In this document: positions 1 through 64,000 of the stretch, piece after piece
Numbering within the stretch: the stretch's first letter is position 1
Layout: the number at the start of each line of letters is the position of its first letter
Origin: Gammaproteobacteria bacterium
Lineage (GTDB): Bacteria > Pseudomonadota > Gammaproteobacteria > Ga0077554 > Ga007554
NCBI GenBank assembly: GCA_040183005.1
Contig: JAMPIW010000007.1
Location: forward strand, 496,001 to 560,000
DNA length: 64,000 nt
Direction of reading: 5' to 3'
Notes under the pieces: generated by a model
The model's database searches: none
The model's input: only the letters and a program-made list of their open reading frames with translations
What the model was told of the DNA's origin: nothing
Position numbers and translations under genes: made by a program

Positions 1-1511
1 CGCGTTGCCAGGGACGAGACGAATTCGCGGTCGTGGCTGACGAAAACCAGGGTGCCGGGATAGTTTTCCAGCGCCAGATTGAGCGACTCGATGGATTCCA
101 TGTCCAGGTGATTGGTGGGTTCGTCCATAATCATGACATTGGGGCGTTGCAACATCAGCTTGCCGAACAGCATGCGCCCCTGCTCGCCGCCGGAGATGAC
201 CTTGACTGATTTCTTGATCTCGTCCCCGGAAAACAGCAGTCGTCCCAAAGTGCCGCGTATGATTTGCTCATCGGTGCCCGGTGGCGCCCATTGACGCATC
301 CAGTCGAACAGTGGCATGTCCTCGGCGAAATCGGCAGCATGGTCTTGGGCAAAGTAACCGATGCGGGCGTTTTCCGACCATTTGATGGTGCCGCTGTCCG
401 GCATAATGTCGGCAACCAGGCTGCGCAACAGTGTGGTTTTACCGATACCGTTGGGGCCGATTACGGCAATGCGCTCGCCGACTTCGATCGTTAGATTGAG
501 ATCGCGGAATAGCGTAACCCCACTATAGCTTTTGCATAGGCCATCCACTTCCAGGGCCAGGCGATAGAGCTTTTTCTCCTGCTCGAAGCGGATGAAAGGA
601 TTGACCCGGCTCGACGGCTTGACATCATCCAGCTTGATCTTGTCGATCTGCTTGGCGCGCGAAGTTGCCTGCTTGGCCTTGGATGCGTTGGCGGAGAAGC
701 GGCTGACGAAGGTCTGTAGTTCGGCGATCTGGGCCTTTTTCTTGGCATTGTCGGACAACAACTGTTCACGGACCTGGGTGGCGGCAGTCATGTACTCATC
801 GTAATTGCCCGGATAGACGCGCAGCTCACCGTAGTCCAGATCGGCCATATGGGTACAGACGCTGTTCAGAAAGTGACGGTCGTGGGAGATAATGATCATC
901 GTGCTGTTACGCGCGTTGAGTATGTCTTCCAGCCAGCGGATGGTATTGATATCGAGGTTGTTGGTGGGCTCGTCCAGCAGCATGATGTCTGGATTGGCGA
1001 ACAGGGCTTGAGCGAGCAGCACACGCAGCTTCCAGCCCGGCGCCACTGCGCTCATCAAGCCGTTATGCTGCTCCAGTGGGATGCCGAGCCCCAGTAACAA
1101 TTCACCGGCGCGGGGTTCAGCGGTATAGCCGTCCATTTCCGCGAACTCGACTTCCAGCTCCGCCACCTTCATGCCGTCTTCTTCACTCATTTCCGCGAGA
1201 GAGTAGATGCGGTCGCGCTCCTGTTTCACCGGCCACAGCTCTGCGTGGCCCATGATGACGGTGTCCAGCACGGTGTAATCTTCGAAGGCGAACTGATCCT
1301 GACGCAGCTTGCCGAGGCGCTTGTGGGGCTCGATGCTGACCGTCCCCGACGTTGGCACCAGGTCACCACCGAGAATCTTCATTAATGTCGATTTGCCGCA
1401 ACCGTTGGCGCCGATCAGGCCGTAGCGGTTGCCATCGCCGAATTTGACCGAGATGTTTTCGAACAGGGGCTTGGCCCCGAACTGCATGGTAATGTTTGCT
1501 GTAGAAAGCAC
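1..1511 (-). CDS. ybiT: ABC-F ATPase YbiT, C-terminus cut by window edge
   Basis: Translation from a GTG at 1511 gives about 503 residues of an ABC-F protein with two ATP-binding cassettes and no membrane segments. The first Walker A reads GANGCGKST (about residue 35) and is followed by the YbiT-typical [15 protein letters not shown] and [11 protein letters not shown] charged linker with [19 protein letters not shown] follows, then a second cassette with [11 protein letters not shown] and [13 protein letters not shown] proteins act in the cytoplasm on the ribosome near the E site rather than as transporters. The close match to E. coli YbiT, about 530 residues long, implies only some 25 residues are missing. 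A GGAAC about 8 nt upstream supports the GTG start. The cellular role of YbiT itself is poorly defined. Confidence 0.9.
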
Positions 1512-1560
1512 GATACTGTTCCAGATAAATTGTTAAGGATGGTTCTGTTTTTGTGATTGG

Positions 1561-1596
1561 CCACAGAGTACGCAAGGGATAAAGCGCGCTCTGTGG
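1561..1596. terminator. weak inverted repeat between rhlE and ybiT
   Basis: CCACAGAG and CTCTGTGG pair across a 20-nt loop in the short gap between the rhlE stop and the ybiT start. There is no T-tract, so this is a possible rho-independent-like or attenuating hairpin only. The rhlE stop codon itself lies inside the palindrome GGCGCCTAGGCGCC. Confidence 0.3.
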
Positions 1597-1606
1597 GTGT
1601 TGGCGC

Positions 1607-2941
1607 CTAGGCGCCGCTACGGCCCTTGGCAAAACCACCGCCTGTGGCAGGGCGGCGCGGTGGCCGGTTACCGCCGGTTTTCGGAGCCGAATGCGCCCCT
1701 CCGGCGCGTTTGTCCCTGCCTTGGCCGGGCGGGCGGGCTTGTTGGCCACCGCCACGACGGTTGCCACCATCACGGCCATTGGTGAGAGGCACGGCCTGGA
1801 TCGATGGGTCTGGCTCGAAGCCGGGGATCATTACCTTGGGGATGTCACGATTAATCAGGCGCTCGATGCCAACCAATAGCTTGCTTTCGTCGATGCACAC
1901 CAGCGATACGGCTTCGCCACTGCACCCTGCGCGACCTGTTCTGCCGATGCGGTGGACGTAATCCTCGGCAACGTTGGGCAATTCGAAGTTGACCACATGA
2001 GGTAGTTGATCGATATCCAGGCCGCGCGCCGCGATGTCCGTGGCTACCAGTACCCGTACCTTCCCTTGTTTGAAGTCGGCCAATGCTTTGGTACGCTGGG
2101 GCTGGCTCTTATTGCCGTGGATGGCGGCGGCGGTGATGCCGTCTTTTTCCAATTGCTCGGCGAGCCGGCTGGCACCGTGCTTGGTGCGGCCGAACACCAG
2201 CACCTGCTGCCAGTCGCCAGACTTGATCAGTTGGGCGAGCAGCTCACGCTTGCGTATGCGGTCCACTGGATGCACCACCTGTGCGACCGTTTCCGAAGCG
2301 ATGTTACGGCGCGCCACTTCGACCAGTACCGGTGAGTTCAATAACTGGTCGGCCAGCTTCTTGATGTCGTCGGAATAGGTTGCCGAAAACAGCAGATTCT
2401 GGCGGCCTTTAGGCAGCAGCGCCAGGACCTTTTTGATATCGTGGATAAAGCCCATGTCGAGCATACGGTCGGCCTCGTCCATCACCAGAATCTCAACCCG
2501 GCTCAGGTCGACAGTTTTCTGGGTGACGTGATCCAGCAACCGTCCTGGTGTTGCTATCAGGATATCAACACCCGCACGCAGCTGGGTGATCTGCGGGTTG
2601 ACCTTGACCCCACCAAACACGATGGCGGATTTCAGGGGCAGATGTTTGCCGTAAGTACTTACGCTCTCGCCGACCTGGGCCGCCAGCTCGCGGGTGGGCA
2701 CCAATACCAGCGCGCGCACGGCGCCTCGCTTGGCAGCGGCGGTGTTGATGGTGAGCCGTTGCAACATCGGCAAGGTAAATGCTGCGGTCTTGCCGGTACC
2801 GGTCTGGGCGCCGGCCATGATGTCGCGCCCCTCAAGGATGACGGGAATCGCCTGGGTCTGCACCGGGGTGGGTTCAGTGTAGCCTTGATCGGCAATGGCA
2901 CGGAGTAATTCGGCCGACAGGCCGAGCGTTGAAAATGACAT
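1607..2941 (-). CDS. rhlE: DEAD-box RNA helicase RhlE
   Basis: A 444-residue ATP-dependent RNA helicase involved in ribosome maturation and RNA turnover. Motifs in order are the Q-motif region ([14 protein letters not shown]), AQTGTGKT (motif I), PTRELA (Ia), [12 protein letters not shown] (II), FSAT (III), [11 protein letters not shown] (V) and [10 protein letters not shown] (VI). A low-complexity Gly/Arg/Pro tail of about 60 residues follows, as usual for RhlE and likely RNA-binding. The frame is open upstream, but the ATG at 2941 is preceded by AGGAAC at good spacing and yields the family N-terminus MSFSTLGLS. ybiT follows 95 bp downstream on the same strand, so co-transcription is possible. 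Confidence 0.94.
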
Positions 2942-3137
2942 AGTGATAGTGTTCCTGAAGTGGCCTCCCAAAGAGCGTGCTCCCTGGTTCGGTCTAGGCG
3001 GGTTAATCTGTTGATTTGGCGGGGATAACCTGGGAGGGATATACCGCGGCAGTTCTTATCAGTGCGCCCGGCAAGGAGATCCTTTTCGGGTGCGGCTGGC
3101 GCGGACCGTACAGCGTCGAGATAAAAACTTGGTGGGA

Positions 3138-3143
3138 TTATAC
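3138..3143 (-). promoter_or_regulatory. possible -10 element for rhlE
   Basis: The minus strand reads TATAAT here, about 195 nt before the rhlE start. No convincing -35 lies 16-18 nt upstream. A long leader would fit cold-regulated DEAD-box helicase genes, but this is only a candidate. Confidence 0.3.
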
Positions 3144-3185
3144 CATAACTGGAGGGTGCATGTTTCCACATTGTCATTGTGCCGT

Positions 3186-3215
3186 TGCAGTGATGACTTA
3201 TTCACTGATAGGCAC
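3186..3215. repeat. solo arm of the 30-bp palindromic element
   Basis: Thirty bases here match the right arm of the palindromic element at 20124-20153 at 25 of 30 positions (shared core TTATTCAC, GATAGGC). No partner arm is visible nearby, so this looks like a decayed or partially deleted copy. It lies in the rhlE upstream region. Confidence 0.55.
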
Positions 3216-3601
3216 GTAACCTGTCAGGCTGTGTTGTATCTCGAAATGGCGGGGTTGGTGTCAGAAGCTGCGTGTGAGCTCGAAATGTCGTTTGCAAAAC
3301 GCCACCCATGATCTATGCTGAATTTATGCAGTTTCCAAGGAGCGTGTTCGGCCAGAAAGGGGCGGTCGAGCATAGTCCCTCGGTCACGTTAGTGGACAAC
3401 TGGGGCTAGCCTGAGACTATCGCCGGCCAACGCTCCTCATAACTAACAATGATGATAATATTAATTTTGTTTCCACCGAGGCACGTTCGCCCTCCAGTCT
3501 GCTGCCTTTTTTCGCACCGATATGGCGCCTTGTTGTCCGGCAGCAGCGCCCTGAAGTGGGTTCGTGGCTGAACAATCCTGTGCATAAGAAAGGAAAAAAC
3601 T

Positions 3602-4786
3602 ATGGCTGTGCATGAGTATGGGATCACCGATTTTCAATACATTTCTGCGGGTGCCGCGATTCTTGCCAGTGGTGGGGGCGGCAGCTATCGCGATGCCGTC
3701 AACGTGATAGAAGAACTGGCTAATAGTTGGAACGGCACTGTGCAGGTGCAGGAATACGACGGCGCGACAAACTGCTGCGTGATGGCCATGATGGGTTCGC
3801 CCGATGCTGCCGACAGCCTGACACTGGCAGATATCGAATATTCCATCACCAACACAATCAACCTCTTCGAGCGCGCGACCGGCGCCACACTTGGGTGCGT
3901 CATTCCGGTCGAAATCGGGCCGATCAACTCGATTGTGCCGCTCATCGCAGCGTCCATGTCCAACAATACTATTCAATGGGTCGTCGATGGCGACGGCGCC
4001 GGGCGGGCTGTGCCGGAGTTGCCGCAGACCACGTATAGCGGCAGTGCGCTGCTCGCTGCGAGTCCGTGCGCACTGGCTAACGATGCCGAGACGACGACAG
4101 CTTCACAGTCCGCTACGCTGAATGCCGCGACTGCTGCCCAAATTGAAACGCTGGCTGGCGGCATCGTTTCCGCCTTCGGCAGCGTCTCGGGGATTGCGCT
4201 CTGGCCTTCCAACGCGAGCAATGGCTACGCTTTGACAGGCAACTACATTGCTGGAACGCTGGCGCAGGCATGGACTCTCGGGCAATTCTTGTTAACCGCC
4301 CCAAGCCCGTACTCGACCGCTGAGGTCACGGCACAGATCACCGGCATCACCGGACGCACGGCAACGCCCACACTCACCAATTTTTACATCACCGCCGTTA
4401 CGCAGTCGACTACCAATGCGTCACTCGATACGGGCATCATCCGTCTGGACAACACGCCTGATCAGGACAGCAGTACCGAAACGCACTACATCTACAATCT
4501 GAACGAAAACCTGATCATGTATTCGAGCCTGAGCAATGTGCCCGACATTATTGCACCGGATTCAATCTGCTACTACTCCGAAAGCACGGGCTTTGGTTTC
4601 TCCAATGCCACCGATGATCTGGCGGTGTATTTCGATTCGAGCACTGGCAAGAGCACAGGCAAAACTGTCAGCGTGATCAAAGTCGAGGCCGCAGAGGAAT
4701 TCTACATGTCTTCAGGTGTTGTAGCGTCGTTCGCCGGCCTGCTGCGCAACATCGGCTATGCCGGTGCGCTTCCTTATTCTGGTTGA
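3602..4786 (+). CDS. DUF917 family protein
   Basis: A 394-residue cytoplasmic protein with the DUF917 (Pfam PF06032) pattern. It has a Gly-rich ILASGGGGSYRDA near residue 21, then IPVEIGPINSIVPLIAAS and DGDGAGRAVPELPQTTYSG around residues 100-145. Relatives are annotated as hydantoinase/desulfurase-like proteins, but the reaction for this one is unknown. No signal peptide is seen. The ATG at 3602 follows AAGGAAA. The gene ends 9 bp before a PAS-GGDEF-EAL gene on the same strand, so the two are almost certainly co-transcribed. That suggests a link between this protein and c-di-GMP signalling, which is an inference from spacing only. Confidence 0.8.
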   Translation: MAVHEYGITDFQYISAGAAILASGGGGSYRDAVNVIEELANSWNGTVQVQEYDGATNCCVMAMMGSPDAADSLTLADIEYSITNTINLFERATGATLGCVIPVEIGPINSIVPLIAASMSNNTIQWVVDGDGAGRAVPELPQTTYSGSALLAASPCALANDAETTTASQSATLNAATAAQIETLAGGIVSAFGSVSGIALWPSNASNGYALTGNYIAGTLAQAWTLGQFLLTAPSPYSTAEVTAQITGITGRTATPTLTNFYITAVTQSTTNASLDTGIIRLDNTPDQDSSTETHYIYNLNENLIMYSSLSNVPDIIAPDSICYYSESTGFGFSNATDDLAVYFDSSTGKSTGKTVSVIKVEAAEEFYMSSGVVASFAGLLRNIGYAGALPYSG

Positions 4787-4795
4787 GATGCAAAC

Positions 4796-7396
4796 ATGAG
4801 CGTACATGACATCAATAAGGAACGCCTGGAGCTCGCCCTGGAAGCGGCCGGTCTCGACCTTTGGGAAAATGATCTGGTTACCGGCGATGTCACCCGCAAG
4901 GCGATCAAAACCTTTGCGGAACTTGGTTATAGCGAAGAGGAAGCCCTCTCCTACATTGACGACCTTTTCACAATCATCCATCCGGACGATATTCCGGTAG
5001 TCAAGGCTGCCGTCGACGGCCATTTGGCAGGCGTTACACCGCAATACCGTTGCGAGTTCAGGATACGCGCCAAGCGCGGCGCATGGGTCTGGTACGCCAA
5101 CTACGGCAAAATCATGGACCTCGATGGCGACAACCAGGGCCAGCGGTTTATCGGTGTGACGTTCAATATAGATGACAGAAAACGCAAAGAAGATGAGCTT
5201 GAATCCATCAACCGCAAACTTGCCGAGCAAAATGCACTGCTCGAAAATATGAATGCCCTGCTGCGACACAACGAGGAGGTGTTGCGCGAAAACGAAGAAT
5301 TACTCAGGGAAACGCAGACCATTGCGGGCTTGGGCACTTATGTTCTGGATATCCCCAGCGGGCGCTGGAAAAGTTCGGACGTACTTGATAAGTTGCTTGG
5401 GATAAGCGAAGCATACGAACGCTCTATAGAGAGTTGGATCGCTCTAGTGCATCCCGATGACTGCGCGATGATGGTCGACTACTTTAGAAACGAGGTTATT
5501 GGCCAGGGCAAGGCCTTCGATAAGGAATACCGTATCATCCGTCACGATGATCAGACCGAACGCTGGTTGCATGGATTAGGCAAGCTGGATTTCGATGCTC
5601 AAGGGCGCCCCCTGAAAATGCTCGGTACGATTCAAGACATTACCAAACGCAAGCAATATGAGGCCGACCTGCGCATTGCCGCGACTGCCTTTGAATCTCA
5701 GGAGGGCATGATAATCACCGATGAAAATAACGTTATCCGGCGAATTAACCAAGCATTTTCTACCATTACTGGCTACAACGCAGAAGACGTAATCGGCAAG
5801 AATACGCGCATATTCAAGTCTGACCGTCATGATGAAAATTTCTATGCTGCACTGGGGAAGACTCTCAATACTACTGGCGCATGGGGGGGCGAAATATGGG
5901 GGCGGCGCAAGAACGGCGAAATCTATCCCGGGTATCTTACAATCACCGCAGTTAAAAACACGGACGGCATTGTCTCCAGTTATGTTGCCACACTCGCTGA
6001 CATTACCGCGAGCAAGCTGGCTGCAGAAGAGATCCAGCATCTGGCGTTCTACGATCACCTTACGAACCTGCCAAATCGTCGTTTGTTATTAGACCGACTT
6101 CAGCAAGCGATAGCTTCCAGTGGTCGTAGCGGTAAGGAAGGTGCGCTGCTGTTCATTGACTTGGATAATTTCAAGTCACTCAATGACACCCTTGGGCATG
6201 ACAAGGGAGACTTGTTGCTGCAACAGGTTGCGCAACGCCTGGTGTCCTGTGTGCGCGAAGGCGACACTGTCGCTCGTCTGGGCGGTGACGAGTTTGTGGT
6301 AATGTTGGAAGATCTGAGCGAGCATACCCTTGAAGCGGCAGAACAAACAGAAGAGGTTGGCCAGAAAATTCTGGCCGCTCTCAATCGATCATACCAACTT
6401 GCTACGCACGAATATCACAACACCCCCAGTATCGGTATCACTACGTTCAAAGGGCATCAGAAGTCGGTAGATGAGCTGATAAAACAAGCCGATATTGCCA
6501 TGTACCAGGCGAAGAAAGCAGGACGCAATGCCCTGCAATTCTTCGACCCGCAGATGCAGGAAACCATTAACACTCGTGTTGAATTGGAAGGAAAATTACG
6601 CTCAGCACATGAGAGCCAGCAATTCCAGGTGTACTACCAAATCCAGGTGGATAGTGCATCGCGTCCATTGGGCGCAGAGGTCTTGATCCGCTGGCTGCAC
6701 CCTCAACGTGGTGTCGTGTCTCCCGAAGAATTCATTCATCTGGCGGAAGAAACTGGCTTGATACTGCCTATTGGGCGATGGGTTATGGAGATGGCCTGCG
6801 CCCGGCTCAAAGCGTGGCAGCAGGACCGGTTAACCAGCGACCTCGTTCTGTCTGTGAACGTCAGTGCCAAGCAATTCCACCAGATTGATTTCGTTGCGCA
6901 GGTAGAATCTCTCGTGCAGGACTATGCCATCAATCCGAAACTGCTTAAGCTGGAGCTCACTGAAAGCATGTTGCTGGAAAACATCGAGGAGACTATTGCA
7001 ACAATGAACGCATTGAAAGCAATCGGTGTCCAGTTTTCATTGGATGACTTCGGTACCGGCTATTCATCCATACAATACCTAAAGCGTTTGCCGCTTGATC
7101 AGATCAAAATTGATCGGTCATTCGTGCGCGACCTCGCTGTCGACAGCAGCGATAAGGCTATTGTGAGCACCATTATTGCGATGGCACAAAGCTTGAATCT
7201 GGAGGTCATCGCTGAAGGGGTGGAGATTGAAGAGCAACGACAATTCCTCCTGAACAGTGGCTGCACTCACTTCCAGGGGTTTCTGTTTAGCAAGCCAGTT
7301 CCAATTGAGCAATTCGAAGTATTACTGAAGCAGCAATATCTGTCTGGCAAGCTGGTGCCGATTAAACAGTCGGAGGCGTTACTAACGCAAGGTTGA
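4796..7396 (+). CDS. PAS-GGDEF-EAL c-di-GMP turnover protein
   Basis: An 866-residue soluble signalling protein. There are PAS-like domains at about 1-125, 177-290 and 295-410, with a leucine-rich coiled coil between the first two. The GGDEF domain has an intact LGGDEF (about 495) and an RxxD inhibitory site five residues before it, so diguanylate cyclase activity with product feedback is plausible. In the EAL domain the signature reads EVL, but the other catalytic segments (LTES, DDFGTGYSS, KIDRSFV, EGVE) are present, so phosphodiesterase activity is also plausible. It has no membrane segment, so its PAS domains probably sense cytoplasmic cues. The last 25 residues contain an imperfect repeat (PVPIEQFEVLLKQ / LVPIKQSEALLTQ). 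It lies 9 bp downstream of the DUF917 gene. Confidence 0.92.
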   Translation: MSVHDINKERLELALEAAGLDLWENDLVTGDVTRKAIKTFAELGYSEEEALSYIDDLFTIIHPDDIPVVKAAVDGHLAGVTPQYRCEFRIRAKRGAWVWYANYGKIMDLDGDNQGQRFIGVTFNIDDRKRKEDELESINRKLAEQNALLENMNALLRHNEEVLRENEELLRETQTIAGLGTYVLDIPSGRWKSSDVLDKLLGISEAYERSIESWIALVHPDDCAMMVDYFRNEVIGQGKAFDKEYRIIRHDDQTERWLHGLGKLDFDAQGRPLKMLGTIQDITKRKQYEADLRIAATAFESQEGMIITDENNVIRRINQAFSTITGYNAEDVIGKNTRIFKSDRHDENFYAALGKTLNTTGAWGGEIWGRRKNGEIYPGYLTITAVKNTDGIVSSYVATLADITASKLAAEEIQHLAFYDHLTNLPNRRLLLDRLQQAIASSGRSGKEGALLFIDLDNFKSLNDTLGHDKGDLLLQQVAQRLVSCVREGDTVARLGGDEFVVMLEDLSEHTLEAAEQTEEVGQKILAALNRSYQLATHEYHNTPSIGITTFKGHQKSVDELIKQADIAMYQAKKAGRNALQFFDPQMQETINTRVELEGKLRSAHESQQFQVYYQIQVDSASRPLGAEVLIRWLHPQRGVVSPEEFIHLAEETGLILPIGRWVMEMACARLKAWQQDRLTSDLVLSVNVSAKQFHQIDFVAQVESLVQDYAINPKLLKLELTESMLLENIEETIATMNALKAIGVQFSLDDFGTGYSSIQYLKRLPLDQIKIDRSFVRDLAVDSSDKAIVSTIIAMAQSLNLEVIAEGVEIEEQRQFLLNSGCTHFQGFLFSKPVPIEQFEVLLKQQYLSGKLVPIKQSEALLTQG

Positions 7397-7553
7397 CCGC
7401 TGCTGATAATGTGGCTTGCACGCCGCGCTTCACTTGCTTGTGTTCCTCTGTTAGAAAATGTTGATCGTCCGCTGTCAGGAAGCACGAATGGCGGCATTCG
7501 GGGCTAAAGCACATCTGATACAGCCTGTCAGATCAAGTGCTGACTACTACATC

Positions 7554-8684
7554 TTATCCAAGAGAGTCTTCACTGAACGCTTGCTGGATGTCTTCCACCT
7601 CAGCGCGACTTTGTATCAAGGCATCCACACAGTTCCTGTCTAGCTTGAGGCCGCTCAAGCTTTGCAGCATGGTGTACGCCTCCTGGTTGCTCCATGCCTG
7701 CTTGTAAGGGCGGCGACTGGTGAGGGCGTCGAAAATATCCGCTACCGCAACGATGCGCGCTTCCAAGGGTATCTCCTCGCCACTGCGTCCGTTGGGGTAG
7801 CCCGAGCCATCCAGCGTCTCGTGATGAAATTCGGCGATGTTGCGCAGCATGTCGATGTGTGGCATCCCGCTCAGCTTGAAGTTGCCCAGCATGCGATCAA
7901 TCAGCTCCCGTCCGCGCAAGGTATGGGTCTGCATGAGCTTGCGTTCGTCCGTGGTCAGATCTCCGGGCTTGAGCAACACATCGTCCGGAATGCCGATCTT
8001 GCCTATGTCATGTAGTGGAGAAAAGACGAAAATCTTCTCCACAAATTCATCGGACAGATTTTCTTTTTCCGCCAGTTTTGAGGCGATGAGCCGGGCATAG
8101 CGCGACATGCGGTCCAAATGTGAGCCCGTCTCACTGTCTCGCACATGGGCCATGTCTCGGGCCGTTTTCACAGTCGCCAGGAGAGTCTGGATGGAGGAGA
8201 GCTCGTGGATGATGGCGAGCGAGATCAAATGTCCGAAAGGGTCGAGTTGGCGCAGTACCTCCTCGGTATAGGGTGCGCTTTCATAGGAGTTGAAAAACAG
8301 AAACCCGAAGAAGCTGCCATGGCTGTACATTGGCATGGTATAGCTGGCGTGATAACCCTGACGGGCAATGCGCTGGGTGTGCTCGTGCTCGCCGTCGTTG
8401 AATATCGTGAGATCGTTCACCACTCGCGGTCGGCCCTTTGCCAGAATCTCCTGCAACGATTTGGATTCTGTAAGCCTGGTCTGATAGTGAGCCAGCGGCT
8501 GGTCGCCGCTGCTGCTGTGGATGAAGGTCTTCAGTAGGTCGGTTTTGGGATCATAGAGGGCCGCGGCGATGCGGGCGATAAAGGGAAACCGCTCCTTCAA
8601 TGCAGCATGGATAAACTCCAGTTTCTCCGCCAGGCCGATGCTCTGATCAATTGGAGTAAGCCTGTCCTCATGTTCGAATAACAT
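7554..8684 (-). CDS. GAF-HD-GYP phosphodiesterase
   Basis: A 376-residue protein with a GAF-like N-terminal sensory domain (about 20-165) and a C-terminal HD-GYP domain. The HD-GYP hallmarks are present: HLDRM, HDIGKIGIPDD (about residue 228), HHETLDGSGYP, and DIFDALTSRRPYK. This family hydrolyses c-di-GMP to pGpG or GMP at a metal centre. No membrane segment is seen. The start is supported by GAAGGGGA 7 nt upstream. It converges on the GGDEF-EAL gene, leaving a 157-bp gap in which I see no feature, so three c-di-GMP catalytic domains lie within 4 kb. A PilZ effector occurs 10 kb away. Confidence 0.92.
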   Translation of the reverse strand: MLFEHEDRLTPIDQSIGLAEKLEFIHAALKERFPFIARIAAALYDPKTDLLKTFIHSSSGDQPLAHYQTRLTESKSLQEILAKGRPRVVNDLTIFNDGEHEHTQRIARQGYHASYTMPMYSHGSFFGFLFFNSYESAPYTEEVLRQLDPFGHLISLAIIHELSSIQTLLATVKTARDMAHVRDSETGSHLDRMSRYARLIASKLAEKENLSDEFVEKIFVFSPLHDIGKIGIPDDVLLKPGDLTTDERKLMQTHTLRGRELIDRMLGNFKLSGMPHIDMLRNIAEFHHETLDGSGYPNGRSGEEIPLEARIVAVADIFDALTSRRPYKQAWSNQEAYTMLQSLSGLKLDRNCVDALIQSRAEVEDIQQAFSEDSLG

Positions 8685-8790
8685 CCGTTTCCCCTTCGCA
8701 GTATCGCTTGTGCGTGTTTAATACGCACAATCCGGGCCATTCTATCCAGTGCGTGTTATGAGATCAATCGATTGATAAGCAATGGTTTAT

Positions 8791-8955
8791 CCTTAAAACC
8801 TCTTTTTGTCCACGAAAAACACGAAATTCACGAAATAAAACAAAAACATGGATTGCTTCAGCAATTCACCGGATGGGTGGCAAGTAACACGCGATATGCA
8901 CTTGAATATTTTCGTGTTTTTTCGTGAATTTCGTGGATAACTGAGTTTTTTAGGT
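8791..8955. repeat. MITE-like repeat, copy 1 (TCCACGAAAAACACGAAA family)
   Basis: About 160 bp with imperfect terminal inverted repeats. The left inner arm begins GTCCACGAAAAACACGAAA at 8809 and the right arm ends with its near-complement at 8936. The whole element, including the central GGATTGCT...CACCGGATGGG segment, aligns in inverted orientation with copy 3 at 28470-28637. The repeat GGTTTAT occurs on both sides and could be a target duplication. A frame of about 60 residues can be read through it, but that is a by-product of the repeat. Confidence 0.8.
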
Positions 8956-9071
8956 TTATTTATTTTTTTCGTCACGTCAGGGGTGACGCTATTCCGACAT
9001 GTATGGGAAGGCGGGGCATCGCCAGTGGAAAATCATTCATGCACAATACCGCTTGATTTGTGTCGGTCGAG

Positions 9072-9130
9072 GGTGGATGTGGGATATCCTAATCGGTATT
9101 AGGTTTGACCCGGTAATCTAAACATCCACC
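9072..9130. other. nested stem-loop upstream of the SET gene
   Basis: An outer pair GGTGGATGT (9072-9080) / ACATCCACC (9122-9130) encloses an inner hairpin CCTAAT-CGGT-ATTAGG (9088-9103). It sits 120 bp before the SET-domain gene start and could be a structured leader or a small RNA. I do not recognise a family. Confidence 0.4.
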
Positions 9131-9250
9131 AGGAGATGTGGGCGTCTAAACTTCAGTCGGTTTGATATTGCTTGATGGTAATATAAGGACGGAAGTTGGG
9201 GAGGGCGCAAGGTTTCTGGTCTTGTGGAGCATTGTTCAAAGGAGTTTCGC

Positions 9251-9709
9251 ATGACAAAGGTTGTCCTTAAAACCAGCGCTTCGCACGGCAAAGGGGTGTT
9301 TGCCTGTGGACCGATAGCGAAAGGGGAGCGGATAGTGACATTTACTGGCCCTGTGTGGAACGCTGCACAAGCCGATTTCAGTACCTATCATTTGCAAATT
9401 GGCGAGGATTTATATCTCGGCCCCTCGGAGGATCTGGACGATTACGTGAACCATTCCTGTCAGCCCAATGGCGGGTTTGACGATGGCCTTGATCTTGTGG
9501 CGTTACGGGATATCCTGCCGGGTGAGGAGATTACCTGGGATTACGGCACGGCGATTGATGAGTCCGATTTCGAAGGCTTTTCTTGCCAATGTGGGGCGCC
9601 GTCGTGCCGGGGGCAGGTAGTTTCGTTTCGTCATCTGCCACGCACCGTTCAGGAACAGTTGCGTCCCTGGCTGCTTCCCTACCTGAAGGCGAAGTATTTT
9701 GGAGTCTAG
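9251..9709 (+). CDS. SET-domain protein
   Basis: A 152-residue compact SET-domain protein. Visible elements are SASHGKGVFACGPIAKGERIVTF-like N-terminal SET strands, YVNHSCQPN (about residues 74-82, the NHS cofactor-binding motif), GEEITWDYGT with the catalytic-type tyrosine, and a short post-SET CQCGAPSCRG whose three cysteines may bind zinc. SET proteins transfer methyl groups from S-adenosylmethionine to lysine side chains. The bacterial substrate is unknown. The ATG at 9251 was chosen because AAGGAG lies 7 nt upstream; an in-frame ATG 27 nt earlier lacks a good site. The gene stands alone. Confidence 0.85.
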   Translation: MTKVVLKTSASHGKGVFACGPIAKGERIVTFTGPVWNAAQADFSTYHLQIGEDLYLGPSEDLDDYVNHSCQPNGGFDDGLDLVALRDILPGEEITWDYGTAIDESDFEGFSCQCGAPSCRGQVVSFRHLPRTVQEQLRPWLLPYLKAKYFGV

Positions 9710-9807
9710 CAGCCTTTTTGTCCGCGAAAGATGTAGAGTGTATGGCGTAATTTTTGCAATCTCCATATTTCAAATTAGAAATGCCTGTTTTTTGACGGCA
9801 TCCCACC

Positions 9808-9864
9808 GGAATCCCCGTGAAGGGGGCAATGAGGCCATTGCATTGTCACCTTTACGGGGATTCC
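9808..9864. terminator. long hairpin between SET gene and rsd
   Basis: Arms 9808-9831 and 9841-9864 pair over about 24 bp with three mismatches around a 9-nt loop, and pairing continues outward a few bases. It may end SET transcription or act as a structured leader of rsd. No strong T-tract follows. Confidence 0.5.
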
Positions 9865-9934
9865 GGGTGTGGCAATGGCATAAGCTTCACGGTCTATGCA
9901 CTAACTTATTGATGTTATTGATTGGAGGGGGAAA

Positions 9935-10408
9935 ATGGTGTCCGCAAATGAAATGAATGAAGCCGTCCAGGACGACCGCAGGGCGCGGTCACTCAAGATG
10001 ATCAAAAAACTCGTGGACCTGCGCACCGAAACCCTGGTGCTCTTTAACGAATTGGCGCGTCAGAAGCCTTTTCGTAAAGAGTCCGGTGCTCCAGAATTAC
10101 TGCAAAAGTTCTGTGAGTCGCTGATCGATTACACGGCGGATGGTCATTTTCAATTATATCGGCACATTGCCGAAAAAACGGAGCGTCGCTCTGGTGTGGT
10201 AAAGATTGCAGATCAGATCTATCCGCGCATTCTGAATACCACCGAAACCATCCTTGCGTTTAACGGAAAATATGATTCCCTTGAGCACAGCGGACAGCTT
10301 GAACACCTGGATGTTGATTTGTCACGCCTGGGTGAGAACCTCGCGGATCGCATTGATCTGGAAGATCGCTTGATCAACGTGCTGAGTGAAGCGCGCGCGC
10401 CTCGTTAA
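9935..10408 (+). CDS. rsd: Rsd/AlgQ-family sigma-70 regulator
   Basis: A 157-residue helical cytoplasmic protein matching the Rsd/AlgQ family. It carries the conserved LVDLRTETLVLFNELA, LQKFCESLIDYTADGHFQLYRHI and LADRIDLEDRLI segments, which parallel LVDYLSAGHFSIYE and LEDKLI of E. coli Rsd. Rsd binds sigma-70 and, in E. coli, also stimulates SpoT, shifting transcription in stationary phase. A purine-rich GGAGGGGG lies 4 nt before the ATG at 9935. An alternative ATG at 9950 would have wider spacing. A PlsC-type gene follows after 39 bp. Confidence 0.85.
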   Translation: MVSANEMNEAVQDDRRARSLKMIKKLVDLRTETLVLFNELARQKPFRKESGAPELLQKFCESLIDYTADGHFQLYRHIAEKTERRSGVVKIADQIYPRILNTTETILAFNGKYDSLEHSGQLEHLDVDLSRLGENLADRIDLEDRLINVLSEARAPR

Positions 10409-10447
10409 GGTTCTGCCCATGGGTCCTTTTCGGTATGGTGCCGAACC

Positions 10448-11221
10448 ATGCTGAAAATGCACGTGCGCCGAACCCAGCGGCTGGTTCGCCTGGTGTGGCA
10501 TGTCATGGTGGGGGCGGGCATTTCTTACCTGGTTTTATTCCCGCTTAACGCTATTGGGCGCGATCCTCAGCGCCCTCGCCAGCGAGTGATAGTTCGTTGG
10601 TGGATGGCGAAGACATGCCACATTCTTAATCTGCGTATTCGTAAGGTAGGCGTGATGAACACCGCGCCTACCCTCTTTGTGGCCAATCATATTTCGTGGC
10701 TGGATATTCCCTGCCTCACCTCGGCGCTTGATGCCGTCTGTGTTTCCAAGCAGGAAGTGCGGCGGTGGCCCGTGGTGGGGGGCATGGCGGCGCAGGCGGG
10801 TACGCTGTTCATCCAGCGCGGAGCGCATGCCGCAAGTGGCGTGGCGGATCGAATGGCCAGGAATTTGATGGACAAGAGGAGCGTGGTCTTCTTCCCTGAA
10901 GGGACATCGACCAGTGGTGCAACGGTGCGCAACTTCCATCCCCGTCTTTATCAGGCGGCGATCCACGCGCAGACGGTGGTGCAGGCGGTGGCGATTTCCT
11001 ACCCTCATCCGGCGGGCGTAAATCCAGTGGCGCCCTATATCAATGATGACAACCTGTTGCATCACCTTTGGGTGTTGCTGAAAGAGCCGTCAGTCGAAGT
11101 CTGTTTGACGTTCTGCCCTCCGGTCCTCGCTGAGAGTGGCCGCCGCGCATTGGCGGTGGATACCCGCAGTCAGATCCTGTCCGCCCTGACAAAACCACCG
11201 GAGTATGTCGGCAATAAGTAA
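10448..11221 (+). CDS. 1-acyl-sn-glycerol-3-phosphate acyltransferase (PlsC-like)
   Basis: A 257-residue membrane-associated acyltransferase. A hydrophobic segment at about 17-38 anchors it. The NHISWLD (H-x4-D catalytic motif, about residue 79) and FPEGTSTSG (substrate-binding motif, about 151) define the LPLAT superfamily. It probably acylates lysophosphatidate or a related lysolipid. Similar proteins near other lipid genes have been assigned ornithine-lipid roles, so the exact acceptor is open. There is no strong ribosome site before the ATG at 10448. Confidence 0.85.
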   Translation: MLKMHVRRTQRLVRLVWHVMVGAGISYLVLFPLNAIGRDPQRPRQRVIVRWWMAKTCHILNLRIRKVGVMNTAPTLFVANHISWLDIPCLTSALDAVCVSKQEVRRWPVVGGMAAQAGTLFIQRGAHAASGVADRMARNLMDKRSVVFFPEGTSTSGATVRNFHPRLYQAAIHAQTVVQAVAISYPHPAGVNPVAPYINDDNLLHHLWVLLKEPSVEVCLTFCPPVLAESGRRALAVDTRSQILSALTKPPEYVGNK

Positions 11222-11222
11222 A

Positions 11223-11242
11223 TCAGGCTGCGGACAGCCTGA
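11223..11242. terminator. bidirectional hairpin between plsC-like gene and acs
   Basis: TCAGGCTG and CAGCCTGA form a perfect 8-bp stem with a CGGA loop, placed directly after the plsC-like stop and 22 bp from the convergent acs stop. It suits both genes. Confidence 0.6.
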
Positions 11243-11264
11243 TGCGCCTCATAACAAATGGCTC

Positions 11265-13247
11265 TTACTCCTTCCCTTGTAACTGCAACAGAATAGACTC
11301 GTTTTCCAGGGTCGACGTGTCCTGGGTGATCTCCTCGCCGCGCGCGATGGTGCGCAATAAGCGGCGCATGATCTTGCCGGAACGGGTTTTGGGTAGATTG
11401 TCGGCATAGCGGATGTCATCAGGTTTTGCGATGGGTCCGATCTGCTCGCTCACCCAGGTGCGTAGCTCGCCGGTTAATGCTGCGTCGATTCCGCCTTCGG
11501 GCCGTTTGCCTCTGAGAACGACATAGGCAAAAATGCCCTCGCCCTTGATCTCGTCTGGGCGTCCTACTACTGCCGCTTCGGCGACGCGCGGGTGGGCGAC
11601 CAGCGCCGATTCGATTTCCATCGTACCCAAGCGATGGCCGGAGACCTTGATCACGTCATCGGCACGGCCCATGATCCAAAAATAGCCATCCTGGTCACGC
11701 CGCGCGCTGTCACCGGCGAGATAATATTTGCCGCCGAATTTGCCCCAATACGTGCTGACATAGCGCGGATCGTCACCCCAAATGGTGCGCAGCATGGAGG
11801 GCCAGGGTTTTTTGATTACCAGATAGCCGCCCTTGTCGGGCTGGGTGATGCTGTTGCCTTGCTCGTCCACCACGTCTGCGGCGATGCCCGGCAGGGGTAG
11901 GGTGCAGGAGCCGGGTTTGGTGGGCATGGCTCCGGGGATGGGGGCAATCATGTGGCAGCCGGTCTCCGTTTGCCACCAAGTGTCAACTATGGGGCAGCGC
12001 TCTTGGCCGATGATGTGGTGATACCACATCCAGGCCTCGGGATTGATGGGCTCGCCTACGGTACCTAGCAGGCGCAGGCTGGAGAGGTCATGCCGGGCGG
12101 GGAGGGCGTCTCCCAGTTTCATCAGGGCGCGGATTGCCGTGGGCGCGGTATAGAAGATGGTTACCTTGTGACGTTCGCAGATATCCCAGAAACGCCCGCC
12201 ATCGGGCACGGTAGGCGCACCCTCATACATCAGCATGGTCGCGCCGACCGCAAGAGGCCCGTAGGCAACGTAAGTGTGCCCGGTGATCCAGCCAATATCG
12301 GCAGTACACCAGAAAAGATCGTTATCCTGGATGTCGAACACCCATTTCATGGTGGTGATGGCGCCGAGCAGATAGCCGCCGCTGGAGTGCTGGATGCCCT
12401 TGGGTTTGCCGGTGGAGCCGGAGGTGTAGAGCAGGAATAAGGGATGTTCGCTGTCCACCCAGGCGGGTTCGCATTGCTCGCCTGCATCGGCGACGGCGTC
12501 AGTCCACCAGATGTCGCGGCCCGCGTGCATGTCGATGTCATGACCAGTGCGGCGGCAGACAATCACGTGTTCGATGGTTGGACAGCCTTTGTTCAAGGCC
12601 TTATCGGCGGCGGCCTTGAGTTCCACAATCTTTCCGCCACGGTGGCCACCGTCCGCGGTGATCAGCATTCTTGCGCCGGCATCCTCGATGCGATCCTTGA
12701 GGGATTCCGCTGAGAACCCGCCGAACACCACGGAATGGATTGCGCCGATGCGGGCGCAGGCCTGCATGGCAATCACCGCATCGGGGATCATAGGCATATA
12801 GATCACTACCCGGTCGCCGTGAGTAATGCCGATGTTTTTCAAGGCGTTGGAAAAACGACATACCTCGCGGTGCAGTTCGGTGTAGCTAAGGCGCCGGGTA
12901 TCACCCTGCTCACCCTCAAAAACGATGGCGGTCTTTTGACCATGCTGCGCCAGATGGCGATCCAGGCAGTTATAGGAGACGTTCAGCAGGCCATCATGGA
13001 ACCAGCGGAAGTGCGGCGCTCGTGAGCTGTCGAGTACGCTCTGGAAGGGGCGTTGCCAGGTGATTTCCTGGCGCGCCAAACCAGCCCAGAAGTTTTCGTG
13101 ATCATCCTCAGCCTGATGTTGAAGCGCTTGGAGTTGCTCGCGGGTGTTGATGCGGGCTTGGGCGGAAAATGTCGCGGGTGGCTGAAAGAGACGCTCTTCA
13201 TGCAGGGTAGACTCGATGTTTTCACTGGTCATTGTTTCTTCAGTCAT
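11265..13247 (-). CDS. acs: acetyl-CoA synthetase
   Basis: A 660-residue AMP-forming acetate:CoA ligase that makes acetyl-CoA from acetate, CoA and ATP. Family landmarks are [22 protein letters not shown] (AMP-binding P-loop, about 275), [44 protein letters not shown], and near the C-terminus [11 protein letters not shown], whose lysine is the site of reversible acetylation in this family. The full length matches Acs. The start at 13247 follows AAGGGA by 8 nt. An internal ATG six codons later is possible. Acetate activation feeds the acetyl-CoA pool shared with the por operon at 19-24 kb. Confidence 0.96.
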
Positions 13248-13570
13248 GAATGTTGTCCCTTGATAGCTTTAATAAATATGACTTAATCCGCTGCGTTGTG
13301 GCAATGGCTGCGCCATTTTGATGCTTGATTGACGGTTAGGTAGCTGGTTGCATCTGCCTGCCTGGAACATTACCTTAAAATAAAACTCTAATATGGTGGC
13401 AAGGTGATTTGCCCGGCTAAAACTCCGCTGGTACAGGCCGATAACATTGCACGCGTTGAGACTATCACGCGCCATTCACTGTATAATGTTTTAGATTATT
13501 TCAGCAGATCTGTCTTTGGCAAGGTTTATGTCTTTAATCTGCGTGATCTAGTTTTTTGTATAGGACGAAA
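13248..13570. other. 323-bp divergent gap acs / DUF3579
   Basis: It carries the divergent promoters of acs and the DUF3579 gene. A TATAAT at 13482-13487 on the plus strand, with TTGAGA 20 bp upstream (longer than ideal), is a candidate promoter for the DUF3579 gene. Nothing else is recognised. Confidence 0.4.
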
Positions 13571-13849
13571 ATGTCGAAACAAGCAAAATTAGTTATTGAA
13601 AGTGTGGTCGAAGACGGGCGAAAGTTCCGCCCCAGCGACTGGATTGAGCGTATCTCAACAACCTTGGCCAATTTTGGCCCCGATCACCGCTTGCATTACG
13701 ATGAGAGCGTGCAGCCGCGCGTTATCAATGGCGAGAAATGCCTGGTAGTGGATAAGTCCTTGCAGCAAAGCAACCCGGCGGCGTTTGATTACATCCTGAG
13801 TTTTGTTCATGCCAACCGCTTGAGGGTTCACGAGGAAGTGCTGGGATAG
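13571..13849 (+). CDS. DUF3579 family protein
   Basis: A 92-residue protein of the proteobacterial DUF3579 family (Pfam PF12112), recognised by FRPSDWIERISTTLANFGPDHR, the central RVINGEKCLVVDKSLQQSNPAAFDYIL and the C-terminal VHANRLRVHEE. It is soluble, with no signal or membrane segment. Its function is unknown. The frame is open five codons further, but the ATG at 13571 follows AGGACG and gives the usual N-terminus. A strong hairpin follows. Confidence 0.85.
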   Translation: MSKQAKLVIESVVEDGRKFRPSDWIERISTTLANFGPDHRLHYDESVQPRVINGEKCLVVDKSLQQSNPAAFDYILSFVHANRLRVHEEVLG

Positions 13850-13889
13850 GGTCGAGGCAGCGGCAATCTGAATTCGTTGCTAACATCTG

Positions 13890-13918
13890 CGGGTTGGGAA
13901 CGCTCCGTTCCCAACCCG
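13890..13918. terminator. bidirectional hairpin DUF3579 / dksA
   Basis: CGGGTTGGGAACG and its exact complement flank a 3-nt loop between two convergent genes. It is GC-rich and strong. T-tracts are weak on both sides. Confidence 0.65.
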
Positions 13919-13937
13919 TCTCCGGTCAGGCTACTTC

Positions 13938-14390
13938 TTAGCCAGCCATCTGCTTTTCACGGATTTCATCCAAAGTTTTGCAGTCAATGCACAGCGTTGC
14001 CGTGGGACGCGCTTCCAGGCGTTTAATCCCGATCTCAATGCCGCAAGCGTCGCAGTAGCCGTATTCGCTGGCCTCAAGCTTCTGCAAGGCTTCCTCGATC
14101 TTCTTGATGAGCCTGCGCTCCCGATCCCGTGCACGCAGTTCCATGGTGAAGTCGGATTCCTGTGTGGCGCGGTCATTGGGGTCTGGGAAATTGGCAGCTT
14201 CATCCTGCATGTAGTGCATGGTGCGATCTACTTCTTGCATCAGCTCCTGCTTCCACGCCTCTAAAATGGCGTGAAAGTGCGCAACCTGATCCTCGTTCAT
14301 GTATTCCTCACCCTTTTTTTCCTTATAGGGTGTGAATCCTTTGAATCCTTCAGCGGAGCTTTTCACGGTTTTGTTCTTTGTGGCGGGCAT
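13938..14390 (-). CDS. dksA: RNA polymerase-binding factor DksA
   Basis: A 150-residue DksA. The coiled-coil tip carries DPNDRATQE, giving the two aspartates needed for action at the RNA polymerase secondary channel. The C4 zinc finger reads CDACGIEIG...CIDCK, and the linker RLEARPTA is invariant. DksA works with ppGpp to repress rRNA promoters and activate amino-acid genes. A strong AAGGAAAT precedes the ATG at 14390. The N-terminal 20 residues are variable and Lys-rich. A good sigma-70 promoter lies upstream (listed). Confidence 0.96.
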   Translation of the reverse strand: MPATKNKTVKSSAEGFKGFTPYKEKKGEEYMNEDQVAHFHAILEAWKQELMQEVDRTMHYMQDEAANFPDPNDRATQESDFTMELRARDRERRLIKKIEEALQKLEASEYGYCDACGIEIGIKRLEARPTATLCIDCKTLDEIREKQMAG

Positions 14391-14427
14391 GTCTTGATTT
14401 CCTTCGAAACACTACTTAAAACAAAGT

Positions 14428-14456
14428 TATATACCAGAACATTATCACATAATCAA
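14428..14456 (-). promoter_or_regulatory. sigma-70-type promoter of dksA
   Basis: On the minus strand TTGATT (14456-14451) and TATATA (14433-14428) are separated by exactly 17 bp. Transcription would start near 14421, leaving a leader of about 30 nt before the dksA ATG. Confidence 0.6.
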
Positions 14457-14574
14457 GCCGCTGCTTGGGCCGCACGCTCAAGTGTAACAAGTGGCGGGCG
14501 CATGATATTGTATTTATTCTACTTTCCTATACTATTTCGCAACTTTAACTTTTTCATATGACAGGATGCTGACA

Positions 14575-15333
14575 ATGACGAAACTTGCTGCGCTGATTTT
14601 TGATGTGGATGGTACCCTGGCCGATACCGAGCGTGACGGTCATCGTCCCGCCTTTAATACCGCTTTTTCCGAGGCAGGCCTGGATTGGGACTGGACGGTG
14701 GATTTGTATGGAGAATTGCTCGCGATTACAGGTGGCAAGGAGCGCATCCGGCACTATATTGACAATTTTTCCCCCATCTTGCCGGAGAGCGCCCATGCGG
14801 ATCTTGATGGATTTATTGCTGGCCTGCATCTGGCTAAAAACCGTCATTACGCGCAACTGCTGGGCGGCGGCAAGATTCCATTGCGGCCTGGTGTGAGACG
14901 CCTGCTGGACGCTGCGCGCGCGGCGGGGATGCGTCTGGCGATATCTACTACTACTTCGCCAGAGAACGTCATTGCGCTGCTTGATCATACCTTGGGTGGC
15001 GACAGTGCCTCCTGGTTTGAGGTGATCGCCGCCGGTGATGTCGTGCCCGCAAAAAAGCCCGCACCGGATATTTACCATTATGCTATGCAGGCCATGGGGC
15101 TTGCCCCTGAACAATGCCTCGCCTTCGAAGATTCGGAAAACGGTCTGAAATCTGCGGTGGGCGCGGGATTGCGGACCATTGTCACGGTGAATGAGTATAC
15201 CGAAAGCGGTGATTTCCCGGATGCCGTGCTGGTGGTGGATCATCTGGGCGAGCCAGACCGGCCGATGCGGGTGCTGACAGGCAATGCCCATGGTGCGACG
15301 TGTGTGGATATGGACTTGCTGGGTCGTCTTTAG
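14575..15333 (+). CDS. cbbY: CbbY-type HAD phosphatase
   Basis: A 252-residue haloacid-dehalogenase phosphatase. Motif I is FDVDGTLADTE (two catalytic aspartates), motif II lies in AISTTTSPENV, and motifs III-IV are KKPAPDIY and FEDSENGLKSA. The match is best to CbbY, which removes the 1-phosphate from xylulose-1,5-bisphosphate, a misfire product and inhibitor of Rubisco. This hints at an autotrophic host, although no Rubisco gene is in the window. The ATG at 14575 has AGGA 8 nt upstream. An ATG 9 nt earlier is too close to that site. The gene converges on the FGGY kinase with only 3 bp between stops. Confidence 0.88.
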   Translation: MTKLAALIFDVDGTLADTERDGHRPAFNTAFSEAGLDWDWTVDLYGELLAITGGKERIRHYIDNFSPILPESAHADLDGFIAGLHLAKNRHYAQLLGGGKIPLRPGVRRLLDAARAAGMRLAISTTTSPENVIALLDHTLGGDSASWFEVIAAGDVVPAKKPAPDIYHYAMQAMGLAPEQCLAFEDSENGLKSAVGAGLRTIVTVNEYTESGDFPDAVLVVDHLGEPDRPMRVLTGNAHGATCVDMDLLGRL

Positions 15334-15336
15334 GGT

Positions 15337-16614
15337 TTATAGGCACTCGCGACAGGCCAGCAGCGCCGCGCCGTAGGCGGCGTCTTGCTGGGTCGCATCA
15401 AGCATAGGAACGCCGAGCAGGTGTCCGCGCATCCGTGTCCATGCGGTGTTGCACGCACCGCCGCCAGTGGTGCGTACCGATGGTGGGTAGGGTGCACCGA
15501 GTTCGGCGAGCCGTTGGTAACCCTGCCTTTCGATGCGTGCGATACTTTCCAGTATGCCCTGGAAAAACAGCACATTGTCAGACGGGCGAGGTATCAGGCG
15601 TGGCACTAGTGCAGGATCGCACTCAGGGAAGCGCTCTCCCGGCGCGGGCAATGGGTAGTAGTCAAGGCCGGTGGGCTGATCCGGTTCTAATAAGTGCGTC
15701 ATTGAGTTGATCTGCTGCTGGTCGAAAAACTGCCGTAGCACGGCACCGCCACTGTTCGAGGCGCCACCCGCCAGCCACAGGTCGCCCAGCCGGTGGCTGT
15801 ATACACCATAGGCAGGTGCGAACACCGGGTGCGGGGAGACGATTTTAAGCACCAGAGTAGAACCCAGCGAGGTGACGGCCTCCCCCGACGAACGAGCGCC
15901 AGTGGCGAGGAAGGCAGCGATGCTGTCGGTGGTGCCTGCTACCACACGGGTGGAGGACGGTAGTCCGAACTCACGGCCGATATCCGCCGTCACGGTGCCG
16001 ATGAGCGTGCCGGGCGGAACCACCTCCGGCAGCAACTCGCGCTGCACGCCAAGAGTATCCAGCCACTCCGGCCATGTCCGCCGCACGGCATCGTAGCCAA
16101 GTTTCAGGCAATTATTTTCATCGCTTACGCCGAAGTGGCCGCTCAGGTTTCCTGCGATCCAGTCTGCCTGGTGCAGGGCGTGTCTGGCGTGTGCCATGCC
16201 GGGTTGTTGTTGCAGATAGAGTAGCTTGGCCAGCGCCGAGGTTGCACCATGGGCGGCGCTGTCGGGTGGGGCGAGGGCGGCGATGAGCGCCGCTTCGGTC
16301 TTGCCGCGTGCATCGTTATACATCAGCGCGGGACCCAGGGGTATGCCATCGGCATCGGTGAGCAGCAAGGTGGCGGAGGTGCCATCCACGGCCATGGCGC
16401 GTACCTGTTGCGCCGGGACAGTGTTCAACAGATCATGAAGGGCGTCCCGCACCGCCTGCCACCAAAGTTGCGGCTCCTGTTCGACGGCTTCGGCCCGCCG
16501 TAGCGGTGCGGGTAATGAGACGGCGCTGTGCCCATGCACCTTGCCATCAGCGTCGATGGCGATGGCGCGGCAGCCGGAGGTGCCGAGGTCGATGCCGATA
16601 TAAAGTGCCGGCAT
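15337..16614 (-). CDS. FGGY-family sugar kinase (D-ribulose/D-xylulose kinase-like)
   Basis: A 425-residue actin-fold carbohydrate kinase. It begins YIGIDLGTSGCRAIAID (phosphate 1 loop), carries AMAVDGTSATLLLTD, the catalytic-region aspartate in GTTDSIAAF, GSTLVLK, and RTTGGGACNTAW (adenosine loop). It is shorter than E. coli XylB and resembles the plant/cyanobacterial kinases once called xylulose kinase-like and later shown to prefer D-ribulose. The exact substrate is therefore uncertain. It is convergent with cbbY, so both neighbours may handle pentulose phosphates. queF and hslO lie upstream on the same strand with short gaps, which would allow an operon. Confidence 0.82.
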   Translation of the reverse strand: MPALYIGIDLGTSGCRAIAIDADGKVHGHSAVSLPAPLRRAEAVEQEPQLWWQAVRDALHDLLNTVPAQQVRAMAVDGTSATLLLTDADGIPLGPALMYNDARGKTEAALIAALAPPDSAAHGATSALAKLLYLQQQPGMAHARHALHQADWIAGNLSGHFGVSDENNCLKLGYDAVRRTWPEWLDTLGVQRELLPEVVPPGTLIGTVTADIGREFGLPSSTRVVAGTTDSIAAFLATGARSSGEAVTSLGSTLVLKIVSPHPVFAPAYGVYSHRLGDLWLAGGASNSGGAVLRQFFDQQQINSMTHLLEPDQPTGLDYYPLPAPGERFPECDPALVPRLIPRPSDNVLFFQGILESIARIERQGYQRLAELGAPYPPSVRTTGGGACNTAWTRMRGHLLGVPMLDATQQDAAYGAALLACRECL

Positions 16615-16647
16615 ACCTTTAGAGGCCGTGGCTATATTCCCAGCCGT

Positions 16648-17037
16648 TTAGGGCAGGGTGACCGGGGCAGGCGGAACCCACACGTCGCTGCGATGTTCGG
16701 CCACCACGGTAGTATAAACCCCGCCACGCACGTTGAATTCGGCTGTGATGCGCATGAAATGAGGTTCGCAGGCGCGCACCAGATCGTCGAGGATGCGATT
16801 GGTCACTGCCTCGTGAAATGCGCCCTCGTCACGGTAAGACCATATGTAGAGCTTCAGTGACTTGAGCTCTACGCAGCGTAAATTGGGCACATAGTCGATG
16901 TTGATCGTGGCGAAATCCGGTTGGCCGGTTTTGGGGCACAGGCAGGTGAACTCAGGTGTATGAATGCGTATCGTATAGTCACGCCCCGGCGTGGGGTTGT
17001 CGAAAGTCTCGATCTCTTTAGTAGGCTGGGTGGTCAT
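16648..17037 (-). CDS. queF: NADPH-dependent 7-cyano-7-deazaguanine reductase (short type)
   Basis: A 129-residue unimodular QueF that reduces preQ0 to preQ1 in queuosine biosynthesis. The nucleophile cysteine lies in [14 protein letters not shown] (about residue 33). The QueF motif reads [13 protein letters not shown] and supplies NADPH-binding residues. The C-terminal half has [11 protein letters not shown]. Enterobacteria carry a long bimodular form; this is the compact kind. No other queuosine gene is adjacent. The spacing to hslO (51 bp) and to the kinase gene (33 bp) suggests a transcription unit. Confidence 0.93.
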
Positions 17038-17088
17038 GGGCTGTGTGGCTCTCGCGTCAAAAAATTGCGGATATTATACCTTGCCTGA

Positions 17089-17961
17089 TCAGTGGTGGGT
17101 TGAGGATACTTCCGGCGCGGTTGCTGAGGCGAAGATAAGTTCTGCGTCTATGAGGTCCAGCTCGTAATGCTGGCCGCAAAATTCGCAATCCATCTTGACG
17201 GCGCCCTGTTCGTGAAGAATGGATTGCACCTCTTCGTGGCCGAGCATGCGTAACATGTCGGTGACGCGCTCTCGCGAACACGAGCAGCGGAAACTGACCG
17301 GTTCGCCATCAAACATCCGGATGTCTTCCTCATGGTACAGCCTGTGGACGATCTCGGGAGCGGGGAGTCGCAGCAGCTCTGCTTGCGTGATGGTCGAGCC
17401 GAGATGCACGGCGCGCGGCCAGGCGTCTTCGTCGTCCTGCTCGCCCGGCAGTCTTTGCAGGAGCATTCCGGCTACTTGGGTTGCATCGGAAGCGAGCCAA
17501 AGGCGGGTATCGAGTTGTTCAGAGCGTGTCAGATAATTTTCCAGCACCTCTGCCACGCTGTTTCCTTCCAGCTCGACGATACCCTGATAACGCTCAGTGC
17601 CTTCGGCTGGACTAATGGTGATTAACAGGCGCCCATTGCCCATCATCTCCGCAAGCGGCGCGGCCCGCACATCTTCAGTCCAGTGAGCTATGGCGCGCAA
17701 GGTGCGGTTGCTGGTGCATTCCACCACCAGCAACGGCACAGTGCCATTACCCTGTATTTGCATGATGAGCGAACCCGTGAATTTCAGGGTTGCCGAGAGC
17801 AGCATTGCGGCCGCAGCCATTTCGCCGAGCAGGTCGCGCACCGCCGGGGGGTAGGCGCGCCGCGCCAGCACGGCACGCCAGGTGGCGTCTAGCCGCACAA
17901 TTTCGCCGCGAATCGGCGCCTGTTCAAAGATAAAGCGTTGCAGAGTGTCGTTGGCCTGCAT
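17089..17961 (-). CDS. hslO: redox-regulated chaperone Hsp33
   Basis: A 290-residue Hsp33 holdase that protects unfolding proteins during oxidative stress. The C-terminal redox switch has the four zinc cysteines as CSC (RCSCSRERV) and CEFC (MDCEFCGQHY). N-terminal domain landmarks are FIFEQAPIRGEIVRL, LLGEMAAAAMLLSATLKF and YLTRSEQLDTRLWL. The start gives the normal N-terminus. It is the first gene of the leftward set hslO-queF-kinase. Confidence 0.95.
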   Translation of the reverse strand: MQANDTLQRFIFEQAPIRGEIVRLDATWRAVLARRAYPPAVRDLLGEMAAAAMLLSATLKFTGSLIMQIQGNGTVPLLVVECTSNRTLRAIAHWTEDVRAAPLAEMMGNGRLLITISPAEGTERYQGIVELEGNSVAEVLENYLTRSEQLDTRLWLASDATQVAGMLLQRLPGEQDDEDAWPRAVHLGSTITQAELLRLPAPEIVHRLYHEEDIRMFDGEPVSFRCSCSRERVTDMLRMLGHEEVQSILHEQGAVKMDCEFCGQHYELDLIDAELIFASATAPEVSSTHH

Positions 17962-18071
17962 GGTGGTTCCTCTCGGGGTAACATGCTCTTCAATATATCA
18001 CTTGGGGTGCCCGTTTGAGGACTTTTCTGACAAATCATCACTAACTCCTTATTACTCTTTGGGTTTATTGG

Positions 18072-18284
18072 TTATGCACAAAATCTGTGGATAACTCTGT
18101 GGAGGATTGAGTGGTAATTGCGCCAAAACCGCACCATTGTCAGGTTTGTGACAAAATGGTGACAAATCACACTTCGTATAAAAATCAATTAATATCATGA
18201 AGTTAAAGAATATTAGAAAATGCTTTATGAGAATGTGACGGTTTTTGATGTGCTACAGAAAAGCCCTTCGCTTATTGTGCATAA
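18072..18284. other. cluster of DnaA-box-like 9-mers with AT-rich stretch
   Basis: TTATGCACA (18072-18080), TGTGGATAA (18086-18094, an exact inverted TTATCCACA) and TGTGCATAA (18276-18284) surround an AT-rich segment of about 65 bp. This could be a DnaA-titration or DnaA-regulated site. None of the usual oriC genes (dnaA, dnaN, rpmH, mnmG) are near, so I do not call it an origin. Confidence 0.35.
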
Positions 18285-18413
18285 CAAGCTGGTTCTAGTC
18301 TAAAAGTGCAATACGAATATGTTCGCGTATTCAGCCCTAATGTTGTGGTCGACTTTAAGTGGCGGATTACCAGCCAACTGTTTCACAAGTGCCGTGACTT
18401 TTTTAGTTTTTTC

Positions 18414-18427
18414 TTGATCTAGATCAA
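18414..18427 (+). promoter_or_regulatory. FNR/ANR-type box upstream of the PilZ-por operon
   Basis: TTGATCTAGATCAA is a perfect TTGAT-N4-ATCAA site. Its centre (18420.5) lies 41-42 bp before a plausible start point near 18462, with TTTACT/TACTAG at about 18450-18457 as -10. That is the class II activator geometry, predicting anaerobic induction of the genes from 18497 onward. Confidence 0.65.
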
Positions 18428-18496
18428 GAAATGTTTCATCAGGATTTGGTTTACTAGAGCCTAGGAGATATCTGTTAATTTAAGAAGGGGAGTGCT

Positions 18497-18793
18497 ATGG
18501 AACATCGTTGCAATCGGCGTCAACCATTGGCGGGTGATGTGGTGCTTTATCATGGCGAGCAGTCTTTTCCCCTGTGCAAGGTTCGAAACGTCAGTTCGGG
18601 GGGCATGCTCCTGGAAATGCCGATGGGGATTCTTCCCCAGGGTGTGCTGGTGGATGTGATTCACAATGTGCCGGGCGAGGGGCGGCGGCGGTTGCGGGCG
18701 CAGGTGGTACACAGGACGGGACGGCATGTGGGGTTAATGTTCCTGAATGATAACGCTGGCACTTCAATTATGAATGTGGCGGCGGTCGCTTGA
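18497..18793 (+). CDS. PilZ-domain protein
   Basis: A 98-residue single-domain PilZ protein. The two c-di-GMP-binding elements are present: an RxxxR at the N-terminus (HRCNRRQP) and NVSSGGM, the (D/N)xSxxG motif. The remainder is a beta-barrel with VHRTGRHVGLMF. It is probably a cytoplasmic c-di-GMP receptor. AAGGGGAG precedes the ATG. It is first in the rightward set that continues with the YHS protein and porGAB, and lies 70 bp after the FNR-type box, so anaerobic control is likely. Why a c-di-GMP receptor heads a keto-acid oxidoreductase operon is unknown. Confidence 0.85.
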   Translation: MEHRCNRRQPLAGDVVLYHGEQSFPLCKVRNVSSGGMLLEMPMGILPQGVLVDVIHNVPGEGRRRLRAQVVHRTGRHVGLMFLNDNAGTSIMNVAAVA

Positions 18794-18828
18794 TAGGGTG
18801 ATGGCTGACTAGGTGTGGATGAGGGGTC

Positions 18829-19320
18829 ATGAAAGCGGCTGAGACACAGGTAAAAGATCCTGTGTGCGGGATATGGGTGGACGGGCACCAAAACGAGATT
18901 GAATATCTCCAGATGCATTTCGCCTTTTGCTCCCCGCAATGCCAGGAAAGTTTCATGGCTCATCCTCGCTTGTACATCGGCTACCCAGGCCAGAAAGCGC
19001 CGATGCAGGAGGGGCAAGAAATTATTAAGAGGCGGCGCATACGCTTGGGGACAAGGCTTTCTTCCGAGGGTGAGTTGATTCTCGTCGATGCGTTGCGGGC
19101 AATAATGGGAGTGCGAGAGATCAAGGTCGATGGTGATCTGCTGGAGATTAGCTATGATTTGCTGCAGGTGACCGCTGTACAGATCGAGGCGTTGTTGGGC
19201 GAGATCGGCGTGCGTCTGGGTGAGGGTTGGGGAGATCGTCTGCGCCGGGTATTTGTTCACGATAGCGAGGAGTGGGAGATAGAGAGCCTTGAAGTGACAC
19301 CGCTTCGGCATTGGCTCTAA
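18829..19320 (+). CDS. YHS-domain protein, possible metal-binding
   Basis: A 163-residue soluble protein. The N-terminal 50 residues form a YHS/TRASH-like metal-binding module (VKDPVCGIWVD ... FAFCSPQCQESFMAHP), with Cys at about 13, 34 and 38. After a basic linker (IIKRRRIRLGTRL) comes a ferredoxin-like fold resembling an HMA domain without the CxxC (LRAIMGVREIKVDGDLLEISY). It may sense or deliver a metal, perhaps for the Fe-S enzymes encoded next, but that is inference. GAGGGG precedes the ATG. It ends 15 bp before porG. Confidence 0.65.
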   Translation: MKAAETQVKDPVCGIWVDGHQNEIEYLQMHFAFCSPQCQESFMAHPRLYIGYPGQKAPMQEGQEIIKRRRIRLGTRLSSEGELILVDALRAIMGVREIKVDGDLLEISYDLLQVTAVQIEALLGEIGVRLGEGWGDRLRRVFVHDSEEWEIESLEVTPLRHWL

Positions 19321-19335
19321 AACGCGGGAGTTCGG

Positions 19336-19902
19336 ATGATCGAGGTGCGGATTCACGGGCGTGGTGGTCAGGGTAACGTTGTTGCCGCCTATCTTCTGGC
19401 CAGCGCCGCTATTATAGAAGGGCTATTCGCGCAGGCGTTTCCCGCCTTTGGCGCGGAGCGGCGTGGCGCGCCGGTGACAGCCTTTGTGCGTGTCGCCGGA
19501 CAGGCCGTCCGGCGCCGATGCCAAGTGCGCCAACCTGACTTTCTCATTATTCAGGATGAGGCGCTGCTCCATGTGCCGGGTGTGACTGAAGGCTTGCGTG
19601 CGGGGGGCGGTATCCTTGTGAATAGCGCACAGGGTTCCGCTGAACTCAGCGCCGTATCAGGGAAGGATGTGATTTCCCTGCCCGCCACTGCTCTGGCAAA
19701 TCAATTTCTTGGTAAGCCTGTCCCGAATACCGCCTTGCTGGCGGCCTTTCTCACCCTCATGGAGTTGCTGCCGCTGGAGGCGCTAGTCAAGGCCCTCGGT
19801 CAGCGCTTCAAAGGCGAGGTGTTGGAAAACAATGTCCGGCTGATTCACGCCGCCGCAAGTGGGGTGACACCGGGGTTGTGGAGGCTAAGGGCCTATCCGT
19901 GA
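19336..19902 (+). CDS. porG: 2-oxoacid:ferredoxin oxidoreductase, gamma subunit
   Basis: A 188-residue gamma subunit of the PFOR family. It starts IEVRIHGRGGQGNVVAA, carries AQAFPAFGAERRGAPVTAFVR, and later LGKPVPNTALLAAF. All are standard. With porA and porB it forms a thiamin-diphosphate, Fe-S enzyme that splits pyruvate (or another 2-oxoacid) to acetyl-CoA, CO2 and reduced ferredoxin, or runs in reverse. GGGAG lies upstream of the ATG at 19336. The last residues (AYP) and the TGA stop are read from the arm of an inserted palindromic element, so the original C-terminus has probably been replaced. Confidence 0.9.
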   Translation: MIEVRIHGRGGQGNVVAAYLLASAAIIEGLFAQAFPAFGAERRGAPVTAFVRVAGQAVRRRCQVRQPDFLIIQDEALLHVPGVTEGLRAGGGILVNSAQGSAELSAVSGKDVISLPATALANQFLGKPVPNTALLAAFLTLMELLPLEALVKALGQRFKGEVLENNVRLIHAAASGVTPGLWRLRAYP

Positions 19903-20153
19903 ATAAATCATCCCTGCGTTGCTGCCCAAAAACACGCCAGGCAAGGCGCGAGACGCGATGTTTGGTGATTCCAAATGAGCGGCGAGCAACGCCGCATGGC
20001 GTGTTTTGGGGCGCAACCCGAAGGGACGGGGCCGGTTTTGCGCAGTGCGGCGTCACGCTTCGCTCATGTGCAACAAGCACACTACACTCAGCGTTCCTTG
20101 CCCTGCGCAAAACCGGCCTCCGTCGCAGGGATGATTTATTCACGGATAGGCCC
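19889..20153. repeat. palindromic compound element between porG and porA
   Basis: Perfect 30-bp inverted arms (19889-19918 and 20124-20153) enclose two further hairpins. Hairpin 1 has arms 19925-19939 and 19997-20011 (one mismatch); hairpin 2 has perfect 15-bp arms 20031-20045 and 20103-20117. The whole 265 bp can fold as a three-stem cloverleaf. Each inner hairpin carries a GGCAAGG...CGCCGC-type core also seen in the element at 55428-55595. The porG stop lies inside the left arm and porA starts 16 bp after the right arm. It has no coding capacity. Confidence 0.85.
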
Positions 20154-20168
20154 TAGGGGAGACGCGAG

Positions 20169-21341
20169 ATGCTGCAAGCGCTTGAAGGTTCCCAAGCCAT
20201 TGCCCAAGCGGTGGCGCTGTGCCGCCCGCAGGTAGTTGCCGCCTATCCCATTACACCTCAGACCCACATTGTGGAGGGCCTCGCCAGATTGATCGCGGAC
20301 GGGAAGTTGCAGTGTGAACTGGTCAGCGTGGAGAGTGAGTTTTCCGCCGCTTCAGTGGCGCTGGGTGCTGTGGCGGCTGGGTCGCGCGCCTATACCGCGA
20401 GCGCCTCGCAGGGAATCTTGCTGATGAGCGAGGTGTTGTACAACATCGCCGGGTTGCGAGTTCCGTTGGTGATGACCTGCGCCAACCGTGCGGTGTCCGC
20501 GCCGCTGTCGATCTGGAATGATCAGCAGGATTCCATGGCGGTGCGCGACGCCGGGTGGATCCAGCTCTATTGCGCTGATAATCAGGAGGCTGTGGATACT
20601 ACCGTTCAGGCTTACCGAATTGCTGAACGTACTGAATTGCCGGTGATGGTGTGCGTGGATGGTTTCACGCTTACCCATACGCTGGAACCGCTCGAGATAC
20701 CGTCCCAGGATCAGGTGGATGCCTTCCTGCCACCGTTCCACTTTGCGCGTACGCTCGATCCATTGCATCCGATCAGCTCCGGCACACTGGTTTCGCCGGA
20801 ATATTACACCGAGGCGCGTCATGCCCACCATCAGGCGTTACTGCGCGCCAAGGATGAGATTGTAGCTGCGGACAGTGACTGGGCGGTGCTGACCGGACGT
20901 GTCAGCGGCGGCCTATTGGAGGTGGATGGACCAGACGATGCCCGAGTAGCGATACTGACCTTGGGATCCGTGTTCGGCACCCTGCTCGATGCGCGCGAGG
21001 AATACCCGCAACTGGGGTCTGTGAAATTGATCAAACTGCGCGCATTCCGCCCGTTTCCGATCGAGGCATTGCAGCAGGTTTGTATGGGCCTGTCCGATGT
21101 GATCGTACTGGAACGGGCGCTTTCGCCCGGCAGTGGGGGAATCGTCGGCGCGGAGGTGCGCGCTGCCCTGACGGAGCTGTCTGCCGCGCCGCAGGTGCAT
21201 AATTTCGCTGTTGGCTTGGGCGGCCGCGATGTGCCGCTGGATATTTATCCACGCTTGCTGGCGGCTATTCGGTCTGCCTCCCCGGTGCGGTTTGCCATCC
21301 TGGATGTGGAGCTGGATAAATTAACGGTCGAGGACCGGTAG
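20169..21341 (+). CDS. porA: 2-oxoacid:ferredoxin oxidoreductase, alpha subunit
   Basis: A 390-residue alpha subunit of a pyruvate:ferredoxin oxidoreductase-type enzyme. Characteristic stretches are AYPITPQTHIVEGLA (pyrimidine-domain entry), VESEFSAASVALGAVAAGSRAYTASASQGILLMSE and, near residue 110, ANRAVSAPLSIWNDQQDSM. The C-terminal third has the transketolase-like domain (AILTLGSVFGTLLDA, RPFPIEAL). AGGGGAG precedes the ATG. It is separated from porG by the palindromic element and from porB by 89 bp. Confidence 0.93.
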   Translation: MLQALEGSQAIAQAVALCRPQVVAAYPITPQTHIVEGLARLIADGKLQCELVSVESEFSAASVALGAVAAGSRAYTASASQGILLMSEVLYNIAGLRVPLVMTCANRAVSAPLSIWNDQQDSMAVRDAGWIQLYCADNQEAVDTTVQAYRIAERTELPVMVCVDGFTLTHTLEPLEIPSQDQVDAFLPPFHFARTLDPLHPISSGTLVSPEYYTEARHAHHQALLRAKDEIVAADSDWAVLTGRVSGGLLEVDGPDDARVAILTLGSVFGTLLDAREEYPQLGSVKLIKLRAFRPFPIEALQQVCMGLSDVIVLERALSPGSGGIVGAEVRAALTELSAAPQVHNFAVGLGGRDVPLDIYPRLLAAIRSASPVRFAILDVELDKLTVEDR

Positions 21342-21430
21342 TTAAATAATCGGTTATAGCGGATGTGTACTGGTGGTTCAATCCCGCCGCTACGCAGTCT
21401 GATCCATGTTGATGCTGCGAGGGTATTTTC

Positions 21431-22429
21431 ATGAGCGATCTTGCCGAAACCTTGATGCCTATTGCCGAGCTGCGCCGCAATCAGCCGCGATTCCGAGGTC
21501 TGGAGGCTGGGCATCTGGCTTGCCTGGGGTGCGGCCAGGCGCTTGCCGCGCGCCTAGTGACGGAGGCCGCTGGCCCTGATGTTGTCGTTGCCAATGCCAC
21601 CGGATGTCTGGAGGTGTTTACCACGGCATGGCCGCAGTCTGCCTGGCGGGTGCCCTGGCTGCATTCCCTGTTTGAAAATGCCGCTGCAGTCGCCTCCGGC
21701 ATGGAGGCTGCCCTCAGGGCGCAGGGTAAATCCTCCAAGGTTTTCGCGTTTGGTGGCGACGGTGGGACATTCGATATCGGTTTCCAGGCGTTGTCCGGCA
21801 TGCTGGAGCGTGGCCATAACGTGCTGTATGTCTGCTTCGATAACGAGGCATACATGAACACCGGGGTGCAGCGTTCCAGCTCGACACCCCATGCCGCCAT
21901 GACTACGACCTCGCCACCCGGCAAGGCGCGCATGGGCAAGCGCCATCTGAAGAAGGACATCATCTCCATTATCGCCGCGCACAACATCCCTTATGCTGCT
22001 ACCGCGTCTGTGGCGTATCCTTCGGATATCCGCAAGAAGGTGCGGCGCGCCCTGGAAATCGACGGCCCGGCGTTCATCAATATCCACTCGCCCTGTCCGC
22101 TGGGGTGGGGGCACGACGGTTCGCTAAGCATCGAGGTGGCGCGTCTTGCGGTGGAGTGTGGGTTGTTTCCTATCATCGAGCTGGAGCGCGGGGCGCTCAC
22201 GGGAACAATGCCGCTACGCGCACCGCGCCCGGTGACGGATTATCTCAAACCGCAGCAGCGCTTCGCCCACCTGTTTCAGAATGATCCACGCGCGAAGGAG
22301 GAGCTGGAACACCTGCAGGCACTCGCCGACCACAACATTGAAACCTACGGTCTGCGCGGCGAACGTCCCGATCCGTTGGATAGTGCTGGGGCGGATACAG
22401 TGCGGCGGGGCGGTGTGCGGTGGGCGTGA
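21431..22429 (+). CDS. porB: 2-oxoacid:ferredoxin oxidoreductase, beta subunit
   Basis: A 332-residue beta subunit carrying the thiamin-diphosphate site (FGGDGGTFDIGFQALSGM, then NEAYMNTGVQRSSSTP) and cysteines for the proximal 4Fe-4S cluster (CLGCG near residue 31, ATGC near 56, and SPCPLGWGHDGS near 218). The pattern is that of pyruvate-specific PorB rather than 2-oxoglutarate enzymes, though substrate cannot be fixed from sequence alone. GAGGGT lies before the ATG. It ends 18 bp before the flavoprotein gene. Confidence 0.93.
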   Translation: MSDLAETLMPIAELRRNQPRFRGLEAGHLACLGCGQALAARLVTEAAGPDVVVANATGCLEVFTTAWPQSAWRVPWLHSLFENAAAVASGMEAALRAQGKSSKVFAFGGDGGTFDIGFQALSGMLERGHNVLYVCFDNEAYMNTGVQRSSSTPHAAMTTTSPPGKARMGKRHLKKDIISIIAAHNIPYAATASVAYPSDIRKKVRRALEIDGPAFINIHSPCPLGWGHDGSLSIEVARLAVECGLFPIIELERGALTGTMPLRAPRPVTDYLKPQQRFAHLFQNDPRAKEELEHLQALADHNIETYGLRGERPDPLDSAGADTVRRGGVRWA

Positions 22430-22447
22430 TTTGAATGAGGGAGAACT

Positions 22448-24133
22448 ATGGCCATCTATACACGCGGCGGATTTGCCTTGCCCGAGACATCGCTGGCGTC
22501 CAAGACCGGTACATGGCGGTTGCAGCGTCCGATACACCGGCACAGCAGCGCGCCCTGCCACACTACCTGTCCCGCCGGTGAAGACCCGCAGGCCTATCTC
22601 GCGCAGGTTGCGGAAGGGCGATGGCGGGAAGCCTGGGAGACATTGGTTGCCGCCAACCCCCTGCCTGCCATTACCGGGCGGGTGTGTGATCACCCCTGTG
22701 AGTCAGGTTGCAACCGCGGCCAATACGATGAGGCCATCGCCATCCACAATGTAGAGCGCTTCCTCGGTGATCAGGCAATCCGAGAAGGCTGGGCGTATCC
22801 GGTTACCTCTCCTTCTGTTAGCGCTCATCGAGTAGCGGTGGTCGGCGCGGGGCCTGCGGGGTTGTCCGCTGCCTATCACCTATGTCGGCTGGGGTATCAA
22901 GTCACGTTGCTGGACGCGTTACCCGAGGCCGGAGGCACCTTGCGCACGGCTTTGCCGCCTTACCGTCTGCCGCGAGACGTGCTGGCTCAGGAGACGCAAC
23001 GGCTGTTGGCCATCGGTATCGAGTTCCTTGCGCATCATGCGCTGGGGCGCGATGTCTCGCTTGATGAGCTGTGTACTGATTATGGTGCGGTTTTCCTGGG
23101 TCCGGGTAGACAGCAGGGGCGGGAGTGGAACGTGGATGGCAGAGTGCCGGCGGATTTGCATACCGGCCTGCGTCTTCTCCAGGAATGGGTGGCCGTGGGA
23201 ACCACCCCGAATGTGAAATCAGCCGCTATCGTAGGGGGCGGGAACAGCGCCGTGGATCTGGCGCGCGTGCTGCGCAAGACCGACGCCGAGGTGCATGTCA
23301 TCACCCATGATGCACTGCCCAAACTCGGGGTGCCGCCCGAAGGTGCGATGAAGGCGATCCCCAGGGAAGTAAAACAGGCGCAGGAGGAAGGCGTGGTGTT
23401 TCACGAGCATCGTGGCATCCAGCGTTTGATTCTGCGCGGCGAACGGGTGGTGGGGGTGGAGATGGTCCATATGAAAAAGTTACCGCGTCCCGATGGGAGT
23501 ATCGAGATCGTGCCCTTCGAAGGCACGGAAACCGTTCTGCACGTGGACCAGGTTATTCCTGCCATCGGTCAAGTGGTGCTGGCCGCTGGGATGGAGCGCA
23601 TCCTGGAAGGCAGCCCTTTCTTTACTGTGGATCTGTGGGGACATGTGGTGAACCATCCGGGAGTGTTCGCCGGAGGTGATGCCCGGAAGGGGAGCCGCGG
23701 CACAGTGAGTGGTGCGGTGGGTGATGGCCGGCGTGCGGCACTGGCCATCGACGGATATCTGCGGGGCATAGCGACTTCGGAACACCGCGCAGTGAGTATC
23801 CCTCTGGAATCTCTCAATTTGAATTATTTCGAACATGAGCCTCGGGCCGAGGAACCCCTTCTTTCTGTGGAGCAGCGGAGCGGCGATGCCGAGGTGGCTG
23901 GTGGGTTGATCGAGTCTCAGGTGATGGCGGAATCGCTACGCTGTTTCTCCTGCGGTGCGTGCCTTGCCTGTGACAACTGCTGGACATTATGCCCGGATCA
24001 ATCAGTGCTGAAAATAAAAGAGCTGGCGAGCGATGGCTCACACTATGTGTTCGATTATGACTACTGCAAGGGTTGCGGATTGTGCGCGCGCGAGTGCCCA
24101 TCGGGATATATTGTCATGGAGGATGAGGTGTGA
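22448..24133 (+). CDS. FAD/NAD(P)H oxidoreductase fused to 2x[4Fe-4S] ferredoxin (por partner)
   Basis: A 561-residue fusion. Residues 1-110 hold a GltD-like N-terminal Fe-S domain (CHTTCPAGEDP, CDHPCESGCNRG). Residues 125-440 form an FAD and NAD(P)H reductase (VAVVGAGPAGLSAAYHL; VGGGNSAVDLARVL; FAGGDARKG). The C-terminal 60 residues form a PorD-like ferredoxin with two cluster motifs (CFSCGACLACDNCWTLCPD; CKGCGLCARECPSG). It has no glutaminase partner, so it is probably the electron link between NAD(P)H and porGAB rather than a glutamate synthase. A strong GAGGGAGAA precedes the ATG. It is the last gene of the operon. Confidence 0.88.
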   Translation: MAIYTRGGFALPETSLASKTGTWRLQRPIHRHSSAPCHTTCPAGEDPQAYLAQVAEGRWREAWETLVAANPLPAITGRVCDHPCESGCNRGQYDEAIAIHNVERFLGDQAIREGWAYPVTSPSVSAHRVAVVGAGPAGLSAAYHLCRLGYQVTLLDALPEAGGTLRTALPPYRLPRDVLAQETQRLLAIGIEFLAHHALGRDVSLDELCTDYGAVFLGPGRQQGREWNVDGRVPADLHTGLRLLQEWVAVGTTPNVKSAAIVGGGNSAVDLARVLRKTDAEVHVITHDALPKLGVPPEGAMKAIPREVKQAQEEGVVFHEHRGIQRLILRGERVVGVEMVHMKKLPRPDGSIEIVPFEGTETVLHVDQVIPAIGQVVLAAGMERILEGSPFFTVDLWGHVVNHPGVFAGGDARKGSRGTVSGAVGDGRRAALAIDGYLRGIATSEHRAVSIPLESLNLNYFEHEPRAEEPLLSVEQRSGDAEVAGGLIESQVMAESLRCFSCGACLACDNCWTLCPDQSVLKIKELASDGSHYVFDYDYCKGCGLCARECPSGYIVMEDEV

Positions 24134-24214
24134 GTTATTGTTTGCTGGGTTGATATGCAGTCTGGCAACTTGGCAGGTTTAAAAAATGAAAAATAACAGA
24201 GTAGAATTATAACC

Positions 24215-26128
24215 ATGGAAAAACGCTGGCACTTTTCGGTCTGGTATCTTCTGCTGGCGCTGCTGCTCGCCTTTTGGTTTCAGAGTTTTATCATGGGCAC
24301 GCACCAGGTGCTCCTTTCCTATAGCGATTTCAAGAAGGCTGTTGTAGCCGGTCAGGTGACTGAGCTTGCTCTGGGCAAGGAGGTCATCCGGGGCAAGCTG
24401 AAGGTTGAAGGGTTGAAGGAGGTGTTGCGGCCCGCGCAGGTGGAGCAGATCCGGCGTGACAAGCAGGACTTTCACGACTTTGAAACGATCCGTGTGGAAG
24501 ATCCCGATTTGACGAAAGAGCTGGATGCCGCTCATGTCAATTATTCCGGCCAGATTGAGTCCACCTTTTTCCAGAGTCTTATTGCGTGGCTGTTGCCCTT
24601 TATCTTTCTGGCGGCGATCTGGGCCTTTCTGTTTCAGCGCATGGGTGCGGGGGGTGGGATGGGCGGAGCAGGCGGCGGGCTTATGTCCATCGGCAAGAGC
24701 AAGGCCAAGATCTACATGGAGAGCGACATGAAGATCACCTTCGCCGATGTGGCCGGCATTGATGAAGCGGTTGATGAGTTGCGCGAGGTGGTTGCCTTCC
24801 TGAGCACGCCCGAACGGTTTACCGCGCTGGGCGGACGCCTGCCCAAGGGCATTCTGCTGGTTGGGCCACCGGGCACCGGCAAGACCTTGCTGGCGAAGGC
24901 CGTGGCGGGAGAGGCCAAGGTCCCCTTCTTCAGTTTGTCGGGATCGGAATTCGTGGAAATGTTCGTAGGGGTGGGCGCCGCACGGGTGCGGGATCTGTTT
25001 GAACAGGCGCAGCAGAAGGCACCGTGTATTATCTTCATTGATGAGCTGGACGCGCTGGGTCGGGCGCGCGGCATGAATCCCATGGGGAGCAACGAGGAGC
25101 GGGAGCAAACCCTGAACCAGTTACTCAAAGAGATGGATGGTTTCGATCCCAATAAAGGGGTGATCCTGATGGCGGCCACTAACCGCCCGGAGATTCTCGA
25201 CCCCGCCCTGTTGCGTGCTGGCCGTTTTGACCGCCACGTGGTGGTGGACCGGCCCGACATCAAAGGCCGTGAAGCCATCCTCAAAATCCACATAAAAGGC
25301 GTCACGCTCGCGCCGGATGTGGATATACCAATACTAGCGGCGCGCACGCCGGGTTTTGTCGGCGCCGATCTGGCCAATGTGATCAACGAGGCCGCCTTGC
25401 TGGCCGCACGCAACAACAAGAAGGCGGTTGACATGAGCGACGTGGATGAGGCCATTGACAGGATCGTCGCCGGCCTTCAGAAAAAATCGCGGATGATGAC
25501 CCCACGCGAGAAACGCATCGTCGCCCATCACGAAGCAGGCCACGCCCTGGTTACGGCGTTGGTGACTCATGCCGATCCGATTCGCAAGATTTCCATCATC
25601 CCGCGCGGTGTGGCGGCGCTGGGTTACACCATGCAGTTGCCAACGGAAGACCGTCATCTACTCACGGAAGCGGAACTGCTCGACCGCCTGGCGGTATTGC
25701 TGGGCGGCCGCGTCGCGGAGGAGCTGGTGTTTGACGAAGTTTCCACTGGCGCTGCGGACGACTTGCAAAAGGCTACGCAGATGGTGCGCAGCGTGGTGAC
25801 TGAATACGGCATGAGCAAGGCCCTCGGCCTGGTTACCTATGCGCCCGAGCGATCCATGTTTCTTGAAGGCGCACTGCGCGGTGGCCAGCAACCCTATAGT
25901 GAGGAAACCGCCAAGCAGATCGATGCGGAGGTGCGTCGCATCGTGGAAGAGGCCCATGGACGGGTCCGCACCCTGCTGGGCGAGCATAAAGACGCGCTGC
26001 TCGGCGTCGCGCAGCGCTTGCAGGAAAAAGAAGTGATCGATGGCGAGGAATTCATGAAAGTTATTGGGCAATTTGGTATAAATAAGGTGGCGGCGAAAAG
26101 CGATGAAACGAGCTTGATATCCCAATAG
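24215..26128 (+). CDS. ftsH: ATP-dependent zinc metalloprotease FtsH (paralog type)
   Basis: A 637-residue inner-membrane AAA+ protease. There are two membrane segments (about 8-27 and 121-140) around a periplasmic domain, then Walker A GPPGTGKT (217-224), Walker [12 protein letters not shown], the [23 protein letters not shown], and the zinc motif HEAGH (about 438) with a downstream acidic ligand in [10 protein letters not shown]. It degrades membrane and regulatory proteins. The periplasmic region and unusual Gly-rich linker ([12 protein letters not shown]) differ from housekeeping FtsH, and it is not next to ftsJ or folP, so it is likely a second copy. A PPK2 gene follows after 11 bp. Confidence 0.93.
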
Positions 26129-26139
26129 CGGAGCACGGC

Positions 26140-26958
26140 ATGAGCAAAAAAATCAAAAATAACGACAAAAATAATGACACGGAAAACGGCGACTCCGATA
26201 TTAGCAAACAGGAGTATGAAAAAAGCCTGTATAAACTACAGGTGGAACTGGTCAAGCTCCAGAAACACATCATCAAAGAGGGTGATAAAATTCTGATCCT
26301 GCTGGAAGGCCGGGATGCATCAGGCAAGGATGGCATGATCAAGCGCATCATTCAGCATCTCAGTCCACGCGAGACGCGGGTAGTGGCGATGGGCAAGCCC
26401 TCCGACCGTGATCGCAGCTCCTGGTATTTTCAGCGTTATGCACCCCATCTCCCCGCTGCGCAGGATCTCGTGCTGTTCAATCGGAGCTGGTACAACCGCG
26501 CAGGCGTTGAGCGCGTTATGGGCTTCTGTAACGATGACGAATACGAAGAATTCATGACAACGGTTTCCGATTTCGAACATATGCTGGTCAACTCGGGAAT
26601 CAAGCTGTTCAAATATTATCTGGACATCAGCAAGGACGAGCAGAAAAAACGCCTCAAGGCGCGTCGCGATGATCCACTCAAGCAATGGAAGGTCAGCGCC
26701 ATCGACGATCAGGCTATCAAGTATTGGAAGGATTACAGCCTGGCGAGAAACGAGATGTTTGCCCGCACCCACAACCCAGTGGCGCCATGGACAGTGGTGC
26801 ATGCCAACGACAAGCGCGCCGCACGCATCAACCTGATCAAGGATCTGTTGATCCGCTTGCACTACCAGGGCAAGGACGAGCATTTGCTCATCCCCAACCC
26901 GGCTATTGTCTTTGCGTATGAAGAAAGCTATCTGAAGAACGGCATGATTGCAGGGTAA
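26140..26958 (+). CDS. ppk2: polyphosphate kinase 2
   Basis: A 272-residue PPK2 that moves phosphate between polyphosphate and nucleotides. Walker A reads EGRDASGKDG (about 56-65), the Walker B-like segment is LVLFNRSWYNRAGVERVMGFC, and the lid has RRDDPLKQWKVSAIDDQA. A single PPK2 domain of this length is usual for the enzymes that phosphorylate ADP or GDP, but nucleotide preference cannot be read reliably. The N-terminal 30 residues are Asn/Asp/Lys-rich and disordered. It lies 11 bp after ftsH and is probably co-transcribed, which ties energy status and proteolysis together, as an inference. Confidence 0.93.
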   Translation: MSKKIKNNDKNNDTENGDSDISKQEYEKSLYKLQVELVKLQKHIIKEGDKILILLEGRDASGKDGMIKRIIQHLSPRETRVVAMGKPSDRDRSSWYFQRYAPHLPAAQDLVLFNRSWYNRAGVERVMGFCNDDEYEEFMTTVSDFEHMLVNSGIKLFKYYLDISKDEQKKRLKARRDDPLKQWKVSAIDDQAIKYWKDYSLARNEMFARTHNPVAPWTVVHANDKRAARINLIKDLLIRLHYQGKDEHLLIPNPAIVFAYEESYLKNGMIAG

Positions 26959-27005
26959 CATAAGCATGTTACCATCGGCCGGGTTGTGAATTGGTGTTAC
27001 GCACC

Positions 27006-27161
27006 GTCCACGAAAAACACGAAAGGCACGAAAAAACTTCATGGCACAGTCCGTTCGGCCGTTGTGTTCGGATAACGAGCGAAGTTGACTGGCAAGCCCA
27101 GGCGCATTCTTGTACCAAGTTTCCCCACCCATTTTTCGTGCCTTTCGTGTTTTTCGTGGAC
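27006..27161. repeat. MITE-like repeat, copy 2
   Basis: Perfect 30-bp inverted arms (27006-27035 and 27132-27161) begin GTCCACGAAAAACACGAAA, as in copies 1 and 3. The interior of about 96 bp is unrelated to the other copies. It sits between ppk2 and the symporter gene. Confidence 0.85.
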
Positions 27162-27223
27162 CGTACCTTTTCATTGGTGCGCTATGGCACTCGTTTAATT
27201 CAGAAGTGGTATAAGGAAATCGC

Positions 27224-28471
27224 TTGAGCCAACGCAACCTCAGTGTAAAGATTCTTGCCGGTCTGCTGGCAGGCTCAATATTGGGAATCATCGCCAGGCT
27301 GGGCGCACAAGGTGCGCCATGGCTCAACTGGCTCGTGGAGTATGTGACCCTGCCAACAGGGCAGATCTTTCTGCGACTGCTTTTCATGCTGGTAGTGCCA
27401 CTACTGTTTTCGGCCTTGGTGATTGGTATTTGCAGCCTCGATGTGAGGCGCATGGGGCGAATGGGGGCGAGGACGCTGGGATACACCGTGGTTGTCTCTC
27501 TGATCGCAGTGCTGATCGGGATGACGCTGGTGAACTGGCTCCGGCCGGGTGAAGGCTTGCCGGATTCGCTACGCGCATTCGCCTCAGCAAACGGAACAGC
27601 GATATCCGTCCCGAAGCCGCCGGAAACCACGGGGGCCGCGTTCATCGTTGGCATGTTTCCTGATAATCCGGTCAAGGCGGCGGCCAACGGGGAGATGATC
27701 GGGGTCATCCTCTTTGCGTTGATCTTTGGTGTCGGCCTTTCATACACCCAGACACCAGGGGCACTCCGTCTGCGCGAGGCGATTGAGGGGCTTTACGATG
27801 TCAGCATGACCTTGATCAATGGCATTTTGAAGCTGGCGCCTTATGGCGTGGCCGCACTGCTCTTCACCATGACCGCCCGTTTGGGCGTAGAAGTGCTGGG
27901 AAGCCTACTGTCCTATGTTGGCGTAGTGCTGCTGGCGCTTTCTCTTCATATGTTCGTTGTGTATTCACTCTCTGTTCGATTTCTGGGTGGAATGTCTCCG
28001 ATCGCGTTCTTTCGGGATATCCGGCTGGCAATGCTCACCGCCTTTGCTACCGCTTCATCAAGCGCAACGCTTCCCACTGCGCTCAAGGTTGCGAATGACA
28101 ATCTCAAGTTGCCTCCCCATGTCAGCCGGTTTGTCCTCACCGCAGGCTCGGCGATGAACCAGAATGGCACCGCGCTTTTCGAGGGAGTGACGGTGCTTTT
28201 TCTCGCCCAGCTTTTTGGTGTGCCACTGGATTTCACGCAGCAATTTACGGTAATGCTGATCTGTGTCCTGGGTGGAATCGGCACTGCGGGCGTTCCTGCG
28301 GGGTCATTGCCGGTAATCGCGATGATCCTGGTGATGTTCGGGATTCCCGTGGAAGGCCTGGCCCTCATCCTTGGCGTTGACCGCTTTCTCGACATGTGCC
28401 GCACCACTTTGAACGTGACGGGTGATTTGGCTGCGGCAGTTTACGTAGCGCGCGGCGAGAAAGAGGAATGA
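27224..28471 (+). CDS. dicarboxylate/amino acid:cation symporter (DAACS family)
   Basis: A 415-residue inner-membrane symporter of the GltP/DctA family, with about eight transmembrane helices and two re-entrant loops. Diagnostic stretches are RLLFMLVVPLLFSALVIGI, the Ser-rich TAFATASSSATLPTAL (HP1 tip), AGSAMNQNGTALFEGV (the NMDGT-like motif of TM7, here NQNGT) and GVDRFLDMCRTTLNVTGD. It probably imports glutamate, aspartate or C4-dicarboxylates with protons or sodium. The start is a TTG at 27224, preceded by AAGGA at 7-nt spacing. No better in-frame start exists nearby. Confidence 0.9.
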   Translation: MSQRNLSVKILAGLLAGSILGIIARLGAQGAPWLNWLVEYVTLPTGQIFLRLLFMLVVPLLFSALVIGICSLDVRRMGRMGARTLGYTVVVSLIAVLIGMTLVNWLRPGEGLPDSLRAFASANGTAISVPKPPETTGAAFIVGMFPDNPVKAAANGEMIGVILFALIFGVGLSYTQTPGALRLREAIEGLYDVSMTLINGILKLAPYGVAALLFTMTARLGVEVLGSLLSYVGVVLLALSLHMFVVYSLSVRFLGGMSPIAFFRDIRLAMLTAFATASSSATLPTALKVANDNLKLPPHVSRFVLTAGSAMNQNGTALFEGVTVLFLAQLFGVPLDFTQQFTVMLICVLGGIGTAGVPAGSLPVIAMILVMFGIPVEGLALILGVDRFLDMCRTTLNVTGDLAAAVYVARGEKEE

Positions 28472-28637
28472 GCCTGAAAAACTCAGTCATCCACGAAAGT
28501 CACAAAAAACACGAAAACATTCAAATACATGTCGCGATTTTACTTTCTACCCATCCGGTAAATTGTTGTAGCAATCCATGTTTTTGTTTTATTTCGTGAA
28601 TTTCGTGTTTTTCGTGGACAAAAAGCGGTTTTTAAGA
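28470..28637. repeat. MITE-like repeat, copy 3 (inverted relative to copy 1)
   Basis: It aligns end to end, in reverse orientation, with copy 1 at 8791-8955, including the non-palindromic centre. It begins at the symporter stop and runs into the 3' end of yheT. ATGAG occurs at both ends (28468-28472 and right after 28632) and may be a target duplication. Confidence 0.8.
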
Positions 28638-29593
28638 TGAGTTGAGTGGTTGAAAAACTCTAAAATACGCTCCGGCAGCCACGCGTGTCTGCCGGGAAAA
28701 GGCCCGGAAATAAAGCCCATGTGCCCGCCTTCTTCTGGGAACTCCAGTGTTACACAGGCCGATACCTGTGATGAACGGGGTAACGCCGATGCCGGCAAGA
28801 AGGGATCGTTGCGGGCGTTGATCAGCAATGTAGGGATGTGGATGTTGATGAGCCCCGGTTTGCTGCTGGTTCTTGTCCAGTAATCATCAGTATTTTTGTA
28901 GCCGTGTAGTGGCGCAGTAAAAAGGTCATCAAATGCTCGCAAGGTTGTGACGTGTCTTAGTGCCTCACGGTCAAATAGGCCTGGATACTGTTCGAGCTTC
29001 TGCGACGCTTTTTTCTTCAGCGTGCGCAGAAAGTGAGCGGCATATAGCTGATTAAATCCCCCGCTGTCCAGCGCCTTGCCGGTGGCTTGCAGATCCATCG
29101 CGGCAGAGACCGTTACCGCTGCGTTGATAATCCCACACGCATTATCTCCCTGTTCCCCCATCCATTTCAGCAGGGCATTGCCGCCTAGCGATACACCTGC
29201 TGCAAAAATGCAAGAATCAGGATTTAGTGCGCGCAACCGGCGCAAAATCCAATCAATCTCCGCGCTGTCACCGGCGAAATAGGCGCGGGGCAGGCGGTTG
29301 GGTTCGCCGCTGCACCCGCGAAAATTCACGGCTATTCCACGCCAGCCGCTGTGCTGCAATTTCTCCATCAGGCTGCGCACGTAATGTCCCCGTGAGCTGC
29401 CTTCTAGTCCATGAAAAAACACCACTAACGGGCCAGAAGAAGAAGTATTTAGCCAGTCAACATCAATGAAATCACCATCCGGTGTATCCCAGCGCTCACG
29501 CGTATAGGCGATGCGTGGCGCGGATGTAAGCAGGGCTGTATAAATGGTTTGTAAATGGCCGCCAGGAAGCCAGGAAGGAGCAAGGTATGACAG
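28589..29593 (-). CDS. yheT: YheT-family alpha/beta hydrolase without canonical start
   Basis: A hydrolase of the YheT/EMB8 family. Visible are FFHGLEGSSRGHY, NFRGCSGEPNRLPRAYFAGD, the nucleophile elbow GVSLGGNALLKW, AFDDLFTAPLHGYKNTDDYW, ARNDPF (acid) and EEGGHMGF (His). Homology extends well upstream of the first GTG (29425), through PSWLPGGHLQTI, but no ATG, GTG or TTG exists between there and the in-frame stop at 29666-29668. A CTG at 29593 with CGAGG 6-7 nt upstream would give exactly the family N-terminus, so I use it provisionally (334 aa). The last dozen residues are read from the MITE-like copy 3. It could also be a decaying gene: an IS91 remnant lies just upstream. Confidence 0.7.
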   Translation of the reverse strand: MSYLAPSWLPGGHLQTIYTALLTSAPRIAYTRERWDTPDGDFIDVDWLNTSSSGPLVVFFHGLEGSSRGHYVRSLMEKLQHSGWRGIAVNFRGCSGEPNRLPRAYFAGDSAEIDWILRRLRALNPDSCIFAAGVSLGGNALLKWMGEQGDNACGIINAAVTVSAAMDLQATGKALDSGGFNQLYAAHFLRTLKKKASQKLEQYPGLFDREALRHVTTLRAFDDLFTAPLHGYKNTDDYWTRTSSKPGLINIHIPTLLINARNDPFLPASALPRSSQVSACVTLEFPEEGGHMGFISGPFPGRHAWLPERILEFFNHSTHLKNRFLSTKNTKFTK

Positions 29594-29815
29594 GGTGTGC
29601 CTCGGTATGACGTTTGTAATGTTTAGTATATAGCACTTGATCAGGTAGGCAGTGTCAGATGTGTTTTAGCCCAGAATGGTTGAAATCGATCCGGAAGAGA
29701 CGCTCAAGGCATCGGGGTCGAATGCCTGGTGTGGGGCGAAAGCAGGCATTCGCTGACGCGATAACCCGTCGTCCACGGATGCCGTTTTCGACGATGACTC
29801 TCTACGCTGTTGGCC

Positions 29816-30058
29816 ATGTTAGCGACAGCAGTACAGCACGCCTCGGTCTCGCCCGCTCAGATCCATTACGAACGGCACCGTCCGGTGACGACGGTGTTCT
29901 ATCGTCTCATCCAGGAGAATGTTGAGATCTTCTACCACCAGATCGATGTGGAGACGAGACACACGCTCCCCGACTTTGTGATGAAGGAGTTCGATCGTTA
30001 TCTGGATCGCGGGATTCTGGCGCACGGCTTTTTGCGGGCAAAATGCGGGAGCATTTAA
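29816..30058 (+). pseudogene. IS91-family transposase N-terminal remnant
   Basis: About 80 residues resemble the start of IS91-type rolling-circle transposases: HYERHRPVTTVFYRLIQENVE, then LPDFVMKEFDRYLDRGILAHGF, followed by RAKCG, where the family continues into its zinc-binding cysteines. Here the frame stops at once and nothing of the HUH catalytic region follows. No IS ends are recognised. The fragment adjoins the start-less yheT and the restriction-modification system, marking an old insertion or rearrangement point. Confidence 0.65.
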
Positions 30059-30334
30059 GCAGAATCTTACGCTTTGGGTAAATAAGACAAGTCGATTCAT
30101 TAGAAAACAATGAGTTATACTAACCATGAACTACTCTAATTTAGTGGTTAGGTGTGTGAATGGTAAGCCCTGTATCTAATTGATAACGTGATATTTTAAA
30201 TAAAAACTGTAAATCTTTACGCAATTGCCCATGCTTGTTCAAGAAGGCGGCCTAGTTATGGCGTTCTTGGCTATTGACATTTTCTCTGTTATGATGACTT
30301 TATGTATCATAAAAAACGGTAGCGAGGCAACAAA
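30059..30334. promoter_or_regulatory. AT-rich upstream region of the methyltransferase gene
   Basis: This 276-bp stretch is markedly more AT-rich than its surroundings. It holds a perfect -35-like TTGACA at 30274-30279. A -10 is not clear (weak ACTTTA/TTTATG 17-19 bp on). GAGG lies 7 nt before the TTG start of the methyltransferase. Confidence 0.4.
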
Positions 30335-31255
30335 TTGCGCTTCTCTGTTCCCCATCCAATTCCTTACCAAGGCAGCAAACGCCGATTGGCTACAGCCATT
30401 CTCAGCCACGTTCCTGCAAACCAATACACGCGCCTTGTAGAGCCGTTCGCCGGTTCAGCCGCAGTTACTTTGGCAGCTGCGTCTCGAAAAACGTTTTCTT
30501 CTTACGTGATCGGGGATGCGCTCGAACCGCTTATCAGATTGTGGGACATGATTATTGATGACCCTACGGAAGCTGCTGACCAGTACAGTAAGCTGTGGCA
30601 TCGGGAACGCGAAAAGCCGATTGATGCGTACTACGAAATTCGCTCCGAGTTCAACGCAGATCGTAACCCCGCCAAGTTGCTGTATTTATTGGCGAGGTGC
30701 GTAAAGAACGCCGTTCGATTCAACCCAGCAGGCGAGTTTAATCAGTCACCGGACAAGCGCCGGAAGGGTACGCGCCCACAACTGATGAAGGCAGAGCTAT
30801 TCGCCGCACATCAAGCCCTTGCGGGCAAATCTCAGGCAGTGCATGGAGACTTTTTGTCGCTGTTTCTATCCGCGCAGGAAGGAGATTTTTTCTACTTAGA
30901 CCCGCCGTATCAAGGAACAAGCGAAGGCCGAGATCAACGCTATATTGCAGGTGTCAGCCGTGATCGAATGATTGAGGCACTAGCAATCCTCAACGAAAAG
31001 CGCATACCATTTATTCTTAGCTACGACGGCTTTAGTGGAGAAAGAAAGTATGGCGACCCACTTCCTCAGACTGTCGCGCATCGAATTTTATTGGATGTTG
31101 GCCGGTCTAGTCAGGCCACCCTTAACGGTCGTGACGACGTGACAATTGAATCCCTTTACGTATCGCACTTCATTCCGGCTATACGCAAAGCAACCAAAGC
31201 CACCCTTTCACTTGACGACTTTGCGGAACAGACAACACTATTTACATTTATCTAG
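30335..31255 (+). CDS. DNA adenine methyltransferase, D12 class (R-M modification enzyme)
   Basis: A 306-residue N6-adenine methyltransferase of the Dam/D12 class. N-terminal PHPIPYQGSKRRLA and VEPFAGSAAVTLAA (AdoMet binding) precede a target-recognition region, then FFYLDPPYQGTSEGRD (the catalytic DPPY). It protects host DNA from the endonuclease encoded by the opposing gene. The recognition sequence cannot be read. The start is TTG at 30335 with GAGG at 7 nt; the frame otherwise lacks the conserved N-terminus. Its TAG stop shares a CTAG with the stop of the endonuclease gene. Base composition is poorer in GC than the core genes, consistent with horizontal transfer. Confidence 0.9.
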   Translation: MRFSVPHPIPYQGSKRRLATAILSHVPANQYTRLVEPFAGSAAVTLAAASRKTFSSYVIGDALEPLIRLWDMIIDDPTEAADQYSKLWHREREKPIDAYYEIRSEFNADRNPAKLLYLLARCVKNAVRFNPAGEFNQSPDKRRKGTRPQLMKAELFAAHQALAGKSQAVHGDFLSLFLSAQEGDFFYLDPPYQGTSEGRDQRYIAGVSRDRMIEALAILNEKRIPFILSYDGFSGERKYGDPLPQTVAHRILLDVGRSSQATLNGRDDVTIESLYVSHFIPAIRKATKATLSLDDFAEQTTLFTFI

Positions 31256-31953
31256 CGTGTATTTTTTAAAATTTGCTTGATCTCTTCAGCCACGCTTCTC
31301 TGGTGATGTTCCGCCTCACTTCTGACTCGTTCAAAGTCGGGTACCTCGTCACCAATCCAAACAAGGTCTACTCGTCGCTGCAGCTGCATGGCGATGTGAC
31401 TATAAGAGGTTGGTTCGGCCCAATAGCAAGAGAGGCAGGCATCAAGGGATTTAATCTGTAACCAATTCTTACAATGCTCGCATGCCCATGACTTTTTCCG
31501 ATTACATGAACCGCAAAGAATTTGGTACGGCGATTCCTCTCCGCGTTGTGATTCACCCGCGACCTCATACGGGATACGATGATCGACCTGCAAATTGTGC
31601 GCGGCTCCGCAAATTTGGCATCTATCGCCAGCAGCATGAATGAGCGCATCCCGTTCTTTCTTTGGCAGGAGTCGCCGCCCCTCCTTCCCTGCCTCTAGTT
31701 CCCCTTCATCAAATATATATGCCGCGATTGAGCGACCGTTGGTGTGTTTAACTTTGATGGTTTTGAGACGGAATCCCAAATCTCTAACGTCTTGAGCGGC
31801 GCGAGGCGGGTGATCGTATCCGGCCTGATTGATTTCCTCCGTCGTGACAGCACCGTTTTTAATGATGCTATCCAAAACAAATCGCGCCCTTTTGTTCGTT
31901 ACAGCCGAGATTCGTTCGAGAAGCTCTTTCGGAAAGTCGGATACATCAGGCAT
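31252..31953 (-). CDS. HNH restriction endonuclease
   Basis: A 233-residue protein. The N-terminal 90 residues look like a winged-helix DNA-binding domain (RARFVLDSIIKNGAVTTEEINQAG). The HNH nuclease core is CQICGAAHNLQVDHRIPYEVAG ... YQILCGSCNRKK, with paired CxxC groups that bind structural zinc and the His-Asn residues of a beta-beta-alpha metal site. A further zinc knuckle follows (CEHCKNW ... CLSC). Placed against a D12 methyltransferase and behind a controller gene, it is almost certainly the type II restriction enzyme. The ATG at 31953 overlaps the end of the controller gene by 8 nt, which suggests translational coupling. Confidence 0.85.
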   Translation of the reverse strand: MPDVSDFPKELLERISAVTNKRARFVLDSIIKNGAVTTEEINQAGYDHPPRAAQDVRDLGFRLKTIKVKHTNGRSIAAYIFDEGELEAGKEGRRLLPKKERDALIHAAGDRCQICGAAHNLQVDHRIPYEVAGESQRGEESPYQILCGSCNRKKSWACEHCKNWLQIKSLDACLSCYWAEPTSYSHIAMQLQRRVDLVWIGDEVPDFERVRSEAEHHQRSVAEEIKQILKNTR

Positions 31954-32170
31954 TGAACAGTTCCTTTGCGGGAACGCCTAATGCAGTCGCGATTTTGTGG
32001 ATGTTTAGAAGGCTGATATTTCTTTCGCCTCGTTCAACACCTCCAATATACGTCCGGTCCAGGCCACAGGTGAGCGCGAGCGACTCCTGCGAAAGCCCTT
32101 TTTGCTTTCGAAGTTCTCGCACTCGCTCACCGAAGTACTTTTGAAGTTGGGTTTCACACTGTCTATCCAT
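31946..32170 (-). CDS. XRE-family controller (C) protein of the R-M system
   Basis: A 74-residue single-domain XRE helix-turn-helix protein (RVRELRKQKGLSQESLALTCGLDRTYIGGVERGERNISLLNIHKIA). Size and position are those of R-M controller proteins, which delay endonuclease expression after entry into a new host and then autoregulate. It lies directly upstream of, and overlaps, the endonuclease gene. There is no Shine-Dalgarno before the ATG, and the predicted start point is only about 10 nt upstream, so translation from a nearly leaderless mRNA is likely, as known for several C genes. Confidence 0.85.
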   Translation of the reverse strand: MDRQCETQLQKYFGERVRELRKQKGLSQESLALTCGLDRTYIGGVERGERNISLLNIHKIATALGVPAKELFNA

Positions 32171-32186
32171 CTGGGCATAAGTGAAT

Positions 32187-32222
32187 CACTATAGATGACA
32201 ATGAGTCCACGGACTTTAGGTA
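32187..32222 (-). promoter_or_regulatory. C-box operator and -10 for the controller-endonuclease operon
   Basis: On the minus strand, TAAAGTCCGTGGACTCA followed by TTGTC reproduces the C-box layout known from controller systems (GACT/AGTC half-sites around CGTG). A -10-like TATAGT (32193-32188) follows directly, with no good -35, as expected for a C-activated promoter. Confidence 0.65.
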
Positions 32223-32233
32223 TCATTAGTGTA

Positions 32234-32336
32234 GTAGGGTGCAATAAACGAAGTGCATTGCACCGAATGAGACAAGGCTACGGCGTTGTGTTGCTGCGCA
32301 ACGTTTGGTGGGTTTCGCGATGCGAACCCACCCTAC
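32234..32336. repeat. dispersed repeat of about 100 bp, copy A
   Basis: It starts GTAGGGTGCAATAAACGAAG and ends in CCCACCCTAC. It is nearly identical to copy B at 34068-34166, in the same orientation. The ends are complementary (GTAGGGTG / ACCCTAC). It has no coding capacity of its own. Confidence 0.85.
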
Positions 32337-32450
32337 ATTGAAAAGAACCCAAAGTCCTCTCCTGGCACCCCCGCCATGCAAGATATAACACAGTCTGCCA
32401 AGTTAAGCCTCAACCACTACAACTAATACGAGCCAACTGCCGTTTTAGGG

Positions 32451-33038
32451 TTATGGCTCGAGTTTGCTGTCCAGTATTTGAAGGAATTTCCGCATCCACT
32501 CTGGATGGGCGGGCCAAGCTGCGGCGGTAACCAGGTTGCCGTCCACATGGGCGTTAGAAAAAGTTGCATTGGTTTCCACCCAGGTGGCGCCCGCCTGGAT
32601 CAGTTCGGGTTTGACGGCGGGGTAGGCCATGCATTGTTTGCCTCTCACGACATCCGCAGCAGTGAGTATCTGCGCACCGTGACAGATCGATGCGATAGGT
32701 TTGCGGGTTTGAGCAAAGTGCCGCACGATGTCCAGCACACGTTCATTCAGGCGGAGGTATTCAGGCGCACGACCCCCAGGAATCACGAGCGCGTTGTAAT
32801 CCTGAGGGTTGAGTTCATCGAAATTGGACGTGATGGCAAAGTTATGGCCGGGTTTCTCACTATAGGTTTGGTCACCCTCGAAATCGTGGATTGCGGTACG
32901 CACGGTTTCGCCACCTTTTTTGCCGGGGCAGGCTGTATGGACGGTGTGGCCGACCATGGTCAACATTTGAAACGGCACCATTGCCTCGTAGTCTTCTACA
33001 AAATCACCCACCAACATGAGTATTTTCTTCTTGGCCAT
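32451..33038 (-). CDS. DJ-1/PfpI-family protein
   Basis: A 195-residue class I glutamine-amidotransferase-like fold of the PfpI/YhbO group. It has [22 protein letters not shown], the glutamate of the triad region, [15 protein letters not shown], and the nucleophile elbow [10 protein letters not shown] (Cys about 111). Members have been described as intracellular proteases, chaperones or dicarbonyl-stress enzymes; the role here is uncertain. The ATG at 33038 has AAGGAGG 8 nt upstream. A GTG two codons earlier is too close to that site. It stands alone between repeat copy A and the partial duplication. Confidence 0.9.
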
Positions 33039-33126
33039 GCCCACTTCCTCCTTGTCATTGTAAACAGTGTTAACGAAACGAAGAGTTATTCCATTTCCAC
33101 TTCAAAGGTGTATTTTCCCCCTCTCC

Positions 33127-33315
33127 CTGACCCTCCCCCCGCAAGCGGGGGAGGAGATATATTGATTGTCCCATTGAAGTGGAATTGGGAAATGGAATTA
33201 CTCTTCAATAATCAATGCGATCTTGCCAGTAATGGAACCCTTTTCCAATAGTTGATGTGCCTCGGCAGTTTCCCCCAAAGGGAATGTATGCGCGAGGCTG
33301 ATTTTTAATTTCCCA
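33127..33315. repeat. partial duplication of the quinone oxidoreductase 3' region, copy 1
   Basis: About 190 bp match 34174-34365 in the same orientation at roughly 90% in the coding part. The match includes a REP-like hairpin (CCCCGCAAGCGGGG), the TTGATTGTCCCATTGAAGTGG spacer core and the last 40 codons of the oxidoreductase. The two copies flank the toxin-antitoxin genes. Confidence 0.8.
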
Positions 33316-33360
33316 GCAAGTAGGCCGTGAGTGGCGTTGCGCTGGAAGCAGCGGCCCGGA
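33198..33360 (-). pseudogene. C-terminal remnant of a quinone oxidoreductase paralog
   Basis: The minus-strand frame is open from about GLLAGKLKISLAHTFPLG to the normal end KIALIIEE and TAA. It corresponds to the last 45-50 residues of the intact protein encoded at 34248-35249, with a few substitutions (for example GET for EKA). Upstream of GLLAG the resemblance fades and no start exists. It is best read as the tail of a former tandem paralog, cut by the event that brought in the toxin-antitoxin genes. Confidence 0.7.
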
Positions 33361-33399
33361 TCCAGTTAGTAGCATCATCAGGCCGCGCAGATCACTGAT

Positions 33400-33729
33400 T
33401 TAAATCACCAGTTGTTCGGGTTCAATGCCAAGAGCACGCGCAATCTTTTCGCGAGTAGATTTCCGTATGCTCTCTTTTGCCTCCTGTTGCGCGTATGCAC
33501 TTTGAGAGATGTCAAGGCGTTGCGCGACATCTGCCTGGGTTAGCCCAAGATGCTCACGCCATGCCCGGACAGGCGTCATCCCCTCATTAACCACTTTGCC
33601 GACGACATCGTTGGGAACGGTTGGCTCACGGCGTTGGGGTAATCTTAAATAGTCACTATACGGAATCACAGCGAAAGCGGGTTTCCCCTCCGCATCTTTC
33701 AGAATCTGAACATTAATAGGTACGTTCAT
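33400..33729 (-). CDS. antitoxin with XRE-type DNA-binding domain
   Basis: A 109-residue protein. Residues 1-40 resemble the toxin-binding segment of RelB/Phd-like antitoxins (MNVPINVQILKDAEGKPAFAVIPYSDYLRL). The C-terminal half is an XRE helix-turn-helix (REHLGLTQADVAQRLDISQSAYAQQE). The ATG at 33729 follows GTGGAG. The gene is 13 bp after the toxin gene on the same strand, so toxin precedes antitoxin as in higBA modules. It probably represses the shared promoter. Confidence 0.85.
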   Translation of the reverse strand: MNVPINVQILKDAEGKPAFAVIPYSDYLRLPQRREPTVPNDVVGKVVNEGMTPVRAWREHLGLTQADVAQRLDISQSAYAQQEAKESIRKSTREKIARALGIEPEQLVI

Positions 33730-33742
33730 TGCGTTTCTCCAC

Positions 33743-33976
33743 CTACATGATAGTGACAATGATGGGGGTGCTGTCTTGGCCAATCTCAAAGATCACCCGA
33801 TAGTCACCCACCCGAAGTCGGTAATCGTCGCGTCCCTGCAAGCGCTTGATGTTGCCTTGGCAGTCCGGCCAGTTTGCTAATTGCTGTACCTCAGCAAAGA
33901 TTTTCTGGCGTTTGACCCTATCGGCTATCTTGCGAAGTTGCCTGGCTGCTTTAGTAGACCATTCAATGGTATTCAT
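33743..33976 (-). CDS. RelE/ParE-family toxin
   Basis: A 77-residue toxin of the RelE/ParE superfamily: WSTKAARQLRKI at the start, then IKRLQGRDDYRLRVGDYRVIFEI, the typical beta-sheet with conserved arginines of ribosome-dependent mRNA interferases. Which of RelE or ParE activity applies is not certain. It is the first gene of a two-gene toxin-antitoxin unit that sits between the two copies of the oxidoreductase 3' duplication. Confidence 0.87.
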   Translation of the reverse strand: MNTIEWSTKAARQLRKIADRVKRQKIFAEVQQLANWPDCQGNIKRLQGRDDYRLRVGDYRVIFEIGQDSTPIIVTIM

Positions 33977-34067
33977 AAAATGAAATATAAGCTATTTATA
34001 AGTTATGTCAAGAAAACTTATTTTCATCCACGCTCCCCCGACTTATCCTCACCATCAATCCAGTATT

Positions 34068-34166
34068 GTAGGGTGCAATAAACGAAGTGCATTGCACCGA
34101 ATGAGGCAAGGCTACGGCATTGTGTTGCTGCGCAACGTTTGGTGGGTTTCGCGATGCGAACCCACC
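34068..34166. repeat. dispersed repeat of about 100 bp, copy B
   Basis: It is nearly identical to copy A (32234-32336). It lacks the final CTAC and runs directly into the REP-like hairpin of the oxidoreductase 3' duplication. Confidence 0.85.
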
Positions 34167-34173
34167 AAACATA

Positions 34174-34365
34174 CCCCTCACCCCAGCCCTCTCCCCGCAA
34201 GCGGGGTGAGGGGATGTATTGATTGTCCCATTGAAGTGGGATTGGAATTACTCCTCAATAATCAATGCGATCTTGCCGGTAATGGAACCCTTTTCCAATA
34301 GTTGATGCGCCTCGGCAGCCTTTTCCAAAGGGAATGTATGCGCGAGGCTGATCTTTAATCTCCCG
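34174..34365. repeat. partial duplication, copy 2 (includes the intact gene's 3' end)
   Basis: This is the counterpart of 33127-33315. The REP-like segment CTCCCCGCAAGCGGGGTGAG lies just downstream of the oxidoreductase stop and could work as its terminator. Confidence 0.75.
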
Positions 34366-35249
34366 GTGTCGAACAGCGCGGCGCATTGCTCCAGAATCCA
34401 CGCCTGGTGCTGTTGTGCTTCGGCCAATCCATAGTGCATGGGTGACAGCATCAGTTCATAGCCGACGCGCTGGTTGCGTTGCCGCGCCTCTTTCCAGTCA
34501 ATATCGTTGCCGGGCTGGAGCAGGGTGACGATGTCGCCATAGAAGCGTACAGCATTAAAAGTTGCGGCGAAGGTTTTGCCGCCCACAGTGTCCAGCGCCA
34601 GATCAACGCCATAACTATCACTCCATTCCAGTGTCGCTCCCACAAAATCCGTTTCTTTATAGAGGATGGTATGGTCCGCACCCAAGCCGGTTATAAAGTC
34701 GGCCTTGTCCGAGGAGCCAACGGTGGCGCATACCCGTGCTCCGGCAATGTGTGCCAGTTGCACCGCGATATGTCCGACACCTCCCGCGCCGGCATGGATG
34801 AGCACCTTCTGCCCTGCCTGCAAACGGCCACGGTCATGCAGGGCTTCCCAGGCGGTGATGAGGACCAGGGGCGCGGCGGCGGCCTCGGCGAAGCTGAGGG
34901 CGGCAGGTTTGTGGGCGGCGAATCGCTCATCGACAACGGCGTATTCGGCGTAATTGCCGGGATGGCCGCCGATACCTCCGTTGCAGAAGTACACTGCATC
35001 GCCCACCTTGAAGCGAGTCACGGCTGGCCCGGCCGCTTCCACGATTCCCGCGCCATCACAGCCAAGGATGGCGGGCAGGCACCCCGGATAGTAGGTGCCG
35101 CGGCTGCGCAGCTTGGTGTCCAGCGGGTTCACCCCGGCAGCCTTCAGGCGCACCAGTATATCCGTGTTCCGCCTGAGGGCGGGCGTTGGGATTTCCCGGA
35201 GTTGCAATACGCCGGGGCCACCCATGGCAGTCATCATCATAGCTTTCAT
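34248..35249 (-). CDS. zinc-independent alcohol dehydrogenase / NADPH:quinone oxidoreductase
   Basis: A 333-residue MDR-superfamily reductase. The N-terminal GroES-like domain begins MKAMMMTAMGGPGVLQLREIP and continues AAGVNPLDTKLRSRG. It has no catalytic zinc cysteine. The Rossmann domain has the NADPH loop LIHAGAGGVGHIAVQLA and GADHTILYKETD. It probably reduces quinones or enals in the cytoplasm. The frame is open 80 codons further upstream, but ATG 35249 gives the family start. AGAGA lies about 9 nt before it. Its 3' end is duplicated at 33127-33315. Confidence 0.88.
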   Translation of the reverse strand: MKAMMMTAMGGPGVLQLREIPTPALRRNTDILVRLKAAGVNPLDTKLRSRGTYYPGCLPAILGCDGAGIVEAAGPAVTRFKVGDAVYFCNGGIGGHPGNYAEYAVVDERFAAHKPAALSFAEAAAAPLVLITAWEALHDRGRLQAGQKVLIHAGAGGVGHIAVQLAHIAGARVCATVGSSDKADFITGLGADHTILYKETDFVGATLEWSDSYGVDLALDTVGGKTFAATFNAVRFYGDIVTLLQPGNDIDWKEARQRNQRVGYELMLSPMHYGLAEAQQHQAWILEQCAALFDTGRLKISLAHTFPLEKAAEAHQLLEKGSITGKIALIIEE

Positions 35250-35349
35250 GGCGATGTTTCTCTGAAAACTGATAGTTTTATGTAATTTAGCATACACAAG
35301 TTGCGTGACCTGTTGCATCATATTGGTTAAACAGCCGCAGGGGGGAGAT

Positions 35350-36048
35350 ATGAAACAACATTGCTCAGTGATCCGCATGGTCTTATTGCTGGCGGCGGGA
35401 TGTCTGTTGGTAGCCTGCTCAGGGAAGACCCTGGTGACCAGTGATAACATGAACATCAAAGGAATGCCTGACTGGGTGATCAAAGGCACCCGGACGTTGA
35501 AAGATGATGGGCATTGGGTGATCCACGGCGTAAAAATGGCCTCTTTGGCAGACCTCTCGATGCAAAGACCGTTCGTTACCCACGAGCATAATTTGCCGCC
35601 CGCGCAGATTATGCCGTGGGGTTATCTCTCGCCGGCACCACAGCCTAACAATACGCGGAATGACCTGCCTCCGATAGGTGCGGCGACCTTGGGGAACATC
35701 TCTGCGCAGGGCCCTGCCGCCGATGATCGTGCCCGCGCCGAGGTGGCACGTGTTTTGTCCACGATGCTGGATAGACTATCAAAAAATTATAATGCACCAG
35801 AAGATAAGGCCATAAGCAAGGCTGAGATGGCGCAGCAGATCAAGGGCGCGGCCGCTGCCATGCTCAAGAGCGTGAGGATTGTTGCGCGCTGGCGCGATGA
35901 GCAGAGCAACTATTTGTATTCTCTTGCTGAGTTGGATATGAATCAGGCCAAGGGTTCGTTCGGACAAGTGGAGGGCTTGGATGCCCATTTGCGTGGCTAT
36001 ATCGAGTCGGAGATCGATAACGTGGTTGTTGCCAGGAGTGTTAAATAA
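35350..36048 (+). CDS. LPP20-like outer-membrane lipoprotein
   Basis: A 232-residue lipoprotein. The signal peptide ends in the lipobox CLLVAC, so the mature protein begins at that Cys. PDWVIKGTRTL is the start of an LPP20-type domain, and the region LGNISAQGPAADDRARAEVARVLST to the C-terminus has its usual helical and strand pattern. GGGGGAG lies 4 nt before the ATG at 35350. It is followed by a TPR lipoprotein gene on the same strand. Such pairs occur near CsgG/LpoB-like envelope systems, but the function here is unknown. Confidence 0.7.
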   Translation: MKQHCSVIRMVLLLAAGCLLVACSGKTLVTSDNMNIKGMPDWVIKGTRTLKDDGHWVIHGVKMASLADLSMQRPFVTHEHNLPPAQIMPWGYLSPAPQPNNTRNDLPPIGAATLGNISAQGPAADDRARAEVARVLSTMLDRLSKNYNAPEDKAISKAEMAQQIKGAAAAMLKSVRIVARWRDEQSNYLYSLAELDMNQAKGSFGQVEGLDAHLRGYIESEIDNVVVARSVK

Positions 36049-36237
36049 GGTTGTTGATTGACCGCTATTGTATGCATATGAAGAAAAAAATGAATGATTG
36101 TGCCGCCGTGATCGGTATACATTTTGGGATACTCCCATCCCAAAATGCCTGCGCTCAGCGGCAACCATGCCTTCGGCGTCCCGGACCATCCTCTCCGTGA
36201 AAGTGGCAATGAACGCAGACTCCGACACGTGCCCTTC

Positions 36238-37569
36238 ATGGTAAAACAGGACGCCCCAGGCCATCTGGGAGTTGTCAGCCATCCCTCGCTGGCGCGTCGT
36301 TGCCTTGTCGCGTTTTATGCCCTATGCCTGACGGGGTGCGCCACGCACAGCGAATCGTTTAGGGTTGTCGAACAAAATCTGGCAAACCAGCAGCCGGAAC
36401 TGGCGTTGCAGGCTCTGGATAAGCAGAAGGGTTCCCGCACCGATGAAGTTCTCTATTTGCTAAATAAGGCCATGTTGCTGCGCATCGCCGGTGATTACCG
36501 GGCCAGCACGGCATCATTTGAAGCGGCGCAGCAGCGCATGGGGGCGCTGTCTGCGTTGAGTCTGCGTGAACAGGGTACATCGTTTATCATCAATGACAGC
36601 ACTCGCAGTTATGAGGGCGAGCCGTTTGAGCAGGTGATGGTGCATGTATATAAAGCGCTTAATTATCTTCAGTTGGGGGAGCGTGACGGAGCGCGGGTGG
36701 AGGCGCTGCAGATTGATCTCAAGCTGCGCGAACTGGGGGAGAAGTCTGGAAAACATCTCGGCGAAGCGTTTTCCCGCTATCTGACTGGCATTATTTATGA
36801 GGACTTTGGCGAATGGAGCGATGCAATGATCGCCTATCGCAAGGCCTATGAGGCTTATCTCCAAAATCAATCAAAATACCGGGTCGATGTACCGGATTTT
36901 TTGAAAATGGATTTGCTTAGATTGGCGCATAAACTGGATCTTGGCGAAGAGCAGGATAAATACCGGCGTGAATTTGGCATTCAGGATTGGCAGGATAAAA
37001 ATCAGGGGAGCGCAGGAGGAGAGCTTGTTTTTGTCCTGAATAATGGACTTTCTCCAATTAAGAAAGAAAATAGCGTGGTAGTGCCGAATCCATCACGGGG
37101 TAGCCTGGTGCGCATTTCCTTGCCCTATTACCAGCCGCGCCCATCACCGGTAAGCAAGATGCGTGTAAGTGCGGCAGATGAGGTGGTTGAAGGGGAAAGA
37201 GTGGAAAACATAGATGCAATTGCCACCGGGAATCTTGCCGAAAAAATACCGGTGATAACAGCCCGTAGCATGGCGCGTGTTGTCGCAAAACAACAGATGG
37301 CAGTACAGGCAAGGAAAAATAAAAATGACGGATTAGCCGCAGTGATTGATATCATCGGCTTTATCACTGAGCAGGCCGATACGCGTGCCTGGTCCACTTT
37401 GCCACATGATGTTTATCTGGCGCGTTTTCCACTCGGCGCTGGCAGTTATACGGTCAAAATTGAATTGCGTGATCGAATGGATAATATTGTTGCAGTTCAG
37501 GAGTTTCAAAACGTTTTGGTTCAGGAAGGTAAAAAAACCTACCTTTCATATCACTGGGTAAGCTTGTAG
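36238..37569 (+). CDS. TPR-containing lipoprotein (COG3014-like)
   Basis: A 443-residue predicted lipoprotein with a lipobox CLTGCA after a hydrophobic stretch (LVAFYALCLTGC). Residues 45-250 contain tetratricopeptide-like helical repeats (for example AGDYRASTASFEAAQQRM; GIIYEDFGEWSDAMIAYRKAYEAY). The C-terminal third is beta-rich, ending KKTYLSYHWVSL. The start is uncertain: no clear ribosome site precedes ATG 36238, and the frame is open back to a TTG at 36124. With the LPP20-like gene upstream it resembles outer-membrane lipoprotein sets of unknown task. Confidence 0.7.
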   Translation: MVKQDAPGHLGVVSHPSLARRCLVAFYALCLTGCATHSESFRVVEQNLANQQPELALQALDKQKGSRTDEVLYLLNKAMLLRIAGDYRASTASFEAAQQRMGALSALSLREQGTSFIINDSTRSYEGEPFEQVMVHVYKALNYLQLGERDGARVEALQIDLKLRELGEKSGKHLGEAFSRYLTGIIYEDFGEWSDAMIAYRKAYEAYLQNQSKYRVDVPDFLKMDLLRLAHKLDLGEEQDKYRREFGIQDWQDKNQGSAGGELVFVLNNGLSPIKKENSVVVPNPSRGSLVRISLPYYQPRPSPVSKMRVSAADEVVEGERVENIDAIATGNLAEKIPVITARSMARVVAKQQMAVQARKNKNDGLAAVIDIIGFITEQADTRAWSTLPHDVYLARFPLGAGSYTVKIELRDRMDNIVAVQEFQNVLVQEGKKTYLSYHWVSL

Positions 37570-37597
37570 ATGTAAGTGAACAATTTTTGGGTTAAAC

Positions 37598-38065
37598 ATG
37601 GCAATAGAGATAGAGCGTAAATTCCTGGTGCGCAATGACACGTGGCGTAACCACGCCGCTGACGGTGTTTTTTATCGTCAGGGATACCTGGCCAGTTCGC
37701 CAAGTTGCTCGATAAGAGTACGTTCGGGTGGCGGAAAGGGATATCTGAATCTCAAGAGCGCCACGCTTGGTGTGACCCGCAAGGAGTATGAGTATGAGGT
37801 TCCCGAGCAGGAGGCCAATGAAATGCTTAACCTGTTCTGCGAAGGTCCATTGATCGAAAAGACGCGCTATAACGTCGAACATGCCGGGCATATCTGGGAA
37901 GTTGATGTGTTTGCGGGGGATAATGACGGGCTGATCGTCGCGGAGATCGAGCTTGACGATGCCGATGAGGCTTTTGAGTTGCCGGGCTGGGCGGGCGAGG
38001 AGGTGTCGCACGATTCACGCTATTATAATGTTTGCCTTGTGACGCACCCGTTTAAGGATTGGTAA
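37598..38065 (+). CDS. CYTH-domain triphosphatase
   Basis: A 155-residue single CYTH domain. The signature EIERKFLV (ExExK) begins at residue 3, and charged strands of the triphosphate tunnel follow (SIRVRSGGGKGYLNLKS, RKEYEYEV, EKTRYNV, WEVDVFAGDNDGLIVAEIEL). Related small proteins such as the Nitrosomonas enzyme hydrolyse inorganic tripolyphosphate. Adenylate cyclase activity is less likely. It is soluble and lies just upstream of the peptide-binding protein gene. Confidence 0.88.
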   Translation: MAIEIERKFLVRNDTWRNHAADGVFYRQGYLASSPSCSIRVRSGGGKGYLNLKSATLGVTRKEYEYEVPEQEANEMLNLFCEGPLIEKTRYNVEHAGHIWEVDVFAGDNDGLIVAEIELDDADEAFELPGWAGEEVSHDSRYYNVCLVTHPFKDW

Positions 38066-38070
38066 AGTTA

Positions 38071-39582
38071 GTGTTGTTTTTTAACCCGTGCAGGCGGATT
38101 TTTCCTGCACTGATTTTCCTGTTTTTGCTGGTGGCGTTGTCCGCCTGTTCCACACCTGCTAATAATAGTGTCTTGCGCTTCGGGCTTGCGAGCGCGCCGG
38201 TCAGTCTCGATCCGCGTTTTGCCACTGACGCTGCCTCCACTCGACTCAATCGATTGTTGTACCGGCAATTGGTGGACTTTGACAGCGCATCGTTGCCGGT
38301 GCCGTCGCTTGCCGCCTGGCAAGAAATCACGCCCGTGCATTATCGTTTTACGTTGCGGAAAGAGGGAAGGGTATTTCATGACGGCAGCCGTTTGACGGCG
38401 ACCGACGTAAAGGCCACCTATGACTTCATCCTCGCTCCGCGCAATGCCTCACCGCATCGCGCTTCATTGGAGATGATCGGGAGTATTGAAGCGCCGGATG
38501 ACAACACCATCGACTTTCATCTAAACAAGCCTGATGCCTTGTTTCCTGCAAAGCTGGTGATCGGCATACTGCCCGCCCGGCTGATTGTTGGCGGGCATCC
38601 ATTCAATCAAAAGCCGATAGGCAGTGGACCGTTTTCATTCCTTGATTGGCCGGAAGAAGGGCGCTTGCATCTTATCCGTGTTACGGACCGGCAAGCGCTG
38701 GAATTTCTTCATGTGCCCGATCCCACCGTGCGCGCCCTCAAGCTGATGCGTGGCGAGATCGATATGCTGCAAAACGACCTGCCGCCCGAACTTGTTAAAT
38801 ACCTCGAAGGTAAAAAAGAGCTACAGGTGCAGCGCGGTAGCGGATCCAACTTCAGTTATCTCGGCTTCAACATGAACGACCCGCTGACCAGCCGGATTGA
38901 GGTGCGCCGCGCCATCGCCTATGCCCTGGATCGCGAGGCGATTATTAAATATGTGCTGGGCGGCGCGGCGCGTCCTGCGGGTGCAATGTTCCCGCCCGGT
39001 CACTGGGCGGGTGTGCAGGATTTATCCGGCTATCCCCATGATCCGCAGCAGGCGCGCGCGTTGCTCAAACAGGCGGGTTTTGACGCACAACATCCCGTGC
39101 ATCTCACCTATAAAACCTCCAGCGACCCATTTCGTATCCGCCTGGCCACCATCATCCAAAGTCAGCTCGCCGATGTCGGCATCCATGTCGATCTGCGCAG
39201 CTATGACTGGGGCACGTTTTATGGCGATATCAAGGCGGGGCGCTTTCAGATGTTCAGCCTAAGCTGGGTAGGCATCAAAACTCCCGATATCTTTCGCTAC
39301 GCCTATCACAGCACATCCATCCCGCCCGACGGTGCGAATCGTGGACGTTTCGCCGACAGCAAGGCCGACCGCTTGATTGAAGCGGCCGAGGCTGAGCCGG
39401 ATCTGGATGCGCAAGCTGAAAAATATCGGGAAATACAGCGCTATTTGCTGGAGCAGTTGCCGTATGTACCGCTGTGGTATGAAGATCACGTTTTTGTGGC
39501 GAAGCGCGGCATCACGGGCTATACAGTGGCAGTGGATGGGAATTATGATGGGTTGGTCCATGTAAACGGCCAATCAATGTAG
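38071..39582 (+). CDS. peptide ABC transporter substrate-binding lipoprotein (family 5)
   Basis: A 503-residue DppA/OppA-type binding protein. The signal peptide ends in a lipobox (VALSAC), so it is anchored as a lipoprotein. SBP family 5 features include RFGLASAPVSLDPRFATD, FTLRKEGRVFHDGSRLTATDVKATYDFIL, LGFNMNDPLTSRIEVRRAIAYALDRE and the C-terminal YREIQRYLLEQLPYVPLWYE. The start is uncertain between TTG 38059, GTG 38071 and TTG 38074; AAGGA at 38054 fits GTG best, though the spacing is long. An L,D-transpeptidase and two permeases follow. No ATPase genes are adjacent. Confidence 0.86.
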   Translation: MLFFNPCRRIFPALIFLFLLVALSACSTPANNSVLRFGLASAPVSLDPRFATDAASTRLNRLLYRQLVDFDSASLPVPSLAAWQEITPVHYRFTLRKEGRVFHDGSRLTATDVKATYDFILAPRNASPHRASLEMIGSIEAPDDNTIDFHLNKPDALFPAKLVIGILPARLIVGGHPFNQKPIGSGPFSFLDWPEEGRLHLIRVTDRQALEFLHVPDPTVRALKLMRGEIDMLQNDLPPELVKYLEGKKELQVQRGSGSNFSYLGFNMNDPLTSRIEVRRAIAYALDREAIIKYVLGGAARPAGAMFPPGHWAGVQDLSGYPHDPQQARALLKQAGFDAQHPVHLTYKTSSDPFRIRLATIIQSQLADVGIHVDLRSYDWGTFYGDIKAGRFQMFSLSWVGIKTPDIFRYAYHSTSIPPDGANRGRFADSKADRLIEAAEAEPDLDAQAEKYREIQRYLLEQLPYVPLWYEDHVFVAKRGITGYTVAVDGNYDGLVHVNGQSM

Positions 39583-39637
39583 TTGCTGCCGTCAGTCCGC
39601 GCTACGGCCTGATATCTAGCAATCGGGGTGCTATCCT

Positions 39638-40123
39638 GTGTCTGAAAAAACAATCTACATCAACATCGCCGCACAGCGTTTGCAATTGTGGGATGGTGAC
39701 CGTGTATTACTGGAGTTTCCCGTTTCCACTGCAGCTAATGGCCCGGGCGAACAGTCCGGCACTAATTGCACGCCGCGCGGCTGGCATGTGATCCGCGCCA
39801 AAATTGGCGGTGGTTGTGCTCCCGATACGGTGTTTGTGGGCCGTCGCCCCACGGGTGAAATCTATACCCAAGCACTGCGAGAGAAATTTCCGGATCGTGA
39901 CTGGATACTTACGCGCATTCTCTGGTTGAGTGGAATGGAGGTTGGGAAGAATCGGCTGGGCTGCATTGATACTATGCGCCGCTATATTTATATCCATGGT
40001 TCGCCGGATGATGTCTCGATGGGCATTCCCGGATCACATGGCTGTGTGAGAATGCGTAATCAGGATATTGTAGAGTTGTTCGAGCGTGTGGACGCGGGAA
40101 CAAAGGTATTCATTGAAGAGTGA
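39638..40123 (+). CDS. L,D-transpeptidase (YkuD domain)
   Basis: A 161-residue YkuD protein with the catalytic block IHGSPDD and SHGCVRM (Cys about 137, His about 117). The N-terminus (IYINIAAQRLQLWDGDRVLLEFPVST) is the typical first strand pair. L,D-transpeptidases form 3-3 cross-links in peptidoglycan or attach proteins to it, in the periplasm. No signal peptide is visible in this frame, so export is unexplained. It begins with GTG. It lies inside a peptide-importer gene set, suggesting a link to cell-wall peptide turnover. Confidence 0.88.
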   Translation: MSEKTIYINIAAQRLQLWDGDRVLLEFPVSTAANGPGEQSGTNCTPRGWHVIRAKIGGGCAPDTVFVGRRPTGEIYTQALREKFPDRDWILTRILWLSGMEVGKNRLGCIDTMRRYIYIHGSPDDVSMGIPGSHGCVRMRNQDIVELFERVDAGTKVFIEE

Positions 40124-40192
40124 AATATATAATAGTGCCCGTACATTTATAATGTATTTCAGCCACATGATCTTTTCTTGGCCGCCATCGCT

Positions 40193-41122
40193 ATGCTGAG
40201 GTTTATTCTCTCACGCCTGCTGAGTGCCGCCATAGTGGTGATCGGCGTGTCATCCCTGGTGTTTTTCCTGATCCATCTTGTGCCCGGTGACCCGGTGGAA
40301 GTGATGCTGGGGGAGTCCGCCCAGCCCGCGGACCGGGCGGCGTTGCGCCACGCGCTGGGCTTGGATCAGCCTGTTCCTGTGCAGCTATTCAATTACTTCA
40401 ATGGCCTGCTGCATTTTGATCTTGGTACATCGCTGCATAGTCAGCGCCCCATTGCCGAAGTGATGCTGGAGCGCATGCCGGCGACACTGGAACTGGCGGT
40501 TGCCGCATTGCTGGTTGCTGTGGTGATTGCCTTTCCCCTCGGTGCGCTGTCGGCTGTGCGCAAAGATACGATACTGGATCATGGCGCCAGGGTCATATCA
40601 CTGCTTGGTATTTCCATCCCGCACTTCTGGCTGGGGCCGTTGTTGATCCTGGTATTTTCCTTGTGGCTGGGCTGGCTGCCGGTGAGCGGGCGCGAAGGAT
40701 TCGCCTCGCTGGTGCTGCCCGCGCTGACGCTGGGTACGGCGCTGGCGGCGATCCTGTCGCGTATGGTGCGCGCCACGCTGCTGGAAACACTGAATGAAGA
40801 TTACATCCGCACCGCGCGCGCCAAGGGGCTTACCGATTACACTGTAGTTTTGCACCATGCTTTACGCAACGCACTGTTGCCGGTGATCACCGTGCTCGGC
40901 CTGCAACTCGGTGCGTTGCTGGGGGGCGCGATAGTCACGGAAATGGTATTTTCCTGGCCGGGGCTCGGACAGTTGACCATCGAGGCCATCCACCGGCGCG
41001 ATTACCCTGTCGTGCAGGCATGTATACTGCTAATCAGCGTGACCTATGTGTTGGTGAATACCCTCACCGATCTTGCCTATGTCTGGCTTGATCCGCGCGT
41101 GCGTCTGCACGAGGACACGTAG
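40193..41122 (+). CDS. dipeptide/oligopeptide ABC permease (DppB type)
   Basis: A 309-residue inner-membrane permease with six helices. It opens MLRFILSRLLSAAIVVIGVSSLVFFLIHLVPGDPVEVMLG, the DppB signature, and carries the EAA loop TARAKGLTDYTVVLHHALRNALLPVI and MVFSWPGLGQLTIEAI. ATG 40193 gives the normal start; the frame is open five codons upstream to a TTG. Its stop overlaps the start of the second permease gene by 1 nt. Confidence 0.92.
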   Translation: MLRFILSRLLSAAIVVIGVSSLVFFLIHLVPGDPVEVMLGESAQPADRAALRHALGLDQPVPVQLFNYFNGLLHFDLGTSLHSQRPIAEVMLERMPATLELAVAALLVAVVIAFPLGALSAVRKDTILDHGARVISLLGISIPHFWLGPLLILVFSLWLGWLPVSGREGFASLVLPALTLGTALAAILSRMVRATLLETLNEDYIRTARAKGLTDYTVVLHHALRNALLPVITVLGLQLGALLGGAIVTEMVFSWPGLGQLTIEAIHRRDYPVVQACILLISVTYVLVNTLTDLAYVWLDPRVRLHEDT

Positions 41123-41931
41123 TGAGGGTGATGCGTCTGGGATTGCCGCTGGGTATCTTGCTGTTGTGGTTGGGCATGGCCATGTTCGGCCCGCTGCTGG
41201 ATTTACAGCCCGATCATATCGAGCTTTCCCGGATACTTGCCTCGCCCGGCACGGATGCGTGGCTGGGCTACGATGATCTGGGCCGTCCGTTGTGGGATCG
41301 TCTTGTCGTTGGTGCGCGCACCTCATTTTTCGTGGCGCTGTGGGTTGTGATGATTTCAGCACTGATGGGCACCGCCATCGGTACGGTCGGCGCCTATGTG
41401 GGTGGCGTGTGGGATCATGTGATCGTGCGCATCATCGATATCTTCCTCGCCTTCCCCGGCATCCTGCTCGCCATCGCCATGGCCGGCCTGATGGGGCCAG
41501 GCGTCGATAACGTCATCATCGCGTTGAGCACGGTGGGCTGGGTTGGCTTTGCACGGCTGGCGCGCGCCCAGGTGTTGTCCATCAAGCAGCGCCTGCATGT
41601 AGAGGCAGCGGTGGCGATGGGCGTGAGGCATGCGCGTATCGTCATGCGTCATGTTCTCCCGTTGACCCTCGCGCCACTAATCGTCGAGGCCAGTTTCGCC
41701 GTGGCGGGTGTAGTCATCGCCGAAGCAGGTCTGTCATTCCTGGGGCTGGGCGTTCAGCCGCCAGCCGCCTCGTGGGGCAGCATTATCCGCGACGGCACGC
41801 GCTACATGCTGGTTGCGCCGCACATGGTGCTGGCACCGGGCATAATCTTGATGCTGGTGGTGCTCGCCGTCAATCTTCTTGGCGATCACTTGCGCGATTG
41901 GGTGGATGTGCGGACTCGGCGGGTTTTGTGA
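41122..41931 (+). CDS. dipeptide/oligopeptide ABC permease (DppC type)
   Basis: A 269-residue partner permease. It has TDAWLGYDDLGRPLWDRLVVGARTSFFVAL (DppC N-terminal motif), the EAA loop EAAVAMGVRHARIVMRHVLPLTLAPLIV and GLSFLGLGVQPPAASWGSII. GTG 41122 overlaps the upstream stop; ATG 41131 is an alternative. No DppD/DppF ATPase genes follow, so the importer must borrow ATPases encoded elsewhere. Confidence 0.92.
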   Translation: MRVMRLGLPLGILLLWLGMAMFGPLLDLQPDHIELSRILASPGTDAWLGYDDLGRPLWDRLVVGARTSFFVALWVVMISALMGTAIGTVGAYVGGVWDHVIVRIIDIFLAFPGILLAIAMAGLMGPGVDNVIIALSTVGWVGFARLARAQVLSIKQRLHVEAAVAMGVRHARIVMRHVLPLTLAPLIVEASFAVAGVVIAEAGLSFLGLGVQPPAASWGSIIRDGTRYMLVAPHMVLAPGIILMLVVLAVNLLGDHLRDWVDVRTRRVL

Positions 41932-42032
41932 GGTGGCAAATATTTTCGTATTGCCGATAAAGTTAATAGAGCACTTTATCTGGCGCATCGTTTTACACCT
42001 TATGTTGTTTTAATCAATGAAGGGGCAAGGCC

Positions 42033-43433
42033 ATGGTAAGAAATAAAGTCACCGGAAAACGTCTTTTTGTGTTGGACACCAACGTCCTGATGCACGATCC
42101 CTCAGCACTCTTCCGCTTTCAGGAGCACGATATTTTTCTGCCCATGATGGTGTTGGAAGAGCTTGATAACAACAAACGCGGCCCCTCTGAAGTGGCAAGA
42201 AATGCCCGCCAGGCCAGCCGTTTCATGGAAGAATTAATGCGTGGTGGTTTGGAGCAAGGTATGGAGGCGGGCCTCAAGCTGCCTACCTCCGTTAACGCCA
42301 GCTTCGAAAGCGGGCGCCTGTTTTTTCAAACCCAGATTTTGTCGCACGACCTACCGCCCAGCCTGCCGGGCAACAAGCCGGACAACACCATACTCGAAAC
42401 CGTTTTGGCGCTCCAGGACAAGCACACCGACGCGACAGTTATCCTTGTTTCCAAAGATATCAATCTGCGCATCAAGGCCGCAGCGCTGGGCATCCCGGCC
42501 GAGGATTATCAAAACGACCAGGTGCTCGATGACCTCACCTTGCTGTATAAAGGCCAGGTTGAGATCGAACCGGAATTCTGGGACCGGCACAGCAAGGAGC
42601 TGACCTCCTGGAAGGAAGAGGGACGTACCTTTTACCGGATTTCCGGGCCGGACATCGCGCAGTGGTATCCCAACCAATTGGTGCATGACGGTGCACAGAA
42701 TGGTTTTGAAGGCATCGTGCGCAGCATTGAGCACGACACTGCTACTGTCGAGATCTGCATCAACTACCGCAGTGCGCACCACGCCGTATGGGGCATCAAC
42801 GCGCGCAATCGCGAACAGAACTTTGCCCTCAACTTGCTGATGGACCCGGCGATTGATTTTGTCAGCCTTTTAGGTAACGCCGGTACGGGTAAAACGTTGT
42901 TGACGCTGGCGGCGGGCCTTGCCCAGGTGCTCGATGAGCGCCGTTATCAGGAGATCATCATGACTCGCGCCACCGTGCCAATGGGCGAGGATATCGGTTT
43001 TCTGCCGGGCACAGAAGAGGAAAAGATGGTGCCCTGGATGGGCGCGTTAATGGATAACCTGGAAGTGCTCTCCAGCGCCGATGGCGGTGAATGGGGCCGC
43101 GCCGCGACCAACGATCTGCTGCGTCACCGCATCAAGATTCATTCCCTGAACTTCATGCGTGGCCGCACCTTCCTGAAAAAATACGTCATTATCGACGAGG
43201 CGCAAAATTTGACATCCAAGCAGATGAAAAGCCTCATCACACGTGCCGGCCCCGGCACTAAAATTGTGTGCATGGGCAACGTCGCACAAATTGACACGCC
43301 GTATCTCACCGAGACTACGTCGGGCATTACCTACGTTGTAGACCGCTTCAAGGACTGGGCTCATGGCGGGCACATCACCCTTAAGAGCGGAGAACGCTCA
43401 CGCCTGGCCGATCACGCGGCGGAGATTTTGTGA
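42033..43433 (+). CDS. PIN domain-PhoH ATPase fusion (YlaK/PhoH2-like)
   Basis: A 466-residue protein. The N-terminal PIN domain (FVLDTNVLMHDP, VLEELDNNKRG, VSKDINLRIKA) has conserved acidic residues for Mg-dependent RNA cleavage. After an OB-like linker, the C-terminal PhoH ATPase has Walker A GNAGTGKT (about 285), RATVPMGEDIGFLPGTEEEKM, and Walker B IIDEAQNLTSKQMK. PIN-PhoH proteins act as RNA helicase-nucleases. AAGGGGC precedes the ATG. It is a single-gene unit followed by a strong hairpin. Confidence 0.93.
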   Translation: MVRNKVTGKRLFVLDTNVLMHDPSALFRFQEHDIFLPMMVLEELDNNKRGPSEVARNARQASRFMEELMRGGLEQGMEAGLKLPTSVNASFESGRLFFQTQILSHDLPPSLPGNKPDNTILETVLALQDKHTDATVILVSKDINLRIKAAALGIPAEDYQNDQVLDDLTLLYKGQVEIEPEFWDRHSKELTSWKEEGRTFYRISGPDIAQWYPNQLVHDGAQNGFEGIVRSIEHDTATVEICINYRSAHHAVWGINARNREQNFALNLLMDPAIDFVSLLGNAGTGKTLLTLAAGLAQVLDERRYQEIIMTRATVPMGEDIGFLPGTEEEKMVPWMGALMDNLEVLSSADGGEWGRAATNDLLRHRIKIHSLNFMRGRTFLKKYVIIDEAQNLTSKQMKSLITRAGPGTKIVCMGNVAQIDTPYLTETTSGITYVVDRFKDWAHGGHITLKSGERSRLADHAAEIL

Positions 43434-43466
43434 AGGTGATTCCACTTCTAAACCAACAATAGGATC

Positions 43467-43491
43467 GTAGGGTGCGTAGGACGCACCCTAC
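43467..43491. terminator. bidirectional hairpin phoH / glycine-zipper gene
   Basis: GTAGGGTGCGT and ACGCACCCTAC form a perfect 11-bp stem with a 3-nt loop between convergent genes. Its ends (GTAGGGTG/CACCCTAC) equal the ends of the dispersed repeats at 32234 and 34068, so it may be a collapsed copy of that family used as a terminator. Confidence 0.7.
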
Positions 43492-43510
43492 ATATTTATT
43501 TGTTGTGCCG

Positions 43511-43963
43511 TTATTTAATGATCTTCCAAGCGCCATCCGGCTGGCGACAAGCGGTGCCAAAGACGTCTTCCTGCTTGCCTCCTACATTGGCCTTCATAGT
43601 GAATTCGCGGCATGGACTCTGCTCGACGTCATACGTGCGGGTAGGAGTAATTGTATAGGTGCTACCCGTGTCAGGGTTGCGCCAAGTGGATTGCTGCCCG
43701 GTCCTGTTTTGCTCCAATACCTGTGCCGTTCGAATGCGATCATGTTCGTCCATGTGCTGTCCCACGTGAGTGCCTATCATGGCACCGGCCATGGTTCCAA
43801 GAATAATGGCGGCGATGCGTCCACCGCCCTCACCAACAGTGGAGCCCACGGCAGCCCCGATGGCTCCACCGACGAGGCCTCCTGCCTGCTCTTGGGTGGC
43901 GCATCCACTAGCTAGGATCACAACGAGTGTCCCGGCCGATATCATAGTCGTTAACCTATTCAT
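43511..43963 (-). CDS. glycine-zipper outer-membrane lipoprotein (17-kDa antigen-like)
   Basis: A 150-residue lipoprotein. Lipobox LASGC at about residues 17-21. The mature N-terminus has a Gly-zipper double helix (GGLVGGAIGAAVGSTVGEGGGRIAAIILGTMAGAMIGTHVG) of the Rickettsia 17-kDa antigen/SlyB type. The C-terminal 75 residues form the surface-antigen domain (YTITPTRTYDVEQSPCREFTM, ACRQPDGAWKII). It is located in the outer membrane; function unknown. GGAGGT precedes the ATG. A possible FNR-controlled promoter lies about 230 bp upstream (listed). Confidence 0.85.
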   Translation of the reverse strand: MNRLTTMISAGTLVVILASGCATQEQAGGLVGGAIGAAVGSTVGEGGGRIAAIILGTMAGAMIGTHVGQHMDEHDRIRTAQVLEQNRTGQQSTWRNPDTGSTYTITPTRTYDVEQSPCREFTMKANVGGKQEDVFGTACRQPDGAWKIIK

Positions 43964-44362
43964 ATCGTTACCTCCGTGTCATGAAAAATATAATGTATCT
44001 CCCTTTGAACCCTCATATATCCAGCAGTACAGGCACGAGAAAATATGTCTGATTTGAGTTGTTGGTTTCTTATTTTTCATTTTCTTAACTTGGCCATTCC
44101 ACATGCTGCCCCACCAAGAGTGCAGTCCAAGGTTTGAGTCTGGTAATCTTGGCGTTCAGCCGTGACTCGACAGACCTGTCTCACAAGTTTAGGGCAACTC
44201 TAGCACGCAATGGACAATATTCCTTTGATCTAGATCAAATAAGTCTCAAGTGCTCACAAAAACAGAAGTCATCCGATAACTATCTGTTTTCGCATAGGTG
44301 ATCCTGCTCCGGCTTTTCGAACACCTTGCTAGCAGATAATCTCTAACCGGATAGGCTGCCGG
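43964..44362. other. 399-bp gap with a long leader
   Basis: It holds the promoter and leader of the leftward glycine-zipper gene, with an FNR-type box at 44225. A minus-strand frame of 42 residues (about 44104 to 43979) has no good ribosome site and no recognisable features. I do not call it. Confidence 0.5.
44197..44238 (-). promoter_or_regulatory. FNR/ANR-type box with -10 at class II spacing
   Basis: TTGATCTAGATCAA (44225-44238) is identical to the box at 18414. On the minus strand, TAGAGT (44202-44197) gives a start point near 44190, placing the box centre at -41.5. This would drive the glycine-zipper lipoprotein gene. Confidence 0.55.
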
Positions 44363-46855
44363 TCAATAACTGTTCCGCAACACCTCCAAAGGTGGCTTCT
44401 GCAAGATGAACCGTGTGCCGAGTAGGCCTGCCAAGCCCACGCCCAACGTGCCACCTACGATCCCGGTTAGCCATATCCACGGATTCAGTGCGAACGGTAG
44501 ATGAAACACATGGGTAGCCAATAGATATCCCAGCAGTGTGGCGGCGGTGGAGGCTACCAGTCCGGCGAGCAGGCCGAGCACGGCGAATTCTGAAAATAGC
44601 CCTGTCAGTAATTGTCCTCGCCGCGCGCCGAGGGTGCGCAGGATGGCGCTTTCGTGGATGCGTTCATCCAGCGTGGCCTGGATGGCGGCATATAACACCA
44701 GCAGACCCGCCATAACGGTAAACAGGAACACGTATTCCACGGCAAGGCTGACGCGCTCCATGATCAGGCGCACCTGGGCCATGATCGCGGCCACGTCGAT
44801 CACGGTGACGTTGGGAAACGCCTTGACCAGCTTATTCATCAGGTCCGGTTTGTTCTGCGGCACATAGAGACTGGTGATGTAGCTGGCGGGATAACCGTCG
44901 AGTGCGCCGGGTGGTGCCATCACAAAGAAATTGGCGCGCATCGAATCCCATTCCACCTTGCGCAGGCTGGTGACCTTGGCAGTGAACTCTTCTCCGCCGA
45001 TCAAATAGCGCAGCGTGTCGCCGAGGTTAATCCCCAGCGTTTTGGCAAGCCCTTCTTCCACTGATAAGAAACGTTTGCCGTAATCTTTGGCACTCCACCA
45101 GTGCCCGGCAACGAGCTGGTTGTCGGACTGCATGTGTGCGCCCCAGGACAGGTTGAATTCGCGCGATACCAGACGTTGCGCGTGTTCGTCGGTATACGTG
45201 TTCGCGGATATCGCTTTATCATTGATGCCGATGAGGCGTGCGCGGATCATGGGAAACAGCATGGGTTCAGTGCCGTTCTCTCGCGCCAAAAAGGTGTGTA
45301 TGGCAGGCACTTGATCAGGCTGGATATTAATAAGGAAGCGGTTCGGTGCATCGGCAGGCAGGCTCTTCTGCCAGTCCTTGAGCAAGTCGCCGCGCACCAG
45401 GGTGAGTAGCAGCAATGCCATGATGCCAATGCCGAAACCCAGGATTTGCACTACGCTGCCCTGTGCGCGGCGCGTGATGTTGGCGATGCCGAAGCGCCAC
45501 GCCACACCGGCACGGCGGCGCAACAGGCGCAGTGCATTGATCAACGCCAAGGCGAATACGGTGAGCACTAGCAGTGCGGCAGCGGTTCCTCCCAGTACGT
45601 AAGCGCCGAGTTTAAGGTCTCCAGCCTGCCATAGCATGAGTGCCGCCAGCGCCATTACTCCAAATCCATAGGCAGCAAGGCTGCTTGCCGGGGGGGCACC
45701 AATGTCGCGCCGCAATACACGGAGCGGTGGCACACGCTTGAGATGCAGCAGCGGTGGCAGGGCAAAGCCGGTGAGGGTAATCATGCCGGTGAGCACGCCG
45801 AATACCACAGGCTGCAATGAGGGCGGCGGTAGTTCGGCGGTCACCATTGTCCCCAGCACCTGTGCCAGCACACCCTGTGCCGCATAGCCCAGCATGCAGC
45901 CGGCCAGGCTGGCGGCCAGTCCCAGAAAAAGAATCTGGTATACGTAAATGCGTGTGATGTCCGCCTGCACCGCCCCCAGGCAGCGCATCATGGCGCAATT
46001 ATCGAGATGGCGTGTCATGAAGCGGCGCGTGGCAATGGCTACGGCGACGCCCGCCAGCATCACGCTGACCAGCGCCGCCAGGCCGAGAAAGCTCTGCGCG
46101 CGGTTCAGCGCGGTACGCAGTTCGGGGCGGGCATCTTCCACGCCTTCGATGCGTTCGCCTGGTTTCAAATGTTTCGTGATTGCGGAGCGGTAGGCCGCAA
46201 TATTAATTGCCTCGCCCGCCACCAGCAGCCGGTAGCGGATGCGGCTGGCAGGCTGCACCAGTTGGGTGTTGGGCAGGTCGGCCAGATTGAGCATCAGGCG
46301 CGGTGCGATGCTGAACAGATCACCGCCCCGTGCGGGTTCGCGGGTAAGCACCGCCGCGATAGTGAGCTGCGCCTCACCCACACTGATACGGTCGCCGACC
46401 GCAATAGCGAGCGGGGCAAGCAGTCCTGCGTCCAGCCATACCGTGCCCGGCTGGGGGATGCCGGAGGCGGGTGCGTCGGGCATAAAGCGCTGCGGCGCGA
46501 TGTGCAGTTTCCCCCGCAATGGATAGCCATCGCTCACCGCCTTGATTTCCGCCAGATGGGTTTTTTCGCCCGCGACTACCATGCTGGGGAAATCCAGTGT
46601 TTCGGCGCTGCGTAGATTATTCTGATGCGCGATTGAACGCAGCTCATTTGCCAGCGGGTGATCCGAGGCGATCAACAGATCCGCACCCAGCAGGTCGTTA
46701 GCCTGACGGTGCAGCGCCTGGTCGATGCGGTCTGTGAAAAACCCCACAGCCGTGACGCTGGTAACAGCGACGATGAGCGCCAGCGCCAGCGCACGCAGCT
46801 CGCCGGCGCGCCAGTCACGCCGCAGCATGCGCATGGCCAGCGCGAGTGTGTTCAT
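44363..46855 (-). CDS. ybbP: FtsX-family ABC permease (YbbP-like)
   Basis: An 830-residue inner-membrane protein of the MacB/FtsX permease superfamily in the long YbbP form. There is one N-terminal helix, a large periplasmic domain, a cluster of helices in the middle (about 255-480) and three C-terminal helices after a second periplasmic domain. The C-terminal block has ESAILRTLGARRGQLLTGLFSEFAVLGLLAG, typical for these mechanotransmission permeases. With the ATPase gene, which overlaps by 4 nt, and divergent tesA it matches the conserved E. coli ybbA-ybbP-tesA neighbourhood. The complex is thought to move hydrophobic compounds or lipoproteins, but its substrate is not established. Confidence 0.9.
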   Translation of the reverse strand: MNTLALAMRMLRRDWRAGELRALALALIVAVTSVTAVGFFTDRIDQALHRQANDLLGADLLIASDHPLANELRSIAHQNNLRSAETLDFPSMVVAGEKTHLAEIKAVSDGYPLRGKLHIAPQRFMPDAPASGIPQPGTVWLDAGLLAPLAIAVGDRISVGEAQLTIAAVLTREPARGGDLFSIAPRLMLNLADLPNTQLVQPASRIRYRLLVAGEAINIAAYRSAITKHLKPGERIEGVEDARPELRTALNRAQSFLGLAALVSVMLAGVAVAIATRRFMTRHLDNCAMMRCLGAVQADITRIYVYQILFLGLAASLAGCMLGYAAQGVLAQVLGTMVTAELPPPSLQPVVFGVLTGMITLTGFALPPLLHLKRVPPLRVLRRDIGAPPASSLAAYGFGVMALAALMLWQAGDLKLGAYVLGGTAAALLVLTVFALALINALRLLRRRAGVAWRFGIANITRRAQGSVVQILGFGIGIMALLLLTLVRGDLLKDWQKSLPADAPNRFLINIQPDQVPAIHTFLARENGTEPMLFPMIRARLIGINDKAISANTYTDEHAQRLVSREFNLSWGAHMQSDNQLVAGHWWSAKDYGKRFLSVEEGLAKTLGINLGDTLRYLIGGEEFTAKVTSLRKVEWDSMRANFFVMAPPGALDGYPASYITSLYVPQNKPDLMNKLVKAFPNVTVIDVAAIMAQVRLIMERVSLAVEYVFLFTVMAGLLVLYAAIQATLDERIHESAILRTLGARRGQLLTGLFSEFAVLGLLAGLVASTAATLLGYLLATHVFHLPFALNPWIWLTGIVGGTLGVGLAGLLGTRFILQKPPLEVLRNSY

Positions 46856-47541
46856 GCTTCCACCTTCAATCTGCCAGTTTCCAGTTCGAGACGCCGGTTG
46901 CAGCGCCGCGCAAGTGTCTCGTCATGGGTCACCAGAACCAGGGTCGTGGCCAGTTCCTGATTGATTTCGAACAGCAGATCGGCCACGCGCTTGCCAGTGG
47001 CGCGGTCGAGGTTGCCGGTCGGTTCGTCGGCGAACAGCAACTTCGGTTGTGGTGCGAAGGCGCGCGCAATCGCCACACGCTGCTGTTCACCGCCCGACAA
47101 TTGTTTGGGGTAGTGATTCCTGCGCGCGTCCAGCCCCACGCGTGCCAGCACTGCCCGTGCCGCATCACGCGCGTCGTCTCGCCCGGCGAGTTCCAGCGGC
47201 AGCATCACATTCTCCAGCGCGGTGAGATTGGGCAGCAGTTGAAACGACTGGAAGACAAAGCCGATCATCGCCCCACGCAGGCGGGCGCGGCCATCCTCAT
47301 TCAGTGCGAACAAGTCTGTGCCATCAATCCATACCTTGCCGCGGCTCGGGGTGTCCAAGCCTGCCAACAACCCAAGCAAGGTGGACTTGCCGGAACCCGA
47401 GGTGCCTATAATCGCCACGGCCTCACCCGGTACAATGGTAAGATCTATGTCATGCAGTAGCACCAGCTCACCTTCCGGGCTGTTGACCTGCTTGGCTAAA
47501 TTTTCCGCCCGCACGATCGGGTAAGAGGAACCATCGGGCAT
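46852..47541 (-). CDS. ybbA: ABC ATPase (YbbA-like)
   Basis: A 229-residue LolD/MacB-type ATPase. It has Walker [10 protein letters not shown], the Q-loop in [10 protein letters not shown], signature [15 protein letters not shown] and Walker [13 protein letters not shown]. The frame is open a further 37 codons, but ATG 47541 has AGGAG upstream and gives the family N-terminus ([17 protein letters not shown]). That ATG overlaps the divergent tesA start: the two share the sequence CATG. The overlap of 4 nt with the permease gene implies translational coupling. Confidence 0.92.
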
Positions 47542-48154
47542 GTTCAATAGACTCCTGTTGCTGATTTTTTTTGCAATTCCATTCTCCAGTAGTGCGGCGC
47601 CTGCGCCCATTATTTTAGTGCTGGGTGACAGTTTAAGCGCAGGGTATGGCATAGATCAAAATTCAGGCTGGGTATCCTTGTTGCAACAGCGCCTCACCGA
47701 ACGCTCGCGCAATTACCGGGTCATCAACGCCAGCATCAGCGGTGAAACCACGAGCGGTGGGCTGGCGCGCATCGGGCAAGTCCTGAAAATCCATCAGCCG
47801 GCCATTGTGATTGTCGAGCTGGGCGCCAACGACGGCTTGCGTGGCCTGCCACTGGATGAAATGCGCAGCAACCTCGCCACCATCATCGAACAGAGCCGCA
47901 GGGGTGATGCCCAGGTGCTGTTGGTGGGAATGCGTCTGCCTCCCAACTATGGCCTGAGTTATACCCAGAAGTTCCATGAGACCTACGTGGATCTTGCCAC
48001 ACGCTACCGCGTTCCGCTCGTACCGTTCCTGCTGGAAGGTGTCGCCACCGATTTCTCGCTTATGCAGGGTGACGGCTTGCATCCTGCTGCCGCTGCCCAA
48101 CCAAGGGTTCTGGACAACGTGTGGAAATATTTGCAGGGTATGCTGCGGAAATAG
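47540..48154 (+). CDS. tesA: acyl-CoA thioesterase I / lysophospholipase (TesA)
   Basis: A 204-residue periplasmic SGNH hydrolase. The signal peptide (FNRLLLLIFFAIPFSSSAA) is followed by GDSLSAGYG (block I Ser), SGETTSGG (block II Gly), GANDGLRGL (block III Asn) and DGLHP (block V Asp-His). It hydrolyses acyl-CoA, lysophospholipids and esters. GAGGA lies before the ATG. It is divergent from ybbA with interlocked start codons. Confidence 0.93.
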   Translation: MFNRLLLLIFFAIPFSSSAAPAPIILVLGDSLSAGYGIDQNSGWVSLLQQRLTERSRNYRVINASISGETTSGGLARIGQVLKIHQPAIVIVELGANDGLRGLPLDEMRSNLATIIEQSRRGDAQVLLVGMRLPPNYGLSYTQKFHETYVDLATRYRVPLVPFLLEGVATDFSLMQGDGLHPAAAAQPRVLDNVWKYLQGMLRK

Positions 48155-48161
48155 AGCAGGC

Positions 48162-49040
48162 CTATTTGCTTCCATTGATCGCTGCGGCGGCCATCCCCTC
48201 GCGCCGTAGCGCCATGATTCCCGCAAGGCATACCAGCAGCGCTCCTGCCAGAGTCAAAGCATCCGGTTTTTCGCCCCACAACATCCAGCCTAAAAGTGCG
48301 GCAAACACCACCGCGCTATAGGTGAAAGGGCCAATGAAGGCGGCCGGCGCCAAGGCATAGCAGCGTGTGAGCAGCAACTGCCCCGCTGTGGCGAATATCC
48401 CTGCAACGGCCAATAAGCCCCATAGTGTTGGCTCGGGCGTCCGCCAGCCCCACAGCAGAGGTAAGGCGGACACCACAATGCTGATAGTGCTGAAGTAAAA
48501 CACGATGCGTGTAGTCGGCTCGGTTTCTGCCATGCGCCGGATATTGACCACTGCGAGCGCCGCCAGTGCGCCCGAGGCCAGGCCGATCAAGGTGGCTGGC
48601 GAAAATAGCCCCATGCCGGGCCTGAGAATCAGCGTAATTCCGGCAAATCCCACGGCTATCGCCACCCACAGTACACGTCCCACTTTCTCGCGCAGCCAGA
48701 GCAGGGCGATAAAAGGCGTAAACAGCGGCGCGGTAAAATTTAGCAGCACCGCTGCGGCAAGATGCAGGTGAGCAATGGCATAGAAAAAGCAATACATTGC
48801 CGCCAGTCCGGCCAGCGAGCGCATCAAATGCGAACCAAAATGCTGTGTCGCCAACGCCTTGACGCCACCACGCAATAGCCAGGGGAGGAGGGCGAGAAAG
48901 CCAAAGAAATTGCGGAAAAACACCACCATTTCATTGGGTAGATGCGCTGATACTGTTTTGATGGTGGCGCCCATGGCGGCGAACATCAAGGCGGCGGCGA
49001 TGGCTAACATGGCGCCACGGGCACGGTTTTCAGGATACAT
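48162..49040 (-). CDS. EamA/DMT-family transporter
   Basis: A 292-residue inner-membrane protein with ten predicted helices and two EamA repeats (GAMLAIAAALMFAAMGATIKT...; GLASGALAALAVVNIRRMAE...). DMT transporters export or import small metabolites; the substrate cannot be inferred. It converges on tesA with a 7-bp gap. Confidence 0.9.
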   Translation of the reverse strand: MYPENRARGAMLAIAAALMFAAMGATIKTVSAHLPNEMVVFFRNFFGFLALLPWLLRGGVKALATQHFGSHLMRSLAGLAAMYCFFYAIAHLHLAAAVLLNFTAPLFTPFIALLWLREKVGRVLWVAIAVGFAGITLILRPGMGLFSPATLIGLASGALAALAVVNIRRMAETEPTTRIVFYFSTISIVVSALPLLWGWRTPEPTLWGLLAVAGIFATAGQLLLTRCYALAPAAFIGPFTYSAVVFAALLGWMLWGEKPDALTLAGALLVCLAGIMALRREGMAAAAINGSK

Positions 49041-49121
49041 GAGCCGTAGATTTTTTTCGGTGCTTTGCCATGGAAACCTTTCTTGAAGCTCCTGAAAAAG
49101 CCATGTGCAGTGTAACAGGCG

Positions 49122-49814
49122 TTAGAGATCGGCTTTGGTGGCGTATTTCGTGGGCGTCGGCGCAAGACGGCGCCAAATCTTTCTTTTGAGCAGATAGAGC
49201 AATCCTGTAAGAACTAGCAAATAGCTGATGACGTAGTAGCCAAGATGACGACGTTCATTGGCATGGGGGTCTGCTGCCCAGTTTAAAAACGCCGCCACCT
49301 CGGTGGCTTTGGTTTGCAGCTCATGCCGCGCAGCAGGATCATTTGCACTACCTGCGCCAAGGATGTCAGGCATTTTGACACCCGGGAACAGCCGGTTATT
49401 GGTGTTTCCGGCGGAGTCTTGGTAAAAGCTGGTAAGCAGTGTGTAGATATAACGCGGCCCTCCGTCGCGAGCTTTGGCCATCAAGGAGAGATCCGGTGGT
49501 ATTTTTCCATAGGCGGCCAGGCTGGCCTCGGGGGGTGTTTGGCTGATCAGGGCTGCCCCCAGGGCACTGTCGGCACGCATCTCGTCGACCTCTTGTTTCG
49601 TAAATCCTAACGCCAGCAGGTCGTGATAGGTGACATATTTCAAATCATGACAACCCATGCAGGTGCCGACGGCGGTCTGCGCGCCACGTTTCAGTACCTC
49701 AGGGTTATCCGGGATGGTGACATCGGCAAGCTTCGTGGGTTCGGCCCATGCGCCCATGCAAGGCAACATAAGCATGAATAGCAGACTATAACGAGAAAGA
49801 CGCATCGTACTCAC
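49122..49814 (-). CDS. petC: cytochrome c1 (bc1 complex)
   Basis: A 230-residue cytochrome c1. The signal peptide ends in GAWA. Heme c binds at CMGCH (about residue 53), the axial methionine is in GVKMPDIL, and a C-terminal membrane anchor (YYVISYLLVLTGLLYLLKRKIW) holds it in the inner membrane. The 4-nt overlap with petB and the order petA-petB-petC are standard. It passes electrons from the Rieske cluster to soluble cytochrome c. Confidence 0.95.
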   Translation of the reverse strand: MSTMRLSRYSLLFMLMLPCMGAWAEPTKLADVTIPDNPEVLKRGAQTAVGTCMGCHDLKYVTYHDLLALGFTKQEVDEMRADSALGAALISQTPPEASLAAYGKIPPDLSLMAKARDGGPRYIYTLLTSFYQDSAGNTNNRLFPGVKMPDILGAGSANDPAARHELQTKATEVAAFLNWAADPHANERRHLGYYVISYLLVLTGLLYLLKRKIWRRLAPTPTKYATKADL

Positions 49815-51040
49815 TGTCCTACGCCGCGCTGGGATGCTTCGCTGGCAAGGATTTCCTGCACAGCGGGCGGCAATCCGCGTGCGCGCAGCCAGCGTTCTTC
49901 CCAGATGGAGGCGAAAGGCAGAATCAGGAATATGCCAAAATAGATAAATGTGGCAATTCGGTCGATAGACACTACAGAGCCCAACGGCGGCTGGCCACCC
50001 ACATAGGCAAGCACTATGATATCCAGCACGAATACGTAAAACAGGAATCGATAGATCGGCCGGTAACGCGCTCCTCCTGGTATTTTTGAACGGTCCAGGA
50101 AAGGCAGGGCACCATAGATTAGAATTGACAGCGCCATGGCAACGACTCCACCCAAGGCGTCAGGTACAGCACGCAGGATGGCGTAAAATGGTAGGAAATA
50201 CCATTCCGGTGCTATATGGGCGGGCGTATGCAAAGGATTTGCAGGAATATTGTTTTCTGTTTCGATGAAGAAATCAGGCTTGAAGAACAAGAAGGCACAA
50301 AAAACGATAAGGAATATGCCCAGTCCGAAGAAATCTTTAATGGTGAAATACGGGTGAAAGGGGATGTTGTCCTTGGCTCTAAGGTTGATGCCCGAAGGAT
50401 TGCTGCTCTTCACGCTGTGCAGCGCGATAAGGTGAATGAATACCATGGCGAAGATCACGAAAGGAAGCAGATAATGCAATGCAAAAAATCGCGTGAGCGT
50501 AGGGTCGCCGACAGCAAAGCCGCCCCGCAGCCAGATCACGATCTGATCGCCGACGAAGGGTGTTGCGCCGAACAGGGCGGTAATCACTTGAGCGCCCCAA
50601 TATGACATTTGTCCCCACGGTAGCAGATAGCCCATAAAGGCGGTCGCCATTATCGTCAGCAATATGATCTGGCCAGACCACCACATCAGTTCGCGTGGCG
50701 CACGATAAGACCCATAGTATAGAGTGCGTGCCATGTGGAGATAGATCACCACAAAAAAGGCCGAAGCGCCTGTTGAATGCATGTAGCGCAACAGCCAGCC
50801 GTAGTTAACGTTGCGCATGATGTGCTGCACGGAATCGAAAGCGAGAGCCGTGTCCGGTTTGTAGTGCATCGCCAGGAAAAGGCCGCTCACCACCTGCAGA
50901 ACTAGCACAAAACCAGCGAGAAAACCGAAGTTCCACCAGTAGCTGAGGTTGCGGGGCGTCGGATATTCGGTAAGTTCGTGCTTGATGAATGAGCTGAGTG
51001 GAAAGCGCTGGTCGATCCATGCGATGACACGGTTGGACAT
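49811..51040 (-). CDS. petB: cytochrome b (bc1 complex)
   Basis: A 409-residue eight-helix cytochrome b. The four heme histidines lie in the second and fourth helices (LAMHYKP, RYMHSTGASAFFVVIYLHM, HYLLPF, HLIALHSVKSSNP). The quinol site motif is seen as PEWYF (APEWYFLPFYAILR). It oxidises ubiquinol and reduces quinone in the proton-motive Q cycle. It is 12 bp from petA and overlaps petC by 4 nt. Confidence 0.97.
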   Translation of the reverse strand: MSNRVIAWIDQRFPLSSFIKHELTEYPTPRNLSYWWNFGFLAGFVLVLQVVSGLFLAMHYKPDTALAFDSVQHIMRNVNYGWLLRYMHSTGASAFFVVIYLHMARTLYYGSYRAPRELMWWSGQIILLTIMATAFMGYLLPWGQMSYWGAQVITALFGATPFVGDQIVIWLRGGFAVGDPTLTRFFALHYLLPFVIFAMVFIHLIALHSVKSSNPSGINLRAKDNIPFHPYFTIKDFFGLGIFLIVFCAFLFFKPDFFIETENNIPANPLHTPAHIAPEWYFLPFYAILRAVPDALGGVVAMALSILIYGALPFLDRSKIPGGARYRPIYRFLFYVFVLDIIVLAYVGGQPPLGSVVSIDRIATFIYFGIFLILPFASIWEERWLRARGLPPAVQEILASEASQRGVGQ

Positions 51041-51052
51041 GGGTGGTTCCCT

Positions 51053-51577
51053 TTATGACTTGCCGATCACAATCTTGTCGGCGCTAGCGAAGGTATAGGG
51101 AGGGATGTCAAGATTGCGTGGCGCTGGGCCACTGAGAATGCGTCCGCTATTGTCATAGACACTGCCATGGCAGGGACAGAGCCACCCTTCGGAATTTTTG
51201 TTGGGGATGCAACCCATGTGGGTACACAGCGCTATCACGACCAACCATTGCGGATTTTTAACGCGCTGCCCATCAGGTTGCGGGTCCTTGCCGCCATTCG
51301 ATGCGGCCATCGCGGCGATTTCATCGGGTGTGCGATGCAGGATGAAAATGGGCTTTCCCTGCCAGGCGACGGTTTGCATCTGGCCGGTAGCGATGCTGCT
51401 CAGATCGACGTCGGTATTTGCCTCCGCCAGCACGTCTGTGCTCGGGTTCATACTGCTAATGAAGGGCCAGCAGGCCGTCACGGCACCAGCGGTTGCTACC
51501 GCTGCTGTCACTGTACCAAGAAAATCGCGCCGTGCGGGGTTCCGCAGATCATTATCATCGTCGCTGGTTGCTGTCAC
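51053..51577 (-). CDS. petA: Rieske iron-sulfur protein (bc1 complex)
   Basis: A 174-residue Rieske protein. A twin-arginine signal-anchor (NPARRDFLGTVTAAVATAGAV) holds it in the membrane. The [2Fe-2S] ligands are in CTHMGC and CPCHGS. GTG 51577 was chosen because GGAG lies 8 nt upstream and the usual short N-terminus follows; the frame is open 66 codons further. First gene of petABC and divergent from the Mla-type operon. Confidence 0.93.
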   Translation of the reverse strand: MTATSDDDNDLRNPARRDFLGTVTAAVATAGAVTACWPFISSMNPSTDVLAEANTDVDLSSIATGQMQTVAWQGKPIFILHRTPDEIAAMAASNGGKDPQPDGQRVKNPQWLVVIALCTHMGCIPNKNSEGWLCPCHGSVYDNSGRILSGPAPRNLDIPPYTFASADKIVIGKS

Positions 51578-51727
51578 ACCTTGGTCTCCACCGCTGTTTA
51601 CAGCACAGATGACATACGCCACTTCAATTTTCATTTTAACACACTCCATAGTCGCTATAATCGTTTTCAATCCTTCTAAAAATTCATGTTCTACCCTAGG
51701 GACGGACCTGGCTAAGGTGACGAGTCG

Positions 51728-52867
51728 ATGACAACCGAGCAATGCTCTTATTCCCCGTCCAGTCCTGCCGCCCAAGTTGTTGCATCATCTCATGAGGTGC
51801 GTTGCAGTGGGGTTTGGACGATTCGCGAAGCGCGGCATCTGGAACGGCAATTTGCAACTATGACATGGCCCGCCAGCGCGCAAGTGATTGTCGATGGTTC
51901 TGCGGTTACGGCGATGGATACAGCCGGGGCCTGGCTGCTGCACCGTGCCATTCGCTCGCTTGAACGGGCAGGCCACAACGTGAAACTGGAAGGCCTGCGT
52001 CCCGAATTTCAGTCATTGCTGCAGATCATTCAGGCTCAAACGATGGAGGCTGATGGGGCCACGGTTGCTCGGCCAGTAATCCTGGAGCGAATCGGGCGCC
52101 TGGCGTGGGAGCGCTGGGAGCATATTTTAGCAATGCTTTCCTTCGTGGGCGAAACAGCGCTCACGCTTATGCGTGCCATATTCCAGCCAAGACGCATTCG
52201 CTGGCGTCCTGTCTTATATAATCTTCAGACCTCAGGTTTCTATGCGTTGCCCATCGTAGGGTTGCTTTCATTCCTCATGGGGATCGTAATCGCTTACCAG
52301 GGGGCAGGGCAGTTAAGCCGTTATGGTGCGAGTATTTTTATCGCGGATCTGGTTGGTTTGTCGATGTTGCGCGAACTTTCCCCTCTGCTTACGGCGATCA
52401 TTGTCGCAGGCCGCTCTGGATCCGCCTATGCGGCGCAAATTGGTACCATGAAGATAACGGAGGAGGTCGATGCCCTGCGCACCATTGGCATCTCGCCAAT
52501 CGAACAGCTGGTGTTGCCAAAGCTCCTGGCGCTGCTCATTGCGTTACCGCTGCTCAGCGTCTTTGCAGACGTCCTCGGCGTGTTCGGTGGCATGGTAATG
52601 GCAAAAACTCAATTAAATGTGGGGTACGGCGATTTTCTGAATCGTCTGGGTGATGCTGTTACTCTGTCGTCATATCTGGTCGGGGTAGGGAAGGCGCCCG
52701 TATTCGCCGCCATCATCGCCGTGGTCGGCTGTTTCCGCGGTTTTCAGGTGAGTGGCAGTGCCGATAGCGTAGGCCGGGAGACCACGGTCAGTGTCGTTCA
52801 GTCGATTTTTCTGGTTATCGTCGCCGATGCCCTTTTTTCCGTCGTCTTCAATTGGCTGGATCTATAA
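51728..52867 (+). CDS. MlaE-type lipid ABC permease with N-terminal STAS domain
   Basis: A 379-residue permease. The N-terminal 110 residues are a STAS-like domain (VIVDGSAVTAMDTAGAWLLHRAIRSL), fused here instead of encoded as separate MlaB. The permease part has SFLMGIVIAYQGAGQLSRYGA, LRELSPLLTAIIVAGRSGSAYAAQIGTMKITEEVDALRTIG and six helices. It belongs to the MCE lipid-transport family, which moves phospholipids between membranes. AAGGTGA precedes the ATG. Its TAA stop is inside the left arm of a palindromic element that separates it from the ATPase gene. Confidence 0.92.
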   Translation: MTTEQCSYSPSSPAAQVVASSHEVRCSGVWTIREARHLERQFATMTWPASAQVIVDGSAVTAMDTAGAWLLHRAIRSLERAGHNVKLEGLRPEFQSLLQIIQAQTMEADGATVARPVILERIGRLAWERWEHILAMLSFVGETALTLMRAIFQPRRIRWRPVLYNLQTSGFYALPIVGLLSFLMGIVIAYQGAGQLSRYGASIFIADLVGLSMLRELSPLLTAIIVAGRSGSAYAAQIGTMKITEEVDALRTIGISPIEQLVLPKLLALLIALPLLSVFADVLGVFGGMVMAKTQLNVGYGDFLNRLGDAVTLSSYLVGVGKAPVFAAIIAVVGCFRGFQVSGSADSVGRETTVSVVQSIFLVIVADALFSVVFNWLDL

Positions 52868-53051
52868 TCCTAAAAACCTCAGTTGGAGCCTACTGCGAAT
52901 GCCTAATGCACCGAATCTGCGCGAGAAAATCGCAAAATCTATCCTCACCGTAGCGGATGGCTACGGCTGCGGAATATTTTGCGATTTTCTCGCCCATCTT
53001 CAGCACCTTAGTCATTCTCGCTACGACCCCAACTGAGGCTTTTAGGATAAT
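52864..53051. repeat. palindromic element between the mlaE-like and mlaF-like genes
   Basis: Two arms of about 70 bp (52864-52933 and 52981-53051) pair at roughly 80%, with a central hairpin CCGTAGC-GGAT-GGCTACGG. The left arm contains the permease stop codon; the right arm supplies AGGATAAT just before the ATPase ATG. Its overall plan equals that of the elements at 19889 and 55428, but the sequence differs. Confidence 0.85.
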
Positions 53052-53846
53052 ATGAACGAAACGGAGCAAGCGCAACAGCCCATCATTCAGGTGACAGACC
53101 TGTGCACCCGTTTCGGCGACGCTGTGGTGCATGAGAACCTGAGCATGCAGGTCAGGCGCGGGGAGATCTTTGCCCTGGCTGGCGGCAGCGGCTCTGGCAA
53201 GTCGACCTTGCTGCGAGAGATCATCATGCTGCAACGCCCTGTGTCGGGCTCGATACGGGTATTCGGCCAGGAGGTGGTTGGGCTTGACGATCAAGCGGCT
53301 TTGCCGCTGCGCCGACGCTGGGGTGTCATGTTCGAGCGCGGTGCATTGTTCAGCGCGCTGACGGTTGCGGAAAATGTAGGCATGCCGCTGCGCGAACACA
53401 TGCAGCTAAGCGACGAATTGACCGATGACCTGGCTGCCCTCAAGATCGCACTGGCCGGTTTACCGGCGAGCGCCGGTGTCAAGTATCCCAATGAGTTGAG
53501 CGGGGGTATGCGGAAACGCGCGGCGCTGGCGCGTGCCATTGCGCTCGATCCGGAGTTGCTGTTCCTTGACGAACCCACGGCGGGACTTGATCCTTCGAGC
53601 GCGAGCGGGTTCGATGAGTTGGTGCGGCACTTGAAAGAACTCCTGGGTTTGACCATTATGCTGGTGACCCACGATCTCGACCTGTTGTGGCGTGTTGCGG
53701 ACCGTGTCGCGATATTGGGTGACAGGCGTGTGCTCGCGGTAGGGACGATGGAAGAGCTATCAGAATCGGAGCATCCTATTGTTCGTGAGTATTTCTATGG
53801 GCCACGGGGGCGGACAGCGCGGAACCAGGCATGGAAACGAAAGTAA
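53052..53846 (+). CDS. MlaF-type ABC ATPase
   Basis: A 264-residue ATPase of the lipid transporter. Walker A GGSGSGKST, signature LSGGMRKRAALARAI, Walker B LLFLDEPTAGLDP, and the MlaF-like ERGALFSALTVAENVGMPLREH. The ribosome site comes from the palindromic arm. It overlaps the MCE protein gene by 16 nt. Confidence 0.94.
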   Translation: MNETEQAQQPIIQVTDLCTRFGDAVVHENLSMQVRRGEIFALAGGSGSGKSTLLREIIMLQRPVSGSIRVFGQEVVGLDDQAALPLRRRWGVMFERGALFSALTVAENVGMPLREHMQLSDELTDDLAALKIALAGLPASAGVKYPNELSGGMRKRAALARAIALDPELLFLDEPTAGLDPSSASGFDELVRHLKELLGLTIMLVTHDLDLLWRVADRVAILGDRRVLAVGTMEELSESEHPIVREYFYGPRGRTARNQAWKRK

Positions 53847-54757
53847 ACTACGCCATAGTCGGGCTATTTGTACTGGCGCTGATGGCTACATTGGCCGCTG
53901 GCGTGCTTTGGTTCGCCTCCGGCAAACAGTACGGTAAAACCTATGACCTTTACGTAACGTACATGACTGAATCCGTATCTGGACTGAGCCTCAATGCGCC
54001 AGTGAAATACCGGGGCGTTGAAGTTGGTCTGGTACGGAAAATATCCCTAGACGTGGCAAACCCAGAGCAAGTGCGTCTGGAGCTGGCCATCGAACGCGGC
54101 ACACCCATCAAGACCGATGTCAGGGCCATGTTGAGGCTCCAGGGATTAACCGGAATCGCCTATGTGGAGCTGGAGGGCGGAAGTCATGAAGCACAAATGC
54201 TCACATCGACAATAAATGGTGAGCCACCGGTGATCCAGAGCGGGAAATCCTTCCTGGCGCGCCTGGATACCGGGGTAAGCACGCTGCTGACCAATCTCAA
54301 CCGGACGTCGGAGAATCTCAACACACTCCTGGATGAGAAAAACCAGCGTATGCTGAGCCAGACGCTCACTGATCTTGCTGCTTTGTCCCACCAGATCGCC
54401 TCACAGCGAGAGACGCTCAACGCTATGCTGACCAATGCGGGGCGTACCGTAGAGAACAGCGCCCGTGCGAGTTCAGAGTTAACGGGCCTGATCGGGCGGA
54501 TGGGCCGGAGTGCCGATGCTATGGAAAAAATGGCAGTGGAGGTCGGCCGTGCGAGTGTTAGCACTCGCCAGACAGCAGAGAGTATGGGAAGTGACATGCA
54601 TCGATTTACAGGGGAAGCGTTGCCTGAGTTACAGACGCTGCTCATGGATATGCAGGGGCTAACCACCTCTGCCCGGCGGGTAATAGACGAATTGGAACGG
54701 AACCCGGAAATGCTGGTGAGGGGGAAAGAGCTTCCGCCGCCGGGGCCTGGAGAGTAA
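53831..54757 (+). CDS. MCE-domain (MlaD-type) lipid-binding protein
   Basis: A 308-residue protein with one N-terminal membrane helix (8-30) and an MCE domain (about 38-115; YVTYMTESVSGLSLNAPVKYRGVEVG, RAMLRLQGLTGIAYVELEGG). A long helical C-terminal half follows (NLNRTSENLNTLLDEKNQRM...), which in related proteins forms a tunnel or needle through the periplasm. It carries lipids between the permease and an outer-membrane acceptor. Confidence 0.92.
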   Translation: METKVNYAIVGLFVLALMATLAAGVLWFASGKQYGKTYDLYVTYMTESVSGLSLNAPVKYRGVEVGLVRKISLDVANPEQVRLELAIERGTPIKTDVRAMLRLQGLTGIAYVELEGGSHEAQMLTSTINGEPPVIQSGKSFLARLDTGVSTLLTNLNRTSENLNTLLDEKNQRMLSQTLTDLAALSHQIASQRETLNAMLTNAGRTVENSARASSELTGLIGRMGRSADAMEKMAVEVGRASVSTRQTAESMGSDMHRFTGEALPELQTLLMDMQGLTTSARRVIDELERNPEMLVRGKELPPPGPGE

Positions 54758-54774
54758 AAAGAAGAGAAACCATC

Positions 54775-55431
54775 ATGCCTAGATCGCATCACTCCTGGAT
54801 CACGGGACGCCTCCTTCTCACATCATGCCTGGTCTTGCTCGTGGCATGCACGTCGCTGCAACCGGTGAAGCCGCAGTCGATCACCACGTTTTCGCTTAAT
54901 CCCGAGCTGCCTCTTGCAAACGCCGCAAGGTCTGATGCTCTCACGATAGCGGTCAGCGCGCCACGCGCCATGCCTGGCTTCGACACCTCGCGCATGGCAT
55001 ACGTAAACAAGCCGCTGGAGTTATCCTATTTCTCAAGGAACCAATGGGTAGATGCCCCGGCACGTATGATCGCGCCTCATTTGGTCAGAGCGTTAGAGCG
55101 CAGCGGCCACTTCCTTGCAGTGGTGGAGTCGCCGAATTCCATAGTGACGGACTTAAAACTGGACAGTGAACTCATTCGCCTGCAGCAGGATTTCACCACG
55201 AACCCAAGCAAAGTACGCCTCACGCTACGCGCACAGGTTGTGGATGTTGCAGAGGGGAAGGTGCTCGGCACCCGTGAATTCGATGCAACTGAACCAGCTC
55301 CCAGTGATGATCCCTATGGCGGCGTAATTGCGGCCAACAAAGCTCTCGCACGAGTACTTGTCCCACTGGCCGAGTTTTGCGGTAATGTCTCGGCTGAAAA
55401 GCGCAAGGATACAAGTTCCGCTCAGCGCTAG
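54775..55431 (+). CDS. ABC-type transport auxiliary lipoprotein (PqiC-like)
   Basis: A 218-residue lipoprotein with lipobox LLVACT. The domain (FSLNPELPLANA ... LTIAVSAPRAMPGFDTSRMAYVNKPLELSYFSRNQWVDAPARMIAPHLVRALERSG) is that of PqiC/YmbA-like proteins, which sit at the outer membrane beside MCE tunnels. It is the last gene of the operon. Its TAG stop is the first part of a palindromic element's left arm. Confidence 0.9.
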   Translation: MPRSHHSWITGRLLLTSCLVLLVACTSLQPVKPQSITTFSLNPELPLANAARSDALTIAVSAPRAMPGFDTSRMAYVNKPLELSYFSRNQWVDAPARMIAPHLVRALERSGHFLAVVESPNSIVTDLKLDSELIRLQQDFTTNPSKVRLTLRAQVVDVAEGKVLGTREFDATEPAPSDDPYGGVIAANKALARVLVPLAEFCGNVSAEKRKDTSSAQR

Positions 55432-55595
55432 TGTCGTGAATCATAAATATCGAAACATAAAATGGCGTCTTTTTCCGCATGGCGGCGTTGCTCGTCGTTG
55501 CCATAGAGTCGGCTATTGTAGCCTCCTCGCGCCTTGCCTTGCGAAAAAATCCATTCATTTTATCTTGTTTCGATATTTATGATTCACGACACTAG
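55428..55595. repeat. palindromic element after the mla lipoprotein gene
   Basis: Perfect 30-bp inverted arms (55428-55457 and 55566-55595), bounded by CTAG on both sides, enclose a core with GCGTTGCTCGTCG, the small palindrome ATAGAGTCGGCTAT and CTCGCGCCTTGCC. The same core occurs, inverted, in both inner hairpins of the element at 19889-20153. It may end transcription of the operon. Confidence 0.85.
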
Positions 55596-55871
55596 TGGTC
55601 TCTGACTGAACACGCCAGCGTGCGCAAGCATAGCTTGTCAATGAGTGGAGCGTATTGCACCGTTTTTAATTCGACTTTTCGCGTGATGGCAGCAAATTGA
55701 CAAAGCCTCTGATTAAAGTCGTTCTATTAGCCGCCGATAATCAACAGTGTGCGCCTTTTCAGAGGCGCGGCACTGGTGAGGGCCAACGGTGCTAGCCCGC
55801 CTGCCGCATCATTGCAAGATGCGAATCGGGACAAGACGGTGAATGACACAGGAATGGGCACGGATAGGGAT
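55596..55871. other. 276-bp gap before the binding-protein gene
   Basis: It has a perfect TTGACA at about 55697, but no well-placed -10. The frame of the binding-protein gene is open back to GTG 55749, with no clear ribosome site. Nothing else is recognised. Confidence 0.4.
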
Positions 55872-56843
55872 ATGCACAGCATCGGAGCGGACAGGCCAGC
55901 AATCGGGTGTAGTGGCGCACGGTACCGTATTTTCCGCCTATTCTGGCTCGCCGTGGGATGCGGATTGGCCGGTTCAGGAGTGGCCGCCGAGGTTGCGATT
56001 ATCAAGGCCGCTGATATTTTGCCCTACCAAGAGGCAGTGGCGGGATTCAAAGAGAAGTTCAGCGGTCAGGTCACCGAGTACGTGCTGGCCCCGGGCGACG
56101 GTGTTGAGAACGCATTACAGGAAGGTTTGCGTAAGAACAGGATAGATATCATGTTGTCATTGGGTACTGATGCCCTCGCGCTAGCCAAACGCCATGTCAA
56201 TACTGTCCCTGTGGTGTACGGTTTTGTCCTTGATCCCGGTGCGGCACTGGCGGGCATGGCCGCGCCGGAACGCGCACGCATCGCGGGACTGTCGATGAAT
56301 GTTCCCGCGCATGCCCAGTTCACTGCCCTGCTCAAGATTCGGCCGGGGACCAAGAAGGTCGGCGTGGTTTATGACCCGGGTCGCTCGCAGGCGCTGGTAG
56401 ACGAGGCGCGCGGTGCCGCCCGTGCCTTGGGCATGACGCTGGTGGATCGTCCCATCAAGTCCGCCGCAGAGGCCATCGACGCCTATACCGCGCTACGCGG
56501 CGAGGCGGATGTCATGTGGATGGTGCCTGATGCCACGGCGATTTCACCGGAGTCGTTAAAGTTTCTCATGCTGTTCTCGCTGCGTAATAATTTTCCCGTT
56601 ATCGGCATCGCCGACAAGTACGTCAAGATGGGCGCGTTATTTGCCTTGTCGTTCGATGCGAAAGACATCGGGCGCCAAGCCGCCGAACTCGCGATCCGCT
56701 TGCTGGACGGTATCCCGGCCGCGCCATTGGCCTCTGTGGCGCCGCGTAAGCTTGCCATGTCGATCAATCTAAAGAGTGCCACCAGTCTGGGGATCAGCGT
56801 GCCGCAAGACGTGATCGACACCGCCACTGTAGTCTACCGCTAG
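55872..56843 (+). CDS. ABC-type substrate-binding protein (ABC_sub_bind family)
   Basis: A protein of about 323 residues with the periplasmic ABC_sub_bind (PF04392) fold. A hydrophobic export signal (IFRLFWLAVGCGLAGSGVAA) precedes VAIIKAADILPYQEAVAGFKEKF, then IDIMLSLGTDALALAKRHV, IRPGTKKVGVVYDPGRSQALV and FSLRNNFPVIGIADKYVKMGALFALSFDAKDIGRQAAELA. Relatives bind tryptophan or other small ligands with a permease. Here there is no transporter gene; the next gene, overlapping by 1 nt, is a histidine kinase, so it probably acts as a sensing component. The start is uncertain (ATG 55872, ATG 55854, GTG 55839, GTG 55749). Confidence 0.8.
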   Translation: MHSIGADRPAIGCSGARYRIFRLFWLAVGCGLAGSGVAAEVAIIKAADILPYQEAVAGFKEKFSGQVTEYVLAPGDGVENALQEGLRKNRIDIMLSLGTDALALAKRHVNTVPVVYGFVLDPGAALAGMAAPERARIAGLSMNVPAHAQFTALLKIRPGTKKVGVVYDPGRSQALVDEARGAARALGMTLVDRPIKSAAEAIDAYTALRGEADVMWMVPDATAISPESLKFLMLFSLRNNFPVIGIADKYVKMGALFALSFDAKDIGRQAAELAIRLLDGIPAAPLASVAPRKLAMSINLKSATSLGISVPQDVIDTATVVYR

Positions 56844-58486
56844 TGTCGACACTGACTGCCATGCCTATGCCACTGGTCACGCTGGGGGCCAGACTCCGCC
56901 AAAGCTTGCTGCAGGGCATCCGTGCCCGCGTGTTTTGGGCTGTGGCAGTGTTGATGGTACTGCTGGCTGGCGCACTTACAGCGGCTTCGGTGTACCAGCG
57001 TGCGACCTCTCTGCAACAGCAGATCACGGATCGCGGCCTGTCCGTGACGCGCGGTCTCGCCCGAGCCAGCGAGCTGGGCGTATTGACGGGTAACGATGGC
57101 TTTCTTGCCCCGGTGATGGAGGGCGCCTTGGCCGAACCCGACATGGTAGCAGTGGCGGCGCTGGATGCACACGCTGCGGTGATCCGCCAGGTCACCGCGC
57201 CGGGCGCCTCCGGTCAGTTGCTGTTACCTTTGCCGGATGCCGTTCGACAACAAATGGCGCGCGAACTCGCGCCGGTGTGGCGTGAGATAACTCTAAAGGG
57301 GGTTCCGGTCTATCAGTTCTGGGCCCCGGTTGTGACCGTCAAGGCACTCGAAAATGAGGCGTTGTTGCTGGACGACACGGCCGTCGCGCCCAGTACCGCC
57401 AGTCGCACCCTCATCGGCTATGTCACTCTTACCCTGTCGCTTAAGGGAATACACGCTAAAACACAGGAAGCCCTGGTGGCGGCGCTGGTGATCTTGGCGC
57501 TGTTTCTACCGCTCAGCCTCATCATCGCCTATCTGTTGGCGAACGGCGTGACGCGACCCTTGGCGCAGTTAGTCCAACTTACGCAGGCGGTCGGGCAAGG
57601 CGATCTGACGCAGCGCATAGACGTCGATGGTAATGACGAGGTAGCGCAACTCGCCACGTCTTTCAATGGCATGATTGCGCAAATCCGCGAGCGCGACCAG
57701 GCGCTGCGTGCAGCGCACGATGGGCTGGAACGCCGCGTCGCCGAACGTACTGCGGAGCTGGCACGCAACAATGCCGTGCTGGAGCGACGCAATCGCGATT
57801 TGGATCAGTTCGCCTACGTGGCAGCGCATGATTTGAAAACCCCGCTGCGCGGCATCTCCAACCTCGCCAGCTGGATCGCGGAAGACATCGGCGTCCTGCT
57901 GTCCGCCGACGGACGGACGCAGATGCAGTTGTTACAGGCGCGGGTGCTGCGCGCCGAAAACCTTATCGACGCCCTGCGCGAATACACCCGTGCCGGACGT
58001 TCGAGCGCCGCGCCACAAATCGTTGATAGCCGTGCCCTGGTCGAAAAGGTCATCGGGACCTTGGCGGTTCCTCCTGGATTCACGATTGCGGTGGCCACGG
58101 ATATGCCACGAGTGGAGACAGTACCGGAACCGTTGGCGCGAGTATTTGCTCAACTCATCGGTAACGCCATCCGCTTTCATCACCGCAGCGAAGGCCGGAT
58201 CGAGGTAGGCAGCGAAGACGGTGGCGATCAGTGGATATTCACAGTGACCGACGATGGCCCCGGTATTGCGCCGCAATTTCACGGCAAGGTATTCGAGATC
58301 TTCCAGACACTCCACGCCAAGGACACGATGGAGACCACTGGCGTGGGTCTGCCCGTGGTCAAGAAGATCGTCGAGGAGCATGGGGGGCGCATCAGCGTGG
58401 CGTCGGACGAGGGTCGCGGCGCGACCTTTCGCTTCACTTGGCCGAAGGACGGTGGGAAATACGATGAACCGGCGTCGGCCGCATAA
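56843..58486 (+). CDS. membrane sensor histidine kinase (HAMP, phytochrome-type kinase)
   Basis: A 547-residue kinase. There are two membrane helices (about 30-50 and 213-233) around a periplasmic region of about 160 residues, then HAMP (NGVTRPLAQLVQLTQAVGQGDLTQRID), a coiled coil, H-box FAYVAAHDLKTPLRGISN (His about 327), N-box LIGNAIRFHH, G1 DDGPGIAP and G2 GVGLPVVKKIVEEHGG. The kinase core is closest to phytochrome-style kinases. GTG 56843 overlaps the upstream TAG by 1 nt; ATG 56861 is the alternative. It has no adjacent response regulator, but its core closely resembles that of the kinase at 61160. Confidence 0.9.
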   Translation: MSTLTAMPMPLVTLGARLRQSLLQGIRARVFWAVAVLMVLLAGALTAASVYQRATSLQQQITDRGLSVTRGLARASELGVLTGNDGFLAPVMEGALAEPDMVAVAALDAHAAVIRQVTAPGASGQLLLPLPDAVRQQMARELAPVWREITLKGVPVYQFWAPVVTVKALENEALLLDDTAVAPSTASRTLIGYVTLTLSLKGIHAKTQEALVAALVILALFLPLSLIIAYLLANGVTRPLAQLVQLTQAVGQGDLTQRIDVDGNDEVAQLATSFNGMIAQIRERDQALRAAHDGLERRVAERTAELARNNAVLERRNRDLDQFAYVAAHDLKTPLRGISNLASWIAEDIGVLLSADGRTQMQLLQARVLRAENLIDALREYTRAGRSSAAPQIVDSRALVEKVIGTLAVPPGFTIAVATDMPRVETVPEPLARVFAQLIGNAIRFHHRSEGRIEVGSEDGGDQWIFTVTDDGPGIAPQFHGKVFEIFQTLHAKDTMETTGVGLPVVKKIVEEHGGRISVASDEGRGATFRFTWPKDGGKYDEPASAA

Positions 58487-58815
58487 CCTGCCACCCGTCA
58501 GCACACGCTAAGGAGCCAGGTAAGCATAATCCTGGAAACGGCAGTTGACCGCTTATTTTTTTAATTGACAGTATAATTTATATAGACTTTTTCATGGTCA
58601 GCGGGCTCATCTGTCTCAGTGGTACTCATGATTCGCAGTCCTGTGATACCACGGGTCGCGATCCGCGATGATGGGCCACTCTCCTCCCAAGAACTCATGT
58701 CAACGCAACAGCGATACCTGGCACAGCCCCCCAGCACAAAAAAACCGCGGGCCGGTCGTCATGGAAACGGCCGGCCCGCAGCGCGCGGGGTGCTGCGGCT
58801 CGATAACGGTTGCGC
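58487..58815. other. 329-bp convergent gap kinase / TonB receptor
   Basis: AT-rich near 58550-58590, followed by the terminator of the TonB receptor gene at 58738-58779. No gene seen. Confidence 0.5.
58738..58779 (-). terminator. rho-independent terminator of the TonB receptor gene
   Basis: On the minus strand, a GCGGGCCGG stem (58779-58771 with 58755-58747) around a 15-nt loop is followed after two bases by seven Ts. It lies 37 nt past the receptor stop codon. Confidence 0.85.
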
Positions 58816-60858
58816 CTACAGCTTGTAACCGAGCTCCAACATAAAGGTGCGCCTATCACGTGGATAGTCACTGATGACACCACCCATCGCGGCCGCATCG
58901 ACGTATTTCTTGTCGAACAGGTTATGCACCACGGCGCGCACATCGAGCCCCTTTGTGAGCTTCTTGACGTTGACGGCCACATCCATCACACCATAACCCG
59001 TCACCGCCTGGCGGGCATCACTCAAGGCGCGCGGTGTACCACTGGTGGCGCGCAGGTTGGCGTTGACGCTCACATTCGGTATGACAACGATATTAGCGCC
59101 CACATTGGCCATGCGCTTGGCTACATCCGCCAGTGAGGCATGGCTGTCGCTGTCCTTGGTGTCTAGGTAGGTGGCATTGGCGTAGATCTCGCTACCCTGG
59201 GTAAAGCGGTGTTGCATCTCCAGCTCCAAACCCTGGATGTTGGCACCGCCTCTGTTGACGATTTGATATCCGAGACCCGACGAGATAATCCCTATCTTCT
59301 CCTGGTAACTGTTATTGAAATAGGTCAGCCGTCCCTTGGTGTGGTCTTGATAGGTGTGCCCAAGGCTCAACTCCAGAGTCTTCATCTTCTCTGGCTTGAG
59401 ATCTGGATTGCCCACATAGGCCGGGTTGTTGGTCAGATAGAGCTCATCGAAGGCCGGGGCCCTGAACGCGGTGGCATACAGCAGCTTGGTATCCCAATCC
59501 TTGGCAAACTGCCACACCGCCGCTGCTCGCGGGTTGGTGGTGCCACCGAAATCGGAATAATTGTCGTGGCGCACACCCAGTGTCACGCCCAAGGTCTCGG
59601 AGGCTTGCCACACGTTTTGGGCATAACCGGCCCAGACGCGGCGCTTGGCCTTGGACTCATCGAGCCAGTTTCCGCCGTTACTGACGTCCTGGAGAGACCC
59701 GAGGGGAAACAGGAAGGTGGGCGAGGTCATGTTGGCGTCGAAGTTGGCGTGATGCGATACGTTACCGGCCTTGCGATTTTCCATCACCATACCGCTGGTC
59801 AGTAGGTTGGTGGGTGTCCACTGATAGTCCATGGCCACCTCGGCCCCATGCCCCCCGAACATGCCCTCGGGTACGCCGATCATGCCGCCTGGGGCCGGAT
59901 AGACACTAGCGGGTAATATCTGGGCATAGTTGTAAAAACGTGACACCTTATCCATGTAGACTTTGGCCGATAGATGCATGGTCTTGTTGAGCTGGCGCTG
60001 GTAGCCGAGCTCGGTGAAGTACTGTGCATAGTCACCGCGACTGTCCGGACCCAGTGCGCTCGCTACCCCGATGTAGGGGCCACGCTTGCGGTTGATATAG
60101 CGCGTATTGAAGGTGAAGTCCTGATAAGAGGCCTTGAAGCCGGCATCGAGGCGCCATTGATCGAATTTGGTGTCTCCCGAGCCACCGAACTTGTCGCTGG
60201 CCACGAACAGCTTCGGGCCATCGGTGTGGAACAGATCAATGTTGCTCGCGATGGCGAGGTCGCCGAAACGCTTGCCTGCCTGGAGGTTGGCGTGGGTCGT
60301 GGTGTGACTGCCGAATCCCGCTGTAACTCTGACCCCATCGATGTCGCCGGCATCCTTGGTCACGACGTTGATCACGCCCGCCATGGCATTGGCGCCATAG
60401 AGCGCAGACCCGGGGCCGCGGATTATCTCGATGCGCTTGACGTTGACCAGGCTCAGGCTGTCGAAAATCCAGCTGGCCCCGCCACTGTAGTCGTCGTTCA
60501 CTGCATGCCCGTCCACCAGTATTTTGACATGGTTGCTGTCAAGTTTTTTTACACCGCGCACAGCGACCTCGTAGCGGCCAAAAGTGTTGATGGTGATGGC
60601 AAAACCGGGGATGCGTTGCAACACATCTTGAAGATTGCGTGCCCCCATGTTCTCGATATCTTGACCGCTCACCACCGATACGATGGCCGGTGCTTTGTCG
60701 ATCTTCTGCAGGTGCCTGGTGGCGATGCCGACCAGCTGTTCGTCGTCGAAGAACAGCGACATCTCCTCACTGCTACGAGTCGACGCTGTGGCTGGTTCGG
60801 CGGCATGGCCTACCGGGCCGGCGGTCAATAGCATTAACCCCACGATACCTTTTTTCAT
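58816..60858 (-). CDS. TonB-dependent outer-membrane receptor
   Basis: A 680-residue receptor. The signal peptide (KKGIVGLMLLTAGPVGHAA) is followed by a plug domain (IVSVVSGQDIENMGARNLQDVLQRIPGF, KILVDGHAVNDDYSGG, IEIIRGPGSALYGANAMAGVINVVTK) and a 22-strand barrel ending in VHNLFDKKYVDAA and LELGYKL. It imports a ligand that is not evident from sequence; the plug is closest to BtuB/siderophore types. ATG 60858 has AAGGAG 8 nt upstream, although the frame is open 53 codons further. It lies between two kinase genes on the opposite strand, so it is probably regulated by, or feeds, that sensing locus. Confidence 0.93.
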   Translation of the reverse strand: MKKGIVGLMLLTAGPVGHAAEPATASTRSSEEMSLFFDDEQLVGIATRHLQKIDKAPAIVSVVSGQDIENMGARNLQDVLQRIPGFAITINTFGRYEVAVRGVKKLDSNHVKILVDGHAVNDDYSGGASWIFDSLSLVNVKRIEIIRGPGSALYGANAMAGVINVVTKDAGDIDGVRVTAGFGSHTTTHANLQAGKRFGDLAIASNIDLFHTDGPKLFVASDKFGGSGDTKFDQWRLDAGFKASYQDFTFNTRYINRKRGPYIGVASALGPDSRGDYAQYFTELGYQRQLNKTMHLSAKVYMDKVSRFYNYAQILPASVYPAPGGMIGVPEGMFGGHGAEVAMDYQWTPTNLLTSGMVMENRKAGNVSHHANFDANMTSPTFLFPLGSLQDVSNGGNWLDESKAKRRVWAGYAQNVWQASETLGVTLGVRHDNYSDFGGTTNPRAAAVWQFAKDWDTKLLYATAFRAPAFDELYLTNNPAYVGNPDLKPEKMKTLELSLGHTYQDHTKGRLTYFNNSYQEKIGIISSGLGYQIVNRGGANIQGLELEMQHRFTQGSEIYANATYLDTKDSDSHASLADVAKRMANVGANIVVIPNVSVNANLRATSGTPRALSDARQAVTGYGVMDVAVNVKKLTKGLDVRAVVHNLFDKKYVDAAAMGGVISDYPRDRRTFMLELGYKL

Positions 60859-61159
60859 CGTCCGTGCTCCTTGAATGTTGTGCAAACATTTGCGTTCCGC
60901 GCCCCAGCCCATGCAATAAATCGAGGGGGCAACGCCTCGGTAACGGATGCCGATGAGAAAACTTGAGGCGATGCGGATCTCCAAGTTGCTCGGCCTCCTG
61001 AAAACAAGGTGCATCATGAAGAAATGAAAGGAGCTTCTGGTGTGAAATAAAGGAATTAATCCGTGTTCCCTTAAATAATTTTATCACCGAGCCGCTAAAC
61101 AAAAGCAGCGGCCCTGCCTGACAAGCCAAGGTCATCACCAAACACAGGATGTACTGGAC
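60859..61159. other. 301-bp divergent control region TonB receptor / kinase
   Basis: It should hold both promoters. I see no Fur box, cobalamin riboswitch or other known element. The ribosome site for the second kinase is weak. Confidence 0.4.
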
Positions 61160-63052
61160 ATGAAGATCGCACCTAAGATCATGTTGGGATATTGCCTCAT
61201 CGCCGGCTTCGTCGCGGCGGTGGGCTATGCCGGCTATTGGGGCACGCGGCAAACAGAGCGCACCTACGAACGGTTGCTTGATGACACCATCCCCGCTGCG
61301 CAAGCCATCCAAAACATACGCTACTATGGACTCCAACTCACCAGCGCCACCACTGAACTCCTATACTTGAGGACGCTAGGTAAAGGGGGTAATGGTCTCG
61401 GACGGGATCCAGAAACTGCAGAAATAGTGGCGCTGCGTGACAAGGCCCTGGCTCCCTTAGACCAGTCAATCGACCAGTACGCCGACCTGATATGTCGCAA
61501 GTTTCCGGCTGAGACAGCGCAGGCCAACCGCATCCGCCAGCGCGCAACCGAACTCAAGGCCCGCAGTGCCGAAGTGATAGCCGCCCGGGATAGCAGTGCG
61601 CGTCGCACGTCGCTCCTGGAAGCAAAGAGCCGCATGACAGACACAGCAAAGGCATTCTTCCATGAAACCGATCAAATCCTGGATCAGGAAAAGAAGGAGA
61701 TAGCGGAAGAGCGTGAACATGTCGATGCCACCATCCATCAATATCTGCAGACCATCGTCCTCGCAGCCCTGCTGGCCCTCCTCCTCGCCCTGGCTCTGGG
61801 TGTGCTCATCGCCCGCAACCTGTCGCGACCCATCGTCGCCCTCAAGGACGCCGCCCTGGCCTTGGGAAAAGGTGACCTGGGCGTGCGCGTCGACATCTGT
61901 TCCAGTGACGAAATAGGGACGCTGGCGCAAAGTTTTAACACCATGGCTCAAGAGCTGGGCACGACGACTGTATCCAAGGGCTTTTTGGACAACGTCATCC
62001 GCTCCATGCTGGACAGCCTGATTGTGCTGGATGCCAGTGGTCACATCGTGCGCGTAAACCAGGCCACCTTGCGTCTGTTGGGCTATACGGAATCAGAACT
62101 GCTGGGACAACCCGCCAGTGTGGTTGTGCAAGATGATTTCCTGCCGGGCTTTCATGCCGAAGACTATGCGAATTCTGCCGTGGATGAGAGCGCGGAAACG
62201 ATTTACCGCACAAAGGATGGACAGCTACGGCCTATGCTGTTTTCCGTCGCCGTGCTGCGCAACGACAACGGCGACATCCAGGGGCTTGTGCTGGTGGCGC
62301 AGGACATTACCGGCACAAAACAGGCACAAGAGGCCTTGATACAAAAAACACACGCACTGGAGCGCACCAATAAGGAGCTGGACCAGTTTGCCTACGTAAT
62401 CTCGCACGATCTCAAGGCGCCGCTGCGCGCCATTGCCAATCTTTCGCAGTGGATAGAGGAAGACTTGTGTGATCTGATGCCTCCAGATACCCGCAAACAG
62501 ATGGACCTGCTGCGGGGTCGGGTAGTGCGCATGGAGGGTCTGATCAATGGCGTGCTGGAATATTCGCGGGTTGGCCGAGTGACTGCGCAGCTAGAAGACG
62601 TCGATACACAAATTCTGCTCAATGACATCATCGACGGCCTGCCCGTTCCGGCGGGTTACACCATCACAATTGGCCCCGATATGCCGCGCTTTCCCACGGC
62701 GCGAGTCCGCCTCAGCCAAGTCTTTGGCAATCTGCTCAGCAACGCCATCAAATACCGCGCCCGTGAGGATGGCCGCGCCGCCATCTCCGTTGCGGATAAA
62801 GGCGATTTTTACGAGTTCTCGGTGACCGACGACGGTCCCGGTATCGCGCCCGAGTATCACGAGAAGGTGTTCGTCATATTCCAAACCCTCGCCGCTCGCG
62901 ACAAGGTCGATAGCACCGGCATCGGCCTAACCCTGGTGAAGAAGATCGTGGAGAGCGTGGGCGGGCATATCACATTGGAATCAGAGGTGGGACAAGGAGC
63001 GACATTCCGCTTCACTTGGCCCAAGTTAATCGAAGAAAAGGAGGATGCATGA
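61160..63052 (+). CDS. membrane sensor histidine kinase (4HB, HAMP, PAS)
   Basis: A 630-residue kinase. Helix 1 (about 8-28), a periplasmic four-helix-bundle domain rich in Ala, Arg and Glu, helix 2 (about 193-213), then HAMP (ARNLSRPIVALKDAALALGKGDLGVRV), PAS (about 270-390; FLDNVIRSMLDSLIVLDASGHIVRVNQATLRLLGY), H-box FAYVISHDLKAPLRAIAN (His about 413), N-box LLSNAIKYRA, G1 DDGPGIAPEYHEKVF and G2 TGIGLTLVKKIVESVGG. It is followed, with a 4-nt ATGA overlap, by an Rcp1-like response regulator, its likely partner. Confidence 0.93.
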   Translation: MKIAPKIMLGYCLIAGFVAAVGYAGYWGTRQTERTYERLLDDTIPAAQAIQNIRYYGLQLTSATTELLYLRTLGKGGNGLGRDPETAEIVALRDKALAPLDQSIDQYADLICRKFPAETAQANRIRQRATELKARSAEVIAARDSSARRTSLLEAKSRMTDTAKAFFHETDQILDQEKKEIAEEREHVDATIHQYLQTIVLAALLALLLALALGVLIARNLSRPIVALKDAALALGKGDLGVRVDICSSDEIGTLAQSFNTMAQELGTTTVSKGFLDNVIRSMLDSLIVLDASGHIVRVNQATLRLLGYTESELLGQPASVVVQDDFLPGFHAEDYANSAVDESAETIYRTKDGQLRPMLFSVAVLRNDNGDIQGLVLVAQDITGTKQAQEALIQKTHALERTNKELDQFAYVISHDLKAPLRAIANLSQWIEEDLCDLMPPDTRKQMDLLRGRVVRMEGLINGVLEYSRVGRVTAQLEDVDTQILLNDIIDGLPVPAGYTITIGPDMPRFPTARVRLSQVFGNLLSNAIKYRAREDGRAAISVADKGDFYEFSVTDDGPGIAPEYHEKVFVIFQTLAARDKVDSTGIGLTLVKKIVESVGGHITLESEVGQGATFRFTWPKLIEEKEDA

Positions 63053-63477
63053 AAGACAATTCGGTGAATATACTCCTGGTGGAAGACGACGAAGTCGACG
63101 CCATGAACGTCAAACGGGCGTTCAAGAAGACCAATATCTGCAACCCGTTATTTCATGCAGGGAACGGCCTGGAGGCCTTGGACATGCTGCGCGGTACGGG
63201 CGGGGTGGAAAAGATCATCCCCAAGCCGCGCATCATCCTCCTGGACCTCAATATGCCGCGCATGAACGGCATCGAGTTCCTGCATGAACTGCGTGCCGAT
63301 CCCGAATTGCACGATATCAGTGTGGTGGTGCTGACCACCTCAAATGAGGAACGCGACAAGGTGGCGGCCTACAACCTCAACGTCGCGGGTTACATTTTGA
63401 AGCCCGTGGAGCCGGAAAGATTCATTGAGGCAATTGGCACCCTGAATCTATATTGGAATCTCATCGAGCTGCCCTGA
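63049..63477 (+). CDS. single-domain response regulator (Rcp1-like)
   Basis: A 142-residue receiver without an output domain. The acidic pocket EDDEVD, the phospho-acceptor in ILLDLNMPRMNG (Asp about 64), VVLTTS (Thr) and YILKPVEP (Lys about 112) are all present. The N-terminal ILLVEDDEVDAMNVKRAFKK is typical for partners of phytochrome-style kinases. AAGGAGG lies directly upstream of ATG 63049, which overlaps the kinase stop. Confidence 0.92.
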   Translation: MKDNSVNILLVEDDEVDAMNVKRAFKKTNICNPLFHAGNGLEALDMLRGTGGVEKIIPKPRIILLDLNMPRMNGIEFLHELRADPELHDISVVVLTTSNEERDKVAAYNLNVAGYILKPVEPERFIEAIGTLNLYWNLIELP

Positions 63478-63480
63478 GCC

Positions 63481-64000
63481 ATGAACGAACTGTTGCGCAT
63501 ATTGATCATTGACGACGACGACGTGGATCGCATGACGGTCCTTCGTGCGTGCAAATCGGCCGGGGTCATCATGCACGCGGAAGAAGCGCCCAACGGCAAG
63601 ATAGGGCTGGAGTTATTGAAAACGCATACCTTCGACTGCGTCTTCCTTGATTATCTCCTGCCGGACAGTGATGGTCTCACAATCTTGCGCGCGGCGCGGA
63701 CTGCGGGTGTCGACACGCCGATCGTCATGCTCACGGGTCACGGTGATGAGCGCCTTGCGGTGGAGATGATGCAGGCAGGCGCCAACGATTACCTACCCAA
63801 AGGCAAGATTTCGCCGGAGAGCCTCGCCCACAGCCTGCGGCACGCAATGCGCCTGCACCAAGCGGAGATCGATCGGCAAGCAGTAGAACGAAAGCTACAA
63901 GCGTCCAATCGACGCATCACCGATATCCTGGAGAGCATCAGCGATGCGTTCTTCGCGGTGACCAGTGATTGGTGCGTGACCTATGTAAACAAAGAGGCGG
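63481..64000 (+). CDS. response regulator with PAS domain, cut by right edge
   Basis: The first 173 residues of a longer protein: a receiver (LIIDDDDVDRMTV, VFLDYLLPDSDG with Asp about 58, VMLTGHGDERLAV, NDYLPKG), a linker helix (EIDRQAVERKLQASNRR), then the beginning of a PAS domain (ITDILESISDAFFAVTSDWCVTYVNKEA). Such receiver-PAS proteins usually go on into a histidine kinase or GGDEF/EAL output, which is not visible here. It starts 3 bp after the previous stop. Confidence 0.9.
   Translation, partial: MNELLRILIIDDDDVDRMTVLRACKSAGVIMHAEEAPNGKIGLELLKTHTFDCVFLDYLLPDSDGLTILRAARTAGVDTPIVMLTGHGDERLAVEMMQAGANDYLPKGKISPESLAHSLRHAMRLHQAEIDRQAVERKLQASNRRITDILESISDAFFAVTSDWCVTYVNKEA

Follow-up and report, generated by a model that had tools for sequence, protein, structure and literature searches.

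The perfect palindrome TTGATCTAGATCAA, located at positions 44225-44238 of the window (the whole stretch of 64,000 nucleotides analysed here), is judged with a probability of about 0.87 to be a binding site for the FNR protein of the same genome at a class II promoter. The gene downstream of it encodes a glycine-zipper lipoprotein which, by analogy with described FNR promoters, is very probably switched on at low oxygen. Established directly are the box, its spacing, an FNR homologue in the genome, a genome-wide spacing signal and the recurrence of the layout at some homologous genes. Read from these sequence features, the predicted promoter is real and belongs to the ordinary class II promoters of the FNR type. 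It is a new instance of an established mechanism, and the mechanism itself is not new, since the FF site, a class II reporter that carries it and a class II site at -42 have all been published.

Organization of the lipoprotein promoter

The box lies in a 399-bp gap (43964-44362), which follows an FtsX-type permease gene (44363-46855, minus strand) and leads up to the lipoprotein gene (43511-43963, minus strand). Because both flanking genes read toward lower coordinates, the lipoprotein gene alone has its start at this gap; the gene after it is PhoH-like and on the plus strand (42033-43433). Along the minus strand, the order is the box, 22 nt, the predicted -10 element TAGAGT (44202-44197), the predicted transcription start at 44190, a leader of 227 nt (43964-44190) and the ATG at 43963. 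The start was placed from the spacing between box and -10 element, and the box is centred at -41.5 from it. The 14-mer agrees exactly with the palindrome TTGATNNNNATCAA that defines an FNR box, an assignment that draws on the pattern match, genome counts and spacing statistics, and the site at -41.5, together with a -10 element spaced to match it, gives the predicted promoter a class II layout. TAGAGT agrees with TATAAT at 4 of 6 positions and is a poor -10 element; TACAAT stands at the equal spacing in the homologous loci L036 and L037.

The initial annotation had placed the box 41.5 bp from a predicted start with TAGAGT as the -10 element, followed by an unusually long leader of about 225 nt, and the 22-nt gap and the 227 nt counted from the predicted start agree with this description. 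The identical 14-mer is indeed present twice in the window, at 44225-44238 and 18414-18427. Class II geometry, which had been claimed at both copies, is found at the lipoprotein box and is weaker at 18414-18427, where TTTACT stands at the 22-nt gap, a weak -10 element that matches at 4 of 6 positions and has no A at position 2. A PilZ-domain gene (from 18497) lies behind this second box, its predicted leader being about 35 nt long, and the region 18414-18790 aligns with a boxed locus in the related genome G001 (L086).

The lipoprotein gene encodes 150 amino acids, with GGAGG upstream and a single start codon in frame. Its product scores over the cut-offs of PF16998 and PF13488 and below that of PF05433. 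By eye a lipobox-like ASGC can be seen, and the glycine zipper is accompanied by the C-terminal domain of the 17 kDa surface antigen (17kDa_Anti_2), which together place the protein among the 17 kDa surface antigen/glycine-zipper lipoproteins.

The FNR protein and the proposed mechanism

Four matches to the Crp-type helix-turn-helix (PF13545) exist in the genome. One of them, L031, passes the NCBIfam Fnr model NF008365 with 244.6 bits against a cut-off of 228, and it is the sole match to itself in its own genome at E 1e-20. A solved FNR has cysteines at the positions aligned with cysteines 41, 44, 50 and 143 of L031, and in E. coli FNR these are the cluster residues. L031 is thus a Crp/Fnr-type protein that has both the four cluster cysteines and an E..SR helix. 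The recognition helix IETISR aligns with VETISR of the solved FNR, and passages of PMC4505428 describe the E..SR residues of E. coli FNR as DNA contacts.

In the proposed mechanism, FNR carrying a [4Fe-4S] cluster would dimerise at low oxygen, and the dimer would occupy the palindrome, whose centre at -41.5 would make it overlap the -35 position. The bound protein would then bring RNA polymerase to TAGAGT, the poor -10 element, and in this way turn on the glycine-zipper lipoprotein. Oxygen-dependent activation, the exact start and any envelope role at low oxygen are presumed here from the FNR family. A lipoprotein family with a poorly defined role would in this way gain a likely low-oxygen inducer.

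Comparison with known systems

TTGATCTAGATCAA is the FF site, which passages of PMC4505428 describe in the class II reporter FF-41.5. This model class II FNR-dependent promoter, used in E. coli and P. putida, contains the identical 14-mer and is named for its site at -41.5 (PMC4505428, in the same passages). It differs in being a lacZ reporter, whereas the site in the window belongs to a natural promoter with the poor -10 element TAGAGT before a lipoprotein gene, which would make the latter a natural example of the FF-41.5 design. Similarly, the fnr1 promoter of Herbaspirillum seropedicae has an FNR site at -42 that passages of PMC5934665 term class II; its target gene is another one, and its start was mapped, whereas that in the window is predicted. 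The predicted EtrA site of ccoN in Shewanella oneidensis includes the same 14-mer, according to passages of PMC3078092. However, ccoN is a respiratory oxidase gene whose level is up in the etrA mutant, so that it provides no example of activation (PMC3078092, same passages). A glycine-zipper or 17 kDa lipoprotein under FNR or ANR control did not appear among the matches listed in the literature, which consist of titles and abstract openings, and one may be printed elsewhere; nor did one appear in the passages of PMC5934665, PMC3078092 and PMC3759415.

Abundance and spacing of boxes across genomes

The genome comprises 3,327,238 bases in 9 contigs. Nine copies of the exact TTGATCTAGATCAA were found in it, against 0.006-0.016 expected, and two in the window, against 0.0001-0.0003 expected, where the expectations come from Markov models of order 1-4 trained on the window. 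The box is not a chance occurrence. The wider pattern TTGATNNNNATCAA has 31 sites in the genome, 21 of them with an NTAN spacer, and its reversed control has 0, although this control is weak because it runs through TAG-rich words. The related palindrome TTGACNNNNGTCAA occurs 4 times, as does its reversed control, which indicates that this variant is not enriched.

For the spacing analysis, all gaps of 5-49 nt beyond the box end were searched for TANNNT, each box being read in both orientations (8-44 nt in the first scan of the window's own genome). In that genome, TANNNT stands at gap 22 in 9 of 41 oriented boxes with NTAN spacers, while other gaps have a mean of 0.81 and a maximum of 3; gaps 21 and 23, with 4 and 1 occurrences, were excluded from this mean together with gap 22. 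Boxes with non-NTAN spacers have it in 1 of 20. With any spacer the figure is 10 of 61, derived from the 31 sites, one orientation being cut by a contig end. The FNR-bearing relatives G001, G002, G003 and G005, represented by 36 NTAN sites, have TANNNT at gap 22 in 25 of 72 oriented boxes, against a mean of 1.07 and a maximum of 4 at other gaps. Many of the relatives' boxes are orthologous to each other and to those of the window genome; therefore, the gap-22 counts are not independent trials.

In three other family members, G004, G006 and G007 (97, 94 and 85% complete), FNR was not found at E 1e-20, and gap 22 is occupied in 1 of 74 cases (mean 0.83, maximum 3). This set consists of 37 of the 38 boxes with any spacer, one at a contig end being omitted and only three having NTAN. 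The two sets of relatives were thus chosen by different spacer rules, and the like-for-like figure for the window genome is 10 of 61. The number of NTAN boxes TTGATNTANATCAA follows the same division: 21, 12, 5, 10 and 9 in the window genome (G000), G001, G002, G003 and G005, and 3, 0 and 0 in G004, G006 and G007. Beyond the family, box number is less tightly tied to FNR, as G051 has FNR and 2 boxes, and G023 has 3 boxes with no FNR found. The 22-nt spacing rule suggests that FNR regulons of poorly studied gammaproteobacteria can be read from their genomes.

Recurrence upstream of homologous lipoprotein genes

A scan of upstream sequences (up to 400 bases) covered 41 homologues, namely L035-L049 (15), L065 and L151-L175 (25), of which L065 and L152 are apparently the same sequence; the weaker loci L050-L064 and further matches without a locus lay outside it. 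A box with at most one mismatch precedes 10 of the 41. When a -10 element is also sought at gap 22 (at least 4 of 6 matches, with A at position 2 and T at position 6), 5 remain: the window copy and those in G001, G005, G189 and G132. Their -10 elements are TACAAT in both G005 (box TTGATATAGATCAA) and G001 (box TTGATGTAGATCAA), TATTAT in G189 and TAGAAT in G132, the last two behind boxes with one mismatch. In 200 runs with simulated upstream sequences, such arrangements numbered 0.05 on average and never exceeded 1, and the homologue loci in full (about 132 kb, both strands) contain 5 altogether. The absence of the arrangement from 36 of the 41 homologues counts against a general rule. An FNR-like protein was matched on sequence similarity (E 1e-20) in 22 of 25 genomes checked, and only G189 and G132 among these have both box and -10 element. 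G365 has a perfect box, with neither a -10 element at gap 22 nor an FNR-like match at E 1e-20. The 319 upstream bases of L065, the nearest named relative (a Gammaproteobacteria MAG, 58% identity), contain no box, L066 having been left out. G003, from the same genus, and G002 (78% complete) both have FNR and lack a close lipoprotein homologue.

Between G001 and the window genome, identity is 92% for FNR and 61% for the lipoprotein. In a quick tree of 37 homologues with several weakly supported nodes, the window copy stands apart from the G001/G005 pair, and its upstream DNA has no match in G001 or G005. The diverged lipoprotein, separate tree position and unmatched upstream DNA imply that the layout was either inherited with different copies or arose more than once. 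It is tentatively suggested, at somewhat less than even odds, that this outer-membrane lipoprotein family came under FNR control on several occasions in Gammaproteobacteria. The basis is that the window copy and that of the same-genus G001 fall in different parts of the tree and have unlike leaders, yet share the box, the 22-nt gap and the -10 element; the G189 and G132 copies have the same layout with one box mismatch. If this is true, the glycine-zipper envelope lipoprotein would be a component of the low-oxygen stress response that has recurred without being recognised, and it would join the Hsp20, Hsp70, BON-domain and DksA-like proteins boxed in the same genome.

Alternative explanations for the box and the leader

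A functionless chance match would be consistent with the poor -10 element and with the loose pattern, which is not enriched within the window when one mismatch is allowed (3 occurrences against 1.81 expected, with 28 of 100 shuffles reaching 3, which is not unusual). The exact 14-mer counts, the gap-22 spacing, the genomes without detected FNR and the recurrence at homologues make this reading extremely improbable. The box could also be real and be read by a paralogue such as L032, a Crp/Fnr family member that may sense nitric oxide or redox instead of oxygen. Besides the four PF13545 matches, this would agree with the helix REVVSRLL of L032, in which E..SR can likewise be seen by eye, and full-length L032 homologues accompany FNR in G000, G001, G003 and G005, so that the two regulators are not separated in the family. 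However, the N-terminal cysteine cluster is absent from L032. Nor was L032 found (E 1e-15) in G189, G132 and G049, all three with an FNR-like protein, and in G189 and G132 the lipoprotein nevertheless has a box and, at gap 22, a -10 element. Moreover, a partial match to L032 (residues 3-94, one internal stop) occurs in G004, which has few NTAN boxes and in which no FNR was found. Control by the paralogue is thus regarded as unlikely. The original proposal of an FNR-type box at class II spacing is well supported by the genome spacing statistics, the FNR gene, the comparison with genomes in which no FNR was detected and the recurrence at some homologues.

The leader was also considered as a functional element driven by FNR, be it a small RNA or riboregulator or an upstream ORF with a regulatory role, in view of its length and of a 41-codon open frame (43979-44104, minus strand) that ends 15 nt before the lipoprotein start. 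The evidence goes largely the other way, and such a role appears quite improbable. At gathering scores, no Rfam family matched anywhere in the window, and neither a terminator-like site nor a minus-strand sigma-70-type site was found in 43900-44400. Folding of 43940-44190 gave an MFE of -49.1, weaker than the shuffled mean of -54.0 (z +1.23). Compared with 20 genomes, the gap 43964-44362 matched nothing but itself and a single 25-base stretch of its own genome, with no match in the 19 others. The homologous promoters in G005 and G001, with box centres at -103 and -104, predict leaders of about 60 nt; therefore, the long leader looks peculiar to the window copy. A small RNA, riboswitch or structured leader was rejected on these grounds of family, fold, terminator and conservation, and the suggestion in the initial annotation that the leader could hold a small RNA or regulatory structure gained no support. 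Most likely, the 227 nt are simply untranslated sequence that is particular to the copy in this genome.

Other boxed genes in the genome

Boxes also lie upstream of, among others, genes for two Hsp20 proteins, Hsp70, a BON-domain protein and a DksA-type zinc finger protein, and further ones precede those for a di-haem cytochrome c peroxidase, a small cytochrome c, fructose-bisphosphatase, a DsbH-type thioredoxin and a PilZ protein. A regulon for low oxygen and stress would be expected to contain genes of these kinds. Of the 31 boxes, several sit within long reading frames, and these are probably not regulatory.

Three boxes within about 4.5 kb flank the DksA-type, DUF2934, Hsp20 and Hsp70 genes at L016 and L017 (G000:C7:420203-428671), which likely form a compact low-oxygen stress cluster. 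Identity of 80-86% extends over 100-116 bp around the boxes of L013 and L014 (BON protein, Hsp20) and of L010 and L016 (DUF6763, DksA-type), and the latter pair has a further 85-bp stretch at 95%; it looks as if duplication had spread the boxed promoters. In addition, a boxed segment about 120 bp long exists twice, 86% identical (L024:1974-2092 and L026:1915-2029), one copy before a PEP-CTERM protein gene and the other without a clear gene close downstream. It is possibly a copied boxed module with its own transcript. Rfam gave no match for it as a small RNA, the one match being a tRNA elsewhere in L026, and no terminator-like site was found in L026:1500-2300, the terminator scan having covered the L026 copy. 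Additionally, the FNR-type boxes TTGATATACATCAA and TTGATCCAGATCAA at L021 and L022 precede two subtilisin-like (Peptidase_S8) genes.
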